Source: an uncultured Prevotella sp.
GTDB taxonomy: Bacteria > Bacteroidota > Bacteroidia > Bacteroidales > Bacteroidaceae
NCBI GenBank assembly: GCA_934272845.1
Contig: CAKQSF010000004.1
Location: forward strand, 62,001-126,000
Direction: 5' to 3'
DNA length: 64,000 bases
Shown: positions 1-64,000 of the stretch, one piece after another
Layout: each line of letters begins with the position of its first letter
Position numbering within the stretch: position 1 is the stretch's first letter
Translations under genes and position numbers: made by a program
Notes under the pieces: model-generated
Seen by the model: only the letters and a program-made list of their open reading frames with translations
What the model was told of the DNA's origin: nothing
The model's database searches: none

Positions 1-1121
1 CAGGTATCAAGCAGGACGTGGCTATAAAGATTTTCGGTGACGACATTGCTACTCTTACTGAGCAAGCCAATAAGGTTGCAGGTATGATTAAGTCTATACC
101 TGGTGTCAGTGGCATCTTTGTAGAGGAGGTGTCAGGTCTTCCGCAGTTGCAGATAAAATACAATCACGAGCGAATGGCGGCTTACGGCGTCAGCGTAGAT
201 GATGTTAATTCCGTGTTAGAGACAACCTTTGCTGGTGCGGTAGCGGGCGCAGTGTATGAGGGAGAGAAAAAGTTTGATCTCGTGGTGCGTCTTGATAACA
301 ACGAGCGTACAGCCGAGACGTTGCGTAACCTCTCTATTCCTCTCCCCTCAGGTGAGGCTATTCCGCTGGAGCAGATAGCCGAAGTGGTATACGAATCAGC
401 CCCTGCACAGGTGTCACATGAGGATGGTAGTAGACGAATCTACGTTGGTTTCAACGTAAAGGGGCGCGATGTGCAGTCTACTGTTAATGACATTCAGGCA
501 CGACTTGATTCTAGTCTACATCTGCCAGAGGGCTACTACTACACCTATGGCGGTACGTTCAAGAACCTACAGAGTGCTACCGCCCGTCTGATGGTGGTTG
601 TCCCGATAGCCCTTGTCATCATATTACTGTTGCTATATGCCACGGTTAAGAACGTCAGAGAGTCCCTTTTCGTCTTTACTGCTATCCCATTGGCGGCTAT
701 TGGCGGAGTGTGGGCGTTGTGGTTGCGTGGTATGCCGTTCTCAATCTCTGCTGGTGTGGGCTTCATTGCACTCTTTGGCGTGGCTGTTCTCAACGGTATT
801 GTTCTGATAGGACAGATGAACCAGATGGAAGCGGAGCAGAAAAACGCTCTTATAGACATAAAAGATGACGGTGAACGCAAGATGATGGCAGAGCGAATGT
901 TACACAGTCGCATCATCGACAGTTGCTTAATACGCTTGCGTCCAGTGCTGATGACTGCGCTTGTAGCCTCTATGGGCTTTCTGCCTATGGCGTTTTCAAC
1001 TGGTGATGGCGCAGAGGTACAGCGTCCATTGGCAACTGTTGTGATAGGAGGATTGATTACTTCAACGCTCCTAACGCTATTAGTGCTGCCGTCAATATAT
1101 AAACAATTCAGTAGAAAATAA
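1..1121 (+). CDS. RND heavy-metal-type efflux permease, C-terminal part (5' truncated)
   Basis: The reading frame is open to the window edge, so only about the last 373 residues are present. Visible are a porter-type periplasmic region (ending around residue 190 of the fragment), then hydrophobic segments typical of the last RND transmembrane bundle, including VVPIALVIILLLLY, a GVGFIALFGVAVLNGIVLI stretch and a final RPLATVVIGGLITSTLLTLL segment. These match the CusA/CzcA (HME) branch of the RND family, proton-driven inner-membrane pumps that export metal cations through a tripartite complex. The TolC-like gene 78 bases downstream on the same strand is the likely outer-membrane partner. The substrate cannot be told from this fragment. 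Confidence 0.88.
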   Translation, partial: GIKQDVAIKIFGDDIATLTEQANKVAGMIKSIPGVSGIFVEEVSGLPQLQIKYNHERMAAYGVSVDDVNSVLETTFAGAVAGAVYEGEKKFDLVVRLDNNERTAETLRNLSIPLPSGEAIPLEQIAEVVYESAPAQVSHEDGSRRIYVGFNVKGRDVQSTVNDIQARLDSSLHLPEGYYYTYGGTFKNLQSATARLMVVVPIALVIILLLLYATVKNVRESLFVFTAIPLAAIGGVWALWLRGMPFSISAGVGFIALFGVAVLNGIVLIGQMNQMEAEQKNALIDIKDDGERKMMAERMLHSRIIDSCLIRLRPVLMTALVASMGFLPMAFSTGDGAEVQRPLATVVIGGLITSTLLTLLVLPSIYKQFSRK

Positions 1122-1199
1122 TAGATTTCTCTCCTTGAATAGACATATATTCTATGTTCATATAATCATCTTGAAATATCATATAATCATCTTGAAATA

Positions 1200-2435
1200 A
1201 TGAATAATATTATAAGGACAACCTTTCTCTTGCTTTCTGCTGTGGTATGTGGAAGCGTTAGTGCTCAGCGTTTGACCTTATCGCAGTGCCAAACGCTTGC
1301 AGCAGACCGCAATCTGAGCCTTCGTACCGCTGATGCACAGGTAGAACGTGCTCGTATTATGCACGGAACGGCATGGGATTTAGACAAAACGGACATAGCA
1401 TTGTCGCAAGATCCTACCTCTGGAGGGTCGCCAGACAACGCCATTTCCATCTCACAGTCGATAGAATTTCCTACGGTTTACACGGCGCGCCGCCGACAGT
1501 TGCGTGCCGAAACGAAAGCGGAAGAGAGCCGACGACGTATTGTTGCCGTGCAAATCAATGCAGATATAGCCTCCGCTTACTGGCAGTTGGTGTATGAAAA
1601 TGAGAAACTTAACATTCTGCGCAGCCAGGATTCGCTGCTCGTTAGTTATGCGAAGATAGCCCGACAGCGTTACGATGCTGGTGAGGCAAGGCTGTTAGAG
1701 AGCCTCAGTGCCGACCGACTGTTGGAAGAAAACGCTATGGAGATTGCCGCGACACAGGGACAAATACGCAGCGTGCAGTTAACACTGAGGACGTTAGTGG
1801 GTAACGATTCCGTCATAACTCCTGCCGATGAACGACTCGTTCCTATTGCCTATACACCGTCAGCACAATACAATTACTCTACAACGGCAGAGGGAGAGTA
1901 TGCTAATGACCGTGTCGTTGTAACAGAGAAAGCACTTAGTGTGGCAAAGAACGCATACGCTCCATCGCTCTCTCTCACCCTGAAGAATCAGTTAGTGATA
2001 ACGGGTTGGGACCCATACCATGAGAACCGCTCACGCTATGAGGGCGGAAACTTCATGGGATTTGAAGTAGGTGTCGGTGTACCTCTATTCTATGGTGCTA
2101 CGAAAGCAAAGGTAAAGGCCGCCAAAAAGGACCGAGAGATAGCCGAAATGGAGCGAGAACGTGAGCAAAACCAGTTGCAGAACGAATACAGTAACGCTCA
2201 GTCAGCGTACAATAACGCCCTGCAGCGCATGAGATATTATGAAGATAAGGGCATGAAGACTGCCGAAAGCACCGCTTATCTCGGTGCTTTAGAATACGAA
2301 AACGGTGAAATCTCATACGTAGAGTATGTCAATGCTTTACAGGAGTCTATCACTTTGCGTCTGAAACGTGCCGCTGTGGTTAACGAATACAACCAAGCGG
2401 TGGTGGCATTACAGCGTTTGAGAGGCGAGTTCTAG
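1200..2435 (+). CDS. TolC-family outer-membrane efflux protein
   Basis: A 411-residue protein with a signal peptide (cut near VSAQ, residue 23), followed by long alpha-helical, Ala/Gln/Arg-rich segments in two repeats, as in the TolC/CusC outer-membrane factor family. The TLSQCQTLAADRNLSL start and the FEVGVGVPLFYGATKAKVKAA segment are typical of the family. It should form the trimeric outer-membrane duct for the RND pump encoded just upstream, in the same transcription unit. No periplasmic adaptor gene is visible between them, so it probably lies upstream of the window. It is followed by a tandem repeat and a strong hairpin. Confidence 0.88.
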   Translation: MNNIIRTTFLLLSAVVCGSVSAQRLTLSQCQTLAADRNLSLRTADAQVERARIMHGTAWDLDKTDIALSQDPTSGGSPDNAISISQSIEFPTVYTARRRQLRAETKAEESRRRIVAVQINADIASAYWQLVYENEKLNILRSQDSLLVSYAKIARQRYDAGEARLLESLSADRLLEENAMEIAATQGQIRSVQLTLRTLVGNDSVITPADERLVPIAYTPSAQYNYSTTAEGEYANDRVVVTEKALSVAKNAYAPSLSLTLKNQLVITGWDPYHENRSRYEGGNFMGFEVGVGVPLFYGATKAKVKAAKKDREIAEMEREREQNQLQNEYSNAQSAYNNALQRMRYYEDKGMKTAESTAYLGALEYENGEISYVEYVNALQESITLRLKRAAVVNEYNQAVVALQRLRGEF

Positions 2436-2490
2436 ATGCATAAGAAGTCAGTTTTGCATAAAAAAGAACAATGAAGGGCATTAATTAATG

Positions 2491-2664
2491 CAATGCTTGG
2501 CATGAAATATAGCAATGCTTGGCACGAAATATAGTAATGCTTAGCATGAAATATAGCAATGCTTAGCATGAAATATAGCAATGTTTGGCATGAAATATAG
2601 CAATGTTTGGCATGAAATATAGCAATGCTTAGCATGAAATATAGCAATGCTTGGTACGAAATAA
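2491..2664. repeat. Tandem array, 8 copies of a 22-base unit
   Basis: Eight head-to-tail copies of CAATGCTTRGCATGAAATATAG with few substitutions; the period is exactly 22. Each unit contains the near-palindrome ATGCTTRGCAT. The period is not a multiple of three, and the minus-strand reading frame across it is only a repetitive artefact. It sits between the stop codon of the TolC gene and a convergent terminator hairpin. Confidence 0.95.
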
Positions 2665-2712
2665 CAAGGGTGTATCAATGTAGTCATGACGACTTATTGA
2701 TACACCCTTGTT
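2663..2712. terminator. Bidirectional terminator hairpin between convergent genes
   Basis: A perfect 17-base inverted repeat (2663-2679 with 2696-2712, arm AACAAGGGTGTATCAAT) around a 16-base loop, lying between the plus-strand TolC gene and the minus-strand pectate lyase gene. No long T tract follows, so termination is inferred from position and stem strength. Confidence 0.75.
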
Positions 2713-2751
2713 GTATATGCAAAGTGACAGAACCACTGTCACTATCTTTTC

Positions 2752-5154
2752 TTACTGTGCAATGAACTTCTTGTTGTTCTTAATATAAACCTTTCCCTTC
2801 ACCGTGTTGGTGACATTGCGTCCAGACAAGTCGTATGTCTTGCCGTTATCAGCAGTCTTTGCAGCATTGATAGCGTTCACCCCCGTTGTTTGTCTCAGTA
2901 CTTTCACGCCTGTGAAGTAAGCAGAGTAAGCAGGATTACGGAAAAGATAGAACTTCGTTGCGCCTACAAGTGCCTGCGGAACAGTAACAGTTAGCGTCTC
3001 TTCCGTGTTCTTCTTGCTATTAGCAACGCTTGCTATAGCCGTGCCAGCACGTTCTGCATAGATGCTGCAACCATAAGGTTTGCTGCTGCTTGGGTTAGAT
3101 GTAGCGTAGCAAGAGATAGCGATAACGTCGCCAGCCTGTAGAGGTTCTGTGAGATTAATCTCTGCATACTTCGTGCTTGTCTCCGAAGCATCGCCGTCAA
3201 GTTTCATGGCGTAGCCGCTCTTAGCCTTGTCTGAAGCCTCAATCTTAGCCACATTACCGTATGTGAACGTACCGCCAGTTGTAGCGATAGGCTCGCTGTA
3301 GTTCATAGTCGTGCCGTCAACGACAGCCGCGTCTACCGTTCCGCTCACGCTGAAACTATATACTGCTGTTTGGTCTTTGTCGTCCTCGCCAGGTGTTGGG
3401 TCTGGTGTTGGGTCAGGAGTTGGTGTTGGGTCTGGTGTAACAGAGCCACCGCCAGTGTTGTCTCCGCCAGAAACAGCGTTGCCGAAGAAACCTACGAGGG
3501 TTGGCTTATAGGCGTTGATAGCGTCAGAAAGAGCCTGTATAACATTAGCGTTAGCGTCCTCTTCAGGTCCGAAAGTCCATGAGAAGTCGCCGTGTTGGCA
3601 GCGTCCGGCGCCCAATTCGCCTGTGATGATGGCAGGAACGTCATTTGCGTCGTCTACATTATAGTTGCTATACATCAGAGATGCGTCAGTATCGAAGTTG
3701 CTATATGTATTTGCTCCCGATATAGACACAACCGTAGCAGGCACCTGTTCGGTCTTGTTCGTAACCACGTAAGCATCAAAATGCTTGCTGTAAGTGGCAT
3801 CGCCAGCAATGTATGGTTCAAAACTTGTTTGACCAACCATAACGTTTCCGTATGCCTTTATACTGCCACCAGCCTCGCCAGAGAATGTTCCCTTTGTGTC
3901 ATCTTTGGTGCCTACACCGTTGTGTACGTCTGATCCCTGCAGGGAAGTGAGCATAGGATACTTGCAATTACGGAAATAATTGTTCTCAACGAATACGTCA
4001 GAGCCTGTTGTTGAGCCCACACCGTACTTTGCATTGCCGTCATAGTAGTTGTTATACACATGTACAGACATCGTCCTTATGCGTGGATGACGTGAGTCGG
4101 AGTGGTCAAACCAGTTGTGATGGTATGTAAGATAGTTCGGTCCAGATTCAGAAGTCATGCCGCAAAGACTTGACTTACCGCTGTCCCAGAGGTGGTTGTA
4201 TGATAGGGTAGAGTACTGAGAGTCGCCCTTAATGTCCAGAGTTCCGTCACCTTTCTTTTGGTCTGCCGCACCGCCTGGTTTGCCATAGAAGAGGTCGAGG
4301 TTATGAACCCAGAGGTTAGAGTTGTCAGTATCCATTGAAACAGCGTCGTCCATGCACCACATTATGGCGAAGTTTCTTAGTTCAACAGAGCATGCATTGC
4401 GTAGCAGGAAGCCGAACCCATGCACCGTAGCGTCGTTGCCAATACCCTCAATGGTAATGTTTAACTCCGAATAAGAACCTTTACCCTTAATCTGCAAACC
4501 CTCCGCAGAACTGCTGAATGAGTCCATGTCGCTGGCTTTCAGTGTACCTATGATACGGAAGTCGATAGGTGTGGTATCATAACCTTTCTGGTATGCGTCG
4601 ATGATAGCCTGGAAACCAGTACACTCTGTGAGGTTATTGTCCTTAGAGCCTGTCTTTACTGTTGTCTTGATAGTTTTGGCATTGTCTGCCGTAACGTATA
4701 TAATCTTAGCACCGTTCTTCAGTGTTCCGTCGTTCTTGTATGCTCCTACACCTACTGCAGGGTTAAACTTAGCGTTAGCAGACTTAAAATGCGCGAAGCC
4801 ACCGCGGTCGTGTGCCGTAGCGGTGAAGACAGAAGTCTCTGTTGCTTCTGCCGTGAGTTCTGCTTTATCCTTAACAGGTACAATCTTAAATTGGTACTGA
4901 CCAGCCTTCAGTCCTACAGCGTCAGCACGACCATAGGTAGGATATTCACGTACCAGTTCATTGTCCAGTTTCTGCCATTGTGTATCACCAGTTGCTTTAA
5001 CATAAACATTGTAAGAGTAGCCGGCAACCTTATTCCAAGTTACATAGCCCCCTTCAAACCAGCCTCCGACATTTACGTCGGCAACAGATGCGTTTGCCGT
5101 GGTGCCCATAAGCGTGAGCATAGCAACGGCAGCAGTGCGTAAAGATTTTTTCAT
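2752..5154 (-). CDS. Secreted pectate lyase, PL1-type, multidomain
   Basis: An 800-residue protein that should cleave polygalacturonate by beta-elimination outside the cell. It has a signal peptide (cut near residue 22), a fibronectin-III-like domain (about 28-115), then a right-handed beta-helix PL1 domain (about 120-560) with the typical DDAVSMD, WFDHSDSRHPRIR and VYNNYYDG patterns; the RxPRxR at 355-360 is the expected catalytic arginine motif. A Thr/Pro/Asp linker (about 595-620) leads to a beta-rich module and a tail (YDLSGRNV, then KGKVYIKNNKKF) resembling Prevotella C-terminal sorting tails, possibly type IX secretion; that last point is inference. The pectinesterase and GH43 genes near 56 kb suggest a shared pectin diet. 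Confidence 0.88.
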   Translation of the reverse strand: MKKSLRTAAVAMLTLMGTTANASVADVNVGGWFEGGYVTWNKVAGYSYNVYVKATGDTQWQKLDNELVREYPTYGRADAVGLKAGQYQFKIVPVKDKAELTAEATETSVFTATAHDRGGFAHFKSANAKFNPAVGVGAYKNDGTLKNGAKIIYVTADNAKTIKTTVKTGSKDNNLTECTGFQAIIDAYQKGYDTTPIDFRIIGTLKASDMDSFSSSAEGLQIKGKGSYSELNITIEGIGNDATVHGFGFLLRNACSVELRNFAIMWCMDDAVSMDTDNSNLWVHNLDLFYGKPGGAADQKKGDGTLDIKGDSQYSTLSYNHLWDSGKSSLCGMTSESGPNYLTYHHNWFDHSDSRHPRIRTMSVHVYNNYYDGNAKYGVGSTTGSDVFVENNYFRNCKYPMLTSLQGSDVHNGVGTKDDTKGTFSGEAGGSIKAYGNVMVGQTSFEPYIAGDATYSKHFDAYVVTNKTEQVPATVVSISGANTYSNFDTDASLMYSNYNVDDANDVPAIITGELGAGRCQHGDFSWTFGPEEDANANVIQALSDAINAYKPTLVGFFGNAVSGGDNTGGGSVTPDPTPTPDPTPDPTPGEDDKDQTAVYSFSVSGTVDAAVVDGTTMNYSEPIATTGGTFTYGNVAKIEASDKAKSGYAMKLDGDASETSTKYAEINLTEPLQAGDVIAISCYATSNPSSSKPYGCSIYAERAGTAIASVANSKKNTEETLTVTVPQALVGATKFYLFRNPAYSAYFTGVKVLRQTTGVNAINAAKTADNGKTYDLSGRNVTNTVKGKVYIKNNKKFIAQ

Positions 5155-5328
5155 TTGTGTAAGTTAGTTATTTGTATAGTTTGGTTTACTTGTAGTAATG
5201 GTAATATTCTTTTCGTTATAAATCCTTTTGTAGATTCTATATGGTTAGTGCTTTTCAGGTAGTTATGGTTATTCTTTGTTAATATATGATAGGGGTTAGC
5301 GTGTTCCAACCCCTACCTTAATATATAA
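5155..5328. other. Pectate lyase upstream region
   Basis: AT-rich DNA upstream of the pectate lyase start. I found no convincing TAnnTTTG promoter here. There is a small hairpin (AGGGGTT at 5291-5297 with AACCCCT at 5308-5314). The rest of the gap up to asnS is filled by the dispersed element at 5329-5521. Confidence 0.4.
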
Positions 5329-5521
5329 GGGCGGTTCTATAAATTACCACCGTTAAACGAAAGTCATTTTACATAATGACGTTTTGTCATCTTTCGGTCT
5401 CTTTTCTGTTCAAGCCTGAAGTTCTCTCAGTCGTTATGCATGGCATAACTCCTTCGCTCACTTACACTTTGACCTCGAAACTAGCCTCGAAATATAACAA
5501 AGGAAATTTATAGAACCACCC
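5329..5521 (-). repeat. Dispersed 193-base element with terminal inverted repeats, copy A
   Basis: Ends are inverted copies of GGGYGGTTCTATAAATT (17 bases). Its reverse complement aligns along its whole length with 60350-60541 (roughly three quarters identical by eye), including a conserved block GAGGTCAAAGTGTAAGTGAG and a hairpin GTTATGC-nnn-GCATAAC whose arms are kept while the loop differs. No reading frame spans it. It begins 5 bases after the asnS stop codon, so it would form the asnS 3' end. Confidence 0.85.
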
Positions 5522-5526
5522 ATAAA

Positions 5527-6945
5527 TTAGAACTCAGCGTTGTTAGGAGTGCGTGGGAAAGGAATCACGTCACGTATGTTCTGCATACCAGTAACGAATA
5601 GTATGAGACGCTCAAAGCCCAAACCGAAGCCAGCGTGAGGGCATGAACCGTACTTACGTGTGTCGAGATACCACGTCATATCCTTCATAGGGATGTTACG
5701 ATCCTCAATCTCCTTCATCAGTTTGTCGTAACTTTCCTCACGAACAGAGCCTCCGATAATCTCGCCAATCTGTGGGAACAGCACGTCAGTACCCTGCACC
5801 GTCTGTCCGCTCTTGCCGTTATATCCAGACTCTTCCTCATCAATCTTCATATAGAAAGCCTTGATAGCCTTAGGATAGTTTGTCATGATAACAGGCTTCT
5901 TGAAGTGTTCCTCCACGAGGAAACGCTCGTGCTCAGATGCAAGGTCATCGCCCCACTCGCATGGGAACTCAAACTTCTTACCGTTCTTGATAGCCTCCTG
6001 GAGTATGCGTATGCCTTCAGTGTAAGGCAGATGTACGAATTCAGAGTTGAGGACGCCCTCTAAGCGTTCTATCAAGCCCTTGTCTATCATCTTGTTAAGG
6101 AAAGCAATGTCGTCCTTACAGTTGTCGAGTGCCCATTTGATACAGAACTTAATGAAGTCCTCTTCCAACTCCATCAGTTCAGGAAGATCCATGAATGCTA
6201 CTTCAGGCTCTACCATCCAGAATTCAGCAAGGTGGCGAGGAGTGTTAGAATTCTCTGCGCGGAATGTAGGACCGAAGGTGTAGATGGAGCCCAATGCGGT
6301 AGCGCCTAACTCGCCTTCCAACTGTCCTGACACGGTAAGAGAGGTCTGTTTGCCGAAGAAGTCGTCAGAATAGTCAATCTTTCCGTTCTCGTCCTTCTTC
6401 AGGTCATAGAGGTTCTTAGTAGTAACCTGGAACATCTGGCCTGCTCCCTCACAGTCACTGGCAGTAATAAGCGGAGTGTTGAAGTAGAAATATCCATGCT
6501 GATGGAAATAAGTATGTATCGCCATCGCCATGTTGTGACGTATTCTCATCACTGCGCCGAATGTGTTGGTACGCAGACGTAGGTGAGCATACTGTCTCAT
6601 GTACTCGAAGGTTTGTCCCTTCTTCTGCATAGGATAGTCGTTGCCACACAGTCCGTATATCTCGATGTCAGTAGCCTGAATCTCAGAACTCTGTCCTTTA
6701 CCGAGGCTTTCCACCAGTGTTCCCTGTACGTGTATGCAGGCACCGGTAGTAATCTGCTTCAGCATTTCAGCGTCAAACTTAGTAGGGTCTACTACAATCT
6801 GTATGTTGTTGATGGTAGATCCATCGTTAAGAGCGATGAAGTCCACCGCTTTGCTTGAACGATGGGTGCGTACCCATCCTTTTACGTCAATAGCCTTGCC
6901 AAAGTCTTTTTGTGCAAGAGCGTCAGCAATCTTTGTCCTTTTCAT
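5527..6945 (-). CDS. asnS: Asparagine-tRNA ligase
   Basis: A 472-residue class II aminoacyl-tRNA synthetase that charges tRNA-Asn in the cytoplasm. It has an N-terminal OB-fold anticodon-binding domain (about 15-110, [20 protein letters not shown]) and a catalytic domain with class II motif 2 ([22 protein letters not shown]) and motif 3 ([15 protein letters not shown]) near the C-terminus. Length is normal for bacterial AsnRS. The leader lacks a Shine-Dalgarno sequence and is made of A/C-rich CAAC/AAAC repeats. It appears to be a single-gene unit. Confidence 0.97.
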
Positions 6946-7148
6946 TGTTAATTTTGTTGTTTGGTTGTTTTGTTGTTTAGTTGTTTAGTTGTTTGTGTTG
7001 TTTCGTAATTGGGTTTTAAAGTCTTTTGGTTAGTAAGTTGTGTGTATTTCTTTTTTCAAGAAATATTCAAGTAACCAAATAGAAATAACTAAATAATCAA
7101 ATAACGAAACGACAAAACCACTAAACCACCAAACAACTAATCTACAAA
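6946..7148. other. asnS leader: low-complexity A/C repeats
   Basis: Read on the minus strand, the bases before the asnS ATG are almost only A and C, in repeats like AAACAACTAAACAACNAAAC. A second block of the reverse sense (CGACAAAACCACTAAACCACC on the plus strand, ending near 7140) lies at the far end next to the pseudouridine synthase stop, giving an imperfect inverted repeat. No clear promoter was found. Confidence 0.5.
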
Positions 7149-8615
7149 CTATTCAAAAGCGCCCATGCGGAGCATGTCTACTTCCTTCTCAGTAAGGAAG
7201 CGCCAGTCGCCGCGACGCAAGTTCTTCTTAGTTAGACCAGCAAACTGTACACGATCCAGTTTTGTCACTCTGTAGCCTAGGCTCTCGAAGATACGGCGCA
7301 CGATGCGGTTCTTTCCTGAGTGAATCTCTATGCCTACCTGCTTTTTGTCGGTTGGACTTGCGTACTCGATTGCGTCAGCCTTAATTACGCCATCGTCCAG
7401 TTCTATGCCTTCTGCTATCTTGTTGAGGTCGTTAAGTGTAACGTTCTTGTCAAGATATACGTGGTACACCTTCTTCTTTAAGAACTTAGGGTGAGTAAGT
7501 TTAGAAGCGAGGTCGCCATCGTTAGTAAGCAACAGTACGCCAGTAGTGTTACGGTCAAGGCGTCCTACAGGGTAGATACGCTCAGGACAAGCGTCCTTTA
7601 CGAGGTCCATTACGGTCTTGCGCTGTTGTGGGTCGTCGCTGGTAGTAACGTAATCCTTTGGCTTATTGAGCAATACGTAAACCTTCTTCTCCAGTGTAAC
7701 AGGCTGGTCGTGGAACTTAACCTCGTCTGTACGCATAATCTTAGTACCGAGTTCAGTTACCACCTTGCCGTTAACCGTTACTACGCCTGCCTCTATGAAG
7801 TCGTCAGCCTCACGACGGCTGCACACTCCTGCGTTAGCGAGGAACTTGTTAAGGCGTACTGGCTGTGTAGGGTCAATATTCTTTTCGTTGTACTCTATAC
7901 GTTTCTTCATAGAGTACTTAGCGTTCGGGTCGTAGTCAGAAGAGTGCTGGCGATATCCGTATCCACCTCCGCGGTTGTTGTTATATCCGCCCTGACGGTT
8001 TCCGTAACCGCCGCGCTGCTGGTATCCACCTTGACGGTTTCCGTATCCGCCTCGCTGCTGATATCCACCTTGACGGTTCTGTCCGTATCCGCCTTGGCGC
8101 TGGTATCCGCCTTGGCGCTGCTGGTATCCGCCTTGCTCCTGATTGTTCTCTCCGTTATTGTCGTTATTGTACTGGCGGTAAGGACGTTGCTGGTATCCGC
8201 CCTGCTGTCCATATCCACCGCGGTTCTGTCCGTAGCCACCCTGACGGTTGCCGTATCCGCCTTGGCGCTGGTATCCTCCTTGGCGCTGCTGATATCCGCC
8301 CTGGCGCTGGTAACCGCCCTGACGCTGCTGGTAACCGCCGCGCTGCTGGTATCCGCCTTCGTTGTTGTCCTGACTACGTGTGCCGGTCAATGCAGAACCG
8401 AAGCCCTCTGGCATGAAACCGCCATCGTTGTTGTTACGGTTGTAGGAAGTTCTTGTACGGTCGCCATACTGTGGACGTTCACCGTATCCTGCGCGTGCTG
8501 CTGAGATGCGTACGCGTTGTCTTGGCTGCCTTGGCTGCATGCCGCCCTCACGGGTAGAGTCGTTGCCAGTATTGGCAGTACCCTGATCCTGAAATTTTTC
8601 GTTCTCTGTTTCCAT
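7149..8615 (-). CDS. RsuA/RluB-family pseudouridine synthase with a long GGYQQR-repeat tail
   Basis: A 488-residue protein that should isomerise a specific rRNA uridine to pseudouridine. Residues 252-300 are an S4 RNA-binding domain (LNKFLANAGVCSRREADDFI) and about 312-480 the catalytic domain with the family motif GRLDRNTTGVLLLTNDGDLA; Asp354 is the predicted catalytic residue. Residues about 85-225 are unlike ordinary RluB: a disordered tract of GGYQQRQ, GGYQRQ and GGYGNRQ repeats, a composition like eukaryotic RGG/YG RNA-binding tails. The large open frame on the opposite strand is only a shadow of these repeats. The exact rRNA target (RluB or RluE-like) cannot be assigned. Confidence 0.9.
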   Translation of the reverse strand: METENEKFQDQGTANTGNDSTREGGMQPRQPRQRVRISAARAGYGERPQYGDRTRTSYNRNNNDGGFMPEGFGSALTGTRSQDNNEGGYQQRGGYQQRQGGYQRQGGYQQRQGGYQRQGGYGNRQGGYGQNRGGYGQQGGYQQRPYRQYNNDNNGENNQEQGGYQQRQGGYQRQGGYGQNRQGGYQQRGGYGNRQGGYQQRGGYGNRQGGYNNNRGGGYGYRQHSSDYDPNAKYSMKKRIEYNEKNIDPTQPVRLNKFLANAGVCSRREADDFIEAGVVTVNGKVVTELGTKIMRTDEVKFHDQPVTLEKKVYVLLNKPKDYVTTSDDPQQRKTVMDLVKDACPERIYPVGRLDRNTTGVLLLTNDGDLASKLTHPKFLKKKVYHVYLDKNVTLNDLNKIAEGIELDDGVIKADAIEYASPTDKKQVGIEIHSGKNRIVRRIFESLGYRVTKLDRVQFAGLTKKNLRRGDWRFLTEKEVDMLRMGAFE

Positions 8616-9001
8616 TGAATCTGGTGTTTAAATGTAATTAATATAGGTTTAATTGTGAAGTTGTTGATGGCCTCACGGCCTAAAAGTTATTCTTGTGATA
8701 CTTTTGTTTTATACTTCTTCAACAAAAATGTTACTTGCTTTTTCGGTGGGTTATGGGTGTTGCGCTTTGCGCTATGTCTGTAACATTAATCACCATTAAT
8801 CTAATATTAATCTTTCATTATTTTTTTCCTTATTCATTCTTCTGGTCTTTCTCCTTATTTACACATTGCGTTATGTAAAAATGATTAATGAAAGATTAAT
8901 GTTCGATTAATGGCGATTAATGTTTGAGTTTTACAGCATACCAGTGAAGGTATATTGTATTTTCGTTTTATAATGTTCTTAAACTATGTTTCTTTCGTTC
9001 T
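8616..9001. other. 386-base gap between pseudouridine synthase and purB
   Basis: Holds the ATTAAT-rich inverted repeat at 8781-8933 and otherwise AT-rich sequence. No gene or convincing promoter was seen. Confidence 0.5.
8781..8933. repeat. ATTAAT-rich long inverted repeat, copy 1
   Basis: Left arm 8781-8820 and right arm 8882-8924 are near-perfect inverted copies of about 40 bases, each made of four ATTAATC motifs spaced 10-11 bases apart. The loop is about 60 bases and T-rich. A second copy with the same architecture lies at 62371-62500. Confidence 0.85.
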
Positions 9002-10369
9002 TTAGATGCCTGTATAGTTGCTTGGTGTTATCGCCATCAACTCAGCCTTTACTGCATCGCTAACCTCCAGCGTCTTGATGAAGTTGTGAATGGTCTCCTC
9101 GTCCATGTGTTTATTGGTGCGTGTCAGAGCCTTCAGAGCCTCGTATGGGTGTGGATAAGCCTCGCGGCGCAGTATGGTCTGTATTGCCTCTGCCACTACA
9201 GCCCATGTGTTGTCAAGGTCTTTCTGCAGTGCCTCCTCGTTAAGGATGAGTTTACGCAGGCCTTTCAGTGTGCTCTGTATGGCGATAATGCTGTGGCCGA
9301 GAGGCACACCGATGTTACGAAGCACGGTAGAGTCTGTAAGGTCACGCTGCAAGCGGCTTATAGGCAACTTCTGGGCGAGGAATTGCAGGATGGCGTTGGC
9401 GATGCCAAGGTTGCCCTCAGAGTTCTCATAGTCAATAGGGTTAACCTTATGAGGCATTGCGCTTGAGCCTACTTCGCCAGCCTTAATCTTTTGTTTGAAG
9501 TACTCCATGGAGATGTACATCCAGAAGTCGCGGTCGAGGTCGATTATTATTGTGTTGATACGGCGCACAGCATCGAAGATGGCTCCGAGGTGGTCGTAGT
9601 TTGAAATCTGCGTAGTGTACTGCTCACGCTGCAGTCCTAACTTCTCGCTTACGAACTTATTGCCGAACTCCCTCCAGTCATACTCAGGGTATGCCACGTG
9701 GTGAGCGTTGAAGTTGCCAGTCGCTCCGCCAAACTTAGCGGTGTATTTACACTGCTTTAACAGGTCGAGTTGTTCCTGCAAACGGTACACGAATACCATA
9801 ATCTCTTTGCCCAAACGTGTTGGAGAGGCAGGCTGACCGTGTGTTTTCGCAAGCATTGGCACATCTTTCCATTCCGTAGCGTATTCGTTAAGTTGCGCTA
9901 TCAACTCCTCTACTTGTGGAATATAAACCTCAGCGAGGGCTTCCTTTACAGACAGAGGCACACTGGTGTTGTTAATATCCTGCGAAGTTAAACCAAAGTG
10001 GATAAACTCGCGGCTCTGTTCGAAGTAACCCTTACCGAGTTTCTCGTTCTCTAAGGCATCGAGTTTCTCCTTTATGAAATACTCTACAGCCTTAACGTCG
10101 TGGTTGGTCACCTTCTCTATGTCCTTTACGCGCTGTGCGTCTTCCTCAGAGAAGTTCTGGTATATGTCGCGTAACAGTGGGAAGATACCTTTGTCGAAGT
10201 CTTTCAACTGCGGCAGAGGCAGTTCGCATAGTGTTATGAAATATTCAATTTCTACACGCACCCTGTACTTGATGAGGGCGTACTCAGAGAAGAAACGTGC
10301 CAGTTCTTCTGTCTTTCCACGGTAGCGACCGTCGATAGGTGAGATGGCTGTAAGTAGATCGAGATTCAT
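9002..10369 (-). CDS. purB: Adenylosuccinate lyase
   Basis: Catalyses two fumarate-releasing steps: SAICAR to AICAR in purine synthesis, and adenylosuccinate to AMP. The start is placed at the ATG giving MNLDLLTAISPIDGRY, as in other PurB proteins. A longer frame could start at 10405, but that ATG lies upstream of the expected transcript start because the TACCTTTGT promoter element is at 10402-10410. The protein is about 455 residues, with the fumarase/aspartase signature GSSAMPHKVNPI and the HGQPASPTRLGKE and TSQDINNT segments. Confidence 0.96.
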   Translation of the reverse strand: MNLDLLTAISPIDGRYRGKTEELARFFSEYALIKYRVRVEIEYFITLCELPLPQLKDFDKGIFPLLRDIYQNFSEEDAQRVKDIEKVTNHDVKAVEYFIKEKLDALENEKLGKGYFEQSREFIHFGLTSQDINNTSVPLSVKEALAEVYIPQVEELIAQLNEYATEWKDVPMLAKTHGQPASPTRLGKEIMVFVYRLQEQLDLLKQCKYTAKFGGATGNFNAHHVAYPEYDWREFGNKFVSEKLGLQREQYTTQISNYDHLGAIFDAVRRINTIIIDLDRDFWMYISMEYFKQKIKAGEVGSSAMPHKVNPIDYENSEGNLGIANAILQFLAQKLPISRLQRDLTDSTVLRNIGVPLGHSIIAIQSTLKGLRKLILNEEALQKDLDNTWAVVAEAIQTILRREAYPHPYEALKALTRTNKHMDEETIHNFIKTLEVSDAVKAELMAITPSNYTGI

Positions 10370-10401
10370 GTCTTTTAGTGTGATTATATGATAAAATCGC
10401 G

Positions 10402-10410
10402 ACAAAGGTA
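10402..10410 (-). promoter_or_regulatory. Bacteroidetes-type -7 element for purB
   Basis: TACCTTTGT on the minus strand, 33 bases before the chosen purB start. The upstream TTTG box is not clear. Confidence 0.55.
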
Positions 10411-10601
10411 CAAAAAAAACTTGTAACAGCCTAACGTGTTGGCATGTTTTTTTTGTTTTTAACTATAATATTGAGTTCGTGTGCGCGTAAACGCTTGCGG
10501 TGTTTAGTGGGTTTACCGATAGTTCTTCGCTGTGAGGATTATGTCGATTGACGTGAGGTGTTGCAGTGGATGCTGCTGTGAATAAAAATGTAACTATTCA
10601 G

Positions 10602-10895
10602 TGATAATTTAAGGGTGATTATATGCAAAGTGAAGATAGAATTAGCCTGGAAGGCTATGCTTTGAGTAACCGTGGGCAAAGCCTACGGATTATGATAGCG
10701 TGGAGGAACATCTGTTTGGAAGGCAGTACTTAATCTGCTGTGTACTGCCTTCCAGGCAGCAGATAGTGTCCTTTTTTAATATCCGTAGGCTTCGCCCACG
10801 GTTACTCATAAGTGTTGGCTTCCAGCCAAAAAAGTTTAACTGTGACATGGTGAGAAAGCGCGCACGTAAATGAAGGCTTTGGTTAATGCGACTGC
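10602..10895. repeat. Multi-stem dispersed element, copy 1
   Basis: Closely similar to 31578-31885 in the same orientation. Its main stem pairs 10664-10690 with 10781-10808 (GAGTAACCGTGGGC and its complement, a 3/3 internal loop, then GCCTACGGAT and its complement). A nested stem pairs 10712-10729 with 10742-10759 (CTGTTTGGAAGGCAGTAC, with two G-U pairs). Small hairpins TAGCCT-GGA-AGGCTA and TTGGCT-TCC-AGCCAA flank these. Outer borders are approximate. Confidence 0.8.
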
Positions 10896-11120
10896 TGCTG
10901 AATAGTTATGTAAAAATAACAGAATGTAAACGAAAACGAAGTAAAAGTGACAAAATGATATTGAAGAAAAGATAATAAAAAATAAAGAAATAGAGATTGC
11001 TTGGTGCTCGTTATGTGTAATGGTGTGGTATAAATGTCGTAATAACATGCTTTAATTTCTGTTGAGTACCAAAATCGGTGCTTTTGGATTGTTATTTGGG
11101 CCCTTTTACAATGTGATTGG

Positions 11121-11167
11121 TATGCTTTTGTCTTGTAATTAAGTGCTAATTACAAGGTAAAAGCATA
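11121..11167. terminator. Long 21-pair hairpin, possible terminator or element
   Basis: Arms 11121-11141 and 11147-11167 pair fully over 21 positions (two of them G-U) around a 5-base loop. Similar sequence recurs near 55355-55390. It is far from any gene end (purB runs the other way), so a simple terminator role is uncertain. Confidence 0.5.
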
Positions 11168-11469
11168 TCTTTTGTCAGTAGAAAACGGGAATTGTAAATG
11201 AGCACTGGTTCTTAATGTGCTGATTTATAGGTAATTCCGAGAATGTTTGAGAATTGCGAATTTTGGACGAAATCTTTTGTGTTTTTCTGTGCTTAAACTG
11301 CGAAGGGGTAGTAGAAATCAAAATGTTATAGAAAACGATGGTTTTGTGACATTTTGTTAAGGTGTGTATTGGGTGCGAGGGGAAATTGTTGCAAACGGCA
11401 ACAAATGTGTCTTAAACAGAAAGATTGAAGTAGTTTGTGGTGCATTTTGAGGAAAAAAGTTAATAAATA

Positions 11470-11502
11470 TTTGCACAGAATTTTTTTTATTCTTACCTTT
11501 GC
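11470..11502 (+). promoter_or_regulatory. Promoter of the surface lipoprotein operon
   Basis: TTTG at 11470-11473 and TACCTTTGC at 11494-11502, 20 bases apart, match the Bacteroidetes primary sigma consensus closely. The leader to the ATG at 11649 is about 140 bases. Confidence 0.8.
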
Positions 11503-11648
11503 AACTGAATATATTCATTAAAATCTGTTAGAAAGTTTATTGCATTACTATATAAAATGTTTTTGCGCACGCACGAGAGAAAATCTGTGTAAAACGTAAA
11601 CCGTAAATCAGAAAGAAAATTATATATTAACTCTTAATTAACAAAACA

Positions 11649-14429
11649 ATGAGAATCATTACAAAATTCATGCTCGCATGTGCAGTTGTTGGTTCTGCTG
11701 CGTCTCTTACATCTTGTAAGGATTATTCAGAGGAGGACGGTAACGAAATCCGCGTTAATCTGCAGGATCAGAAGAAGGCAATGGAGGACTTGCAACAGCA
11801 GATTAGCGATTTGGCTGCAAAGTTGCAGGCTATTAATTCATGTAATTGTGATCCTGTTTCTATCACTAAGAATGCGGATGGTACCTACACCATTAAGCAG
11901 GGAAGCAACGAAGTTAAGGTGACTTCTAATCAGATTATGAAGGATGCTGACGGTAACTTTGTTGATAATGCAGGTAATAGGCTTTATATTCCTACTTATG
12001 TAACTGAGGGTGATAAGGATTATATAGTTATTGGCGGTGAAAAGTATCAGTTGAATCCAACACATACTGTGACAATTTCTCCAGACCAGAAGACTATAAC
12101 AATTACTGATGAAAACGGCAAGACATGGACCTATACTATATCTTCTGCTGGTGCTACATGCTCTTGTAAGGTAGAATATAACGAGACAACAGGAAAGTAT
12201 AAGATTACTGATAGCACAGGCCATTCTGAGGAAATAGAGCCAGGAACAATCTCTACATTCACTGAGAGCGAAGACAGGGATAAGGTTACTTTCACTGTTG
12301 GTAAGTCAGGCGAAGATGGTTTCAAGGCTGTAACCTTGAAGAAGGTTAAGTCAGAAGTTACTGTTTCTGCGGACAAGAAGACTCTGTATATCCAGAAGTA
12401 TGACGAAAACGGAAACAAGGTTGGTGATCCAGAAGAAGTTACTATCCCAGAGTCAGTTGATATCACTCCTATCCTTAACGAACTTTATGGTGTAGAAGGT
12501 TCAAAGGATGATCCTAAGGAAGGTTCTGTAATTGATCGTCTTAATAAGGGTGAGAATATTATTAAGGATATCTATGGTGAAAATGGTAATGCAGAAAACC
12601 CAGCAGAGGGTTCTATCGCATATCGCTTGAACACTGTAGAGGATCAGATTGATGATCTTATTGAGCGTGTAGGTAAACTTGAAGATGCTCGCGCTAAGCA
12701 GGTAACAGGTATTATCGTTCAGCAGGTTGTTAACCCAGCATTCGGTTCTTACAACTCTGTTATGACAAACTTGCAGACCAATATGCTCGTAGCATACTAT
12801 GGCGTGGCAACACAGAATGTGTCATTCCCAGGAAATGGCGATACAAGTGTTGAACCTATTCGTCTGAAGTCTAACTCTGTTCTTATGAACGGTAAGGCTG
12901 GTCAACTCTATGTTACTATCAACCCTAACACCGTTGACTTCGAAGGCATGAATGGCTTGTCACTCGTTAATAGCCAGGACGAGGAGTGCGCAGTTAAACT
13001 TGGTGCAATCCAAAAGACTGACGATGTACTCCACTTCGGTGCTACTGCTCCAACTCGTGCTGCAGACAATGGTTTCTACACCGTCTCTGCAACAATCGAT
13101 CAGGCTGGTCTCGGTGATCCTAACGTACATCTTAATATAGACAAGAGCAAGATTAAGACTGCTCTTAAGGATCTCGTTAGCGTAAGAGATAAGTCTGGTG
13201 CTAAGATTGCTCTTCAGGACTTTGCAAAGGTTGCTGTAGATGTTGCACAGGCTATGCAACTCGACGCTCAGGGCGTTAAGTGTGCTTGGACTGACAAGTA
13301 TGGTGAGCACGCTGTTTACTCTAACTACAACGTTGCTGCTCTCGCAGTTTCTCCACTCGGCTTCAATACTGTTGATGGAGTATTCGCTGACGGTGGTAAG
13401 TACTGGAAGGCATATAACAACGCTAAGAGTCTTATCTCTAAGGCTTCTAAGAAACTTGGTAAGGAAATCTCTGACCAGATCAACAAGCAGTTCATGCTTG
13501 ACAAGATTACTGGCGATATCGCTGACATCCAGTCTAAGTTTAACCACGTTAATGAGATTAAGCCTGCTGACGGTAAGGTTATCTTGAATGCTAATGTAAC
13601 CGTTGGTCCATTCGTGGATATCCCAGTTGGTCCATTCACTCAGGATGTTACAGTCACAGTTCCTTCACAGAACGTTTCTACTGGTGATAAGACGGTTTCT
13701 ACAACAGTAATGATTGACGTTCCAGAGTCATACGATCCCGCTAATGGTAATTTCACTACACGTAAGGAACCACGTGAGGTTACAGTTGTTATACCATCTA
13801 CTTCTATCACTGTTCCTGGTCAGGAGATTACAGTTCCTGTAACAATTCCTGTACAGTACGTAACAATCCCTGCTCAGAATGTTAATATAAATGTTGACGT
13901 TACAGAGAGTGTTAACGGTATCTTCAATAGCATGCTGGGCGACATCAACCAGAACTTCAAGGACGTTAATGACCTTATCGACGCTCTTAACGAGGCTCTC
14001 GTTGACGTGAACCTTGTACTCGATAACATTCGTAACCTCCAGGAGAAGATTGAGTCTAACGGCGTTCTCCCACAGCGCGTATTTGCTTATCTCGACAAGG
14101 CTGCTGCTAAGGTCGCTAAGTACACTCCAGAACTCTTCAAGCCTACATTGCTCATCAACTCTGACAATGGTCTCGGTGTCTGCGGTTTCTATGGCGCTCC
14201 TTCTTCTGTAAAGGGTAATGTTACTATCATTCCTACTACATGGACAGGCGAACTCCTTTCTCCTATCTATAAGAAGTACATCCGCGTAAACGGTGGCAAC
14301 GGTCAGTATGTTGAAGGCAACAGCATTGATATTACTTCACAACTTAAGTCTGGTGTCAACACTATCGAGTATCGTGCTCTTGACTACCAAGGCGTAGAGT
14401 GGGTTGGTTACTATCAGGTTGTACGCTAA
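11649..14429 (+). CDS. Large surface lipoprotein of unknown function
   Basis: A 926-residue protein with a lipoprotein signal (lipobox LTSC, Cys23), so it should be lipid-anchored in the outer membrane. Residues about 33-62 form a coiled coil (LQDQKKAMEDLQQQISDLAAKL). Beta-rich repeats follow, then two related segments (ELYGVEGSKDDPKEGSVIDR and DIYGENGNAENPAEGSIAYR) before another short coil. Around 655-760 there is a run of Val/Pro/Thr-rich strands with phased VTVPSQNV, VVIPSTSI and VTIPAQNV motifs, and a globular C-terminus. I do not recognise the family. A strong promoter and uniform codon choice suggest high expression. It leads a probable operon with the lipoprotein and OmpA genes downstream. 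Confidence 0.8.
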   Translation: MRIITKFMLACAVVGSAASLTSCKDYSEEDGNEIRVNLQDQKKAMEDLQQQISDLAAKLQAINSCNCDPVSITKNADGTYTIKQGSNEVKVTSNQIMKDADGNFVDNAGNRLYIPTYVTEGDKDYIVIGGEKYQLNPTHTVTISPDQKTITITDENGKTWTYTISSAGATCSCKVEYNETTGKYKITDSTGHSEEIEPGTISTFTESEDRDKVTFTVGKSGEDGFKAVTLKKVKSEVTVSADKKTLYIQKYDENGNKVGDPEEVTIPESVDITPILNELYGVEGSKDDPKEGSVIDRLNKGENIIKDIYGENGNAENPAEGSIAYRLNTVEDQIDDLIERVGKLEDARAKQVTGIIVQQVVNPAFGSYNSVMTNLQTNMLVAYYGVATQNVSFPGNGDTSVEPIRLKSNSVLMNGKAGQLYVTINPNTVDFEGMNGLSLVNSQDEECAVKLGAIQKTDDVLHFGATAPTRAADNGFYTVSATIDQAGLGDPNVHLNIDKSKIKTALKDLVSVRDKSGAKIALQDFAKVAVDVAQAMQLDAQGVKCAWTDKYGEHAVYSNYNVAALAVSPLGFNTVDGVFADGGKYWKAYNNAKSLISKASKKLGKEISDQINKQFMLDKITGDIADIQSKFNHVNEIKPADGKVILNANVTVGPFVDIPVGPFTQDVTVTVPSQNVSTGDKTVSTTVMIDVPESYDPANGNFTTRKEPREVTVVIPSTSITVPGQEITVPVTIPVQYVTIPAQNVNINVDVTESVNGIFNSMLGDINQNFKDVNDLIDALNEALVDVNLVLDNIRNLQEKIESNGVLPQRVFAYLDKAAAKVAKYTPELFKPTLLINSDNGLGVCGFYGAPSSVKGNVTIIPTTWTGELLSPIYKKYIRVNGGNGQYVEGNSIDITSQLKSGVNTIEYRALDYQGVEWVGYYQVVR

Positions 14430-14452
14430 TTGACCGTAAAGGTATAGATTAA

Positions 14453-15109
14453 ATGTATCGCAGGTTATTATATAATATACCAGTATTGATTATGTCTCTT
14501 CTTCTTGCTGCCTGCAATGGTTGCAGCAACAGCAAGAAGAACGGGCAACAGGCTGGCGAAAGCCCTATTAACCCTATGGTGGAGGAACTGGACGAAACAC
14601 CAGACGAGGCTTTCCTCGTTACGCTGGATAACTTCGACAGCGACTCCATGTATGTCACTACAGTGAGGGGACACCGCAAAATGGCTATGGCATACGCCGA
14701 TGCTATGGATAATGGGTCCTTTCATGGCACGATAAAGAAGGGAGACAGATACTCTGTATTGCCAACGAAACGTAGCCGAGTGGTGAAGATTGCGGTAAAT
14801 ACTACCGAACTGCAAGGACGGTGGATATTCGATGAAGCGCAGCATAGGGGAATAGACTTTAACGAAGGAGGGGGAATGTCGAGTATTAACTCACAGGATA
14901 TCTGCTTCAGAGAGTGGAAGTTGCTCAATGGAAAGATGTATATCTACTATGTGGATATGCAGCAGTTGGCAAGTGACAGACATCAGTACTTGGTCGAGGA
15001 GGCTTACATAACAACCCTCACTGACCGAGAATTGATAATACAGTTCAAGGGGGAGAGTTATCAATGTAAGCGACCTTCAAAGCAACCTTTGAAAATACAG
15101 GCACACTAA
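14453..15109 (+). CDS. Small lipoprotein with a lipocalin-like domain
   Basis: A 218-residue protein with lipobox LAAC (Cys21) and then a low-complexity spacer. Residues about 115-205 (LQGRWIFDEAQHRGIDF, later YLVEEAYITTLTDRELIIQF) resemble the small lipocalin-like lipoproteins common in Bacteroidales, whose ligands are mostly unknown. It starts 23 bases after the large lipoprotein and 76 bases before the OmpA gene, so co-transcription is likely. The lipocalin assignment is from pattern only. Confidence 0.7.
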   Translation: MYRRLLYNIPVLIMSLLLAACNGCSNSKKNGQQAGESPINPMVEELDETPDEAFLVTLDNFDSDSMYVTTVRGHRKMAMAYADAMDNGSFHGTIKKGDRYSVLPTKRSRVVKIAVNTTELQGRWIFDEAQHRGIDFNEGGGMSSINSQDICFREWKLLNGKMYIYYVDMQQLASDRHQYLVEEAYITTLTDRELIIQFKGESYQCKRPSKQPLKIQAH

Positions 15110-15185
15110 ACAGTACTGCCATGATATGAAAAAGGCAATAATCACTTCGTGATACATAAACATTAATTATACAACAATTCAGATT

Positions 15186-16361
15186 ATGAATATCAAGAAA
15201 TCACTTTTCATGACACTGCTTGGTGGTGTTGCTGTCAGCGCTTCTGCTCAATGTGAGGCGCAGGCAGGCGCAGACGCTGCTCAATGCTGCGGAAAGACCG
15301 AGTATGTGTTCCAGCCACACGCTTACGTACAGGCGCAGTTTGGTGCCCAGTACACGCTTGGTGAGATTGGCATGGGAGACCTTATTTCTCCTAACGCTCA
15401 GATAGGTGTAGGCTATAACTTCGGAAAGGTAGTAGGTGCTCGCTTCATTGTTAATGCATGGCAGAGCAAGGGAGGTTCTGAACTCTTCGGTGAGACATAC
15501 AAGTGGAAGTACAACTATGTTGCTCCTATGGTGGATGTTTCGTTCAACCTCTCTAACCTTATATCTGGTGTTAACCCTAATCGCCTTGTTGATGTTACTG
15601 CATTCGTCGGTGGAGGTGTAAACATCGCATTCAGCAATGGTGAGGCTGCTGATGTTAACAATCAGTTGATAAACAATTATGGCACTCTGCCACAGGTTAA
15701 CGAATACGAGGCAAGCCAGTATCTGCGTTACCTTTGGACAGGTACTAAGGCACGTGCCGTAGGTCATGCTGCTCTTGCTGCTGACTTTAAAGTTGCTAAA
15801 CAGTGGACTGTAGGTGCTGAGGTTTCTGCTAATGTTACTACAGATAAATACAACTCTAAGAAGGCTGGTAATGCTGACTGGTACTTTAATGCTCTTGTTG
15901 GCGTTAAGTATGCATTCGGTGAGACTTACAAGGAGAAGAAGATTGAACCAGTTGCTCCAAAGATTGTTTATCGCGACCGTATCGTAGAGAAGATTGTTGA
16001 GAAGCCTGTTGAGACTAAGAAGGTTGAAACGGCTGTCGAGCCACTGCGTATGGACATCTTCTTCAACATCTCTGGTACTAAACTTCTTGCTTCTGAGGCA
16101 CAGAAGGTGGGCGAGGTTGCTGAGTACATGAAGAAGTATCCTGACACAAAGGTTACTATAACAGGTCTTGCTGATAAGGGAACAGGTAACGATAAAATCA
16201 ATATCCCTCTCTCACAGAAGCGTGCTGAGATGGTTAAGGATACTCTTATCAAGAAGTATGGCATTGCTGCCGACCGCATCACTGCAGAGGGTAAGGGCTC
16301 TTCTGAGCAGCCTTACACTATTCCTGAGTTGAACCGTGTCAGCATCTGTATCGCTAAGTAA
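15186..16361 (+). CDS. OmpA-family outer-membrane protein
   Basis: A 391-residue protein with a signal peptide (cut after SASA, residue 21), an N-terminal beta-barrel of about 220 residues with alternating aromatic strands, a charged hinge (PKIVYRDRIVEKIVEKPVE), and a C-terminal OmpA/MotB domain (about 285-391). The domain has MDIFFNISGTKL, then GLADKGTGNDKINIPLSQKR and NRVSI, keeping the Asp and Arg that usually hold peptidoglycan diaminopimelate. Its likely role is tethering the outer membrane to the wall beside the two upstream lipoproteins. Confidence 0.88.
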   Translation: MNIKKSLFMTLLGGVAVSASAQCEAQAGADAAQCCGKTEYVFQPHAYVQAQFGAQYTLGEIGMGDLISPNAQIGVGYNFGKVVGARFIVNAWQSKGGSELFGETYKWKYNYVAPMVDVSFNLSNLISGVNPNRLVDVTAFVGGGVNIAFSNGEAADVNNQLINNYGTLPQVNEYEASQYLRYLWTGTKARAVGHAALAADFKVAKQWTVGAEVSANVTTDKYNSKKAGNADWYFNALVGVKYAFGETYKEKKIEPVAPKIVYRDRIVEKIVEKPVETKKVETAVEPLRMDIFFNISGTKLLASEAQKVGEVAEYMKKYPDTKVTITGLADKGTGNDKINIPLSQKRAEMVKDTLIKKYGIAADRITAEGKGSSEQPYTIPELNRVSICIAK

Positions 16362-16430
16362 AGTCTCCTGATGAATTTGTAATGTTCCCTTGGAGAGGAG
16401 ATAGTACCCTTTTGGGGGGAATATAATATA

Positions 16431-16495
16431 GGCAGGTTCCGTGAATGTTCATGGATGATATTAATAATGTTCATGTAACGTTTACGGAACTTGCC
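16431..16495 (+). terminator. Hairpin between the OmpA gene and the next gene
   Basis: Stem of 15 pairs (16431-16445 with 16481-16495, two G-U) with a 35-base loop that holds two TGTTCATG copies. It may terminate the OmpA transcript or act in the leader of the next gene. Confidence 0.5.
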
Positions 16496-16531
16496 ACTTT
16501 AAGATATTAATTAGTAAGGAGAGAATTGAAT

Positions 16532-17716
16532 ATGATGAAGAAATTTTTACTCGCTATTATTGCTTCTGCAATGACCGTTGGTGTTAATGCGCAGGTAAAC
16601 GGTGACGGTTACTACCGTGTTACAAACCTTGGATACAAATATATGGGTTCGCCAAACAGGAATACATATGTTTTCGTAGACCACGATAAGGCTCTTATCA
16701 GCACCACGGCAGGCACAGGACAGAACTTTCAGGCAATAACATTGTATGAGGATGTCAACAGATCACCGATTAGTGATCCTGCAAGTGTTATTTATGCTAA
16801 GATTAATGGAAACAATGTAGATCTAGAAGGACAGGGAACAAGTGTCTCAAGAATGACTGATGCTAAACTTACACTGACTCAGAATAACAAAGCAAACAGT
16901 TATCAGTTGTCGGCTGTTAAGTCTGGAATGACATTGTATCTTTGGGCTTCCACTTGGAATTTATGGGATAATTTCGCAATAACAACAACTATATCTAATA
17001 GTAAGGTCGCGTTTAAATATTGGGCTATATATCCTATATCATCAAGTTCTTCTGACAATTACTTCGGTGTTAAACCAACATTAAATGCTGGTGGTAAGTA
17101 TTATGCACCGTTCTATGCTTCTTTCCCATTCAAGTTTGCTTCTACAGGAATGAAGGCATATTATGTTAAGAGTTATGATACAGAGCATTTTGCTCTTGAA
17201 GAAATAACATCAGAGGTTAAACCTGGAGGTACTCCTATGCTGATAGAGTGTAGTTCTGAGGATCCTTCTAACAATCGTTTGGACCTTCTTTATGGTAACT
17301 ATGGTACTGTAAGCGGCAACAAACTCTCAGGGGTTTATTTCTGTAATGACTTTGTTGATGGATATGCTAATGCACGTGTTACGTTTGATGCAAAGACAAT
17401 GCGCGTTTGGAACGTAGAAAATGGTCAATTAGTTCTTTCTACTGCTACTGATAACCTTCACTCAAGCGCTTATACCAATGAGTTAAAGCATGGTTATCTC
17501 AACGCCAATCAGTCTTATCTGAAGGTTTCTTCAAATGTTAACAGTACTTTGACGATTGGTACAACAGGCGTAGAGGGTGTTAAATCATATGACGAAAACG
17601 CTGAGCCTGTATCATACACAACTATAGGTGGCGTTAAGATTGACGCACCAAAGGCAGGTATGGGCATCGTTGTTGTAAAGTATAGCGATGGTACCGTTCG
17701 TAAGGTGACATATTAA
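16532..17716 (+). CDS. Secreted protein with a sorting-like tail, unknown function
   Basis: About 394 residues. The frame can be extended to a TTG at 16526, but the ATG at 16532 is preferred because AAGGAGA lies 9 bases upstream, an unusually good ribosome binding site for this organism, and the signal peptide (MMKKFLLAIIASAMTVGVNA) then starts cleanly. The mature part begins GDGYYRVTNLGYKYM, a pattern I know from Bacteroidales surface proteins of unknown role. The last 35 residues (YTTIGGVKIDAP, then GIVVVKYSDGTVRKVTY) look like a Prevotella C-terminal sorting tail. It is followed by a very strong terminator. Confidence 0.72.
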   Translation: MMKKFLLAIIASAMTVGVNAQVNGDGYYRVTNLGYKYMGSPNRNTYVFVDHDKALISTTAGTGQNFQAITLYEDVNRSPISDPASVIYAKINGNNVDLEGQGTSVSRMTDAKLTLTQNNKANSYQLSAVKSGMTLYLWASTWNLWDNFAITTTISNSKVAFKYWAIYPISSSSSDNYFGVKPTLNAGGKYYAPFYASFPFKFASTGMKAYYVKSYDTEHFALEEITSEVKPGGTPMLIECSSEDPSNNRLDLLYGNYGTVSGNKLSGVYFCNDFVDGYANARVTFDAKTMRVWNVENGQLVLSTATDNLHSSAYTNELKHGYLNANQSYLKVSSNVNSTLTIGTTGVEGVKSYDENAEPVSYTTIGGVKIDAPKAGMGIVVVKYSDGTVRKVTY

Positions 17717-17771
17717 TCGACAAATATAAATCAGTATTATTACGTTTATTGTGAAGCAATGGTACTGATAA

Positions 17772-17827
17772 TATTAAACAAACAATCCAGCAGAGGGATA
17801 TCCCCTTTGCTGGATTGTTTGTTTAAT
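17772..17827 (+). terminator. Strong terminator hairpin
   Basis: 26-base arms (17772-17797 and 17802-17827) with one mismatch and a 4-base loop, just after the secreted-protein gene. The descending arm ends in GTTTGTTTAATA. Confidence 0.85.
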
Positions 17828-17867
17828 AATATGCCTTCGGATGTTTACACAGTGTTTAACCATCGGG

Positions 17868-18184
17868 CAATCACCGTCTAGTTTAAACGTAATCATCGGA
17901 CAATCACCGTCTAGTTTAAACGTAATCATCGGCAATCACTGTCTAATATAACCGTAATCATCCGATAATCACCGTCTTGTTTAAACGTAATCATCGGCAA
18001 TCACCGTCTTATATAACCGTAATCATCCATAAATCACCGTCTTGTTTAAACGTAATCATCGGCAATCACTGTCTAATATAACCGTAATCATCCGACAATC
18101 ACCGTCTGGTTTAAGCGTAACCATAGGAAAATTACCGTCTAATATAACCGTAAACATCTGAAAAATCACCGTCTAATATAAACA
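17868..18184. repeat. Tandem array, about 10 copies of a 32-34-base unit
   Basis: Units begin AATCACCGTCT and end CGTAATCATC; two variants (GTTTAAACG and ATATAACCG in the middle) mostly alternate, giving a higher-order repeat of about 65 bases. The last copy is the left arm of the following terminator. There are no unique spacers, so this is not a CRISPR array. Confidence 0.93.
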
Positions 18185-18242
18185 AAAAACTCGCAAGTGA
18201 AGAACTCGCGAGTTTTTTAAAAGTTTATATGAGACGGTGATT
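18164..18242. terminator. Nested terminator hairpin built from the last tandem repeat
   Basis: Inner stem AAAAAACTCGC/GCGAGTTTTTT (18184-18194 with 18208-18218) with A and T tracts, so it works in both directions. An outer 20-base stem pairs 18164-18183 with 18223-18242 (one mismatch), the left arm being the final tandem unit. It would end the minus-strand DUF1846 transcript. Confidence 0.85.
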
Positions 18243-18281
18243 TGTGCCTGGTTACGTTAAAGGGTGGGGATGATGTCCCGC

Positions 18282-19745
18282 CTATTTCTTCTTAACAGGG
18301 TCACATGTGAGCCCTATTCCCAGTTTCTTGAATATCTTATGGTCTACCTCTGATAGCATTACTGTAGAGTGAACCTGGCAACCACGCAGGGCAGGGAGTT
18401 GCGCAAGAGCCTTGCGACAGTTCTCATCAGCCTGACTAAGTACTGATAAAGCAACGAGAACCTCATCGGTATGAAGGCGTGGGTTGTTACCACCAAGATA
18501 GTCTATCTTCGTCTTCTGGATAGGTTCTATCATGTTTTGCGGTATAAGACGCACGTTATGGTCAATGCCTGCAAGATACTTTGTAGCGTTAAGCAACAGT
18601 GCTGCGCTTGGACCAAGGAGGTCTGTAGACTTTGATGTAATCATAGTACCATCGGCAAGTTCAATTGCTGCGCATGGAGTACCTGTCTCATCACGGCGTT
18701 GTTTAGCCACAGTAGTAACCTTACGGGTTGCTGTAGTAATCTTAGCCTGGTTGAAGAGCATCTGAATCTTCTGCACTTCGCTCTCGTTGTCGGCACCATT
18801 AGCGAACTTATTGGTGGCTGCATAGTAACGACGTATTATCTCATCCTTTGATGCTTGACAGCAAACTTCATCGTCAGAGATGCAGAATCCTACCATGTTC
18901 ACGCCCATATCGGTTGGTGATTTGTATGGATTGCTGCCGTATATGCCTTCGAAGAGGGCGTTGAGGACAGGGAATATCTCTATGTCACGGTTGTAATTGA
19001 TGGCTATCTTGTTGTAGGCCTCAAGGTGGAACGGATCAATCATGTTCACATCGTTAAGGTCTGCCGTTGCGGCTTCGTACGCAATGTTTACTGGATGCTT
19101 CAAAGGAAGGTTCCAAACAGGGAATGTTTCGAACTTAGCATATCCTGCCTCTACACCACGTTTGTGCTCATTGTAGAGTTGGGATAGGCATACTGCCATC
19201 TTACCAGAGCCTGGTCCAGGTGCAGTAACGATGACAAGAGGGCGCTCGGTCTCTACATAGTCGTTCTTGCCGAAACCTTCATCGCTGGCGATAAGGTCCA
19301 CATTGTGTGGGTAACCGTCAATAAGGTAGTGTACGTAAGACTTGATACCGAGACGAGTAAGACGTTGGCGGAATGCATCGGCAGAGTGTTGTCCACTGTA
19401 GTGGGTCAATACTACAGAGCCAACGTAGAAACCGCGTTTGATGAACTCATCGCGAAGGCGCAACACGTCCTCATCGTATGTAATGCCAAGGTCAGCACGT
19501 ACCTTGTTCTTCTCAATGTCTTCAGCGCTGATAACGATAACAATCTCGATGTGATCGCTCAACTTATGGAACATTCTCAGTTTAGAGTCAGGCTGGAAAC
19601 CTGGCAGCACTCGGCTTGCATGATGGTCATCGAAGAGTTTTCCTCCAAGTTCAAGGTAGAGTTTTCCACTGAACTTTGCGATGCGTTCCTTGATGTGTTC
19701 AGACTGAATACGTATGTATTTGTCGTTGTCAAAACCTATCTTCAT
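18282..19745 (-). CDS. DUF1846 family protein
   Basis: A 487-residue cytoplasmic protein matching the widespread DUF1846 family in length and in the motifs MKIGFDNDKYIRIQSEHI, FDDHHASRVLPGF and VTAPGPGSGKMAVCLSQLY, the last looking like a nucleotide-binding loop. Its biochemical role is not established as far as I know. It ends near the nested terminator. The ribH stop lies 12 bases upstream of its start, so it probably sits at the end of the rib transcript, though a link to riboflavin is only positional. Confidence 0.85.
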   Translation of the reverse strand: MKIGFDNDKYIRIQSEHIKERIAKFSGKLYLELGGKLFDDHHASRVLPGFQPDSKLRMFHKLSDHIEIVIVISAEDIEKNKVRADLGITYDEDVLRLRDEFIKRGFYVGSVVLTHYSGQHSADAFRQRLTRLGIKSYVHYLIDGYPHNVDLIASDEGFGKNDYVETERPLVIVTAPGPGSGKMAVCLSQLYNEHKRGVEAGYAKFETFPVWNLPLKHPVNIAYEAATADLNDVNMIDPFHLEAYNKIAINYNRDIEIFPVLNALFEGIYGSNPYKSPTDMGVNMVGFCISDDEVCCQASKDEIIRRYYAATNKFANGADNESEVQKIQMLFNQAKITTATRKVTTVAKQRRDETGTPCAAIELADGTMITSKSTDLLGPSAALLLNATKYLAGIDHNVRLIPQNMIEPIQKTKIDYLGGNNPRLHTDEVLVALSVLSQADENCRKALAQLPALRGCQVHSTVMLSEVDHKIFKKLGIGLTCDPVKKK

Positions 19746-19757
19746 TATCTCTTCGTA

Positions 19758-20219
19758 TTAGAAGTTCTTGTTGAGGTTTATCATTTCTATGGCTGATATC
19801 ATGGCGTCTGCGCCCTTATTGCCAGCCTTTGTGCCAGCGCGTTCTACTGCTTGTTCTATGCTGTCGGTAGTAAGGATGCCGTTAAGTACAGGTATTCCGC
19901 TCTTCATCGCAGCCTGTGCTATGCCCTTTGCAGACTCGTTAGCAACCATATCAAAGTGAGGTGTTGCGCCACGTATTACTGCTCCGAGGCATACTACGGC
20001 GTCAAACTTGCCAGATTCAGCCATTTTCTGTGCGGTGAGAGGTATCTCAAAAGCACCAGGAACGTATGCAAGGGTGAGGTTGTCAGTATCACCGCCATGG
20101 CGAACGAAACAGTCTTCTGCTCCTGTTATGAGGTGAGAAACGATGAAATCATTAAAACGAGAGGCTACAATGCCTATCTTTTGGCCTTCTGCGACCAGTT
20201 TTCCTTCTACTATCTTCAT
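19758..20219 (-). CDS. ribH: 6,7-dimethyl-8-ribityllumazine synthase
   Basis: A 153-residue protein that condenses the pyrimidine from RibD with the butanone phosphate from RibBA to give lumazine, the penultimate riboflavin step. Typical motifs are [48 protein letters not shown] and [23 protein letters not shown]. The His in TPHFDMV is the expected proton acceptor. It is separated from ribBA by a 44-base tandem array but stays in the same orientation. Confidence 0.96.
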
Positions 20220-20315
20220 ATCGATTGGTTTGTTTGTGTATTTTTTTTAAAGGGAAGAGAACAGTACATTAAGATGGTAATGCTATTGCATTCACTGGTG
20301 TTCTTAATATTGTTA

Positions 20316-20623
20316 ACAGCCTTAGTTGTTCTTCTTTCTAACAGTTTGTTATGAAAATTATAGTCTAAGTTGTTTCTTTTTCTAACAGTTTGTTACGAAA
20401 AATACAGCCTTAGTTGTTCTTCTTTCTAACAGTTTGTTACGAAAAATACAGCCTTAGTTGTTCTTCATTCTAACAGTTTGTTACGAAAAATACAGCCTTA
20501 GTTGTTCTTCATTCTAACAGTTTGTAACGAAAAATACAACCTTAGTTGTTCTTCTTTCTAACAGTTTGTTACGAAAATTGTAGTCTAATTTTTTTCTTTT
20601 TCTAACAGTTTGTTATGGAATTC
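20316..20623. repeat. Tandem array, 7 copies of exactly 44 bases
   Basis: Seven in-register 44-base units with core TTCTAACAGTTTGTTACGAAAA; the first, second and last units are the most diverged. The array fills most of the ribBA-ribH gap (20220-20652), so it would be transcribed inside the rib messenger if the genes are co-transcribed. Nothing else was seen in that gap. Confidence 0.95.
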
Positions 20624-20652
20624 GGTGCTGTTAACATCTCTTGAACAGTCTG

Positions 20653-21879
20653 TTATTTATTCTTAGGCTTCTTAACGTGTAGCAGATGTCCCATCTTTGC
20701 GTACTTAGTGTACATATAGAATTCATCCTTTTCGTTACAAGTCATTTCTATAGGTTCGCGTGAAACGACCTTAAGTCCGAATCCATCAATGCCAGAAATC
20801 TTCAGTGGATTGTTGGTCATGAGTATCAGTTCCTTAATGCCCAGGTCGGCAAGGATGCTTGCTCCAGTGCCATATTCGCGCAAATCAGCCGCAAATCCCA
20901 GTGCAATGTTAGCCTCCACAGTATCCATTCCCTGGTCTTGCAGGTGGTAAGCACGCAGTTTGTTGATAAGACCTATGCCGCGACCTTCCTGTCGCAGATA
21001 TAGCAATACGCCCCTTCCACGTTTCTCTATGCGCTTTAACGCCTCTGCAAGTTGCTCACCGCAGTCGCAACGAAGGCTACCGAAGGCATCGCCCGTAAGA
21101 CATTCAGAGTGTACACGGCACAGAACAGGCTCAGGAGTGGTAACATCTCCCTTTACCAATGCTACGTGATGTTCTCCCGTAATCTTGTTGATGAAGCCCA
21201 CAGCGCGGAACGTTCCATATTTGGTTGGTAATTCGGCATCAGTTACTTTCTCAATAAGTTTCTCCGTACGGCGGCGATATTCTACGAGAGATTTTACCGT
21301 AATGCAGACTAATTCGTGTTCAGCAGCCAGTTCCTTCAGTTCTTTTGTGCGCATCATGGTTCCGTCTTCGCGCATCACTTCGCAGCACAGTCCAGCCTCT
21401 ACGAGTCCAGCCATGCGGCATAGGTCAACGGTAGCCTCTGTGTGTCCGGTACGAACCAGTACGCCCCCTTCCCTTGCTTGCAGCGGGAACATGTGTCCAG
21501 GACGTCGGAAGTCGATAGGCTTAGAGTTAGGGTCAGCAATGGCACGTGCCGTAATGCCGCGTTCGACAGCAGAGATACCCGTTGTCGTTGTGATGTGGTC
21601 TACGCTAACAGTGAAAGCCGTTTGGTGGTTATCGCTGTTGTGCATGACCATCTGTGGTAGATCAAGTTTCTCGCATAACGCCTTGCTCATAGGCATACAG
21701 ATAAGTCCTTTAGCAATGCTTGCCATCATATTAACGTTCTCTGTCGTTGCGAACTGTGCCGCACAGATAAGGTCTCCCTCGTTTTCGCGGTCGGGATCAT
21801 CTATAACGAGGATGCATTTTCCAGCCTTCAGAGCCTCAAGAGCCTCGTCAACGGTATTGAATTGAAAATCTTCTTGCAT
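20653..21879 (-). CDS. ribBA: Bifunctional DHBP synthase / GTP cyclohydrolase II
   Basis: A 408-residue fusion supplying both entry branches of riboflavin synthesis. The N-terminal half (about 1-205) is 3,4-dihydroxy-2-butanone 4-phosphate synthase with the acidic metal loop [11 protein letters not shown] and RPGHMFPL. The C-terminal half is GTP cyclohydrolase II with zinc cysteines in [18 protein letters not shown] and the [10 protein letters not shown] motif. Both active-site sets look intact. ribE starts 30 bases upstream. Confidence 0.97.
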
Positions 21880-21909
21880 GTTTTTAGTTCCAAGTAAAAG
21901 GTGTGTAAA

Positions 21910-22587
21910 CTACCTATTGTTCATAAAATTACGATACATGCTAATCTTCTTTTCATTATCAGCATGATTATTCTTAGTGTCGTTATCCTTTGTGTGGGTA
22001 TTTGGTATGAGTAATTTCTCTACATATTTCGCCAAGACATCATTCTCAATGTTCACCGTATCGCCCACTTTTGCAGCGTGAAGTGTCGTAGCCCCCTGTG
22101 TATGTGGGATTAGAGAAACAGCGAATGATGTTTCCTTAACCTTGGCAACGGTAAGACTTACGCCTTGAATCGTTACGCTACCTTTCTCTATGATGTAGTG
22201 CATCAAGGTGTTAGAGCAATCTATCCACAACCAGATGGCGTTATCGTCATTAATGCGTTGACATATTTTTCCAGTTCCGTCAACATGTCCTTGCACGATG
22301 TGTCCGCCCAAACGTGATTGTAATGTTAATGCTCTTTCAAGGTTAACCTCGCTTCCTGGTTTCAGAGAAGCGAGTGATGTGCGTTTAACGGTCTCAGGCA
22401 TTACGTCAGCCGTGAAGCCAGTTGGTGTCATAGAGGTTACCGTAAGACATACACCGTTGGTAGCGATACTATCTCCAACCAGTGTGCCTTGCATAACCAG
22501 CGAAGCCTCTATCTCCAGTGTGATGCTTTTAACACCCCGTCGTATAGCCTTAATCCGCCCTATTTCTTCTACAATTCCTGTGAACAT
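21910..22587 (-). CDS. ribE: Riboflavin synthase alpha chain
   Basis: A 225-residue enzyme that dismutates two lumazine molecules into riboflavin. It has the expected start MFTGIVEEIG and the two internally duplicated lumazine-binding halves (NGVCLTV with GGHIVQGHVDG in the first, IQGVSLTV in the second). The last 30 residues (after KLLIPNT) are a polar Lys/Asn/Asp-rich tail beyond the usual family end. Its ATG lies 2 bases from a 239-base dispersed element that fills the gap to ribD. Confidence 0.95.
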   Translation of the reverse strand: MFTGIVEEIGRIKAIRRGVKSITLEIEASLVMQGTLVGDSIATNGVCLTVTSMTPTGFTADVMPETVKRTSLASLKPGSEVNLERALTLQSRLGGHIVQGHVDGTGKICQRINDDNAIWLWIDCSNTLMHYIIEKGSVTIQGVSLTVAKVKETSFAVSLIPHTQGATTLHAAKVGDTVNIENDVLAKYVEKLLIPNTHTKDNDTKNNHADNEKKISMYRNFMNNR

Positions 22588-22589
22588 TT

Positions 22590-22828
22590 AGTAATGTTAA
22601 AAAAATAACTTGATTATTTTATAAATGTTAGAGTAATGTTATTTTGTACTGTTTTTATTTCACCTTGCTGGCTATTTTATGGCTATTAATCAGTCCCGAA
22701 GCGCGCATCGCCCCCCTCTGTTTTCGCTTCTCCCCCGTTTGTTGGTGGATGGCACCCATGTTTATATTCCCACAAATATCTCAGCAATCTGAGACAAGAA
22801 CTGCACAAGTTATTTCTTCAACATTACT
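22590..22828. repeat. Dispersed element family 1, copy 1 (ribD-ribE gap)
   Basis: Terminal inverted repeats: AGTAATGTTAAAAAAATAAC at the left and its near-complement at the right. Its reverse complement matches 28413-28610 and 35982-36177, with an extra 40-base G-rich insertion beside the central hairpin. The right end supplies the first base of the ribD stop codon complement (22828-22830), and the left end is 2 bases from the ribE start. Confidence 0.85.
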
Positions 22829-24015
22829 TAATCTTCGTTATGAATGTTGGCAGAACCGTTAATGATAGAATTATTAACCAATCCGCTAATGAGAATATCT
22901 TCCCCAATAGGCATAACGACCCTGTCGTGCAGCGTAATGGCATCTGCCATCATCTCTATTCCGTCACCTTCAACAGGTGTTTTTGCCATTTTTCCGCCGA
23001 TAATCTTAGGTGCGATAAACGCCATAACCTCGTCAATCAGCCCTTCCTTGAGTAGTGCTTCGCTCAGTGTACCACCGCTTTCCAGCAGTATGCTGTCTAT
23101 TTTTTCGGCTCGAGCGCGTTGTGTTAGTTCCTTAAGCGTATTGCAGTTCCATAATACTACGCCTGCTTCTCTCAGCATTTGCAGTTTTTCCTCGTCCGCC
23201 CCATCAGCGTAAACCACCACTGTTGTAATCTCCCTTGCAGTGCTAACCAGTTGGCTTTCCATCGGAATGCGAGCCTGTCTGTCAGCCACAATGCGTATAG
23301 GGTGGCGTACTTCATGTTCCATCAGTCCCATACTCTCTAACACCTCGGGGCTTAATCTGACGTTAAGCATAGGGTCATCGGCAATCACCGTGCCAATGCC
23401 GCATAGTATAGCAGCGTTAATTCTGCGCACCTTATGCACATATTCACGTGCTTTCTCTCCCGTTACCCATCTGCTGTCACCTGTTGTAGTGGCAATTTTA
23501 CCATCAAGAGTCATTGCCCATTTCGCGGTAATCCATGGTGCATCTGTAGTGATATACTTCAGAAAAGCCCTGTTCTGCGTACGCAATTGTTTAACAAGGG
23601 CCTCCGCAATAGGTGTTCCCTCCATTACGTCTACCTCAATACCAGCCTTTCTCAGTATCTCCAGTCCTTTGCCCGCAACGAGAGGGTTAGGGTCGTTCAG
23701 TCCAACAACAACGCGTGCTATGCCATGCTCTATGATGGCATCGGTACATGGAGGTTGGTGACCTTCGTGACAGCAAGGCTCCAGTGTTACATACATAGTG
23801 GCCCCTTTACAGTCAACTCCCTTCTCTTCCGCATCCTTAAATGCAGCCCTTTCTGCGTGTAACTCACCGTATTTTGCGTGATACCCTTTGGCTATCACCT
23901 CGTCATCTCTTACCACCAGTGCCCCGACAAGCGGATTGGGGTTTACCCAACCTTCGCCTTTCTGCGCCAGAAGCATGGCATCCTGCATCAGTAATAAATC
24001 GTCGTCTGTTATCAT
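22828..24015 (-). CDS. ribD: Riboflavin biosynthesis deaminase/reductase
   Basis: A 395-residue bifunctional enzyme. Residues about 1-150 are a zinc cytidine-deaminase-type domain with HAE (His53, Glu55) and PCCHEGHQPPC (Cys81, Cys90) as the zinc and catalytic residues. The rest is a dihydrofolate-reductase-like 5-amino-6-(5-phosphoribosylamino)uracil reductase (WITAKWAMTLDGKIAT, GDSRWVTG, LLESGGTLSEALL). It is the first gene of the rib group, behind its own promoter. The leader is only about 50 bases and holds no FMN riboswitch. Confidence 0.96.
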   Translation of the reverse strand: MITDDDLLLMQDAMLLAQKGEGWVNPNPLVGALVVRDDEVIAKGYHAKYGELHAERAAFKDAEEKGVDCKGATMYVTLEPCCHEGHQPPCTDAIIEHGIARVVVGLNDPNPLVAGKGLEILRKAGIEVDVMEGTPIAEALVKQLRTQNRAFLKYITTDAPWITAKWAMTLDGKIATTTGDSRWVTGEKAREYVHKVRRINAAILCGIGTVIADDPMLNVRLSPEVLESMGLMEHEVRHPIRIVADRQARIPMESQLVSTAREITTVVVYADGADEEKLQMLREAGVVLWNCNTLKELTQRARAEKIDSILLESGGTLSEALLKEGLIDEVMAFIAPKIIGGKMAKTPVEGDGIEMMADAITLHDRVVMPIGEDILISGLVNNSIINGSANIHNED

Positions 24016-24071
24016 TTTGTTGATGTATCGTTACATAGTACAAGTTTAAATGCACCATATAAATATAGTTT

Positions 24072-24103
24072 GCAAAGTTAAGGAATAAATCTTAAACAGC
24101 AAA
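24072..24103 (-). promoter_or_regulatory. ribD promoter
   Basis: On the minus strand, TTTG (24100-24103) and TAACTTTGC (24072-24080) are 19 bases apart, a good Bacteroidetes match. It is divergent from the promoter of the next gene. The 24016-24326 gap holds only these two promoters and leaders. Confidence 0.75.
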
Positions 24104-24168
24104 ATTTCACTGTTGTTTTTTGTCCTTTTTACATAAATGTAAGTAACTTGCAAACAAGAAATCTGTTA

Positions 24169-24205
24169 TTTGCTTGTGTGTGTAAGATTTTTTTCATAAC
24201 TTTGC
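24169..24205 (+). promoter_or_regulatory. Promoter of the outer-membrane paralog pair
   Basis: TAACTTTGC at 24197-24205 with TTTG/TTG sequence at 24169-24176 upstream. Confidence 0.7.
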
Positions 24206-24326
24206 CGAACTATTTCTACTATATTGTCAACCTATGACAGTCATGAGGAAAGAAAAACCATGTTATAAAGCATAAAGAAACGAGGCGTTATCTCTGTTAA
24301 TGGATAGTTTCTGTAATACAAAAGTG

Positions 24327-25475
24327 ATGAAAAAAATAACGACAATATTGCTCGGACTAGGCATAACGGCTAATGTTATGGCTCAGAATGTCAACAATAA
24401 TACTTCGGCAGAATCCCAGTGCACGATGAGTAAAAATGGAGTGTTCAACCATTTCGATGCTTCTTTTACTCTCGGCACTACAGGTTTCGGCTTTGACGTA
24501 GCAACACCCATAACAGACTGGGTGCGTCTTCGTGCAGGTGGCACGTTTCGTTTGCCCAGTCATCACTCTGCCACTATCGGGACAGAAATAGCCTCTGGTG
24601 TATCAGAAGAAGAACAAACACGCCGTTTTGAGAAACTGTCAAGCATGATGGAGTCATTCATGGGTACTGCTCCATCGCGCACAGTGGAACTGGAAGGCAG
24701 TGAGAGAATGAACAACTTCAAGTTTCTCGTTGACGTGTTCCCATTTAAGAATAATCGTCATTGGCGCGTTACAGCGGGCTTCTTCATCGGCAACGGCACT
24801 ATAGTAGAGGGTCACAACACCTCGTTGAGCGTTAATACGCTTGCGGCTATGAGTTCGTATAACGCAATGTATGAGCAGGCTCGTCGTGGTGAGTTTGTTG
24901 ACCTCTCAGAGTTAGGCATAGATATTGATGCTGATATGGAGAGCAAAATTATCAACAAACTGCGCAGTTGGGGCGAGACGACCGATGCCAGTGGCAATGC
25001 GACGTATGCCGAATACGGTATCAGCATGCCGATAGGAACATATGCCCATGATGTTATTGCTCAGCAAGATATATACGATTTAAAAGGAAACCTCGTTCAT
25101 CGCAAGGGCGAAGTGATACGTAGTAAAGACGAAACCGTACGTCTTGTGCCTGATGATGACGACATGGTGCGCGTTGATGTGCATGTTAATAAGTTCAAGC
25201 CATACCTTGGTTTAGGCTATGAGTTTGCTGCTTCTAAGGACAAACGCAGTAGTATAGGTATAGACGCAGGTGTGCTCTTCTGGGGCGGCAGTCCCGTGTT
25301 CGACGTTAAACTGCCTGTTGGTATGGACGCAAGCGGTAATGTGTTAACTCAGAATTTAGACCTTGTGCGTGACGTAAACAATATCACCGGTTCCCTTGGT
25401 GACCATGTAAAGACGGCAGACAACTATACCGTTTATCCCGAGATAAGCGTGCGTTTCACGCGACGTCTATGGTAA
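24327..25475 (+). CDS. Predicted outer-membrane beta-barrel protein, paralog 1
   Basis: About 382 residues. The frame extends to an ATG at 24300, but ATG 24327 gives a clean signal peptide (MKKITTILLGLGITANVMAQ). The mature protein starts with NHFDASFTLGTTGFGFDVATPITDWVRLRAGG, ends in VYPEISVRFTRRLW (C-terminal Trp, alternating strands), and carries repeated amphipathic strands, as in outer-membrane barrels. The neighbour at 25544 is a clear paralog. I do not recognise a defined function. The gene lies 68 bases before its paralog and likely shares its transcript. Confidence 0.75.
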   Translation: MKKITTILLGLGITANVMAQNVNNNTSAESQCTMSKNGVFNHFDASFTLGTTGFGFDVATPITDWVRLRAGGTFRLPSHHSATIGTEIASGVSEEEQTRRFEKLSSMMESFMGTAPSRTVELEGSERMNNFKFLVDVFPFKNNRHWRVTAGFFIGNGTIVEGHNTSLSVNTLAAMSSYNAMYEQARRGEFVDLSELGIDIDADMESKIINKLRSWGETTDASGNATYAEYGISMPIGTYAHDVIAQQDIYDLKGNLVHRKGEVIRSKDETVRLVPDDDDMVRVDVHVNKFKPYLGLGYEFAASKDKRSSIGIDAGVLFWGGSPVFDVKLPVGMDASGNVLTQNLDLVRDVNNITGSLGDHVKTADNYTVYPEISVRFTRRLW

Positions 25476-25543
25476 ACCGTTGTTAAAAGTTGCCTAAGGA
25501 GAGATAATAGAAGTAAGAATACTATATCATATAGATTAGAATA

Positions 25544-26854
25544 ATGAAAAAAAACATAATAGCCCTTGCCCTTCTCTGTTTGTCTGCCACGGCCAGCGCA
25601 CAGGAAAATGCGGCAATCGCACAGCCAAAGACGACAGAGAAGAATGGATGGTTTAACCATTTTGATGTCGCTTTTACTGTTGGCACCAGCGGCTTAGGCT
25701 TTGATCTGGCTACACCGATGAGCGAGTGGGCGCGTCTTCGCATGGGCGGTGTGTTCCGTCCGCTTTATAGGTATGACGCCAGTTTTAACATGGAGGTATC
25801 AGAGGACCTTACTGCCGATGAGCAGGACCATCGCTTTGAGAGAATGTCTAAGACGCTAAAAGCACTTACAGGCAAAACGCCTAACAGAACAGTAGACATG
25901 CAGGGCGACTTAAAGATGAACAACTTTAAATTTCTTGTCGATGTCTTCCCATTCAAAAACTTCCGTAAACTGCATGTCACCATGGGCTTCTACTATGGTA
26001 ATGACGTTATAGTCGACGTACAGAATACCCCCGAAAGCGTGCGTAACCTTGAGGCGATAAACGCATATAACTCTATGTATAAAAAGGCCTTGGCAAAAGA
26101 AAGCCTTATAGACCTCGGCTCTATGGGTGTAGACAATGCAGGTGACGGAACCTTTGAGATAGCCAATTCACGCCTACGCTATTGGGGAGCGCGCGCAGAA
26201 GGTGCAGTAGAGAAAGGGTATAATAAGGGTGATGTGCCAAGCGAGATGAACGAACTGTTAGGCATAGACCCGTCAGACAATAGATATTACTCCGAGTTTG
26301 GCATGTCATTGCCTATAGGAACGATGACCCGAGATATCATAGCAGACCAAGATATCTACTATGACTACAGCGAGAAACTTGATAATCCATACTACGTTGG
26401 TGAGGGAGACGATATGCGCCAGGTAGAATATCGTACCGATGCCAACGGTAGAGTGAAGAAAACAGGCGAGATACGTTACAAAAAAGGTGAGGTGATACGC
26501 CATGCTGGTGAGACACTGCGCTTCGTTCCCGATGAGGATAACTCCATAGTAGCAGCGGCACGAGTAAACAAGTTTAAGCCATACCTCGGCTTAGGATTCG
26601 ATACACCGATAACGAAAGATAAACGAACAAGCATAGCCATAGACGCAGGCGTAATGTTCTGGGGAGGCAAACCTAGTGTTGATATCAGCACACCGGTGGG
26701 CGTAGACGCAGAAGGTAATAAGGTATATTGTACCGTTAACCTCGTGAAAGACGTAACGAACCTTCCTTCTAACATAGCGCGATACGTAGATTCAGTTAAG
26801 AAATACAGCGTATTCCCCGAGATAAGCCTACGCATCTCACAGCGACTGTGGTAA
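25544..26854 (+). CDS. Predicted outer-membrane beta-barrel protein, paralog 2
   Basis: A 436-residue paralog of the upstream gene. Shared blocks include NHFDVAFTVGTSGLGFDLATPMSEWARLR, the MNNFKFLVDVFPFKN core, IGTMTRDIIADQDIY, VNKFKPYLGLGFD and the ending VFPEISLRISQRLW. It differs by an insertion in the middle (about 200-300), probably extracellular loops. It has a signal peptide cut near residue 19 (ASAQ). Function unknown. Confidence 0.75.
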   Translation: MKKNIIALALLCLSATASAQENAAIAQPKTTEKNGWFNHFDVAFTVGTSGLGFDLATPMSEWARLRMGGVFRPLYRYDASFNMEVSEDLTADEQDHRFERMSKTLKALTGKTPNRTVDMQGDLKMNNFKFLVDVFPFKNFRKLHVTMGFYYGNDVIVDVQNTPESVRNLEAINAYNSMYKKALAKESLIDLGSMGVDNAGDGTFEIANSRLRYWGARAEGAVEKGYNKGDVPSEMNELLGIDPSDNRYYSEFGMSLPIGTMTRDIIADQDIYYDYSEKLDNPYYVGEGDDMRQVEYRTDANGRVKKTGEIRYKKGEVIRHAGETLRFVPDEDNSIVAAARVNKFKPYLGLGFDTPITKDKRTSIAIDAGVMFWGGKPSVDISTPVGVDAEGNKVYCTVNLVKDVTNLPSNIARYVDSVKKYSVFPEISLRISQRLW

Positions 26855-26905
26855 AAACTTGTAACTAACTGTGACTAAGTAATAAACCTTAAATATAACT
26901 AACCA

Positions 26906-26977
26906 ATGACAATGACAATTTTTAAAATGCTGACATTGACCACAGCAGTGGGACTTGGCATCGTAATACTGATGTAG
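26906..26977 (+). CDS. Possible 23-residue hydrophobic small protein
   Basis: ATG to TAG encodes MTMTIFKMLTLTTAVGLGIVILM, which could form one membrane helix. It lies between the second barrel gene and a strong terminator, so it would be the last gene on that transcript. There is no ribosome binding site and no homology evidence. Confidence 0.35.
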   Translation: MTMTIFKMLTLTTAVGLGIVILM

Positions 26978-27021
26978 TCCGTTGCAAGGCATAGCAGTAA
27001 GTAACTTTCTTAGAGGTTACG

Positions 27022-27053
27022 AAAAAGGCAATACCATGGAGTATTGCCTTTTT
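27022..27053 (+). terminator. Rho-independent terminator
   Basis: AAAAAGGCAATAC / GTATTGCCTTTTT (27022-27034 with 27041-27053), 6-base loop, continuing into a T tract. Confidence 0.92.
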
Positions 27054-27101
27054 TTTGTGTTACAAAAGTATAAAAATATTGTGTGAAAAAGATTTTTTTC
27101 T

Positions 27102-27110
27102 TAACTTTGC
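27102..27110 (+). promoter_or_regulatory. Promoter of the amidase gene
   Basis: TAACTTTGC, 72 bases before the amidase ATG, with TTG-containing sequence near 27079 as the upstream box. Confidence 0.65.
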
Positions 27111-27182
27111 ACAATATATGTGACAATGAATAAATGCCACGTATGCGTGAAAAAGACGGAAAACGACCTGTAATAACCATAT

Positions 27183-28391
27183 ATGCAACGTATTATAAGA
27201 ACTATACTGGCTCTGTTGGTGTGCTGCGCTTTCGTGTGCGCTGCACAGGCAAAGCAGTTTACACTCGTTATAGATGCCGGTCATGGCGGTCATGATGCTG
27301 GTGCGATAGGCACATTTTCAAAAGAGAAGGACATAAATCTGCGCACGGCATTGGCATTCGGAGGTTACGTAGAACGTAACTGTCCAGATGTAAAGGTGAT
27401 ATACACACGTAAGAGTGACGTCTTCGTAACGTTACATGGTCGTGCAGATATAGCAAACAAGGCTAAGGCAGACCTATTCATAAGCATACACACCAACTCC
27501 CTGCCTGGTGGTAAAACCGCGCGAGGGCTGGAAACATATACCCTAGGAATGCACCGTGCAGCGGATAACTTCGATATAGCGAAGCGAGAGAATAGCGTAA
27601 TTCTCGTAGAAAAAGATTATGAGGAACGTTATCAGGGCTTTAACCCAAATTCCGAGGAGAGTTATATCATCTTCGAACTGATGCAGGATAAGAATATGCA
27701 TAAGTCCGTAGAACTCGCTAAACTGGTGCAACAGAATGTCTGCGCAGAGGCGTTACGCCCAAACAAAGGCGTGAAGCAGGCGGGGTTCCTAGTACTGAGA
27801 GAAACAGGAATGCCTAGTTGTCTGATTGAATTAGGCTTTATCTCTACCCCAGACGAGGAGCGTTTGCTCAATGATGACGCACAGGTGGACAACATAGCAA
27901 GAGGCATCTATCAGGCATTCTATGCATATAGAGCAAAGTATGACGCCACGGCACGTCCGCCATACATAGCACGCAGTCGGCAGGAAGGCAACATTCCTAA
28001 CATCGTGCCACCGGCACCTGCAACAAGAAGCACAGAAGAAACTGCCGCACCAGCCAAGGAACCAGAGAAAAAAGTAGAGCCACAGAAGGCAGAAGTGGTG
28101 AAGACCGTAACAGAAACAGACGGCAAACCTGTGTTTAAACTGCAGATATTCGTGGCAGAGAAGGTATTGCGCTCCAATGATTCACGCTTTAAAGGCGAGA
28201 AGGATGCACAATATTATAAAGAGAACGGCATGGTAAAATATACCATAGGTGCCTCTGCCAACTACAACGAGATATATAAACTGCGTAAGGAATTGATAAA
28301 TAAGTTCCCCGATTGTTTCATCATTGCCTTCAAGAATGGCGAGAAAATGAACATCAATGAGGCAATACGCGAGTTTAAAACGAATAAGTAA
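27183..28391 (+). CDS. N-acetylmuramoyl-L-alanine amidase (Amidase_3)
   Basis: A 402-residue exported enzyme that cuts the amide bond between muramic acid and the stem peptide. It has a signal peptide (cut near residue 22) and an Amidase_3 zinc domain (about 26-235): DAGHGGHDAG (His34), Glu48, SIHTN (His103) and catalytic Glu216 in CLIELGF. After a Pro/Glu/Lys linker there is a C-terminal domain (about 315-395) that resembles SPOR-like peptidoglycan-binding modules. The MCE gene follows after a dispersed element. Confidence 0.92.
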   Translation: MQRIIRTILALLVCCAFVCAAQAKQFTLVIDAGHGGHDAGAIGTFSKEKDINLRTALAFGGYVERNCPDVKVIYTRKSDVFVTLHGRADIANKAKADLFISIHTNSLPGGKTARGLETYTLGMHRAADNFDIAKRENSVILVEKDYEERYQGFNPNSEESYIIFELMQDKNMHKSVELAKLVQQNVCAEALRPNKGVKQAGFLVLRETGMPSCLIELGFISTPDEERLLNDDAQVDNIARGIYQAFYAYRAKYDATARPPYIARSRQEGNIPNIVPPAPATRSTEETAAPAKEPEKKVEPQKAEVVKTVTETDGKPVFKLQIFVAEKVLRSNDSRFKGEKDAQYYKENGMVKYTIGASANYNEIYKLRKELINKFPDCFIIAFKNGEKMNINEAIREFKTNK

Positions 28392-28412
28392 AAACGGCAT
28401 GCAAGGGGCGTA

Positions 28413-28610
28413 AGTAATGTTGAAAAAATAACTTTCGCAGTTTTTATCTTAGATTGCTGAGATATTTTGGGGATATGAAGAAGGAGCGATGCGGGCATCG
28501 TGACTGATGAATAGCCACAAAATAGCCAGCAAGATAAGATAAAAAATGCGTAAGAAAACATTACTCTAACAATATAAAAAGAATGAATAAGTTATTTTTT
28601 TAACATTACT
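28413..28610. repeat. Dispersed element family 1, copy 2
   Basis: 198 bases with 21-base terminal inverted repeats (AGTAATGTTGAAAAAATAAC; one mismatch). It is nearly identical to 35982-36177. The central hairpin is CGATG-CGGG-CATCG. It lies between the amidase and MCE genes. Confidence 0.9.
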
Positions 28611-28640
28611 AATGCTCAAGAAAAGCAAAAAGTCAAGAAG

Positions 28641-29546
28641 ATGAAAACATATTTTACAAAAGAAGTAAAGATAGCCATTGTAGCCATAGTGGGGCTTGTG
28701 GCACTGTTCTTCGGAATGAATTTCCTCAAGGGATTGTCGCTCTTCAGTAGTGACAACACATATTATATGTCGTTCCCCGACGTAAAAGGGCTGGCAAAGT
28801 CTACCGCCATCTATGCTGACGGCTATAAGGTAGGTACAGTGACCAATATAAACTACGACTATGAAAAGTCTGGAAACATCACCGTAGAGGTAGCGCTCGA
28901 CAAAAACTTGCGTGTACCAGCCGGTTCAACGGCTATGATAGAGACCGACCTCATGGGCAATATGAAGGTGTCGCTGTTGCTTGCCACAAATCCTCGTGAA
29001 CGTATAAATCCTGGTGAGGTGATACCTGGAGTAGAAGAAAGTGGACTGATGAGCGGAGTGTCAGAGATGATGCCGCAGGTGCAGGCTATGCTTCCTAAAC
29101 TTGATAGCATCGTGACCTCGCTCAACACACTATTGGCTGACCCAGCGATAGCAAACATGTTGCACAACGTGGAGGATATGTCAGCAAACCTAAAGAAGTC
29201 AACAGCAGAACTCAACATGATGATGGTAGGAGTCAACAAAACCCTACCTGGAGTTATGCAGCACGCCAGCAACACACTCGCCAATACCGAGGTGCTTACA
29301 GACAACCTTACGCAGATAGACCTGCAGGGCACTATGGCTAAGGTGAACCGCACACTCGACAACGTGGAGCAGTTGACAAAGACGCTTAATAGCAACGAAG
29401 GCTCACTCGGACTGTTGATGCACGACAATACGCTGTACAACAATCTCAATAGCGTTGTGGGTAATGCAGACTCTCTCGTGATAGACCTCAAAGCACACCC
29501 CAAGCGCTATGTACACTTCTCTGTGTTTGGAAAGAAAGATAAATAA
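28641..29546 (+). CDS. MlaD/MCE-family lipid-transport protein
   Basis: A 301-residue protein with one N-terminal membrane helix (about 9-30, IAIVAIVGLVALFFGMNFL) followed by an MCE/MlaD domain (about 38-115, FPDVKGLAKSTAIYADGYKV, then GSTAMIETDLMGNMKVSLLL) and a long helical C-terminal part. Such proteins form hexameric periplasmic rings that move phospholipids between membranes with an ABC transporter. The ATPase and permease are not adjacent here. Confidence 0.88.
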   Translation: MKTYFTKEVKIAIVAIVGLVALFFGMNFLKGLSLFSSDNTYYMSFPDVKGLAKSTAIYADGYKVGTVTNINYDYEKSGNITVEVALDKNLRVPAGSTAMIETDLMGNMKVSLLLATNPRERINPGEVIPGVEESGLMSGVSEMMPQVQAMLPKLDSIVTSLNTLLADPAIANMLHNVEDMSANLKKSTAELNMMMVGVNKTLPGVMQHASNTLANTEVLTDNLTQIDLQGTMAKVNRTLDNVEQLTKTLNSNEGSLGLLMHDNTLYNNLNSVVGNADSLVIDLKAHPKRYVHFSVFGKKDK

Positions 29547-29570
29547 TAACGAATATACACTACACGCATT

Positions 29571-31004
29571 TTGCTACAAGATACCAAGTCACTCTGGACG
29601 TCATGCCAGAAATACATTCATGAGAACGTAACGGTCGAAGATTACGAGCGACTGTTCTCGCATGTCACGTTGCAAGCCTATAAAGTTGCAACGAAGACAC
29701 TAGTATTGGCAGTGCCCAGTTCGTATATATGCGAAGAGATAGAAAAAAGATATCTTAACGTGATGCGTGTGGCAATCTTCAATACCTTTGGCAGGATAAA
29801 CCTTGACTGGTACATAAAGGTGGTGGAAGACCAGCCCAGCGGCAAGGGAAAAGCGTTGATTGTTGATGGTAGCGAGAACACTGCCGACATGGCAGCCAAT
29901 ACTGATGCCACTGCGCATGCAGGAGTAGAAGCGCCAGGAACAGGCAAAGTAACGGGGCTACCACAAATAGATTCGCATCTCGATGCACGACAAACATTCA
30001 GCACCTTTATCGAGGGCAATAGCAATAAACTGTCGCGCTCCGTCGGACTGTCAATTGCCGAGCACCCACAGGGCACACAGTTCAACCCAATGTTCATCTT
30101 CGGCCCCTCAGGATGTGGCAAGACCCACCTTGTCAATGCCATAGGAAACCACTGCAAGAAGATGTATCGCGAGAAACGAGTGCTATATGTCAGTGCAAGA
30201 ACCTTTCAGGTGCAGTTCAGTAATGCCACAAAAGAAGGTAAGATAAACGACTTCATTGGCTTCTATCAGACAATAGATATGCTCATCGTTGACGACGTGC
30301 AGGAGTGGATATCAGCCAAGGGTACGCAAGACACCTTTTTCCATATCTTCAACCACCTCTTCCGCAACGGCAGGCGCATAATACTTATCAGCGACCGCCC
30401 ACCAGTAGAACTGGAAGGCATGAACAAACGTTTGCTCACGCGTTTCTCCTGCGGTCTGCTCGCAGAGATGGAAAAGCCAAACGAGCAGTTGTGCGTGGAT
30501 ATACTAAAGAAGAAAATAGCACGCGACGGACTTAAGGTGCCCGAGGAAGTGGTACGCTACATAGCACAGAAGGCAAACGGCTCAGTGCGCGACCTAGAAG
30601 GAGTTATCAACTCGCTCCTTGCCTACAGTATTGTGTATAACTGCAGTATAGATATGCGCTTGGTGGAGCGCGTAGTGCAACGTGCGGTGAAGACAGACGG
30701 AATACCGATAACCGTAGACGATATACTCGACAGAGTATGTCGCCATTACGAGGTGACACCAAACTCGGTAAAGGGACGTTCACGCAAACGAGAGTTTATC
30801 ATTCCGCGCCAACTCACCATGTATCTGGCAAAGAAATACACTAACATCCCAGCATCGAGAATAGGACGCATGATAGGCTCAAGAGACCATAGCACGGTGC
30901 TGCACAGCATAGATATAATGGAGAAGAAGATCAAGAAAGACAAGGAGTTCGCGGCAGAAGTAGAGCGCATAGTAAAGGCGATGGACCTAAAAGCAGCCGG
31001 CTGA
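29571..31004 (+). CDS. dnaA: Chromosomal replication initiator DnaA
   Basis: A 477-residue protein that binds DnaA boxes and opens the origin. It has the domain I start KSLWTSCQKYIHENV, a variable linker (about 88-140), an AAA+ domain with Walker A GPSGCGKTH (178-186) and Walker B LIVDDVQ, and a C-terminal DNA-binding domain with SRDHSTVLHS. The start is TTG at 29571: the frame is open only back to a stop at 29547 and no suitable ATG exists before domain I. I saw no cluster of TTATNCACA boxes nearby, so the origin need not be here. Confidence 0.95.
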   Translation: MLQDTKSLWTSCQKYIHENVTVEDYERLFSHVTLQAYKVATKTLVLAVPSSYICEEIEKRYLNVMRVAIFNTFGRINLDWYIKVVEDQPSGKGKALIVDGSENTADMAANTDATAHAGVEAPGTGKVTGLPQIDSHLDARQTFSTFIEGNSNKLSRSVGLSIAEHPQGTQFNPMFIFGPSGCGKTHLVNAIGNHCKKMYREKRVLYVSARTFQVQFSNATKEGKINDFIGFYQTIDMLIVDDVQEWISAKGTQDTFFHIFNHLFRNGRRIILISDRPPVELEGMNKRLLTRFSCGLLAEMEKPNEQLCVDILKKKIARDGLKVPEEVVRYIAQKANGSVRDLEGVINSLLAYSIVYNCSIDMRLVERVVQRAVKTDGIPITVDDILDRVCRHYEVTPNSVKGRSRKREFIIPRQLTMYLAKKYTNIPASRIGRMIGSRDHSTVLHSIDIMEKKIKKDKEFAAEVERIVKAMDLKAAG

Positions 31005-31183
31005 GACAATGCAATAGAGTAGGAAGGAGAAAATGCCTGTTTCCAAAATTTACCATTTTTGAGATAAAAATTATAAATGAGCGCAATGCATTGAAAATAA
31101 GGAAGATATGTAATAGTCTTCCGAGAATTATGAAAATACGATGTAATTAAGCCCAAATAACAAAGTAATCAGGGCTTAATCAC

Positions 31184-31230
31184 ACAGTAAAAGGGGCTTA
31201 ATCACAGCGTGATTAAGCCCCTTTTACTGT
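31184..31230 (+). terminator. Perfect 22-pair hairpin after dnaA
   Basis: ACAGTAAAAGGGGCTTAATCAC at 31184-31205 pairs exactly with 31209-31230 around a 3-base loop. It lies 180 bases after dnaA. A related half-copy (AGGGCTTAATCAC) precedes it. Confidence 0.75.
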
Positions 31231-31297
31231 ATTTCCCAAATTTACCATTTTCCTACTATACATTGCCTCGCCTTGTATTATTAACGCGTTGGAGGAA

Positions 31298-31495
31298 TTA
31301 GCGGGCAGAAAGCCCAAACCATACGTAGCCCAGTGACATCGCTCCGAGAATATGTGTTATAGATAATGCGCCCTGTAAGGACAGCAGTTTATCTATATAA
31401 GATAGGATAAGAACTTTTGCACATACAGGGCGCATGGCGTAAAATGTACCATCAGTCCACAGGGCGATGCACAGGACTATGTACTTATCGGGCAT
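31298..31495 (-). CDS. Doubtful 65-residue hydrophobic reading frame
   Basis: MPDKYIVLCIALWTDG to the end YVWFGLSAR: its composition is more protein-like than other spurious frames in the gap. The same DNA contains a 12-base inverted repeat (ATGCGCCCTGTA with TACAGGGCGCAT, about 31365-31434), which argues for a structured non-coding sequence instead. There is no promoter or ribosome binding site. Reported as a candidate only. Confidence 0.2.
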   Translation of the reverse strand: MPDKYIVLCIALWTDGTFYAMRPVCAKVLILSYIDKLLSLQGALSITHILGAMSLGYVWFGLSAR

Positions 31496-31577
31496 CTTGC
31501 TAAGGCAAGCAGCAAAGCCGAGCGATAGTCAGCACCTACTGCAGAATAGTTACGAGAGAGTGTAACAATCCTGCGGT

Positions 31578-31885
31578 AATTTAAGGGTGATTATGGGCTA
31601 AGCATAGACAGAGTTAGCCTGGAAGGCTATACTGTTAGTAACCGTGGGTGCAGCCTACGGATAAGATGGCGTGTAGGAGCATCTGCCTGGAGGGCAGTAC
31701 ATAATCAGCAGCGTACTGCCTTCCAGGCAGCAAACAATGTTTTGCGCCTAACAACCGTAGGCTGCGCCCACGGTTACTAACGGTATTGGCTTCCAGCCAA
31801 AGAAAATCTAACATTGCCATGGTGAGAAAGCGTGTACGTAAGTGAATAATCTAGTTAGACGTAATCATCACTGAATAGTTACTAG
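31578..31885. repeat. Multi-stem dispersed element, copy 2
   Basis: Same order of stems as 10602-10895. The main stem is 27 pairs, 31634-31660 with 31755-31781 (one G-U); the inner stem is 18 pairs, 31683-31700 with 31713-31730 (one G-U). Several base changes relative to copy 1 preserve pairing. Short direct repeats (GAATAGTTACNAGAGAGT) flank it near 31545 and 31873. Nothing else was recognised in the 31496-31960 stretch. Confidence 0.85.
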
Positions 31886-31960
31886 AGAGTTTATTAAAGC
31901 AAAAAAATACTAAAATACAGCACAAATGTTAACGTAAAACTGCAAAATGTGAAAAAGAAG

Positions 31961-31992
31961 TTGGATATTTCATAATTTTTTTGTAACTTTGC
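31961..31992 (+). promoter_or_regulatory. Promoter of the M23 peptidase gene
   Basis: TTG at 31961-31963 and TAACTTTGC at 31984-31992, 20 bases apart; the leader is about 85 bases. Confidence 0.72.
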
Positions 31993-32081
31993 ATTGATTT
32001 CGTGTTAAACAAATGTTTCGGAAACGCCTAGCATTGTGATGGAGGCTTGGAACAATCAAAAATAAAAGGAGATACTAACCA

Positions 32082-33044
32082 ATGAGTCTGAAAAAGATAC
32101 ATGTACTATTTACAATCGCGTTGTTAACCCTTATTGCTGTGCCTTCGATGGCTCAGGATTTGCTTGCCAAACAGGCGCCGGTAGACAGACGCATGAAAAT
32201 GGTGGACACACTGATGCTCCGCCCAGCAATGGAGAACGAAGAAGCGGCACTTACCGCAAATGCTCTCTATGAAGAATGGAATAACAAATATGCTCATAAA
32301 GCAACTGAGTTGCCTGACTCTTTCCGCATAAACTTAAAACACTTCTGTATGCCTACAACAAGCAGAGTGGTGACAAGTAACTTCGGCGCACGCTGGGGTA
32401 GGGCACATAAAGGACTTGACATTAAGGTCTACATAGGCGATACAATCCGCGCTGCATTCTCAGGAAAGGTGCGCATCGTTAATTATGAGGCTGCAGGATA
32501 TGGTAAGTACGTGGTGATAAGACACCACAACGGACTGGAAACTATATATGGTCACATGAGTGACTGGCTCGTAAAGGAAAACGAGAACGTGAAGGCTGGA
32601 CAGCCTATAGGATTGGGTGGCAATACTGGTCGAAGCACAGGTTCACACCTTCACTTTGAAACACGTCTCTGTGGCGTAGCATTGAACCCCGCTCTTATGT
32701 TCGACTTCCGTAATCAGGACGTGGTAGACGATTACTATATGTTCCGTAAAGATCGCTATGAGCGTGAAGGACTTGCTGCTAATGCTGTCAGAGGTAAAAT
32801 CGGAAACGGTGGTTATGTGGCTTCTGACGTAAGAGGAGAAACTTATGGCGGAGGAAAGACTGTACAGCAGGCAAGAAAAATGGAAGAGGGAAATATAGAG
32901 AAACGTTATCATAAGGTGGCTGCAGGAGAAACTCTCTACAGCATCGCTAAACGTAGAAAGGTTACAGTTGACGATCTCTGCCGACTTAACCATCTCACAC
33001 GTGACATCAAGGTGCGCCCTGGTCAGTTGCTGAGATACTCATAA
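32082..33044 (+). CDS. M23 peptidoglycan endopeptidase with LysM
   Basis: A 320-residue exported protein. A signal peptide (cut near SMAQ, residue 25) is followed by a helical stretch, then an M23 (lysostaphin-type) metallopeptidase domain (about 92-210) with zinc ligands in HKGLD (His109, Asp113) and HLHFE (His189, His191), and a C-terminal LysM (about 274-319, YHKVAAGETLYSIAKRRKV). It should cut peptide cross-links in the wall or, if complexed, activate another hydrolase. All four key residues are present. Confidence 0.92.
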   Translation: MSLKKIHVLFTIALLTLIAVPSMAQDLLAKQAPVDRRMKMVDTLMLRPAMENEEAALTANALYEEWNNKYAHKATELPDSFRINLKHFCMPTTSRVVTSNFGARWGRAHKGLDIKVYIGDTIRAAFSGKVRIVNYEAAGYGKYVVIRHHNGLETIYGHMSDWLVKENENVKAGQPIGLGGNTGRSTGSHLHFETRLCGVALNPALMFDFRNQDVVDDYYMFRKDRYEREGLAANAVRGKIGNGGYVASDVRGETYGGGKTVQQARKMEEGNIEKRYHKVAAGETLYSIAKRRKVTVDDLCRLNHLTRDIKVRPGQLLRYS

Positions 33045-33080
33045 AGATACTTCATAAGACAAACAACCAATAAAGAAATG

Positions 33081-33124
33081 AAAGAAGCGGAAGGAATGAT
33101 GAATAGTCATACTTTTCGCTTCTT
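33081..33124 (+). terminator. Probable terminator after the M23 gene
   Basis: AAGAAGCG pairs with CGCTTCTT around an interior partly pairing segment, followed by T-rich DNA. The gene for the kinase-like regulator starts just after, so it may have its own promoter, which I did not find. Confidence 0.5.
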
Positions 33125-33136
33125 CTGCTTTTACAC

Positions 33137-34207
33137 ATGTTTCCTATTCTGACAATAACAGGTTCTGACAGCACTGGCGGCTCAGGCATACAGGCGGACA
33201 TACGTACTATTACGGCATTGGGAGGACATCCCTTGACTGCCATAACATCGGTAACAGTACAGGACAGCAACGGCATACGCAGAATACACAACCTGCCATT
33301 CGACTTGGTAACAGATCAGGTACGCTCCGTGATGCAGGAGACGCATCCCTTGGCGGTGAAAGTAGGACTCGTACGTGACGTGGAGACCATTAAAGCACTG
33401 CGCAATGACATCATTGCGTGTCGCAGTATTGTGTGTGACCCTGGCTTCCTCTCATCACATGGTACACAACTGGTACCTGATGAGGCTGTGGAGGCTGTCA
33501 AGCAATTTCTTGTTCCAGAGGCTGCGCTACTTTTGTTACGCTGCAACGAAGCCGAGAGACTTGTGGGATACACAGTGGCCACAGACGATGATATGCTGAA
33601 AGCAGCACGCGAACTTATGGCTATGGGAGCAAAGGCAGTACTGCTAAGAGGTGGAAGGCAGACCGACGGAATGCTGACAGCACTATTGGCGACAACGAAC
33701 GAGCATACGTTTTATACCTCACGCAACACTGACGGATGGCAGAGACATGGAGTAGGAGGAGCACTGTCAACTGCGATAACGACACGATTAGCGTTCGGAG
33801 ACGACCTGAAGACAGCGATAAAGAGGGCACATGACTATATGCACCGGCTCGTAACGTATTCTGTAACAGCACGCACTAAGGGAGAAAGACCTGCTGATTT
33901 GTATAATAAGTTTATGTCGTTGCTGGCGCAAAACTATCGCTACGAACACGGAGTGGCGTTTTATGCTGATGCTTTGGCTATCAGCACACGTTATCTTTCG
34001 CAGATAACAGAGAAAGTAATGAGCCGCACACCGAAGCAAATAATAGCCGACTACCTAATGCAGGAAGCACGCGCTATGCTCGAAACATCAACACTCACCA
34101 TACAGGAGGTGGCAGACAAATTAGGATTCCTGTCGCAGTCACAGTTCTCTAACTTCTTCCATTTTCAACAAAAATGCACACCTAAGGAATACAGAGAAAA
34201 GAAATAA
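33137..34207 (+). CDS. ThiD/PdxK-like kinase domain fused to an AraC-type regulator
   Basis: 356 residues. Residues 1-240 look like hydroxymethylpyrimidine/pyridoxal kinase of the ribokinase superfamily: GSDSTGGSGIQADIRTITAL (9-28) and DPGFLSSHGTQLV (101-113) match the substrate loops of real ThiD. The GTGC motif that closes the active site (209-212 in the ThiD at 57.8 kb) is here GVGG (205-208), so kinase activity is doubtful. Residues 255-356 are an AraC-type DNA-binding domain with two helix-turn-helices (about 276-296 and 319-345, TIQEVADKLGFLSQSQFSNF). The gene sits directly upstream of pdxST. My inference is a vitamer-sensing transcription factor for B6 genes; HMP as ligand is the alternative. 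Confidence 0.85.
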   Translation: MFPILTITGSDSTGGSGIQADIRTITALGGHPLTAITSVTVQDSNGIRRIHNLPFDLVTDQVRSVMQETHPLAVKVGLVRDVETIKALRNDIIACRSIVCDPGFLSSHGTQLVPDEAVEAVKQFLVPEAALLLLRCNEAERLVGYTVATDDDMLKAARELMAMGAKAVLLRGGRQTDGMLTALLATTNEHTFYTSRNTDGWQRHGVGGALSTAITTRLAFGDDLKTAIKRAHDYMHRLVTYSVTARTKGERPADLYNKFMSLLAQNYRYEHGVAFYADALAISTRYLSQITEKVMSRTPKQIIADYLMQEARAMLETSTLTIQEVADKLGFLSQSQFSNFFHFQQKCTPKEYREKK

Positions 34208-34250
34208 GTTTATATTTTAGGAACAGTATTTTATAAAATAGGAACATATC

Positions 34251-34283
34251 TTTGCATGGTTCTATATTTGTTCGTACTTTTGC
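34251..34283 (+). promoter_or_regulatory. pdxST promoter
   Basis: TTTG at 34251-34254 and TACTTTTGC at 34275-34283, 20 bases apart. The TTTG is itself part of a second -7-like TATCTTTGC (34247-34255), so two overlapping promoters are possible. Transcripts from the downstream one would begin at the edge of the dispersed element at 34291. Confidence 0.65.
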
Positions 34284-34290
34284 AGGCGTA

Positions 34291-34486
34291 AGTGACGGTG
34301 AAAAAATAAATTGGTATAATTTATGTCATAGATTTTTGAGATAGTTTGGAGACATGAAGATGGAACAATGCGAGCATTGTGACTGATGAATGGCTCCAAA
34401 ATATCCAAAAAGATGTGACAAGACAACTTTATCTTAGACATTATTTACCTCGTTAAATTGTACCAAGTTATTTTTTTACCGTCACT
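34291..34486. repeat. Dispersed element family 1, copy 3 (pdxS leader)
   Basis: 196 bases with 26-base terminal inverted repeats starting AGTGACGGTGAAAAAATAAA (two mismatches). The ends differ from the AGTAAT copies, but the centre ATGAAGATGGAACAATG...GACTGATGAATGGC is shared. The central hairpin is CAATG-CGAG-CATTG, a compensated change from CGATG-CGAG-CATCG. It occupies nearly the whole untranslated leader of pdxS. Confidence 0.88.
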
Positions 34487-34516
34487 AAATAGTAAAACAA
34501 ATAAATAAAGAAAACG

Positions 34517-35389
34517 ATGGAAGATAGAACAACCCTTAACCGTAACCTGGCACAGATGCTGAAGGGCGGAGTTATCATGGACGTTACAACACCTGAACAG
34601 GCACGCATAGCAGAGGCTGCTGGTGCTTGCGCAGTAATGGCATTAGAGCGTATTCCTGCTGACATACGTGCTGCAGGAGGCGTAAGCCGTATGAGCGATC
34701 CTAAGATGATTAAGGGAATTCAGGAAGCAGTGAGCATTCCTGTAATGGCAAAGTGCCGTATAGGTCATTTCGTTGAGGCTCAGATTCTTGAGGCTATAGA
34801 GATTGACTACATTGACGAGAGTGAGGTACTGTCACCTGCTGACGATGTTTACCACATCAACAAGCGTGAGTTTAAGGTTCCGTTCGTATGCGGAGCGAAA
34901 GACCTTGGCGAGGCATTGCGCCGCATCAACGAGGGTGCTACGATGATTCGTACCAAGGGAGAACCAGGAACTGGTGACGTAATACAGGCTGTTCGCCACA
35001 TGCGCATGATGCAGAGCGAGATGCGCCGACTTGTTTCTATGTCAGAAGATGAACTCTATGAGGCAGCAAAGCAGTTGCGCGTGCCTTACGACCTCGTTAA
35101 GTACGTTCACGAGAACGGTAAACTTCCTGTTGTTAACTTTGCTGCTGGTGGCGTTGCTACACCTGCTGACGCTGCGCTGATGATGCAACTTGGCGCTGAG
35201 GGCGTATTCGTAGGAAGCGGCATATTCAAGAGCGGTAACCCAGAGAAACGTGCACAGGCTATCGTGAAGGCTGTGACAAACTATCAGAATCCTAAGATTA
35301 TAGCAGAACTTTCTGAAGACCTCGGTGAGGCTATGGTAGGCATCAACGAGAGCGAAATAGAACTGCTCATGGCAGAGAGAGGCAAGTAA
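34517..35389 (+). CDS. pdxS: Pyridoxal 5'-phosphate synthase subunit PdxS
   Basis: A 290-residue TIM-barrel subunit that makes PLP from ribose 5-phosphate, glyceraldehyde 3-phosphate and ammonia. Motifs include [20 protein letters not shown], the Schiff-base lysine in [10 protein letters not shown], and [19 protein letters not shown]. Length is typical. Its stop overlaps the pdxT start (TAATG), indicating coupled translation. Confidence 0.98.
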
Positions 35390-35973
35390 TGAAAAGAGTT
35401 GCTATACTTGCTCTGCAAGGAGCGTTTGCTGAACACGAGCAGATGTTGCACCGCTTAGGAGCGGAAACCATGCAGATACGTAACCTTGCCGACTGGAATG
35501 AGTTTCTTGGCGAGGCTGGATTGGCAGGCGACTTCAAAGGGCTCGGATTGATAATACCTGGTGGTGAGAGCACTGCCATGATGCGTATAATGCGCGATGA
35601 GGCTCTCTTTGACCCCTTGCAGAAAGCCATCCGTGCAGGACTGCCAGTCTTTGGCACTTGTGCCGGACTGATATTGCTCGACAAGGTACACCTCGACACG
35701 ATGAACATCACTGCACTGCGCAATGCTTACGGACGCCAATTGGGTAGTTTCTACACCGAAGCGGAGTTTAAGGGCATTGACTCTAAGGTGCCAATGACAT
35801 TCATTCGTGCGCCATACATAAGTGAAGTGGGAGAGGGCGTTGATGTACTCGCCACGGTAGACGGACGTATCATTGCGGCACGTCAGGGCAACCAACTCGT
35901 GACTGCGTTCCATCCAGAACTGAATGAAGACACACGTGTACACGAATACTTCCTTAGTTTCGTGACAGAATAA
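35389..35973 (+). CDS. pdxT: Pyridoxal 5'-phosphate synthase glutaminase PdxT
   Basis: A 194-residue class I glutamine amidotransferase that supplies ammonia to PdxS. It has IIPGGESTAMMRIM, the nucleophile Cys in FGTCAGLILL, and the His/Glu pair in AFHPELNED. It overlaps pdxS by one base. Confidence 0.97.
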   Translation: MKRVAILALQGAFAEHEQMLHRLGAETMQIRNLADWNEFLGEAGLAGDFKGLGLIIPGGESTAMMRIMRDEALFDPLQKAIRAGLPVFGTCAGLILLDKVHLDTMNITALRNAYGRQLGSFYTEAEFKGIDSKVPMTFIRAPYISEVGEGVDVLATVDGRIIAARQGNQLVTAFHPELNEDTRVHEYFLSFVTE

Positions 35974-35981
35974 ATACTTTA

Positions 35982-36177
35982 AGTAATATTGAAAAAATAA
36001 CTTACGCAGTTTTTACCTCAGATTGCTGAGATATTTTGGGGATATGAAGATGGAGCGATGCGAGCATCGTGACTGATGAATAGCCACAAAATAGCCAGCA
36101 AGATGAGATAAAAAATGCGCAAGAAAACATTACTCTAACAATATAAAAATTGAATAAGTTATTTTTTTAATATTACT
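35982..36177. repeat. Dispersed element family 1, copy 4 (after pdxT)
   Basis: 196 bases, ends AGTAATATTGAAAAAATAAC and its complement, flanked by TA on both sides. It is almost identical to copy 2 and begins 8 bases after the pdxT stop. Confidence 0.9.
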
Positions 36178-36224
36178 TAGGTATGCAAATGAATACATGC
36201 CATTAAAGAAAAGAAAGAAATAAA

Positions 36225-36260
36225 GAAATGACCGTTATGCAAGTGCATAGCGGTCATTTC
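36225..36260 (+). terminator. Terminator after the pdxST unit
   Basis: GAAATGACCGTTATGC (36225-36240) pairs with 36245-36260 over 16 positions (one G-U), 4-base loop. Confidence 0.75.
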
Positions 36261-36358
36261 GTGTGTATACTTGTATTTGTACTTCTTTGTTAGTAATATT
36301 TAAGCCACTGATTAATGTTTTTTATACAAGAAACACTTGTAGTTCGCATTAAAAACAC

Positions 36359-36367
36359 TATCTTTGC
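36359..36367 (+). promoter_or_regulatory. Promoter of the GT2 gene
   Basis: TATCTTTGC with a TTG near 36337. It lies only 25 bases before the ATG, so the leader is very short. Confidence 0.6.
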
Positions 36368-36392
36368 AATGTTTTGTTAAAACAAATGTTCT

Positions 36393-37367
36393 ATGGTTAC
36401 GTTTTCAATAGTTATTCCTATATATAATACAGAGAAGTACTTGCGTGCTTGTCTTGACAGCATTGTGGCACAATCATATGCTGATTTTGAGGCTATCATG
36501 ATAGACGACGGCTCTGATGATGGCAGTGCCGCGATATGTAAGGAATATGCAGAGCGTGACCATCGCTTCATATACTGTTACAAAGAGAACGGTGGCGTAA
36601 GCACTGCACGTAACGCTGGCATCGAGATGGCGAAGGGAGAGTGGATGCTCTTCATTGACTCTGACGATAGGTTGCTACCTGACAGTCTCGCGATATTTGC
36701 GAAGATGTGCAGCAAAGCAGGGACAGACATGGTGATGGGAACATATATTCTTGACAGTTTTATACCAAAGGAATGTTTTAAGGAGAGCCAGACATTCAAC
36801 ATGTTGCTTGATAAAAATGCCGTGATGGAGTTGATGTTCCTCACCCATAAGTACAATTATCAAGGCTATGTATGGAATAAAGCCTTTCGTACCAGTATCA
36901 TAAAGAAGAACAAACTGCACTTTGATACAGCGATATATTTTAACGAAGACCGCCTCTTCTGTGTGGAATATATCTGTAAGATGACAGGAAAGGCACACTT
37001 CTCTTCGCTTCCTGTGTATCATTATTATAAGCGTCAGACGGGAGTCATGGGTAGTATTACGCAGAAATACAATCATAATCTCATGACAGACTATGACTCT
37101 TCCGTCACCATCCTGCGCCTTTTAGTTTCTAATAATTTCCCGACAGCGGTAGTAAGGTTAGGACGTGACAGGCTGATAGACTCTTACGACATCATTCGTC
37201 ACGCCATGAAGAATATGCGTTACGAATACGCTGACGAGAAGATAGAGGCGTTAAGAGACCGCACTATTGCTGCGGTAGGACACCGTTTTTATGTAGGTTG
37301 CCGCATACGCCGCTTCCTTTCAAAGCAGTATTACAACGTGTTTAAGAAGCGAGTGTATCTTAGATAA
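36393..37367 (+). CDS. Family 2 glycosyltransferase
   Basis: 324 residues with a GT-A fold: FSIVIPIYNTEKYLRACLDS at the start, DDGSDDGSA for the nucleotide, ENGGVSTARNAGI, and the metal-binding FIDSDD. It should transfer a sugar from a nucleotide donor to an envelope or capsular glycan on the cytoplasmic side. It is transcribed towards the oppositely oriented GT8 gene. Confidence 0.92.
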   Translation: MVTFSIVIPIYNTEKYLRACLDSIVAQSYADFEAIMIDDGSDDGSAAICKEYAERDHRFIYCYKENGGVSTARNAGIEMAKGEWMLFIDSDDRLLPDSLAIFAKMCSKAGTDMVMGTYILDSFIPKECFKESQTFNMLLDKNAVMELMFLTHKYNYQGYVWNKAFRTSIIKKNKLHFDTAIYFNEDRLFCVEYICKMTGKAHFSSLPVYHYYKRQTGVMGSITQKYNHNLMTDYDSSVTILRLLVSNNFPTAVVRLGRDRLIDSYDIIRHAMKNMRYEYADEKIEALRDRTIAAVGHRFYVGCRIRRFLSKQYYNVFKKRVYLR

Positions 37368-37391
37368 GGTGGGGAGAGGTTCTTTTCAACT

Positions 37392-38396
37392 CTATTGTAA
37401 GATTAAAGAGATGAAGAAATAAACCAATATTACTATCGTTTCGAGGGAGAATAATATTATAAATACATTGGCTCTGCGTATGTGCTTGTGCCTTTTTCTG
37501 CGCTCAAGACTTTCAAGTGTTGTTAAATATTCTTGAGAATCAGCCTCCCATGTTGCTTTTGTGAAAATAGGCTTTGCATCATTCTTGTTTGAAAATATAA
37601 ACTGTTCATATTCATGGTAGAGCGACTTAAGAGGGTGAGGACATACTTTTGACCATGGCTTGTCATGTCCAGTGTAGTGTAAAATGACAGGAGATAGCAG
37701 TGCATCTTCTATCTTTATCCATTTATTCTGGTGTACTTTCCATCTGTCTTTAGGCATAAACCAGTTCTCTTGCACGTTATATTTGCATGAAAGTTCTAGT
37801 ATCTGGTCTCCTACGACCTTATTGATAGCGTCTTGATCTGGGTAAAGGCAACATTGCGGAAAGTCCTTCATGAATGCCATTACCTTATCTGCTATATTAT
37901 CTTTACGCCACAATTCGAGGTTCATGAGCATCACGCCAGCGTTGTAGTAGGTATGATTGTGAGAATAAATTCTGTTGTGTAATGTAATATCATCACAGTC
38001 TTGGTCCATAATCATGCCACAAACGTAGCCAGTAATGTCCGTGTTCCATAGTGGAGAGATATCTCTATTGACAATAATATCACAATCTAAATACAGTACT
38101 TTCTTAAAGTCGTATATCTGAGGAACAAGCAAACGGAAGAAATTGGCTATAGGAAAACGTGAGGAAGTGATGGCACTCTTTAGCAAAGCATTGTTATCTA
38201 TGATGTCAAGAGATATTGTTGCTTCGCAGAAGCGTTCTCTAATGCGGTTCAGAATGGTCAAGTTTCTTTCGTTGAACCCTTCCGTTAGTATGTGTAAGTC
38301 ACAGTCTTTGGAGTCAGTATTGTATAATAGCGATGCCATAGCAACCATACATGGCATCGCATAATTATTGTCTGAAGCAAAGATTATGTGTTTCAT
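37392..38396 (-). CDS. Family 8 glycosyltransferase with C-terminal membrane helix
   Basis: 334 residues. The start HIIFASDNNYAMPCMVAMASL, the DxD motif in VLYLDCDIIVNRDISPLW, YYNAGVMLMNLELWR and DQDAINKV are characteristic of GT8 (LPS glucosyl/galactosyltransferases). The last 25 residues form a hydrophobic helix (FIILFSLETIVILVYFFISL) that is unusual for GT8 and would anchor it to the membrane. It starts 5 bases after the upstream GT stop, in the same operon. Confidence 0.9.
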   Translation of the reverse strand: MKHIIFASDNNYAMPCMVAMASLLYNTDSKDCDLHILTEGFNERNLTILNRIRERFCEATISLDIIDNNALLKSAITSSRFPIANFFRLLVPQIYDFKKVLYLDCDIIVNRDISPLWNTDITGYVCGMIMDQDCDDITLHNRIYSHNHTYYNAGVMLMNLELWRKDNIADKVMAFMKDFPQCCLYPDQDAINKVVGDQILELSCKYNVQENWFMPKDRWKVHQNKWIKIEDALLSPVILHYTGHDKPWSKVCPHPLKSLYHEYEQFIFSNKNDAKPIFTKATWEADSQEYLTTLESLERRKRHKHIRRANVFIILFSLETIVILVYFFISLILQ

Positions 38397-38401
38397 TGTT
38401 T

Positions 38402-40894
38402 TTAGTTGAAAATCTCTTTTATTTTGATATAGAAACTGTTGAATGAGAATTTTTTTTCAAAAACCTTTCTGCCTTCTGCTCCCATGTCAGCGAAATTTGC
38501 CCTATTGTTGTAGGCGTTGACTATAGTTTGGGCGAGAGTTCGTGGTTCTTCATTTTTTATTACATATCCGTTCTTGCCGTCTTTAGTAAGTGCTGCCGTT
38601 CCAGTATTTATTCCAACGATAATAGGTTTTGAAAGCATGAATGCCTCAGTGCAAACTATTGGCATAGGATCATCAATGGAAGGGCATAGCAATATGTCCA
38701 TCTCTTTCATAAGTTTGAGTAGCGTATCGTGTGAAACCGAACCGTGTAGTTTTAAGCATTTGTACTTACTGTGTTTCAGTCTTTCGTATATTCCGTGCTC
38801 AACGGTACTGCCCACGATGTCAATCTCGATATTCTCCCTTATGTTTTCTGGTATATATTTTATGCTATCCAACAGTACTTCCTGACCTTTCCTCTTTTCA
38901 ATAGTACCGGCAAGTACCATTTTCATCTTCCCATTATTGGTTGTTTGTTCTGGTTTAGAAGTCTTTTTGTTATCGTCAATGTAATACAATAGAGAGTCAA
39001 TAACTGTGTTGTTATCGCAGAATTTTCTTGTAATCTGCTTGCAATATTCTCCTACTACATAGATTTTGTCATAGAGTTTAAGTGCATCTTTAATCATGTC
39101 TGTGTGTGGACAGTAATGATATCCGATGCTACCTTCATGAATCCAGCAAATTTTCTGGGCATTATTGCTCGCAAATTTGTATACCAAAGGAATAGAAAGT
39201 ATAGTGTTAAAGACAATATAGTCAAAGTGTTTAGCGTACTCTATGAGTTTATTGCTGCCGTTATCATTATTGTTCATAATAGAATATACGGTATAATCCA
39301 CTTTGCATATAATGCCTTTGTCCTCTATTTCTTTCATAAGCGGTCCGCGTTTATTTGATATAATCACGGGTACTTTACCTATTTCTTTAATAGCATAGGC
39401 CATATTAGCGAGTGCGCGTGGTGCTCCTGTCAGAGAAAGTTCATGGCTAATGAGCAGCACTGTCTCCCTGTCTTTGTGTAGATTCTTTATTTCTTTAATG
39501 TCGTTATCATTAATCTCAAGTTGTTTTGCTTCAGAAATAGATAGTATTTCACGCTTTTCTTTTGCCCCAGCCATTATGTAGTGCACCAATGGGCAGATGT
39601 CAGCGTTGTTTAAATCTGGGTACATAGCAAGATAGGCTTTACCAGAGAAGCGTTCAGAAGGTTCCAATCCTATTCGCCATCCTATATAATAATAATGTGT
39701 AGCAGCAGATATTCCGGGTACAGTTTCGTTCATCTGGCTTAGGTAATACTGCTCATCGAAGAAAGTAGATTGCTCTATTGCCTTTATTTCATTGTTGTAA
39801 GCGAACTCTGTTTTAATTCCTAATAGCAAATCGCTTGATGAAATGAACTCGAAAAGTTTTTTGGAAAACTTCTCAGAGTTGGCAGGAGAATTATATGAAT
39901 TATGCTGCCGCCAAAACGTCAGTTTGCTGTCTACAAAATATAAAATATGCTTGTTCAGAATCTGTCTATATAGCCAGAAGTCTATCCAAGCAGGTATAGG
40001 AGTAGAGAAGTTGAGTGAACGCAAAACGTCAGTCCTTATCATTACAGATGACAAGGTAGGGATATAGTTCATGCTTTTGTTGTATCTGATGTCGATAGGA
40101 GTACCTCCAGGGTAAACAAGTTTCTTTATATCATCAATGTATTTCGTTCTGTCCTTAACGGAAGTCTCATCGCCAAAGAGTTGGATGTCGTTTGAAATGA
40201 TAGCAACGTCGTCGTATTTGTTTATCACTTCCACCTTCTTCTCTAGATATTCAGGTGCCCAATAGTCATCACTCTCACAGAAAGCAATGTACGTTCCTTT
40301 TGCTTTCTCTATGCCCAACTGCATTGATGGTACAAGTCCCTTGTTCTGTTGACCAAGATGAGTGTAGAGTTGTATGTTGTTATGTGCAGCAATGTATTCT
40401 TTGATTACGTTGACAGAGTTGTCCTTTGAGCCATCATCAACAACAATAACCTCAAAGTTTCGGTAAGTTTGTTTTGTTAAAGAGTCCAGCGTTTGTATAA
40501 TATATTGCTCATAGTTGTAACTTGTTACTATGATGCTTATAAGTGGTTGCTGGTGGGTTTTATTTGGCTTTAAAGTTCCCATTCCCATTGTTGAATAGCA
40601 GAATCTACCTTGTTTCCTACCTTTTTTTATATAATGCAGTAATGGATTGCTGTAACTTTGCTTTACATCGGGATAGGCGCAGGTATATCTTTCAGTAGAG
40701 AATGAGGTGGAAGGGTTATAATTTTGTTTATATCCCACTTTTAGGTAATGTGACAAAGGTGACTTTTTATAGTCCTTGACGCATGGGTATTGGCTAACAT
40801 ACCAATCTTTGTCGAATAGATTTAGGTGTTGTATCAACAGAGAATTGTATGATTTCTCTATAGCATGTCTTATGAATTTCGGTAATATTTGCAT
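38402..40894 (-). CDS. Two-catalytic-domain glycosyltransferase (GT2 plus GT4)
   Basis: 830 residues. An N-terminal pair of motifs FDKDWYVSQYPCV/HYLKVGYKQNYNPS and YTCAYPDVKQSY/HYIKKGRKQGR recurs at about 375-445 (FDEQYYLSQ, YLAMYPDLNNADICPLVHYI). These short repeats are known in Bacteroidales/proteobacterial polysaccharide GTs. A GT2 domain (about 117-340) has ISIIVTSYNYEQYI and VVDDGSKDNS. A GT-B/GT4 domain (about 475-830) has LTGAPRALANMAYAI, GTIEKRKGQEVLLDSI and EAFMLSKPIIVG. It probably adds two sugars in sequence to a surface glycan. Confidence 0.88.
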   Translation of the reverse strand: MQILPKFIRHAIEKSYNSLLIQHLNLFDKDWYVSQYPCVKDYKKSPLSHYLKVGYKQNYNPSTSFSTERYTCAYPDVKQSYSNPLLHYIKKGRKQGRFCYSTMGMGTLKPNKTHQQPLISIIVTSYNYEQYIIQTLDSLTKQTYRNFEVIVVDDGSKDNSVNVIKEYIAAHNNIQLYTHLGQQNKGLVPSMQLGIEKAKGTYIAFCESDDYWAPEYLEKKVEVINKYDDVAIISNDIQLFGDETSVKDRTKYIDDIKKLVYPGGTPIDIRYNKSMNYIPTLSSVMIRTDVLRSLNFSTPIPAWIDFWLYRQILNKHILYFVDSKLTFWRQHNSYNSPANSEKFSKKLFEFISSSDLLLGIKTEFAYNNEIKAIEQSTFFDEQYYLSQMNETVPGISAATHYYYIGWRIGLEPSERFSGKAYLAMYPDLNNADICPLVHYIMAGAKEKREILSISEAKQLEINDNDIKEIKNLHKDRETVLLISHELSLTGAPRALANMAYAIKEIGKVPVIISNKRGPLMKEIEDKGIICKVDYTVYSIMNNNDNGSNKLIEYAKHFDYIVFNTILSIPLVYKFASNNAQKICWIHEGSIGYHYCPHTDMIKDALKLYDKIYVVGEYCKQITRKFCDNNTVIDSLLYYIDDNKKTSKPEQTTNNGKMKMVLAGTIEKRKGQEVLLDSIKYIPENIRENIEIDIVGSTVEHGIYERLKHSKYKCLKLHGSVSHDTLLKLMKEMDILLCPSIDDPMPIVCTEAFMLSKPIIVGINTGTAALTKDGKNGYVIKNEEPRTLAQTIVNAYNNRANFADMGAEGRKVFEKKFSFNSFYIKIKEIFN

Positions 40895-40954
40895 AATAGT
40901 TGATGTTAAAGGCTTATTGGGTGTTGATATGTTCTTGAGGACTTTCTATTCTTA

Positions 40955-41149
40955 AGGGTCGAAGATAAATAACTGTATATAATTTAACGAAGTGAATTTC
41001 TTAATAGATATTGTTTTGGTGTTGTTTCTTTTGGACTATGTTGAAGCCATCCATCAGTCACAATGCCTGCATTGTTCCGTCTTTATTTCTCCAAGATAAC
41101 TAAAAAACACATCACATAAATTATATAAATTTATTCTTTCATCGTCATT
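40955..41149. repeat. Dispersed element family 1, copy 5 (degenerate)
   Basis: Matches the reverse complement of copy 3, notably ATAATTTAACGAAGTGAAT, CCATCAGTCACAATG, GCATTGTTCCGTCTTTAT and ACATAAATTATATAAATTTA. The terminal repeats are eroded. The central hairpin arms CAATG/CATTG are intact. It lies between the acyltransferase and the GT2-GT4 gene. Confidence 0.72.
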
Positions 41150-41160
41150 GTCGAGTTTAA

Positions 41161-42051
41161 TTATTGTAATTTCCTTATTAGTTTTGCAGGGCAACCAGCG
41201 ATAATAGAGTTCGCCTCAAACGAGTGAGTAACAACAGCATTGGTACCAACAATAACGTTATCTCCAAGTGTTACTCCTGGCATTATGCTTACTCCCTCGC
41301 CTATCCATACGTTTTTGCCAATTTTTACAGGTTTTGTTGAGAGAAGTCTTTTTGCTGGAGCGCTTTCCAGATCGTGCTTAGTAATGTTACCATGGAAATG
41401 GTCTGTGATAAAGACTTTACTAGCAATAAGCGTATTATCTCCTATTTCTATATTCTCAGCACAACCAATGTGGCAGTGGTCTTCAAAAGATACGTTGTTG
41501 CCGATAATCATATTGGGGTTAAAGAGTTGGTCACCATATCTGTCTACTGCTTGAATGCGTAAGTTGAAACCAGCATGAAAATTATCACCAATGGTAATAT
41601 GTTCCCCACAGTATATCTGTGCTCCGTATGCGATGTGAAGATTTTTGCCATGGTTAGGTAACATGACGTTATAGTCATTCTGTATCGCGTTGTTCAGTCT
41701 GTGTTGTATGTTGTTTACACCTCCGTTACGTTCCAAGACAGATAAAGTATCAGACACGAGACCTAAGAGTTCTTCGTCTGTTCGTCCCAATTCCCTAATA
41801 CGGTTATACAGGTCTTTTATTGTTTCTGGCTGTTGTTGTAAACTCTGTATGTCATGGAATAACTCAAGAAGTTCGACCTTTTGTTTTCTATATGCTTTTA
41901 GTTGGCAATATAGAGTCTTCATGTTTTCTTCGTTATGTCCATAGTTTGTTATTGCTGTTGATAGTTGAATAAGATTCTTCTGCCGCAACAATTCATTAAA
42001 GAAAGCCTGAAAGTGTTTATTGAAGTATTTCTCCTTTAATTTCTTGAACAT
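41161..42051 (-). CDS. Left-handed beta-helix acyltransferase
   Basis: 296 residues. The first 110 are helical, Gln/Leu-rich and probably a coiled coil. From about 135 there are hexapeptide repeats of the maltose/galactoside O-acetyltransferase type: GAQIYCGEHITIGDNFHAG, IGNNVSFEDHCHIG, then IGKNVWIGEGVSIMPGVTLGDNVIVGTNAVVTHSFEANSIIAGCPAKLIRK. It likely O-acetylates a sugar in the glycan built by the neighbouring glycosyltransferases. Confidence 0.88.
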   Translation of the reverse strand: MFKKLKEKYFNKHFQAFFNELLRQKNLIQLSTAITNYGHNEENMKTLYCQLKAYRKQKVELLELFHDIQSLQQQPETIKDLYNRIRELGRTDEELLGLVSDTLSVLERNGGVNNIQHRLNNAIQNDYNVMLPNHGKNLHIAYGAQIYCGEHITIGDNFHAGFNLRIQAVDRYGDQLFNPNMIIGNNVSFEDHCHIGCAENIEIGDNTLIASKVFITDHFHGNITKHDLESAPAKRLLSTKPVKIGKNVWIGEGVSIMPGVTLGDNVIVGTNAVVTHSFEANSIIAGCPAKLIRKLQ

Positions 42052-42311
42052 ATTAATTTCTTTGCTTTTACTCTCCTGCCTTCTTCTATTTCCATAGCAG
42101 TCGCAGTATGTTCCTCGCAGTTACGGTTTGTGCTAACGAAGACCATCGTGAGGTAGAGTATAGGTAACAAAATATGGGGATTATCTTAAAGCAAGTAGTA
42201 CGGTTCGTCTTCTTTCTTAAGAATATTCAAGCATTTTTGTTCATACTTTTCCCTTATCACTGTTGGCGATTTGCTTTCATACCCCAACTTGTGACTATCT
42301 TGTAAGTTGTC

Positions 42312-44147
42312 TTACAACTGCTGCATGTCATACAGACGCTTGTAGTATCCGTCCTTAGCAATCAGTTCCTCGTGCTGTCCGTGCTCTACTATCTCGCCTT
42401 CATAGAGTACATATATCTCGTCTGCGTTCTTGATTGTAGAGAGGCGGTGGGCAATAGCAACCGTTGTACGGCTCTTCATTAGTCGGTCAAGAGCCTCCTG
42501 TACGAGGTGCTCCGACTCGGTATCGAGTGCCGATGTAGCCTCGTCGAGAATAAGGATAGGAGGGTTCTTCAGTATGGCGCGGGCTATGCTGACACGCTGA
42601 CGCTGTCCGCCAGACAAACGACCACCACGGTCGCCTATCATAGTGTCGTAGCCATGCTCCGTCTCCATGATAAACTCATGGGCGTTAGCAATCTTCGCTG
42701 CCTCGATCACCTGTTCCATAGTAGCGTTTTCTACACCAAAGGTGATGTTGTTATAGAACGTATCGTTGAACAGGATAGCCTCCTGGTTCACGTTGCCTAT
42801 CAGCGTGCGCAGGTCGTGAATACGCACATCGCGCACGTCTTTTCCGTCTATCAGTATGCGTCCTCCCGTCACGTCGTGGTAACGAGGAATGAGGTCTACC
42901 ATCGTAGACTTGCCCGAGCCAGACTGTCCCACCAATGCGATGGTCTTGCCCTTAGGTATGGTCAGGTTAATATGCTTCAGCACTTCCTGTCCCTCGTTGT
43001 AGTGGAAGGACACGTCTTGCAGTTCTACCTTGTCCTCAAAACTGTCGAGTGGCTTTGGTTGGTCAAGTTCCTTGATAGGGTTCTCTGCCTTCAGAATGTA
43101 GTCAATGCGGTCCATTGACGCCAAGCCAAGAGGTATCATGTACGCCTGTCGGGTAAGGTCCTTGATAGGGTTGATAACACTGTAGAGGATTACCATGTAG
43201 AATATGAAGGTTGAGGCATCAATAAATCCCTCGCCCTCCAGTATCAGCCAACCGCCAAAGAGCAGTACTATCACGATGATAAGGGTGCCCATAGACTCTG
43301 AAACTGGGTGAGCAGCGTTTATTCTCATCATCATGCTAATCATGCCGCGGCGAAATTCGTTGTTGATAAAGTTGAAACGCTTAGCCATCTTGTCCTCTGC
43401 AATGAACGCCTTGATAATGCGCAGACCGCCAAGTGTCTCCTCTATCTGTGCCATAATCTCAGAGAGTCCTGCCTGCACGTTAGAAGACTGGTTTTTTAAT
43501 CGCTTAGTCACGCTGCCCATCACCCACGCTGCTGGTGGCGTTACCACGAGAACGAATAGCGTTAACTGCCAACTGGTGGCGAAGAGTGTGATGAAACAGA
43601 TGATGATAGCGATAGGTTGCTGTATCAGGGTGCTGATGGCAGACGTCACAGAGTTCTCCACCACCTGTATGTCGGTACTCATGCGTACGATGATGTCGCC
43701 CTTGCGCTCGGCTGAAAAGAAACTGAGTGGCAGACGCATAATCTTGCTGTACATGGCCATACGTATGTCTCTCACCACGCCTGTGCTTAGAGGCATCATT
43801 ATGTTCTGTGCTCCCCAGTAGCCAGTACATTTCAGACAGGTCATGAATACCAGTATGCTACCCATCATGCACAGCGTTAGGAAGGCGCCATGGTTAGCAA
43901 TCAGTTCCTGCACAAGTGCGTAACCGTTGTTCGTAATGATGTCCTTGTTAAGCGTAGACCATGTCCACTCCTTGTAGTGATAAACCGTTTGGTCAATCTT
44001 GAAGAGTATGTTAAGAATAGGAATGAGCACAACGAACGAGAACACGTTAAGCCACTGTGCCACGAAGTTAAGTACAATCGCCCATACTATGTACATTCGG
44101 TACGGTTTAAAGTATCTGGTTACGATGTCAAGAAACTGTTTTATCAT
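42312..44147 (-). CDS. MsbA-like ABC exporter, fused membrane and ATPase domains
   Basis: 611 residues. Six transmembrane helices (about 15-320) precede a nucleotide-binding domain (about 365-600) with Walker A GQSGSGKST, signature LSGGQRQRVSIARAIL, Walker B PILILDEATSALD and the His switch IAHRLST. A homodimer should flip lipid A core, a lipid-linked glycan or another lipid. The glycosyltransferase neighbourhood favours a lipid or glycolipid. The 260-base gap downstream (42052-42311) is AT-rich with no feature seen. Confidence 0.92.
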   Translation of the reverse strand: MIKQFLDIVTRYFKPYRMYIVWAIVLNFVAQWLNVFSFVVLIPILNILFKIDQTVYHYKEWTWSTLNKDIITNNGYALVQELIANHGAFLTLCMMGSILVFMTCLKCTGYWGAQNIMMPLSTGVVRDIRMAMYSKIMRLPLSFFSAERKGDIIVRMSTDIQVVENSVTSAISTLIQQPIAIIICFITLFATSWQLTLFVLVVTPPAAWVMGSVTKRLKNQSSNVQAGLSEIMAQIEETLGGLRIIKAFIAEDKMAKRFNFINNEFRRGMISMMMRINAAHPVSESMGTLIIVIVLLFGGWLILEGEGFIDASTFIFYMVILYSVINPIKDLTRQAYMIPLGLASMDRIDYILKAENPIKELDQPKPLDSFEDKVELQDVSFHYNEGQEVLKHINLTIPKGKTIALVGQSGSGKSTMVDLIPRYHDVTGGRILIDGKDVRDVRIHDLRTLIGNVNQEAILFNDTFYNNITFGVENATMEQVIEAAKIANAHEFIMETEHGYDTMIGDRGGRLSGGQRQRVSIARAILKNPPILILDEATSALDTESEHLVQEALDRLMKSRTTVAIAHRLSTIKNADEIYVLYEGEIVEHGQHEELIAKDGYYKRLYDMQQL

Positions 44148-44198
44148 ATGTGATTTTTAATGTTTTATTTTTCTTTATTATAATATGTATAATTCTTT

Positions 44199-44207
44199 GC
44201 AAAGTTA
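44199..44207 (-). promoter_or_regulatory. Promoter -7 element of the ABC exporter
   Basis: TAACTTTGC on the minus strand, 52 bases before the ATG; the upstream box is unclear. Confidence 0.55.
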
Positions 44208-44460
44208 ATAAAAAAATGTTTCATTTACTAATTTCTTGGTATGTTTTTTTAAAAACGTAGTAACTCGTATTTTACACTTTGCTTCTCTTCATGCCTTTTT
44301 GATGATATTTTGAATTTTTGTAATGCCTGATGAGTGGCGTTAAAATCATGAAATGATATTTTATTCGTGAATTCTTGGATTATGAAGTGTTTTGGTAATA
44401 TGTTGACTAGTAAGTAGTTAGGCGTAAGAGGAACGGGTTTGTATATCTTTGGTCTTGTAA

Positions 44461-44517
44461 TTAGGCCCTGATTACATTGTGATTAGGCCCTGATTACATT
44501 GTGATTAGGGCTTAATT
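44461..44517. repeat. 22-base direct repeat, 2.5 copies
   Basis: TTAGGCCCTGATTACATTGTGA occurs at 44461-44482 and 44483-44504, followed by a partial, altered copy (TTAGGGCTTAATTG). It resembles sequences near 11100, 31170 and 55310. Confidence 0.85.
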
Positions 44518-44958
44518 GCTGAGCAAACAGACATAAAAAATACTTAGAAATTATCGTTTGACATACTAATAGGTACGCAATACCGTAATATATAATACCT
44601 AACGTCCCCATAATCTCGCCCTATAACCTCTTGCGTTGCTCTGTTTTCGTTTTCTTGGCGTATATTCTTCAAAAGTCAAAATGTCACGAAATATCCCTTT
44701 TTGTTAGCATTTTGATATTTTAAATAAAACGTCAATGCGTTGTAAAACTATTTTTATGCCGCGAAAAACTAAAACTGTTAACGATAACAGTACGTAATGT
44801 TAAAATCGCGAAAATCTAAAAAAATGACCAAAAAGTGATTTTGTAAGGAAAATTATCTGTATTTATTACAATCTGTAACCTAAAACCATAAAATTCCTTA
44901 CAGATTGACAAAATATACTAAAATGTAGGTAAAAAGAAAATAAAAAATTGCAGAAAGA

Positions 44959-44991
44959 TTTGTCATAATGCACAAAAAATCGTAATTTTGC
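44959..44991 (+). promoter_or_regulatory. gltB promoter
   Basis: TTTG at 44959-44962 and TAATTTTGC at 44983-44991, exactly 20 bases apart; the leader is about 80 bases. Confidence 0.8.
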
Positions 44992-45078
44992 AATCGGATT
45001 GATGCAAAAACACTGCTTTTTGTGACGTTATGTAAATCACGGAGCAGTAACGAGAGACAACAACACACATAAAACTTA

Positions 45079-48000
45079 ATGGATATGAGAGATGGATTGT
45101 ATAGTGCCCAATACGAGCATGATGCTTGCGGAGTGGGCATGGTGGTTAACATCCACGGAAACAAAAGCCATGATTTGGTTGACAACGCCCTAAAGGTGCT
45201 CGAAAACATGGAGCATCGTGGTGCCGAGACTCGTGACAAAACGGGTGACGGTGCAGGTATTCTGTTGCAGATTCCTCATGAGTTTATACTGCTGCAGGGT
45301 ATTCCGGTGCCTGAGAAGGGTAAGTACGGAACAGGTCTTGTTTTCTTGCCAAAGGAAGCAAAACGCCAGGACGAGATCCTCTCGGTTATGATAGAGGAGA
45401 TTGAGCGTGAAGGACTTACGCTGATGCATCTGCGCACTGTGCCTACCTGTCCAGAGGTATTAGGCGTTGGCGCGCGTGCCGTTGAGCCTGACATAAAGCA
45501 GGTTTTCGTTACGGGTGTGTCTGACGAGAATGCCGAAAACTTCGAGCGTATATTATATAAGGTGCGCAAGAAGATTGAAAAACGTATTACCGACGAGGAC
45601 TTCTATATCTGTTCTCTCTCGAGCAAGGATATAGTTTATAAAGGAATGTTGACGTCTGGTCAACTCCGTCGTTATTATCCAGACCTTTCTAACAATTACT
45701 TTACCAGCGGACTGGCGCTTGTTCACTCACGCTTCTCTACTAACACCTTCCCTAAGTGGAAGTTGGCTCAGCCGTTCCGTCTGCTCTGTCATAACGGTGA
45801 GATTAACACCGTGCGCGGCAACCGCGGTTGGATGAAGGCACGTGAGAGTGTCCTCTCTTCTGAGACTTTGGGCGATGTAAAGGAGATAAGCCCTATACTT
45901 CAGGAGGGAATGTCAGACTCTGCCAGCCTCGACAACGTCTTCGAGTTCTTCGTACAGAGCGGAATGTCATTGCCACAGGCTATGGCTATCCTTGTGCCAG
46001 AGTCATTCAACGACAAGAACCCTATATCAGAAGACCTTAAGGCGTTCTACGAATATTACTCTATCCTTATGGAACCATGGGACGGTCCTGCTGCTCTCAT
46101 GTTCTCTGATGGTCGTTTCGCTGGCGGAATGCTCGACCGAAACGGTCTCCGTCCGTCACGTTATACCATCACGAAGAGTGGACTTATGGTAGTTGCTTCT
46201 GAGGTAGGTGTAATGGATTTCGAACCAAGCGACATCGTCAGCAAGGGCAGATTGCAGCCTGGTAAGATACTCCTCATTGATACAGAAGAGGGCAAAATAT
46301 ACTACGATGGCGAGATAAAAGAGAAGTTAGCAAGTGAGCATCCTTACCGCCAGTGGCTCTCTACCAACCGTATTCAGTTAGAGAAACTGAAGTCAGGACG
46401 TAAGGTTGACAATGCCGTTGAGAACTACGACCGCAAACTTATCAGTTTCGGCTTTGGTCAGGAAGACATCGATAAGACCGTCATACCTATGTGTACCAAG
46501 GGCCAGGAGCCTGTTGCAGCCATGGGTAACGATACACCGTTGGCAGTAATATCAGACAAACCACAGATATTCTTCAACTACTTCCGTCAGCAGTTTGCGC
46601 AGGTTACTAACCCTGCTATCGACCCTATACGTGAGGAACTCGTAATGTCACTGACCGAATACATCGGTCGTGTAGGCTCAGGCATACTGAACCCAGACGA
46701 GTCTAACTGTAAGATGGTGCGCCTGCCACAGCCAGTGCTGACCAACAACGAACTCGACATTCTCTGTAACATACGTTACAAGGGATTCAAAACCAAGAAA
46801 CTACCAATACTCTTCAATGTCGCTGACGGTGAAGCAGGACTGTCAAAGGCTCTGAATGACCTATGCAAGGCAGCAGAACAGTCAGTAGACGAGGGTGTGA
46901 ACTATATCATCCTCTCTGACCGCGACATCGACGACAAGCAGGCGGCAATACCGTCTCTGCTCGCTGTTAGTGCCGTTCACCACTACCTTATCTCTGTTGG
47001 TAAGCGCGTACAGACCGCACTTATCGTTGAGTCTGGTGAGATACGTGAGGTGATGCACGCAGCGTTGCTACTTGGTTATGGTGCGTCTGCCATTAACCCT
47101 TACATGACATTCGCTGTCATTGACGACCTCGTAAAGAAACACAAGGTACAGGAAGAGTACACCACAGCCGAGAAAAACTATATCAAGGCAGTAGACAAGG
47201 GTCTGAAGAAGATAATGTCTAAGATGGGTATATCTACCATCCGCTCTTATCGTGGAGCCAAAATATTTGAGGCAGTAGGACTCTCTGAGGAACTGCTCCA
47301 GACATACTTCGGCACCGACATCTCTACCATTGGAGGTATAGGACTGCGCGACATCGCTCGTGATGCTATCCGTCTGCACGATAATGCCTTCGTGCCAAAG
47401 AAGTTAAGTCCGTTCCTTCCTAACACAGGTCTGTTCAACTATCGTAAGGATGGCATAGACCATGCGTGGAACCCAGATACCATTGCCAACCTGCAACTTG
47501 CCACACGACTGGGCTCTTACAAGAAGTTCCAAGAGTGGGAGCATATCGTTGACACTAAGGAGAAGCCAATATTCCTGCGCGACTTCATGACGTTTAAGAA
47601 GGCAGCAAAGCCTACACCTATCGACGAAGTGGAGCCAGTAGAGTCTATTGTTAAGCACTTCGTAACGGGTGCCATGTCTTTCGGTGCACTGTCTATTGAG
47701 GCACACGAGGCTCTTGCCTTGGCGATGAACAAACTCGGAGCACGTTCTAACACTGGTGAGGGAGGTGAAGACAACGTACGTTACCACACAGAGGTAGACG
47801 GAGTGAGCCTTTCTTCAAAGACAAAGCAGATAGCATCAGGACGTTTCGGCGTAACGGCTGAATACCTCGTAAATGCAGAGGAACTGCAGATTAAGGTGGC
47901 TCAAGGTGCTAAACCAGGTGAGGGCGGACAGTTGCCAGGCTTTAAGGTCAACAAGATTATTGCCAAGACACGTAACGCTATACCTGGAATCACATTGATT

Positions 48001-49569
48001 TCACCACCACCTCATCACGATATCTATTCTATTGAGGACCTCGCACAACTTATATACGACCTGAAGAACATCAACCCTACGGCTGCCGTTTCAGTGAAAC
48101 TCGTTGCCGAGAGTGGTGTGGGCACCATTGCAGCAGGTGTTGCTAAGGCAAAGGCAGACCTCATAGTAATCTCTGGTGCAGAAGGTGGTACGGGTGCATC
48201 ACCAGCATCTTCTATGCGTTTCGCTGGTATATCACCAGAGATAGGACTTGCAGAGACACAGCAGACACTCGTAAAGAACGGACTGCGTAACCAGGTAAGA
48301 CTACAGACCGACGGTCAGTTGAAGACCGCAAAGGACGTCATCCTCATGGCTATGCTTGGTGCAGACGAGTTCTCTTTCGGCACATTGCCACTGATAGTAC
48401 TTGGCTGTCTGATGATGCGTAAGTGTAATACCAACACCTGTCCGGTAGGTGTCGCTACGCAGGATGAGCGTCTTCGCGCTAAGTTCCGCGGTCGTGCGGA
48501 GTACGTTGTTAACTTCTTCACATTCCTTGCACAGCAAACTCGTGAGTATCTTGCAGAGATAGGCGTGAAGAGTTTGAAGGAGATTATCGGACGCACAGAC
48601 CTTATCGAGGTTCACAAAGCAGACCCAACAACAAAGCAAGGCACCATAGACTTCTCACGTTTGCTCTTCAAGCCTGAGACAGACAAGCCTCTCTGCTGGG
48701 ATCGTGAGGCGTTCACCAAGGTGGAAGGCGTTAAGGATCTTGAGATAATAAAGGAGTGTGAGAAGGCCATAGAGAATAAGGAAGAAGTGAACCTTGATTA
48801 CGCTATCAAGAACACTGACCGTGCCGTGGGCACCATGTTGAGCGGTGTCATAGCCAAGAAGTATGGCGAAGAAGGATTGCCAGACAACACTATAAACATC
48901 AAGTTCAAAGGCTCTGCAGGTCAGTCATTCGGTGCTTTTGCTGTGAATGGTGTGAACCTGAAACTCGAAGGCGAGACAAACGACTACTTCGGCAAGGGAC
49001 TTTCTGGTGGCCGCATAGCCATATTGCCACCTGCACGTGTTAATGCCGACTTCGTAGCAGAGGATAATATCATTGCTGGTAATACCGGTCTCTACGGTGC
49101 TACTACTGGCGAACTGTACGTTAACGGTAAGGTTGGTGAGCGTTTCGCAGTGCGTAACTCTGGTGCCATTGCCGTTGTGGAGGGTGCAGGAGACCACTGC
49201 TGTGAGTATATGACAGGCGGTCGCGTGGTAGTTCTTGGTGAAACAGGACGTAACTTCGCTGCTGGTATGTCAGGAGGTGTAGCATACGTTTGGGACAAGA
49301 ACCATAACTTCGATTACTTCTGTAACATGGATCAGGTGGAGATAAACCTCGTTGAGGAAGCAGCCCACCGTAAAGAACTGAAGGAACTTATCCGTAAGCA
49401 TTACCTTTACACAGGTTCTGCACTGGCAGGCAAGATGCTTGACGACTGGAACCACTACGTGGAGGACTTTATTCAGATTGTTCCTATCGAGTATAAGCGT
49501 GTGCTTCAGGAGGAGCAGATGCGCAAGTTGCAGGAGAAGATTGCTAATATGCAGTTGATAAACAATTAA
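45079..49569 (+). CDS. gltB: Glutamate synthase large subunit
   Basis: 1496 residues. The N-terminal glutaminase should be processed to expose Cys17 (HDACGVGMV), which releases ammonia from glutamine. Central and FMN-binding domains (about 800-1200) follow, with the tunnel/FMN segment KPGEGGQLPG, GAEGGTGASPASSM and a 3Fe-4S cluster in CLMMRKCNTNTCPVG (Cys-x5-Cys-x4-Cys). The C-terminal GXGXG beta-helix has GGRIAILPP and GMSGGVAYV. With GltD it makes two glutamates from glutamine and 2-oxoglutarate. Confidence 0.98.
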   Translation: MDMRDGLYSAQYEHDACGVGMVVNIHGNKSHDLVDNALKVLENMEHRGAETRDKTGDGAGILLQIPHEFILLQGIPVPEKGKYGTGLVFLPKEAKRQDEILSVMIEEIEREGLTLMHLRTVPTCPEVLGVGARAVEPDIKQVFVTGVSDENAENFERILYKVRKKIEKRITDEDFYICSLSSKDIVYKGMLTSGQLRRYYPDLSNNYFTSGLALVHSRFSTNTFPKWKLAQPFRLLCHNGEINTVRGNRGWMKARESVLSSETLGDVKEISPILQEGMSDSASLDNVFEFFVQSGMSLPQAMAILVPESFNDKNPISEDLKAFYEYYSILMEPWDGPAALMFSDGRFAGGMLDRNGLRPSRYTITKSGLMVVASEVGVMDFEPSDIVSKGRLQPGKILLIDTEEGKIYYDGEIKEKLASEHPYRQWLSTNRIQLEKLKSGRKVDNAVENYDRKLISFGFGQEDIDKTVIPMCTKGQEPVAAMGNDTPLAVISDKPQIFFNYFRQQFAQVTNPAIDPIREELVMSLTEYIGRVGSGILNPDESNCKMVRLPQPVLTNNELDILCNIRYKGFKTKKLPILFNVADGEAGLSKALNDLCKAAEQSVDEGVNYIILSDRDIDDKQAAIPSLLAVSAVHHYLISVGKRVQTALIVESGEIREVMHAALLLGYGASAINPYMTFAVIDDLVKKHKVQEEYTTAEKNYIKAVDKGLKKIMSKMGISTIRSYRGAKIFEAVGLSEELLQTYFGTDISTIGGIGLRDIARDAIRLHDNAFVPKKLSPFLPNTGLFNYRKDGIDHAWNPDTIANLQLATRLGSYKKFQEWEHIVDTKEKPIFLRDFMTFKKAAKPTPIDEVEPVESIVKHFVTGAMSFGALSIEAHEALALAMNKLGARSNTGEGGEDNVRYHTEVDGVSLSSKTKQIASGRFGVTAEYLVNAEELQIKVAQGAKPGEGGQLPGFKVNKIIAKTRNAIPGITLISPPPHHDIYSIEDLAQLIYDLKNINPTAAVSVKLVAESGVGTIAAGVAKAKADLIVISGAEGGTGASPASSMRFAGISPEIGLAETQQTLVKNGLRNQVRLQTDGQLKTAKDVILMAMLGADEFSFGTLPLIVLGCLMMRKCNTNTCPVGVATQDERLRAKFRGRAEYVVNFFTFLAQQTREYLAEIGVKSLKEIIGRTDLIEVHKADPTTKQGTIDFSRLLFKPETDKPLCWDREAFTKVEGVKDLEIIKECEKAIENKEEVNLDYAIKNTDRAVGTMLSGVIAKKYGEEGLPDNTINIKFKGSAGQSFGAFAVNGVNLKLEGETNDYFGKGLSGGRIAILPPARVNADFVAEDNIIAGNTGLYGATTGELYVNGKVGERFAVRNSGAIAVVEGAGDHCCEYMTGGRVVVLGETGRNFAAGMSGGVAYVWDKNHNFDYFCNMDQVEINLVEEAAHRKELKELIRKHYLYTGSALAGKMLDDWNHYVEDFIQIVPIEYKRVLQEEQMRKLQEKIANMQLINN

Positions 49570-49706
49570 TATGGTGATTTGATTGGTTAGTGGTTTGGTT
49601 GTTTTGTTAAGTGAATTAGATTGCTGTCATAATAAGATTTTGCAGTATTTTCATTAACAAAACAACTAAACAACAAAGCCATCAACCAACAAAAAACGAC
49701 ACAACT
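49570..49706. other. gltB-gltD gap with A/C-repeat leader
   Basis: GTTGTTTTGTTAA (near 49598-49610) and TTAACAAAACAAC (49654-49666) form an inverted repeat. The bases before the gltD ATG are mostly A and C in CAAC/AAAC repeats, as before asnS, thiC and thiG. No promoter was seen, so gltD is probably co-transcribed with gltB. Confidence 0.5.
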
Positions 49707-51071
49707 ATGGGAGACCCTAAAGCATTCCTTACTATACATAGAAAAGAGGCCGGATATAGAGACCTCCATGACAGAGTTCAGGACTTCGGTGAAGTGGAAC
49801 AAACGCTGAACTCTCACGATAGAAAACTACAGGCAAGCCGCTGCATGGACTGCGGTGTTCCGTTCTGTCACTGGGCTTGTCCGCTTGGCAATAAGCCACC
49901 AGAGTATAACGATGCACTCTATAAAGGCGACTGGGCACTGGCATATAACTTGCTTAACGCTACCAACGACTTCCCTGAGTTCACTGGACGCATCTGCCCA
50001 GCACTGTGTGAAAAGGCGTGTGTACTTAACCTTACGGACCACGAACCCGTTACAAACCGTGAGGATGAGTGCGCTATCACCGAGGGAGCATGGCGTGAGA
50101 ATATCATACAGCCACAGCAGTATGAGCGCAATGGCAAGACTGTAGCCGTGATAGGTGCAGGTCCTTCAGGACTTGTTGCAGCCAACCGCCTTAACAAAAT
50201 GGGCTATAAGGTAACGGTATTCGATAAGAACGAGGCTGCTGGTGGATTGCTTCGCTACGGTATTCCTAACTTTAAACTGAACAAGAAGGTTATTGATCGC
50301 CGCATGGACTTGCTCGTTGAGGAGGGAATAGAGTTCGTATACAATGCAGATATAGACCTTAACGCACTGGCAAAGGACGGAAAACTGCCACAGGGTGAGT
50401 TTGATGCCTACGTTGTCAGCACCGGAACGCCAACCGCTCGTGACCTGAAGATACCAGGACGTGAACTGAAAGGCGTTCACCTTGCACTGGAACTGCTCTC
50501 GCAGCAGAACCGCGTGCTGGCAGGAAAAGAATACTCTAAGGAAGAGCGTGTAACGGCAAAGGGCAAGGATGTCCTCGTGATTGGTGGTGGTGATACAGGT
50601 TCTGACTGTATCGGTACGTCACATCGTCAGGGCTGTCTCAGCGTTACTCAGATAGAGATAATGCCAAAGCCCGTTGAAGGCCCAGAGGATCCGAAGAATC
50701 CTTGGCCTAACTGGCCACGCACATTGAAGACTACTTCTTCACATGAAGAGGGCTGTACGCGCCGTTGGAACATCAATTCTCTTGAGTTCCTTGGTAAGGA
50801 TGGCAAGTTGACAGGTGTGAAGGTGCAGCCTATTGACTGGGAACCAAACCCAGAAGGTGGCAGACCTAAGATGGTAGTAGCAGGCGAGCCTGAGGTAATT
50901 AAGTGCGAAATATGCTTCCTTGCCATGGGCTTTCTGAAGCCAGAGCAGCCACAGTTTGGTGAGAACGTATTCGTTTGTGGCGATGCTGCCAACGGTGCCT
51001 CACTTGTAGTACGTGCTATGGCGAGCGGCAGAGACGCAGCAAAGAAGGTTAACGCCTTCCTTACAAAGTAA
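49707..51071 (+). CDS. gltD: Glutamate synthase small subunit
   Basis: 454 residues. The N-terminal region has the 4Fe-4S cysteines CMDCGVPFCHWACPLG and ICPALCEKACVLNL. FAD-binding (VIGAGPSGLVAANRL) and NAD(P)H-binding (VIGGGDTGSDC) Rossmann motifs follow, and near the end FVCGDAANGASLVVRAMASG. It feeds electrons from NAD(P)H to GltB. It is followed by a clear terminator. Confidence 0.97.
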   Translation: MGDPKAFLTIHRKEAGYRDLHDRVQDFGEVEQTLNSHDRKLQASRCMDCGVPFCHWACPLGNKPPEYNDALYKGDWALAYNLLNATNDFPEFTGRICPALCEKACVLNLTDHEPVTNREDECAITEGAWRENIIQPQQYERNGKTVAVIGAGPSGLVAANRLNKMGYKVTVFDKNEAAGGLLRYGIPNFKLNKKVIDRRMDLLVEEGIEFVYNADIDLNALAKDGKLPQGEFDAYVVSTGTPTARDLKIPGRELKGVHLALELLSQQNRVLAGKEYSKEERVTAKGKDVLVIGGGDTGSDCIGTSHRQGCLSVTQIEIMPKPVEGPEDPKNPWPNWPRTLKTTSSHEEGCTRRWNINSLEFLGKDGKLTGVKVQPIDWEPNPEGGRPKMVVAGEPEVIKCEICFLAMGFLKPEQPQFGENVFVCGDAANGASLVVRAMASGRDAAKKVNAFLTK

Positions 51072-51105
51072 CATCCATTCTCTCATAATTATCATTTTCT
51101 TTTAG

Positions 51106-51136
51106 GCGGGCATTCTCTTTGGTAGAGAGTGCCCGC
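51106..51136 (+). terminator. gltBD terminator
   Basis: GCGGGCATTCTCT (51106-51118) pairs with 51124-51136 (one G-U), 5-base loop, followed by TGTTTTGTTCTTTT. Confidence 0.92.
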
Positions 51137-51180
51137 TGTTTTGTTCTTTTCCCCCGTGCGCTTTAACCCTATTACTAGTA

Positions 51181-51378
51181 CGTATTAGCCTTCTTCTCTG
51201 TTCGTATTAGTCTTTCTCTCCGTTCGTATTAGCCTTCTTCTTCGAGCGTATTAGCCTTCTTCTCTGTTCGTATTAGTCTTTCTCTTCGAGCGTATTAGCC
51301 TTCTTCTTCGAGCGTGTTAGCCTTCTTTTCCGTTTGTATTAGTCTTTCTCTTCGAGCGTATTAGCCTTCTTCTCCGTA
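51181..51378. repeat. Tandem array, 9 copies of exactly 22 bases
   Basis: Units of the form CGTATTAGYCTTTCTTCnnnn with two alternating endings (CTCTGTT and TTCGAG types). The period is strictly 22 from 51181 to 51378. It sits between convergent terminators of gltD and the GT90 fusion gene; nothing else was seen in this gap. Confidence 0.95.
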
Positions 51379-51424
51379 CGTTGGCGTTTCTACGTCATTG
51401 CTTAGAGGTCGTTCTTTAAAAACA

Positions 51425-51461
51425 CCCAGCCCCTTACATCGGTGTGAGGTAAAGGGCTGGG
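51425..51461 (-). terminator. Terminator of the GT90 fusion gene
   Basis: CCCAGCCCCTTAC (51425-51437) with GTAAAGGGCTGGG (51449-51461); on the minus strand it is followed by GTGTTTTT. Confidence 0.88.
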
Positions 51462-51468
51462 CGCATGG

Positions 51469-53529
51469 TTAAATTCCTTTTAGTGCTTCACGCAGGTAGT
51501 CTCCGTGGCGCAGTTTGGTGCCAACTCGGCGTGCGTTGGCTATCATTGTAGCGTATTCTTCATCAGAAATATCAGCAATGCGTTTGCTCAGGTCGTGTAA
51601 ATTACTGATGGTGATGCCGATGTTCTCCTTAATTACAATGTCTGCAAGTGCAGATTCGCTCCATACTATCAGCGGGATGCCACAGGCAAGGTATAGAGAA
51701 TTTTTGTGGGATGAATTATATCGCAGGTAGTCTCCATAGTCACCAGTACAGGAGTCAATGCTATCACCGTCCCATACAAGTCCCCACCCACCGGTTATGC
51801 TGCCAGTATTGGCAGGTTGAAACACGCCGCAGTAGGTGAAGAGAGGGTAGGAGGAGATGTCCAAATCACCGAGAATGCCATAGAGACGGAAGCGAATGTC
51901 ATTGTTACTGTTATCTTTGCCGAGTTCATTAAGAAAGACGCTCTTTGTCAGATTGCCAGCAAAGACTATTTCGTTCTTATGCTTTTGTATCTCTTCAGCA
52001 GGTATCATAGGGTCGTCGGAGTAGTAATCGAAGAGGTTTATCACCCTCATTGGTTTCGTAACGCCTAATGATCGCAGTTTGTCTTTCATCGCTTGCGTGT
52101 GTACCAGTAACATGCTGGCATTGTTAATCTGTTCTACCTCATTGGTTTTTATATCGAAACGAATGCACTGTATGTCGTGTACTAACAGTATAACCTTTGC
52201 TTTTTGTATCATGCTATGCGTTGCAATGTACTGCATATGGTCAAGATGGAAATCTTGAATGAACACGATGTCCCCAGGTTTTATGCCTTTTATAACACGT
52301 TTTGCCTGTCGTTTTGCGAAGAAATTGGTTATGATGGGGTAGTGATGATAGGCCTTGTATTTGCCCCACGAGTATTTTCTGTTGACTATGTTGCATACTT
52401 TATACCCCATGTTTTGTAGTGTTTCTACCACGTCTTCGCGGGCTTTGCTCTGTGCATTGACCTGTTGTGAGGCATTAAGTTTAACGAGGTCGTTGATGAT
52501 ATAGTGCTTTTTGTTTGCGGCAAAGCCTTGTTGTTGCCCTGTAAGAGTAAAGTATTTGTCGAGCACCATGAGCGAAATCAGTTTCTCTCTGCGTTTGTTA
52601 CGGAACTGAGATGTCCACTCATGAGCGTGCTGTATGATAGCCTTCGCCTCGTCGGGGTGGTTTTCGTAGTACATCACGCGGTCTATAAGGTCGTGGTAGT
52701 CCGCTGCTATCTCGATGTAATGGTAGTTAGGAATGAGTTTTCCCTCCATGTACCACGTCTCGCAAGTGGGCCTTGGCATAACGGCAATGGAGTTACTTGA
52801 CATCACCCATTTAAGGTTTGAGGCCACATCATTGCCTTCAAGAGCCATGATATACTTATAGTATAGGTGGTCATAGAGCGTCATGTTGCCTGTACTTGCT
52901 AGGTCACACATCGGGTGTTGGCTCCACATCTCAAGGAATTTGATACGCCTTGGCTTGTTTCTTACGTCGCCGCGGAACAGAATTTTGCTTTCTTTATCCT
53001 CCCATTTGATGGGGTCGTGAACCCATGTAAAGTGCCTTACCTTATCAAGATTAAGCAGAATGTTATTGCGGTTGCCATCGTCAGGAGTGATAGGACGGCT
53101 CTTCGTTATCTCTGGTAGGGGGAAAAGGTAGTTCACATCGCCTGGGTTGTAAGCCCATTTGAAGTACTTAGGGAAGTAGCGTGTGTATTCATAAGCGTCA
53201 AAAAAGTACGCGCTATTGACATAGTCGTGTACGTATGACTGCCTTTTATTTATCGTAAACTCTCGCAATGTGCTTGCGTCGGCAGGTAGAAAGATACTAT
53301 CCTTGAACTTACAATAGTAGTCAATTCTTTCCAATAAGTACTTCTGTTCCCACTCATGAAGTTTATAGAATCGTGCAAGGATGTTTTCACGGCGATAGCG
53401 TGTAAACTTTCTCGGAGTGAGATAGCGCAGGTATCCCCACATGTAAAATATCATGTGGTTGTTCTTTCTGGTATGGTGTGCAATGGCATACCATAGTCCT
53501 TTAAGTTTCTCTTGTATGTTATGGGTCAT
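51469..53529 (-). CDS. Fusion glycosyltransferase: GT90-like plus galactofuranosyltransferase-like
   Basis: 686 residues. The N-terminal half (about 70-345) matches the GT90/CAP10 LPS-modifying family: WVHDPIKWEDKESKILFRGD, KYIMALEGNDVASNLKWVMS, then PRPTCETWYMEGKL. The C-terminal half (about 360-686) resembles WbbI-type beta-1,6-galactofuranosyltransferases: IVFAGNLTKSVFL, ITGGWGLVWDGDSIDSCTGD, YLRYNSSHKNSLYLACGIPLIVW. This pairing suggests two successive sugar additions to LPS or capsule. It lies 27 bases downstream of the GT25 gene, probably in one operon. Confidence 0.85.
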   Translation of the reverse strand: MTHNIQEKLKGLWYAIAHHTRKNNHMIFYMWGYLRYLTPRKFTRYRRENILARFYKLHEWEQKYLLERIDYYCKFKDSIFLPADASTLREFTINKRQSYVHDYVNSAYFFDAYEYTRYFPKYFKWAYNPGDVNYLFPLPEITKSRPITPDDGNRNNILLNLDKVRHFTWVHDPIKWEDKESKILFRGDVRNKPRRIKFLEMWSQHPMCDLASTGNMTLYDHLYYKYIMALEGNDVASNLKWVMSSNSIAVMPRPTCETWYMEGKLIPNYHYIEIAADYHDLIDRVMYYENHPDEAKAIIQHAHEWTSQFRNKRREKLISLMVLDKYFTLTGQQQGFAANKKHYIINDLVKLNASQQVNAQSKAREDVVETLQNMGYKVCNIVNRKYSWGKYKAYHHYPIITNFFAKRQAKRVIKGIKPGDIVFIQDFHLDHMQYIATHSMIQKAKVILLVHDIQCIRFDIKTNEVEQINNASMLLVHTQAMKDKLRSLGVTKPMRVINLFDYYSDDPMIPAEEIQKHKNEIVFAGNLTKSVFLNELGKDNSNNDIRFRLYGILGDLDISSYPLFTYCGVFQPANTGSITGGWGLVWDGDSIDSCTGDYGDYLRYNSSHKNSLYLACGIPLIVWSESALADIVIKENIGITISNLHDLSKRIADISDEEYATMIANARRVGTKLRHGDYLREALKGI

Positions 53530-53556
53530 TGGTTGTTAGGTAGTGTAGAGTATGTT

Positions 53557-54306
53557 TTATCTGAAGAAGTATAGAATAGTTTTGTATATCTTCTTGTAAA
53601 ACCATTTTAGTCGTTTGTAAGGGCGTGGCTTTGTAGGTATCATAGTGGGCATACTGCCATCGCAACTGCACTGACACGCTATGCAGGGGTGTGACCAATA
53701 ATAGGTTATTACGCCCTCTTTTATGAGAGTATTGTGTAAAACGTCACTGGTGTATTGTGACTTATGCTCTGCTATATAGGCGAGAATGGCCTCCGCAGCA
53801 ACCTTTGTTATATACATACAGCCAGCAAAACGGTCGCGCTCTGCCTTATACAGCACTCTGCCTTTGCGTCTTTTGCTGCGCGGAACAAGCATAAGGCTAC
53901 TCTCTTCGTAGTTCACTATGCACGCCTCTCCGTTGTGCTCATTTTCTAACTCCGTAAGGCTTTGCGTGAAGATAGTTTTGAATAAAGGCTTCAAGCGTAT
54001 GTCATCCTCCAACACCAGGGCCCCAGGCAGATTGTTATTAACGATATACTGCATGGCAAGAATATGCTTATAGGCACAACTGGTGCGTGGAAAGGCACCG
54101 TGCATAGTGTCTTTCTCACCATTATCAGCAAAGTAACGGTCAATGATTTCTGGCGTAAGGTCTTCCACATTGCCGTCGTTGATAAAGGTGTAGGGCATTG
54201 CTAAAGGGGCTATCTGTCCCTCTACGTAACGCCTTCGTTCCTCGTTGCCGCGGACATGGATAATAAGTATCTGTGTGTTCTGTTCCGTAGTGTTAGTTGG
54301 TTTCAT
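53557..54306 (-). CDS. Family 25 glycosyltransferase
   Basis: 249 residues typical of LPS glycosyltransferases: IIHVRGNEERRRYVEGQIAP at the start, GAFPRTSCAYKHILAMQYIV, the metal-binding ALVLEDDIRL, and FAGCMYITKVAAEAIL. The C-terminus is basic and aromatic (YKRLKWFYKKIYKTILYFF), probably a membrane-surface anchor. First gene of the minus-strand pair. Confidence 0.88.
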   Translation of the reverse strand: MKPTNTTEQNTQILIIHVRGNEERRRYVEGQIAPLAMPYTFINDGNVEDLTPEIIDRYFADNGEKDTMHGAFPRTSCAYKHILAMQYIVNNNLPGALVLEDDIRLKPLFKTIFTQSLTELENEHNGEACIVNYEESSLMLVPRSKRRKGRVLYKAERDRFAGCMYITKVAAEAILAYIAEHKSQYTSDVLHNTLIKEGVITYYWSHPCIACQCSCDGSMPTMIPTKPRPYKRLKWFYKKIYKTILYFFR

Positions 54307-54313
54307 AGTAATT

Positions 54314-54322
54314 GCAAAGGTA
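54314..54322 (-). promoter_or_regulatory. Promoter -7 element of the GT25 gene
   Basis: TACCTTTGC on the minus strand, 8 bases before the ATG; transcription would start at or very near the start codon, so the message may be nearly leaderless. Confidence 0.5.
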
Positions 54323-54371
54323 CATAATAAAATTCAAATTACCAATGTAAGGCAAAAAAAACATCGTTTTA

Positions 54372-54403
54372 TTTGTTTAAGTGGCATATTTCGCTTAACT
54401 TTG
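54372..54403 (+). promoter_or_regulatory. Promoter of the GT32 gene
   Basis: TTTG at 54372-54375 and TAACTTTG at 54396-54403, 20 bases apart. Confidence 0.75.
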
Positions 54404-54439
54404 TATTCTTAATAGCCAAATAGTTAAACGAAACGCACT

Positions 54440-55186
54440 ATGATTCCAAAGATAATACATTACTGTTGGCTCAGCGACGAGCCTTTTCCTGCCAAGATAA
54501 AGAAGTGTATGGACACATGGCAGAAGACGCATCCAGATTATACCGTGAAGCGATGGAGTACTAAGAATTTCGACATCAACTCCGTGCCTTACGTAAAGGA
54601 GGCTTTTGACGCACGCAAATGGGCTTTTGCAGCGGACTATATCCGTATGTATGCGCTTTACACTGAGGGTGGAATATACCTCGACTCTGATGTTCTTTTG
54701 CTTAAGAAGTTCGACTGTTTCCTTGACAATTCCTTCTTCTCCAGCATGGAGTATCACCCCACACAGGTAGAGAAGAGTGGGGCATTGCAGCATCTTGACG
54801 CAGAGGGGCACCGCACTGACGATGCCTTCATTGAGGGAATACAGATACAGGCGGCTGTGATGGGAGCGGAGAAGGGTAGTCCATTCATCAAGGAAGTGCT
54901 CGACTGGTATGCTGACAAGCATTTCTTGAAGCCTGACGGCACATTGATGACAGACGTGCTATCACCTTATATCTACGCAAGAGTGGCTGAAAAGCGAGGC
55001 TTTGTGTATAAGGACATCGACCAACAGTTGCCTGGTCGCATACACATATACCCCTCAGAGACCTTCGCTGGCAACAAACACGAGGTGACACCGAATAGTT
55101 ATGCCATTCATTATTGCGCCCACAGTTGGCACCCTACGGTAAAAGAGAAACTTAAGAAGTTTATTCATAAACTGCGAATAAAGTAG
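54440..55186 (+). CDS. Family 32 (OCH1-like) capsular glycosyltransferase
   Basis: 248 residues: IPKIIHYCWLSDEPFP, WAFAADYIRMYALYTEGGIY and the DxD motif LDSDVLL define the GT32/Gly_transf_sug family of bacterial polysaccharide sugar transferases. No signal peptide. Divergent from the GT25 gene. Confidence 0.92.
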   Translation: MIPKIIHYCWLSDEPFPAKIKKCMDTWQKTHPDYTVKRWSTKNFDINSVPYVKEAFDARKWAFAADYIRMYALYTEGGIYLDSDVLLLKKFDCFLDNSFFSSMEYHPTQVEKSGALQHLDAEGHRTDDAFIEGIQIQAAVMGAEKGSPFIKEVLDWYADKHFLKPDGTLMTDVLSPYIYARVAEKRGFVYKDIDQQLPGRIHIYPSETFAGNKHEVTPNSYAIHYCAHSWHPTVKEKLKKFIHKLRIK

Positions 55187-55422
55187 TAGGTGTAGTAGCA
55201 AAAAAATACGATAAGTATTCTGGGAGTGTAAAGGCGAGTTTTCAAAAATACGCCATTCTGCTGAAAAAATAATATAGTAAACTGCTATTAAGGATTGTTT
55301 TACACTGTAATCAGATACCGATTACAATGTAAAAGGATAGTTATAGCAGTGTAATAAGGTACTAATTGCAATGTAAAAGCATATGCTTTAGTGGAGAAAT
55401 AGCCTCCAATAGCGATGCTAAA

Positions 55423-55462
55423 AAAAACGGTCAAAAACGCCATCGTGTTTTTGACCGTTTTT
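55423..55462. terminator. Bidirectional terminator
   Basis: AAAAACGGTCAAAAAC (55423-55438) pairs perfectly with 55447-55462, 8-base loop, with A and T tracts on the two sides. Confidence 0.88.
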
Positions 55463-55614
55463 AGGCTCTATGAGATTGTGATGACGAAAGTGGAATAATG
55501 GCAGGCTATCTCTAAAATAAAGCATTAGAATGAGTTTTCACTTTTTGTTCTAAAATAATACGATAACTGTGAATACCCCATGACTTATATAGAATAATGT
55601 TATGCCCAAAACAA

Positions 55615-55655
55615 AGAACCTCCGTCAATTCGCAGTGTGAATTGACGGAGGTTCT
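55615..55655 (-). terminator. Terminator of the pectinesterase unit
   Basis: AGAACCTCCGTCAATTC (55615-55631) pairs perfectly with 55639-55655, 7-base loop, just beyond the pectinesterase stop. Confidence 0.88.
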
Positions 55656-55677
55656 CTTTATATGCAACAGTGGTAGT

Positions 55678-56649
55678 TCAGAATTTACAGTTCCACCACT
55701 CAGGCTTGTCTTTGTCTTCGAGCACCTTTTCTATAGTGTAGTCATCAGCCTTCACCTGCTTGCTCCATGTTACTCGTTTGCTAACGTCGACAGGTTTGCC
55801 GTCAAGCGTCATGGACCCACACTCTGCATAGAAGGCGGTCTTCTCCTTTTCTACGCCCCAGTTAAACCAACCTACGGGGTCAATGTGCTTGCCCATGCGA
55901 CAGTTTACATACACCGTCTTTGCGAATGGACGCCAAGGACGCCCTAACATGGTGCGTTCTACACCAGCAGCGGCAGTCAGTCGGCAGTTGTTCAGTACGT
56001 AACCGTAAGGCACTCCCTCAAGAGTTGAGGCGGCAGTGAGGTAACCTCTGCTGAGGCTGTGAATCTCACAACCATCGAAGAAAGCCGTTGACGAACCGAA
56101 GATGAAGTCTACCGTGCCCTCAATGTAGCAGTTCTTGTAATACTGCTTAGACTGTTTGCCGTAGGTGTACAGCGTGTCTTGGTAACCAAGAAAGCGGCAG
56201 TTGACGAACACAGCGCGTGTGCCTGCTACGAAAACTGCTACTGCCTGACCTACAGGACCAGAGGAATTAGCAAACGTAATGTTCTTGGCGTGGAAGTCAG
56301 GACCATAGATGTAGAATGACGAAGAGCCAGAAGTGCCCTTGTTTTCACCAAAGATGTTAGGCTTATTGGCATAATCATCGTAGGTGAGTATGGTGCCTTC
56401 TACACTCTCACCTATAAGGGTAACATTGAGTTTGCACTCTGCCAGTACCAGTTTCTCTTTGTAAACACCGTTGCGTATGAATATGCGCGTCTCGTTATTC
56501 TTACGAAAATCGGGCACGGCATTGATGGCTTCTTGCACAGTTCGATAGTCGCCGCTACCATCTTGCGCCACGATGATGTCATAGTCCTTAGCCTGTGTGC
56601 CGATGATTGCGATGAGGGCGAGGAAGAGTGACGTTAAAAATCTTTTCAT
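55678..56649 (-). CDS. Pectinesterase (CE8)
   Basis: A 323-residue exported protein (signal peptide about 1-20) with a right-handed beta-helix that de-esterifies methylated pectin. Active-site motifs are intact: GQAVA, GYQDTLY (Asp158), GTVDFIFG (Asp181) and LGRPWR (Arg237, Trp239). It follows the GH43 gene by 64 bases on the same strand and works logically before the pectate lyase at 2752-5154. Confidence 0.95.
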   Translation of the reverse strand: MKRFLTSLFLALIAIIGTQAKDYDIIVAQDGSGDYRTVQEAINAVPDFRKNNETRIFIRNGVYKEKLVLAECKLNVTLIGESVEGTILTYDDYANKPNIFGENKGTSGSSSFYIYGPDFHAKNITFANSSGPVGQAVAVFVAGTRAVFVNCRFLGYQDTLYTYGKQSKQYYKNCYIEGTVDFIFGSSTAFFDGCEIHSLSRGYLTAASTLEGVPYGYVLNNCRLTAAAGVERTMLGRPWRPFAKTVYVNCRMGKHIDPVGWFNWGVEKEKTAFYAECGSMTLDGKPVDVSKRVTWSKQVKADDYTIEKVLEDKDKPEWWNCKF

Positions 56650-56713
56650 TTATTGTTCGTTGTTCGTTATAATTGCTTTGTCATAACCGAGGAATAGAAG
56701 GCTCGGCTCCATA

Positions 56714-57775
56714 TCATTTCTTTTCCGCGGCACGCTTAGCCCAGTACTTTTGCAGTTTCTTAGCCTCCTTAACGGTCAGCCAACATACAGCACCGTGCTT
56801 CTGTTCTTGGAAGTTAGTGCGCTTCATCTCGCCAGAGTCAAAGCGTCCGAGTGGCTTAAACATCTTGAAGTCTGTAGTCTCCATGAAGCCGAAGTTGTGT
56901 GGTTTGATGCTGTAGATGTCGTACATCAGAATCCATCTGTCCTGACCTATGAGTTTGAACACGTGCGGAGCCTCGCATCCTCCCTTTTCATTATCAAGGT
57001 ATTCTGGTGCATATTCCCATGGACCATATATGTTGTCGCTCGTGGCTTGCTTAATGCCCGCAGTGCCGTCGTGTGCACAATAGAACAGGTGGTACTTGCC
57101 TTGGGCGTAGCATATGTCACCATCAATAGCGGAAATGCCTTCCTTTGGATAAACGAACAGTTCCTTTGGAAGCGTCTCAACCTTGTCAAACTCATCGTTA
57201 ACGTAGCAATAATACAGTTTGTTCATGCCCACGCCGTGGCGCATTGTGAAGTAAATTACGAGTTTGTTCTTCGCGTAATCGTATGCCGTTTCGGGTGCCC
57301 ATACGCAGCCAATGTCAGCAAGTGAGGGGGACATAGTGTCGAAACGCACGTTGGTGCGCTTCCAGTGTATGAGGTCATCAGACTTCATCAGCACCAGCGC
57401 ACGGTTGTTTCCCCAACCAAACTTCTTGCCGTCGCGCTCCCATTCGGTATCTCTTCCTGCCTGTTCCTTATATATATTAAGGTCGGTCATGGCGATATAG
57501 AACGAGCCGTTGGGCGCACGGAAGATGTGAGGGTCACGTATTCCCTTCTGCAACGCTATGGTATCGCCAGCCATTATGGGCGTGTCACCGTTCAGGGACG
57601 TAAAGGTGTGACCGTCATAACTAACCGCCATGTACAGTCCGTGGGTGGCATCCTTGTGGTAAACCATTAGATATGCACCCATATCCTTTTCCGCTGGCGC
57701 TTTCTTCTTAGCCGAAACAGGCGCACAAATCAGCATAGTCGCAAGAGCGACAAGTGTTAAAAAGAGTTTTTTCAT
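56714..57775 (-). CDS. Glycoside hydrolase family 43-like enzyme
   Basis: A 353-residue exported protein (signal peptide about 1-22) with a five-bladed beta-propeller fold expected. Likely catalytic acids are Asp81 in IRDPHIF, Asp219 in SAIDGDI and Glu268 in GGCEAPHVF; VWAPETAYD is also typical. GH43 enzymes mostly release arabinose or xylose side chains; next to a pectinesterase, pectic arabinan or galactan is the likely target. The subfamily was not determined. Confidence 0.85.
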   Translation of the reverse strand: MKKLFLTLVALATMLICAPVSAKKKAPAEKDMGAYLMVYHKDATHGLYMAVSYDGHTFTSLNGDTPIMAGDTIALQKGIRDPHIFRAPNGSFYIAMTDLNIYKEQAGRDTEWERDGKKFGWGNNRALVLMKSDDLIHWKRTNVRFDTMSPSLADIGCVWAPETAYDYAKNKLVIYFTMRHGVGMNKLYYCYVNDEFDKVETLPKELFVYPKEGISAIDGDICYAQGKYHLFYCAHDGTAGIKQATSDNIYGPWEYAPEYLDNEKGGCEAPHVFKLIGQDRWILMYDIYSIKPHNFGFMETTDFKMFKPLGRFDSGEMKRTNFQEQKHGAVCWLTVKEAKKLQKYWAKRAAEKK

Positions 57776-57806
57776 CGTAGTTTTAGTATTGTTTAGTATC
57801 AGTACT

Positions 57807-57815
57807 GCAAAGGTA
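57807..57815 (-). promoter_or_regulatory. Promoter -7 element of the GH43-pectinesterase unit
   Basis: TACCTTTGC on the minus strand, 32 bases before the ATG. Confidence 0.6.
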
Positions 57816-57861
57816 ATGCTTTTTTCTCACAATGGCAAGAAATTCCAATCATTACTCTCTA

Positions 57862-58638
57862 CTAAAACAACCACAGCGGTCCGTTGCCCTTTCCGATGTG
57901 TAGGTTGCGCCCTCCGTTGATGCCTTTGTCTATCACCTCCTTGCCCACCTTTACCGCTTCAGGCAGCGAGAGCCCAGTGGCGAGTCCCGTAGCGATGGCA
58001 CTCGACAGCGTGCATCCAGTGCCGTGAAGGTTCGTTGTCGTTATGCGTGGCGAGCAATATTCGTGCGTTGTGCCATCAGTCGTGAAGAGAACATCGCGCA
58101 TTATGCTTCCCTCACCGTGTCCTCCCTTTAAGAGAAAGGCAATACCATATTCCTTTACGAGTACGTGCCCTATCTTTTCAAGGTCGTATTCGCCCTCGTT
58201 GCCACTGAGACGCAGAGCCTCTGGTATGTTAGGCGTGACGAGAGTGCAGAGTGGGAAGAGTTCTTTCTTGATGTACTCCACACATTCGTTGCTCATCAAC
58301 TGTGTGCCACTGGTAGATATCATCACAGGGTCGCAGACGGTGGGGAGACCGAATTGCTTTATGAATTTTACGATGACGCGCGCTGACTCCACGCAAGGTA
58401 TCATGCCAATCTTTATCGCCTCCACATTGATGTCGCTGAAGACAGATTGCAACTGCGCCTCTAACATATCCTCAGGCACCGTCATTACCCTTTGCACCCC
58501 TACGGTGTTCTGCGCCGTAAGAGCCGTGGGCACGGTCACGGCATAATGCCCTAACGACGTAATAGTCTTCAAATCCTGCTGTATTCCAGCCCCCGCCGAT
58601 GTATCACTACCTGCTATTGTAAGGATTATATTCTTCAT
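57862..58638 (-). CDS. thiD: Hydroxymethylpyrimidine (phosphate) kinase
   Basis: About 258 residues. The start is set at the ATG at 58638, which overlaps the upstream stop as ATGA and matches the usual MKNIILTIAGSD beginning; a start three codons earlier (58647) is possible. It phosphorylates HMP and HMP-P to the pyrophosphate for thiamine. Motifs: GSDTSAGAGIQQDLKTI, DPVMISTSGTQLM, TPNIPEA and an intact GTGCTLSSAIA. It serves as the in-window control for the degenerate kinase domain at 33137. Confidence 0.95.
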   Translation of the reverse strand: MKNIILTIAGSDTSAGAGIQQDLKTITSLGHYAVTVPTALTAQNTVGVQRVMTVPEDMLEAQLQSVFSDINVEAIKIGMIPCVESARVIVKFIKQFGLPTVCDPVMISTSGTQLMSNECVEYIKKELFPLCTLVTPNIPEALRLSGNEGEYDLEKIGHVLVKEYGIAFLLKGGHGEGSIMRDVLFTTDGTTHEYCSPRITTTNLHGTGCTLSSAIATGLATGLSLPEAVKVGKEVIDKGINGGRNLHIGKGNGPLWLF

Positions 58639-59177
58639 TTTCTCCATGCATCGCCTAATATCATTGCTCCCCCAAAGCCCATATCCTCTACCTCTTTCAT
58701 GCGGTTGAAGGTGACACCGCCAAGTGCAAAGACCTTATTGTCTATCACTCCATGCGCCTTTGCCGCCAATATCTCCTCGCGACTGAAGGCGGAATGATAA
58801 CCTATCTTAGAGATAGAGTCGTAGATAGGCGACAGACTAACGTAATTGCAGCGGTCTTTCCACTCTTCAACCTCTGCCAAACTGTGGCAACTTTTGCTCA
58901 CGCTGCCCGTCCAACCAGCAGGTGGTTGGGGATTGCGCGAGTTGAGATGTACACCGTAAAGACCGTATTTCACGGCGAGAGAATGATGGTCGTGCAGTAC
59001 GAGTCGGTCCCAACAATCACGCGGTATCTCGTTAATCAGTCGTTCTACCTCCTCTTTCGTAGCCTGAGGTTTGCGTATATGCAGCAAGTCCACATTGCCT
59101 TGACGGAGCAGACAGGCTATGCGCTCTGCCTCACCGCCAAAGAATGTGGGCTTGGTTATTATCACTGTAGTGAACAT
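58635..59177 (-). CDS. ThiE/TenI-family protein
   Basis: A short (180-residue) TIM-barrel relative of thiamine phosphate synthase. It keeps HIRKPQ and LHDHHSLAVKYGLYGVHL, but the second magnesium-binding Asp of ThiE (Asp82 in the GKKD of the full ThiE at 63.3 kb) is Asn82 in NSRNP. That favours a TenI-like role (thiazole tautomerase) over thiamine phosphate synthesis. It begins immediately after the thiH stop and overlaps thiD, so it is firmly within the thi operon. Confidence 0.82.
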   Translation of the reverse strand: MFTTVIITKPTFFGGEAERIACLLRQGNVDLLHIRKPQATKEEVERLINEIPRDCWDRLVLHDHHSLAVKYGLYGVHLNSRNPQPPAGWTGSVSKSCHSLAEVEEWKDRCNYVSLSPIYDSISKIGYHSAFSREEILAAKAHGVIDNKVFALGGVTFNRMKEVEDMGFGGAMILGDAWRK

Positions 59178-60326
59178 TTATCCTACTTTAGTTTCAACGT
59201 TCTTGCCGAACAGGTCGAAGGAAGCGTCCCAATCCTTCCATACTGGCTCACGTCCTAACTCCTTCAAGCGGCGGTTTATCTCCTTCGCTGTGCGGTCATC
59301 AGACACCGTAAACTGCTCAAGTGCCTGTGGATATGTATGGTATCCGCCTGGGTTCACCTTTGATTCGGCAGACATTGTGGTAACGCCCAGAGTACACATG
59401 TTATCTCTTATGAACTGAGGCTCACGTGTGCTGTACGAGATGTCAACGTCATGGTCGAAGATACGCATAGCGAACGTAACCTGTGCCAGTTCCTTATCGC
59501 TTACGAAACAGTTGGGTTGGAAGCCCTCATTCTGTGCAGGACGCATACGAGGGAAGTTTACTGAGTACTTAGTTTTCCAGTAATGCTTCTGAAGATAACG
59601 CAGATGGTGAGCCATCATCACCACATCCGTACGCCATTCCTTTTCCAATCCGAGCAGCGCACCCATGCCAATGGAGTGAACACCAGCCTGTCCCATGCGG
59701 TCAAAGCCATTGACACGCCACTCAAACTTAGACTTCATGCCGGCTGGATGGTACAACTTATAGTTGTCGCGGTGGTACGTTTCTTGGAAGCAAATAACGC
59801 CATTAAGTCCGTGTTTGGTAAGTTCGTAATACTCTTCAGCCTTCAATGGCATCACCTCTATCTTGATATTAGAGAAGTACTTCTTCGCTATGTCGATAGC
59901 CTTTGCAAGGTATGGCACGCCAGCCTTAGCGGGATTCTCGCCAGTAACGAGGAGAATGTTCTCGAATGGAGCCAACTTCTTAATGGCTTTATATTCATCT
60001 TCTATCTGCTCTGGCGTGAGAATGGTGCGCGCCATAGGGTTACTGCGGTGGAAACCACAGTATACGCAGGAGTTAGAACATGAGTTTGTGATGTAAAGAG
60101 GAATGAACATCGACATCGTTTTGCCAAAACGTTCCTCGGTATATTTGCGTGATAGTTGCGCCATCTGCTCCAAGTACGGCTCTGCGGCAGGTGAAATCAT
60201 AGCCATAAAGTCGTTAACGTCGCAGTTACTCTTGCCCAAAGCGCGCCTTACATCAACGTCAGTCATCTGAGCAATGCGCTCTGTGGTCTCGTCCCAACTT
60301 ATCTTTTCTAATTCGTCTGAAAACAT
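59178..60326 (-). CDS. thiH: 2-iminoacetate synthase ThiH
   Basis: A 382-residue radical SAM enzyme that cleaves tyrosine to dehydroglycine for the thiazole ring. The 4Fe-4S motif is CSNSCVYC (Cys83, Cys87, Cys90), in ITNSCSNSCVYCGFHRSN. Its presence, instead of ThiO, indicates an oxygen-independent thiazole branch. It is separated from thiC by the dispersed element at 60350-60541. Confidence 0.96.
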   Translation of the reverse strand: MFSDELEKISWDETTERIAQMTDVDVRRALGKSNCDVNDFMAMISPAAEPYLEQMAQLSRKYTEERFGKTMSMFIPLYITNSCSNSCVYCGFHRSNPMARTILTPEQIEDEYKAIKKLAPFENILLVTGENPAKAGVPYLAKAIDIAKKYFSNIKIEVMPLKAEEYYELTKHGLNGVICFQETYHRDNYKLYHPAGMKSKFEWRVNGFDRMGQAGVHSIGMGALLGLEKEWRTDVVMMAHHLRYLQKHYWKTKYSVNFPRMRPAQNEGFQPNCFVSDKELAQVTFAMRIFDHDVDISYSTREPQFIRDNMCTLGVTTMSAESKVNPGGYHTYPQALEQFTVSDDRTAKEINRRLKELGREPVWKDWDASFDLFGKNVETKVG

Positions 60327-60349
60327 TTTTTCTTGTTTTTTTATTAAGT

Positions 60350-60541
60350 GGTGGTTCTATAAATTAACTTTGTTATATTTAGAGACTATTCTCGAGGTCA
60401 AAGTGTAAGTGAGTGATGGAGTTATGCAGTGCATAACGACAGAACGAACTCATGCTTTGAATCGAAAAGAAACCAAAAGATAACAAAACGTTATCATGTT
60501 ATAGAAGTTCTATTTTACGGTGGTAATTTATGGAACCACCC
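60350..60541 (+). repeat. Dispersed 192-base element, copy B
   Basis: Opposite orientation to copy A (5329-5521). Ends GGTGGTTCTATAAATTA and its near complement; the conserved inner block GAGGTCAAAGTGTAAGTGAG and the hairpin GTTATGC-AGT-GCATAAC are present. It fills the thiC-thiH gap, ending 18 bases from the thiC stop and beginning 24 bases upstream of the thiH ATG. Confidence 0.85.
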
Positions 60542-60559
60542 TGAATTCCGTTTGCCGTC

Positions 60560-62302
<1,743 letters not shown>

Positions 62303-62323
62303 TTAATCGTAATTTAAATTCAA

Positions 62324-62332
62324 ACAAAGATA
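62324..62332 (-). promoter_or_regulatory. Possible internal promoter before thiC
   Basis: TATCTTTGT on the minus strand, 76 bases before the thiC ATG; the upstream box is unclear. Confidence 0.45.
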
Positions 62333-62370
62333 GTATTGAGAATACCAACTATGTAGTTTGTTTTTCTTTT

Positions 62371-62500
62371 TAACGTTAATCTTCATTAATCTAACATTAA
62401 TTTTTCATTAATCTATCTCTGACGAGATATTTGATTAAACATAAGAAATGTCAAAAGTATTAATGAGAGATTAATGAATGATTAATGGTCATTAATGTTT
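62371..62500. repeat. ATTAAT-rich long inverted repeat, copy 2
   Basis: Left arm 62371-62414 and right arm 62459-62500 pair imperfectly, each with four ATTAAT motifs 10-11 bases apart and a loop of about 45 bases. Same design as 8781-8933. It lies in the thiG-thiC gap and could end thiG transcripts. Confidence 0.85.
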
Positions 62501-62522
62501 TCTCCCATTACCAGCAAACCGA

Positions 62523-63293
62523 TTAATTCAAGAAAGCGGTAAGAGGCGAACTTGCCTGGGCAGAGTCGCTGATGGCACCGAGTCCTGCTTCGTATGCGCG
62601 ACGACCCGCAATGACAGCCTCTTTGAACGCAGTAGCCATCTGAACAGGGTCACCTGCTACGGCAATAGCGGTATTAACAAGGCAGCAGTCGGCACCCATC
62701 TCCATTGCTTCAGCCGCATGACTTGGTGCACCGATACCTGCGTCTACTACAACAGGAACAGTAGCCTGCTCTATTATAATCTGAAGGAAGTCCTTCATGC
62801 GCAGTCCTTTGTTTGTTCCGATAGGCGCAGCGAGTGGCATTACGGTAGCAGCGCCAGCCTCTTCAAGGTGCTTACAGAGGGTAGGGTCAGCCTGACAGTA
62901 AGGCAATACCACGAAGCCCATCTTCACGAGTTGCTCAGTTGCCTTCAGCGTCTCTATAGAGTCAGGCAGGAGGTAGCGTGGGTCTGGGTGTATTTCGAGT
63001 TTAAGCCAGTTGGTACCAAATGCCTCACGTGACATCTGAGCAGCGAAAACAGCCTCCTCAGCGGTTCTTACGCCAGATGTATTAGGCAGCAGTTGTATGT
63101 TAGGGTTTTGTGTTATGTGTGTTAGGAGGTCGTCATGCTTGTCCTCCAGTTCCACGCGCTTCATGGCAACAGTTACCATTTCTGTTTCACTTGCTTTGAT
63201 GGCGTCAGCCATTACTGTGTTGTTGTTAAACTTACCTGTACCGAGGAAGAGGCGAGAGTTAAACTCTCTGCCTGCTATTACTAATTTGCTCAT
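62523..63293 (-). CDS. thiG: Thiazole synthase
   Basis: A 256-residue TIM barrel that forms the thiazole phosphate from DXP, ThiS thiocarboxylate and dehydroglycine. The Schiff-base lysine is Lys98 in [31 protein letters not shown] and [19 protein letters not shown] are standard family segments. Confidence 0.97.
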
Positions 63294-63329
63294 ATTTGTT
63301 GTTTGTTATTTTGTAGTTTCGTTGTATTG

Positions 63330-63956
63330 TTATTTCTTGGCGTTCTCTATAACCTTCAGCAGTCTTTGCATCTCTTTCACCGGGTCATCTGCCCTTAGCA
63401 CCGTTCCGCTGAGGGCTATACCCGTCACTCCTGTCGCCATGATGTCAGGAATATCCTCTGCCGTTATGCCTCCGATGGCAACGATAGGGAGGTCTATCCC
63501 CTCCGCTTTCATACCACTGACGATACTCTTGTAGCCGTCAATACCGAGCACAGGTGATAGCCCTTTCTTCGTAGTAGTGAAGCGAAACGGTCCGCAACCA
63601 ATGTAGTTTGCACCGTTACGGTAATGCGCCCTTACGTCATCGAGCGTGTTTGCCGTACCACCTATTATATAATTACTGCCCAGTATCTCCCTTGCTTCAG
63701 CGATAGGCATATCCTTTTTGCCCAGATGCACACCGTCAGCGTGCAGTTCCTTTACCAAAGCCACGTGGTCGTCAATGATGAATGTAGCCCCCTTCGCCTT
63801 ACATAGAGCCTGTGCCTGAAGTGCAATAGGACGTATCTCGTCGTCAGAAGCATCCTTCATGCGCAGTTGAACCCAGCGGCAACCGCCGTCGAGAGCCATG
63901 CGGATGGAGTCGAGATACGAGTAATGTTCAGTAAAATGTGAAATAAATTGCAGCAT
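63330..63956 (-). CDS. thiE: Thiamine phosphate synthase
   Basis: A 208-residue enzyme joining HMP-PP and thiazole phosphate. Magnesium-binding Asp63 (IIDDHVAL) and Asp82 (HLGKKDMP) are both present, with GPFRFTTTKKG and VAIGGI. It contrasts with the shorter paralog at 58635. It starts 4 bases after thiS. Confidence 0.95.
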   Translation of the reverse strand: MLQFISHFTEHYSYLDSIRMALDGGCRWVQLRMKDASDDEIRPIALQAQALCKAKGATFIIDDHVALVKELHADGVHLGKKDMPIAEAREILGSNYIIGGTANTLDDVRAHYRNGANYIGCGPFRFTTTKKGLSPVLGIDGYKSIVSGMKAEGIDLPIVAIGGITAEDIPDIMATGVTGIALSGTVLRADDPVKEMQRLLKVIENAKK

Positions 63957-63960
63957 AGTT

Positions 63961-64000
63961 TTATCCTCCGCAAGCCGCTACAATGATGGTGACGTTATCA
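63961..64000 (-). CDS. thiS: Sulfur carrier ThiS, C-terminal end only
   Basis: The last 12 codons before the stop read DNVTIIVAACGG. A terminal Gly-Gly after a VTIIVAA-like strand directly before thiE is diagnostic of ThiS. The rest lies beyond the window. Confidence 0.85.
   Translation of the reverse strand, partial: DNVTIIVAACGG

Follow-up and report, generated by a model that had tools for sequence, protein, structure and literature searches.

The 64-kb stretch of DNA analyzed here (the window) carries, upstream of pdxS and pdxT, a gene for a ThiD/PdxK-like domain fused to an AraC-type domain. We consider this fusion protein a probable one-component sensor of a B6 vitamer that regulates pdxST, with a kinase-derived pocket for the ligand and the AraC domain for DNA. 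At the level of sequence, the analysis established the fusion, the loss of catalytic residues, the conservation of the substrate loops, the genomic link to pdxST, and a site at the pdxS promoter. The positions of the features are listed in Table 1.

Table 1. Features of the fusion gene, the pdxST locus, and the separate ThiD in the window.
Feature	Position	Strand	Basis
ThiD/PdxK-like (ribokinase-fold) domain, apparently dead, residues 1-240; proposed ligand sensor	33137..33856	+	
GVGG (residues 205-208), replacing the GTGC motif of kinases	33749..33760	+	Alignment with E. coli ThiD
AraC-type double helix-turn-helix, residues 276-354	33962..34198	+	Pfam HTH_18 and HTH_AraC
Conserved operator-like site; GGAACA-N15-GGAACA in the window, TTTT-N9/10-GGAA across genomes	34211..34250	+	Matrix scan
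pdxS promoter, taken to be of the Bacteroidetes type: -33 TTTG, 20-nt spacer, -7 TACTTTTG	34251..34282	+	Register recurs in other genomes
Inverted-repeat (MITE-like) element, 196 bp, between the pdxS promoter and pdxS	34291..34486	.	33-nt arms, 91% complementary
pdxS, PLP synthase lyase subunit; proposed target	34517..35389	+	TIGR00343, 508.3 bits (cut-off 438.45)
pdxT, PLP synthase glutaminase subunit; proposed target	35389..35973	+	TIGR03800, 206.3 bits (cut-off 105.55)
Separate intact ThiD with GTGC kept	57862..58647	-	TIGR00097, 259.7 bits (cut-off 204.95); alignment

Domain architecture and kinase residues

The open reading frame of the fusion (33137-34207, plus strand) starts with ATG and codes for 356 amino acids. 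The original prediction had described a ribokinase-type kinase domain joined to two AraC helix-turn-helices, and both domains were detected by Pfam: Phos_pyr_kin at residues 11-246 (1.1e-57), HTH_18 at 276-354 (2.6e-18), and HTH_AraC at 316-353. The HTH_18 score of 66.5 bits, against a cut-off of 33.6, identifies an AraC/XylS C-terminal domain. Phos_pyr_kin and HTH_18 were both found at E<=0.001 in all 66 members of alignment A5, which consists of the window protein, 53 of the 120 listed proteins, and 12 loci. The predicted replacement of GTGC by GVGG was located, and the substrate loop reads GSDSTGGSGIQAD, as had been stated. The fusion was also said to lie directly before pdxS. This holds for the gene order (fusion, pdxS, pdxT), but the 309-bp gap between the two genes contains the inverted-repeat element; in the nearest relative, L001, the gap is 126 nt.

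The inverted-repeat element is about 200 nt long and is present in three copies in the window (34291-34486, 35980-36179, and around 28479). No Rfam match to it was found. The copy at 34291-34486 begins 8 nt downstream of the -7 box of the pdxS promoter and would form most of the 5′ leader, and the copy at 35980-36179 follows pdxT. The outer arms vary between copies and match within each copy (GACGG/CCGTC, AATATT/AATATT, and, from a reading by eye, AATGTT/AACATT), as if the pairing of the arms, and not their sequence, were kept.

The residues of the kinase domain were counted in an alignment with E. coli ThiD that comprised 54 full-length fusions (the window protein and 53 of the 120 listed proteins), 9 short fusions, and 9 ThiD rows; L009, L144, and L131, which are intermediate between the full and short forms, were excluded from the counts. 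The roles of the catalytic Cys of GTGC, the ATP-site Lys, the anion-hole Thr, and the substrate-side residues are those we take from ThiD structures. The position of the ATP-site Lys176 is Arg in 54/54 full-length fusions, and the window protein reads RGGR where ThiD has KGGH. Thr211 is replaced by Val or Ile in all 54 (T in 8 of the 9 ThiD rows) and Cys213 by Gly, Ala, or Ser, also in all 54 (C in 9/9 ThiD rows). The Asn139 position is Arg or Lys in 53 of the 54, and Asp105 is retained in just 20. The substrate side remained intact: G11, D13, G19, Q21, D23, K77, and G79 are kept in every full-length (54/54) and short (9/9) fusion. The pocket loops GSD, GxQxD, and KxG do not vary in the 63 rows, in which identity to the window protein falls to 35-39%. 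Gln44, presumably a substrate contact in ThiD, is kept in 42/54 full-length and 9/9 short fusions, and a conserved Arg was added at residue 80 of the window protein (47/54 and 9/9, respectively).

The NCBIfam model of HMP-P kinase, TIGR00097, gave 190.9 bits for the fusion and 146.4 bits for the short form L132, both under the cut-off of 204.95, whereas the pyridoxal-kinase models scored the fusion at 113.4 bits or less. The fold and the substrate-loop residues place the fusion in the ThiD/ribokinase superfamily, a membership that denotes homology, not activity. On both the score cut-off and the motif, the fusion is outside the ThiD enzymes. The prediction of a dead kinase with conserved substrate loops thus agrees with the survey of ATP and substrate residues, and the domain looks more broken than GVGG alone implied.

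The separate ThiD was confirmed, except that its end was predicted at 58638 instead of 58647 and no strand was given. Its presence means that the fusion is not needed as an HMP kinase. Between thiH and thiD lies a gene (58635-59177, minus strand) for a 180-aa protein of the ThiE/TenI family (Pfam TMP-TENI, 49.6 bits). It scored far under the ThiE equivalog cut-off (43.5 vs 145.1 bits) and may be a divergent ThiE or a protein of the TenI type.

The candidate operator at the pdxS promoter

The region 34208-34290 had been named as the promoter region, and a conserved candidate site was found within it. Between the fusion and pdxS (34211-34282), two GGAACA repeats 21 bp apart are followed by TTTG, 20 nt, and TACTTTTG, so that the operator-like site abuts the -33 box. 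Comparison of the 40 nt preceding TTTG among seven tandem loci gave 462 of 840 pairwise matches, compared with 245 +/- 12 (maximum 299) in 5000 shuffles, a control that leaves common descent in place. A reading of the promoter as sigma-70 (10 found in a scan vs 5.9 +/- 2.4 expected) was set aside for the Bacteroidetes type. A scan of 28000-64000 against Rfam gave no match at the gathering score and thus no known RNA switch ahead of pdxS.

Before the 40-nt comparison and the matrix scans, the promoter was anchored by eye in L120, L121, and the divergent loci. A matrix built from eight other genomes was run on both strands of the window, and the site at 34211 ranked first with a score of 19.0 (next, 13.3). 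With the promoter included, it scored 43.9, while the next match in the window scored 18.9. In a leave-one-out analysis of the 8 training loci, the own site ranked first in 7; with L120 left out, its pdxS site was outside the top three, and the top match was upstream of the fusion gene. A nine-site matrix was then applied to 18 further loci, and the top match of the locus was just upstream of pdxS in 15 of them (L122, L130, and L082 closely resemble training loci or one another). With 200 column-permuted matrices, an average of 1.2 and never more than 4 of these 15 loci had their top match there; the 15 had been picked after the scan of 18 by dropping L085, L086, and L127. Among the 15, the fusion is at least 4 kb away in L004, L195, L196, and L197, and on another contig in L110. 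In L085 and L086, where the fusion is the first gene of the operon, the top matches were weak (10.2 and 11.2) and lay upstream of the fusion. In L127, which has no fusion, the top match (11.1) was at the start of pdxS, on the opposite strand.

In pdxS loci without the fusion, the region upstream of pdxS ranked first in 4/17, with scores of 9.5-12.5; the true site in L002 scores just 12.6. At loci with the short variant, rank 1 was upstream of pdxS in 2/22, one of them weak, and a simple promoter scan of these loci mostly did not find the motif. Such loci may use a diverged site. A second match in L003 lies before the fusion gene, as does the top match in L120 when that locus is left out of training, which hints at autoregulation of the fusion gene.

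Distribution and descent of the fusion

The main sample consisted of 301 genomes of the family of G001, the Prevotellaceae MAG from which L001 originates, and pdxS was present in 59. As predicted, the fusion tracked with pdxST. It was within 0.7 kb of pdxS in 45 of the 59 genomes and at 2-8 kb in 6 more (G594, G566, G692, G659, G583, and G569), a PdxR-like placement, which gave 51/59 at or near pdxS overall. It was not found in 8 pdxS genomes of the family (G651, G540, G596, G568, G272, G554, G427, and G451). Among the matches listed, none of the 242 family genomes without pdxS had a fusion. The top 52 matches to the helix-turn-helix and linker (down to 131.8 bits) were all in pdxS genomes, and the next 7 (128.9-121.9 bits) were in pdxS-negative genomes; the 6 of these 7 that were examined matched AraC-type domains only. 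The true fusion of G580 scores 121.7 bits, below those 7, and a diverged fusion could therefore be missed in a genome without pdxS. The Fisher p of 1e-49 overstates independence, since the genomes are related.

A genome-wide search of an order sample of 393 genomes for the full-length form yielded 6 such fusions, each from a genome with pdxS. Of the 19 pdxS loci in this sample, 8 had a fusion (full or short) next to pdxS and 11 had none there. Fourteen fusion genomes were drawn from the best 80 of 592 loci, and 12 of them had pdxS. Scattered homologs with no link to B6 genes were searched for, and this pattern was not borne out, though in two genomes, G012 and G013, a short fusion and PdxJ were present and no pdxS was found. 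The same PdxJ search detected no PdxJ in 5/5 pdxS genomes. By eye, no B6-related gene was recognized beside the short fusion in L012 (G012) or L015 (G013); in L012, the next gene codes for a hybrid two-component regulator on the opposite strand.

The placement of the fusion relative to pdxS varies from tandem to divergent to kilobases away. The distances of fusion and pdxS sequences correlated (r 0.78, 55 pairs; best of 999 permutations, 0.18). G659 (L195) has a full fusion at 1844-2944, 7 kb from pdxS, and an AraC-only piece of 111 aa (around 9738-10112) directly upstream of pdxS, which is possibly a duplicate minus its sensor. In L007, L196, L197, and L198, the fusion is away from pdxS, behind a same-strand gene for a GH57 glycosidase, and the two genes overlap by 4 bp in the first three. 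G597 (L135 and L153) has two pdxS copies with a short fusion directly upstream of each.

A second branch of the fusion, of about 290-320 aa, is missing most of residues 140-200, and with them the ATP-site loop. Judged by the length of the reading frame, this short form is commoner than the full-length form among the family genomes. The HMP-P kinase model is still matched by 33/33 aligned members of the short branch, in L132 over the first 131 positions of the model. A structure model of the short form (pLDDT 88) superposes on the ThiD family over residues 2-183. In the phylogeny, 29 fusions formed one side of a branch against 17 ThiDs (support 100/99). The shortened group (support 84/85) has the full-length L009 and L144 as its sisters, a placement that points to loss of the ATP half inside this branch. 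The six unfused AraC proteins nearest to the DNA-binding half of the fusion (L187-L192; 279-300 aa) have no kinase domain, and L192 is above the cut-off of an AraC-like ligand-binding model, with L189 nearly there. Proteins of this type are possibly the source of the helix-turn-helix of the fusion by domain swap.

We see about even chances that the fusions form a single-origin class of B6 regulators in Bacteroidales. In such a class, a ThiD-type kinase would have lost catalysis and gained basic residues at the former ATP/Mg place (N139 to R/K, and Arg80), so that it binds PLP, and one branch would have shed most of the ATP half; pdxST would be under direct end-product control. Were this so, a stepwise transition from enzyme to sensor would be caught in living lineages.

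Proposed regulation and comparison with known systems

In the proposed mechanism, the N-terminal half would be a former ThiD/PdxK-type kinase that kept the vitamin pocket and lost its ATP and catalytic machinery, and the C-terminal half an AraC domain that binds DNA at the candidate site next to the -33 box. From this site, the fusion would adjust the transcription of pdxST. Both the DNA binding and the nature of the ligand, a B6 vitamer and most likely PLP or pyridoxal as the end product, we infer from sequence features. The ligand-free fusion would activate pdxST and the B6 ligand would turn the activation off, a direction of control that we infer from the position of the candidate site and the analogy with PdxR. 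Slow, tight-binding inhibition by PLP has been described for E. coli pyridoxal kinase (PMC3404986), and the ThiD2-type proteins act as B6 kinases (PMC9997740).

The fusion could also regulate pdxST in response to HMP or HMP phosphate and so tie B6 synthesis to thiamine status. HMP is a possible ligand since the protein is nearer to the HMP-P kinase model than to the pyridoxal-kinase models, and the conserved Gln44 points the same way. The linked genes are pdxST, though, and an unsystematic look at the neighbors of the fusions inspected revealed no thiamine gene. Moreover, the thi cluster of the window (57.9-60.3 kb) contains none of its eight top operator matches; the nearest (11.3 bits at 57797, minus strand) lies before a GH43-like gene. 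We consider an HMP sensor unlikely. That the protein is an active pyridoxal or HMP kinase which also binds DNA and regulates itself appears very improbable. The kinase fold is intact in the full-length fusions and HMP/HMP-P kinase is the source name of the 6 listed proteins (of 120) that have one, but GTGC, the ATP-site Lys, the anion-hole Thr, and Asn are replaced in 53-54 of 54 proteins, the sister group has dispensed with most of the ATP half, and the window encodes another, intact ThiD. The reading as an active kinase was rejected on the replacements and this deletion.

In another explanation, the protein regulates pdxST, and the kinase remnant binds no ligand and serves just as a dimerization scaffold or a protein interface. 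The persistence of short forms after the shedding of about 60 residues would fit this, as would the AraC-only piece beside pdxS in G659. Against it, G659 retains a full fusion too, and the pocket loops stay invariant at such low overall identity; we regard a mere scaffold as quite unlikely. Finally, the fusion might regulate something else and neighbor pdxST through common descent alone. Relatedness among the genomes keeps the co-occurrence counts from being independent, G012 and G013 retain the fusion with no pdxS found, and the four loci with the fusion behind a GH57 gene make other targets possible. The site nevertheless stays at pdxS while the orientation and distance of the fusion vary, and the operator matrix singles out the pdxS promoter in the window; we regard this explanation as very unlikely.

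A B6-vitamer sensor that controls pdxST would account for the control of B6 in bacteria of the gut and rumen and would correct the misleading database name HMP/HMP-P kinase. It would also offer a natural series from an active kinase through a dead full-length domain to a half-domain sensor, and on this series the conversion of an enzyme into a sensor could be tested directly. A search by title and the start of the abstract, with most subscription journals outside its range, found no description of the fusion as a regulator. In the literature examined, PLP synthesis is controlled at the level of transcription by MocR-type PdxR regulators; in the sampled Prevotella-related bacteria with PdxST, the retired-kinase device would usually take the place of PdxR.

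By its helix-turn-helix, the fusion belongs to the AraC family, and by descent to the ThiD fold. It shares the C-terminal double helix-turn-helix with the AraC/XylS regulators, and the linker as well with the six nearest unfused proteins. These lack the kinase domain, and 2/6 match the AraC-like ligand-binding model, whereas the sensor of the fusion would be a former vitamin kinase. With ThiD and ThiD2-type PdxK (COG0351), it has the fold and the substrate loops in common; it differs in the missing ATP and catalytic residues and the extra DNA-binding domain, and its sister group also in the loss of most of the ATP half. Enzyme domains reused as metabolite sensors together with a DNA-binding domain are known from archaeal ThiR (helix-turn-helix and ThiN), NadR, BirA, and the ROK repressors. 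These involve another enzyme, another DNA-binding family, and another pathway; no paper on ThiR as a regulator was found in the literature searched. Enzyme-derived regulators are thus already known, and the fusion would be a new type for B6.

The closest likeness in function would be to PdxR (MocR/GntR type), an enzyme-derived sensor that controls pdxST from a gene next to the operon or divergent from it. Its apo form activates, with PLP as anti-activator (PMC5320631). PdxR consists of a GntR winged helix and an aminotransferase-like domain, whereas the fusion combines the AraC helix-turn-helix with an apparently dead ribokinase-fold kinase; only Phos_pyr_kin, HTH_18, and HTH_AraC matched it at E<=0.001. 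The prediction of a regulatory mode different from MocR/PdxR is consistent with this architecture. By analogy, the fusion would work like PdxR, to which it is unrelated.
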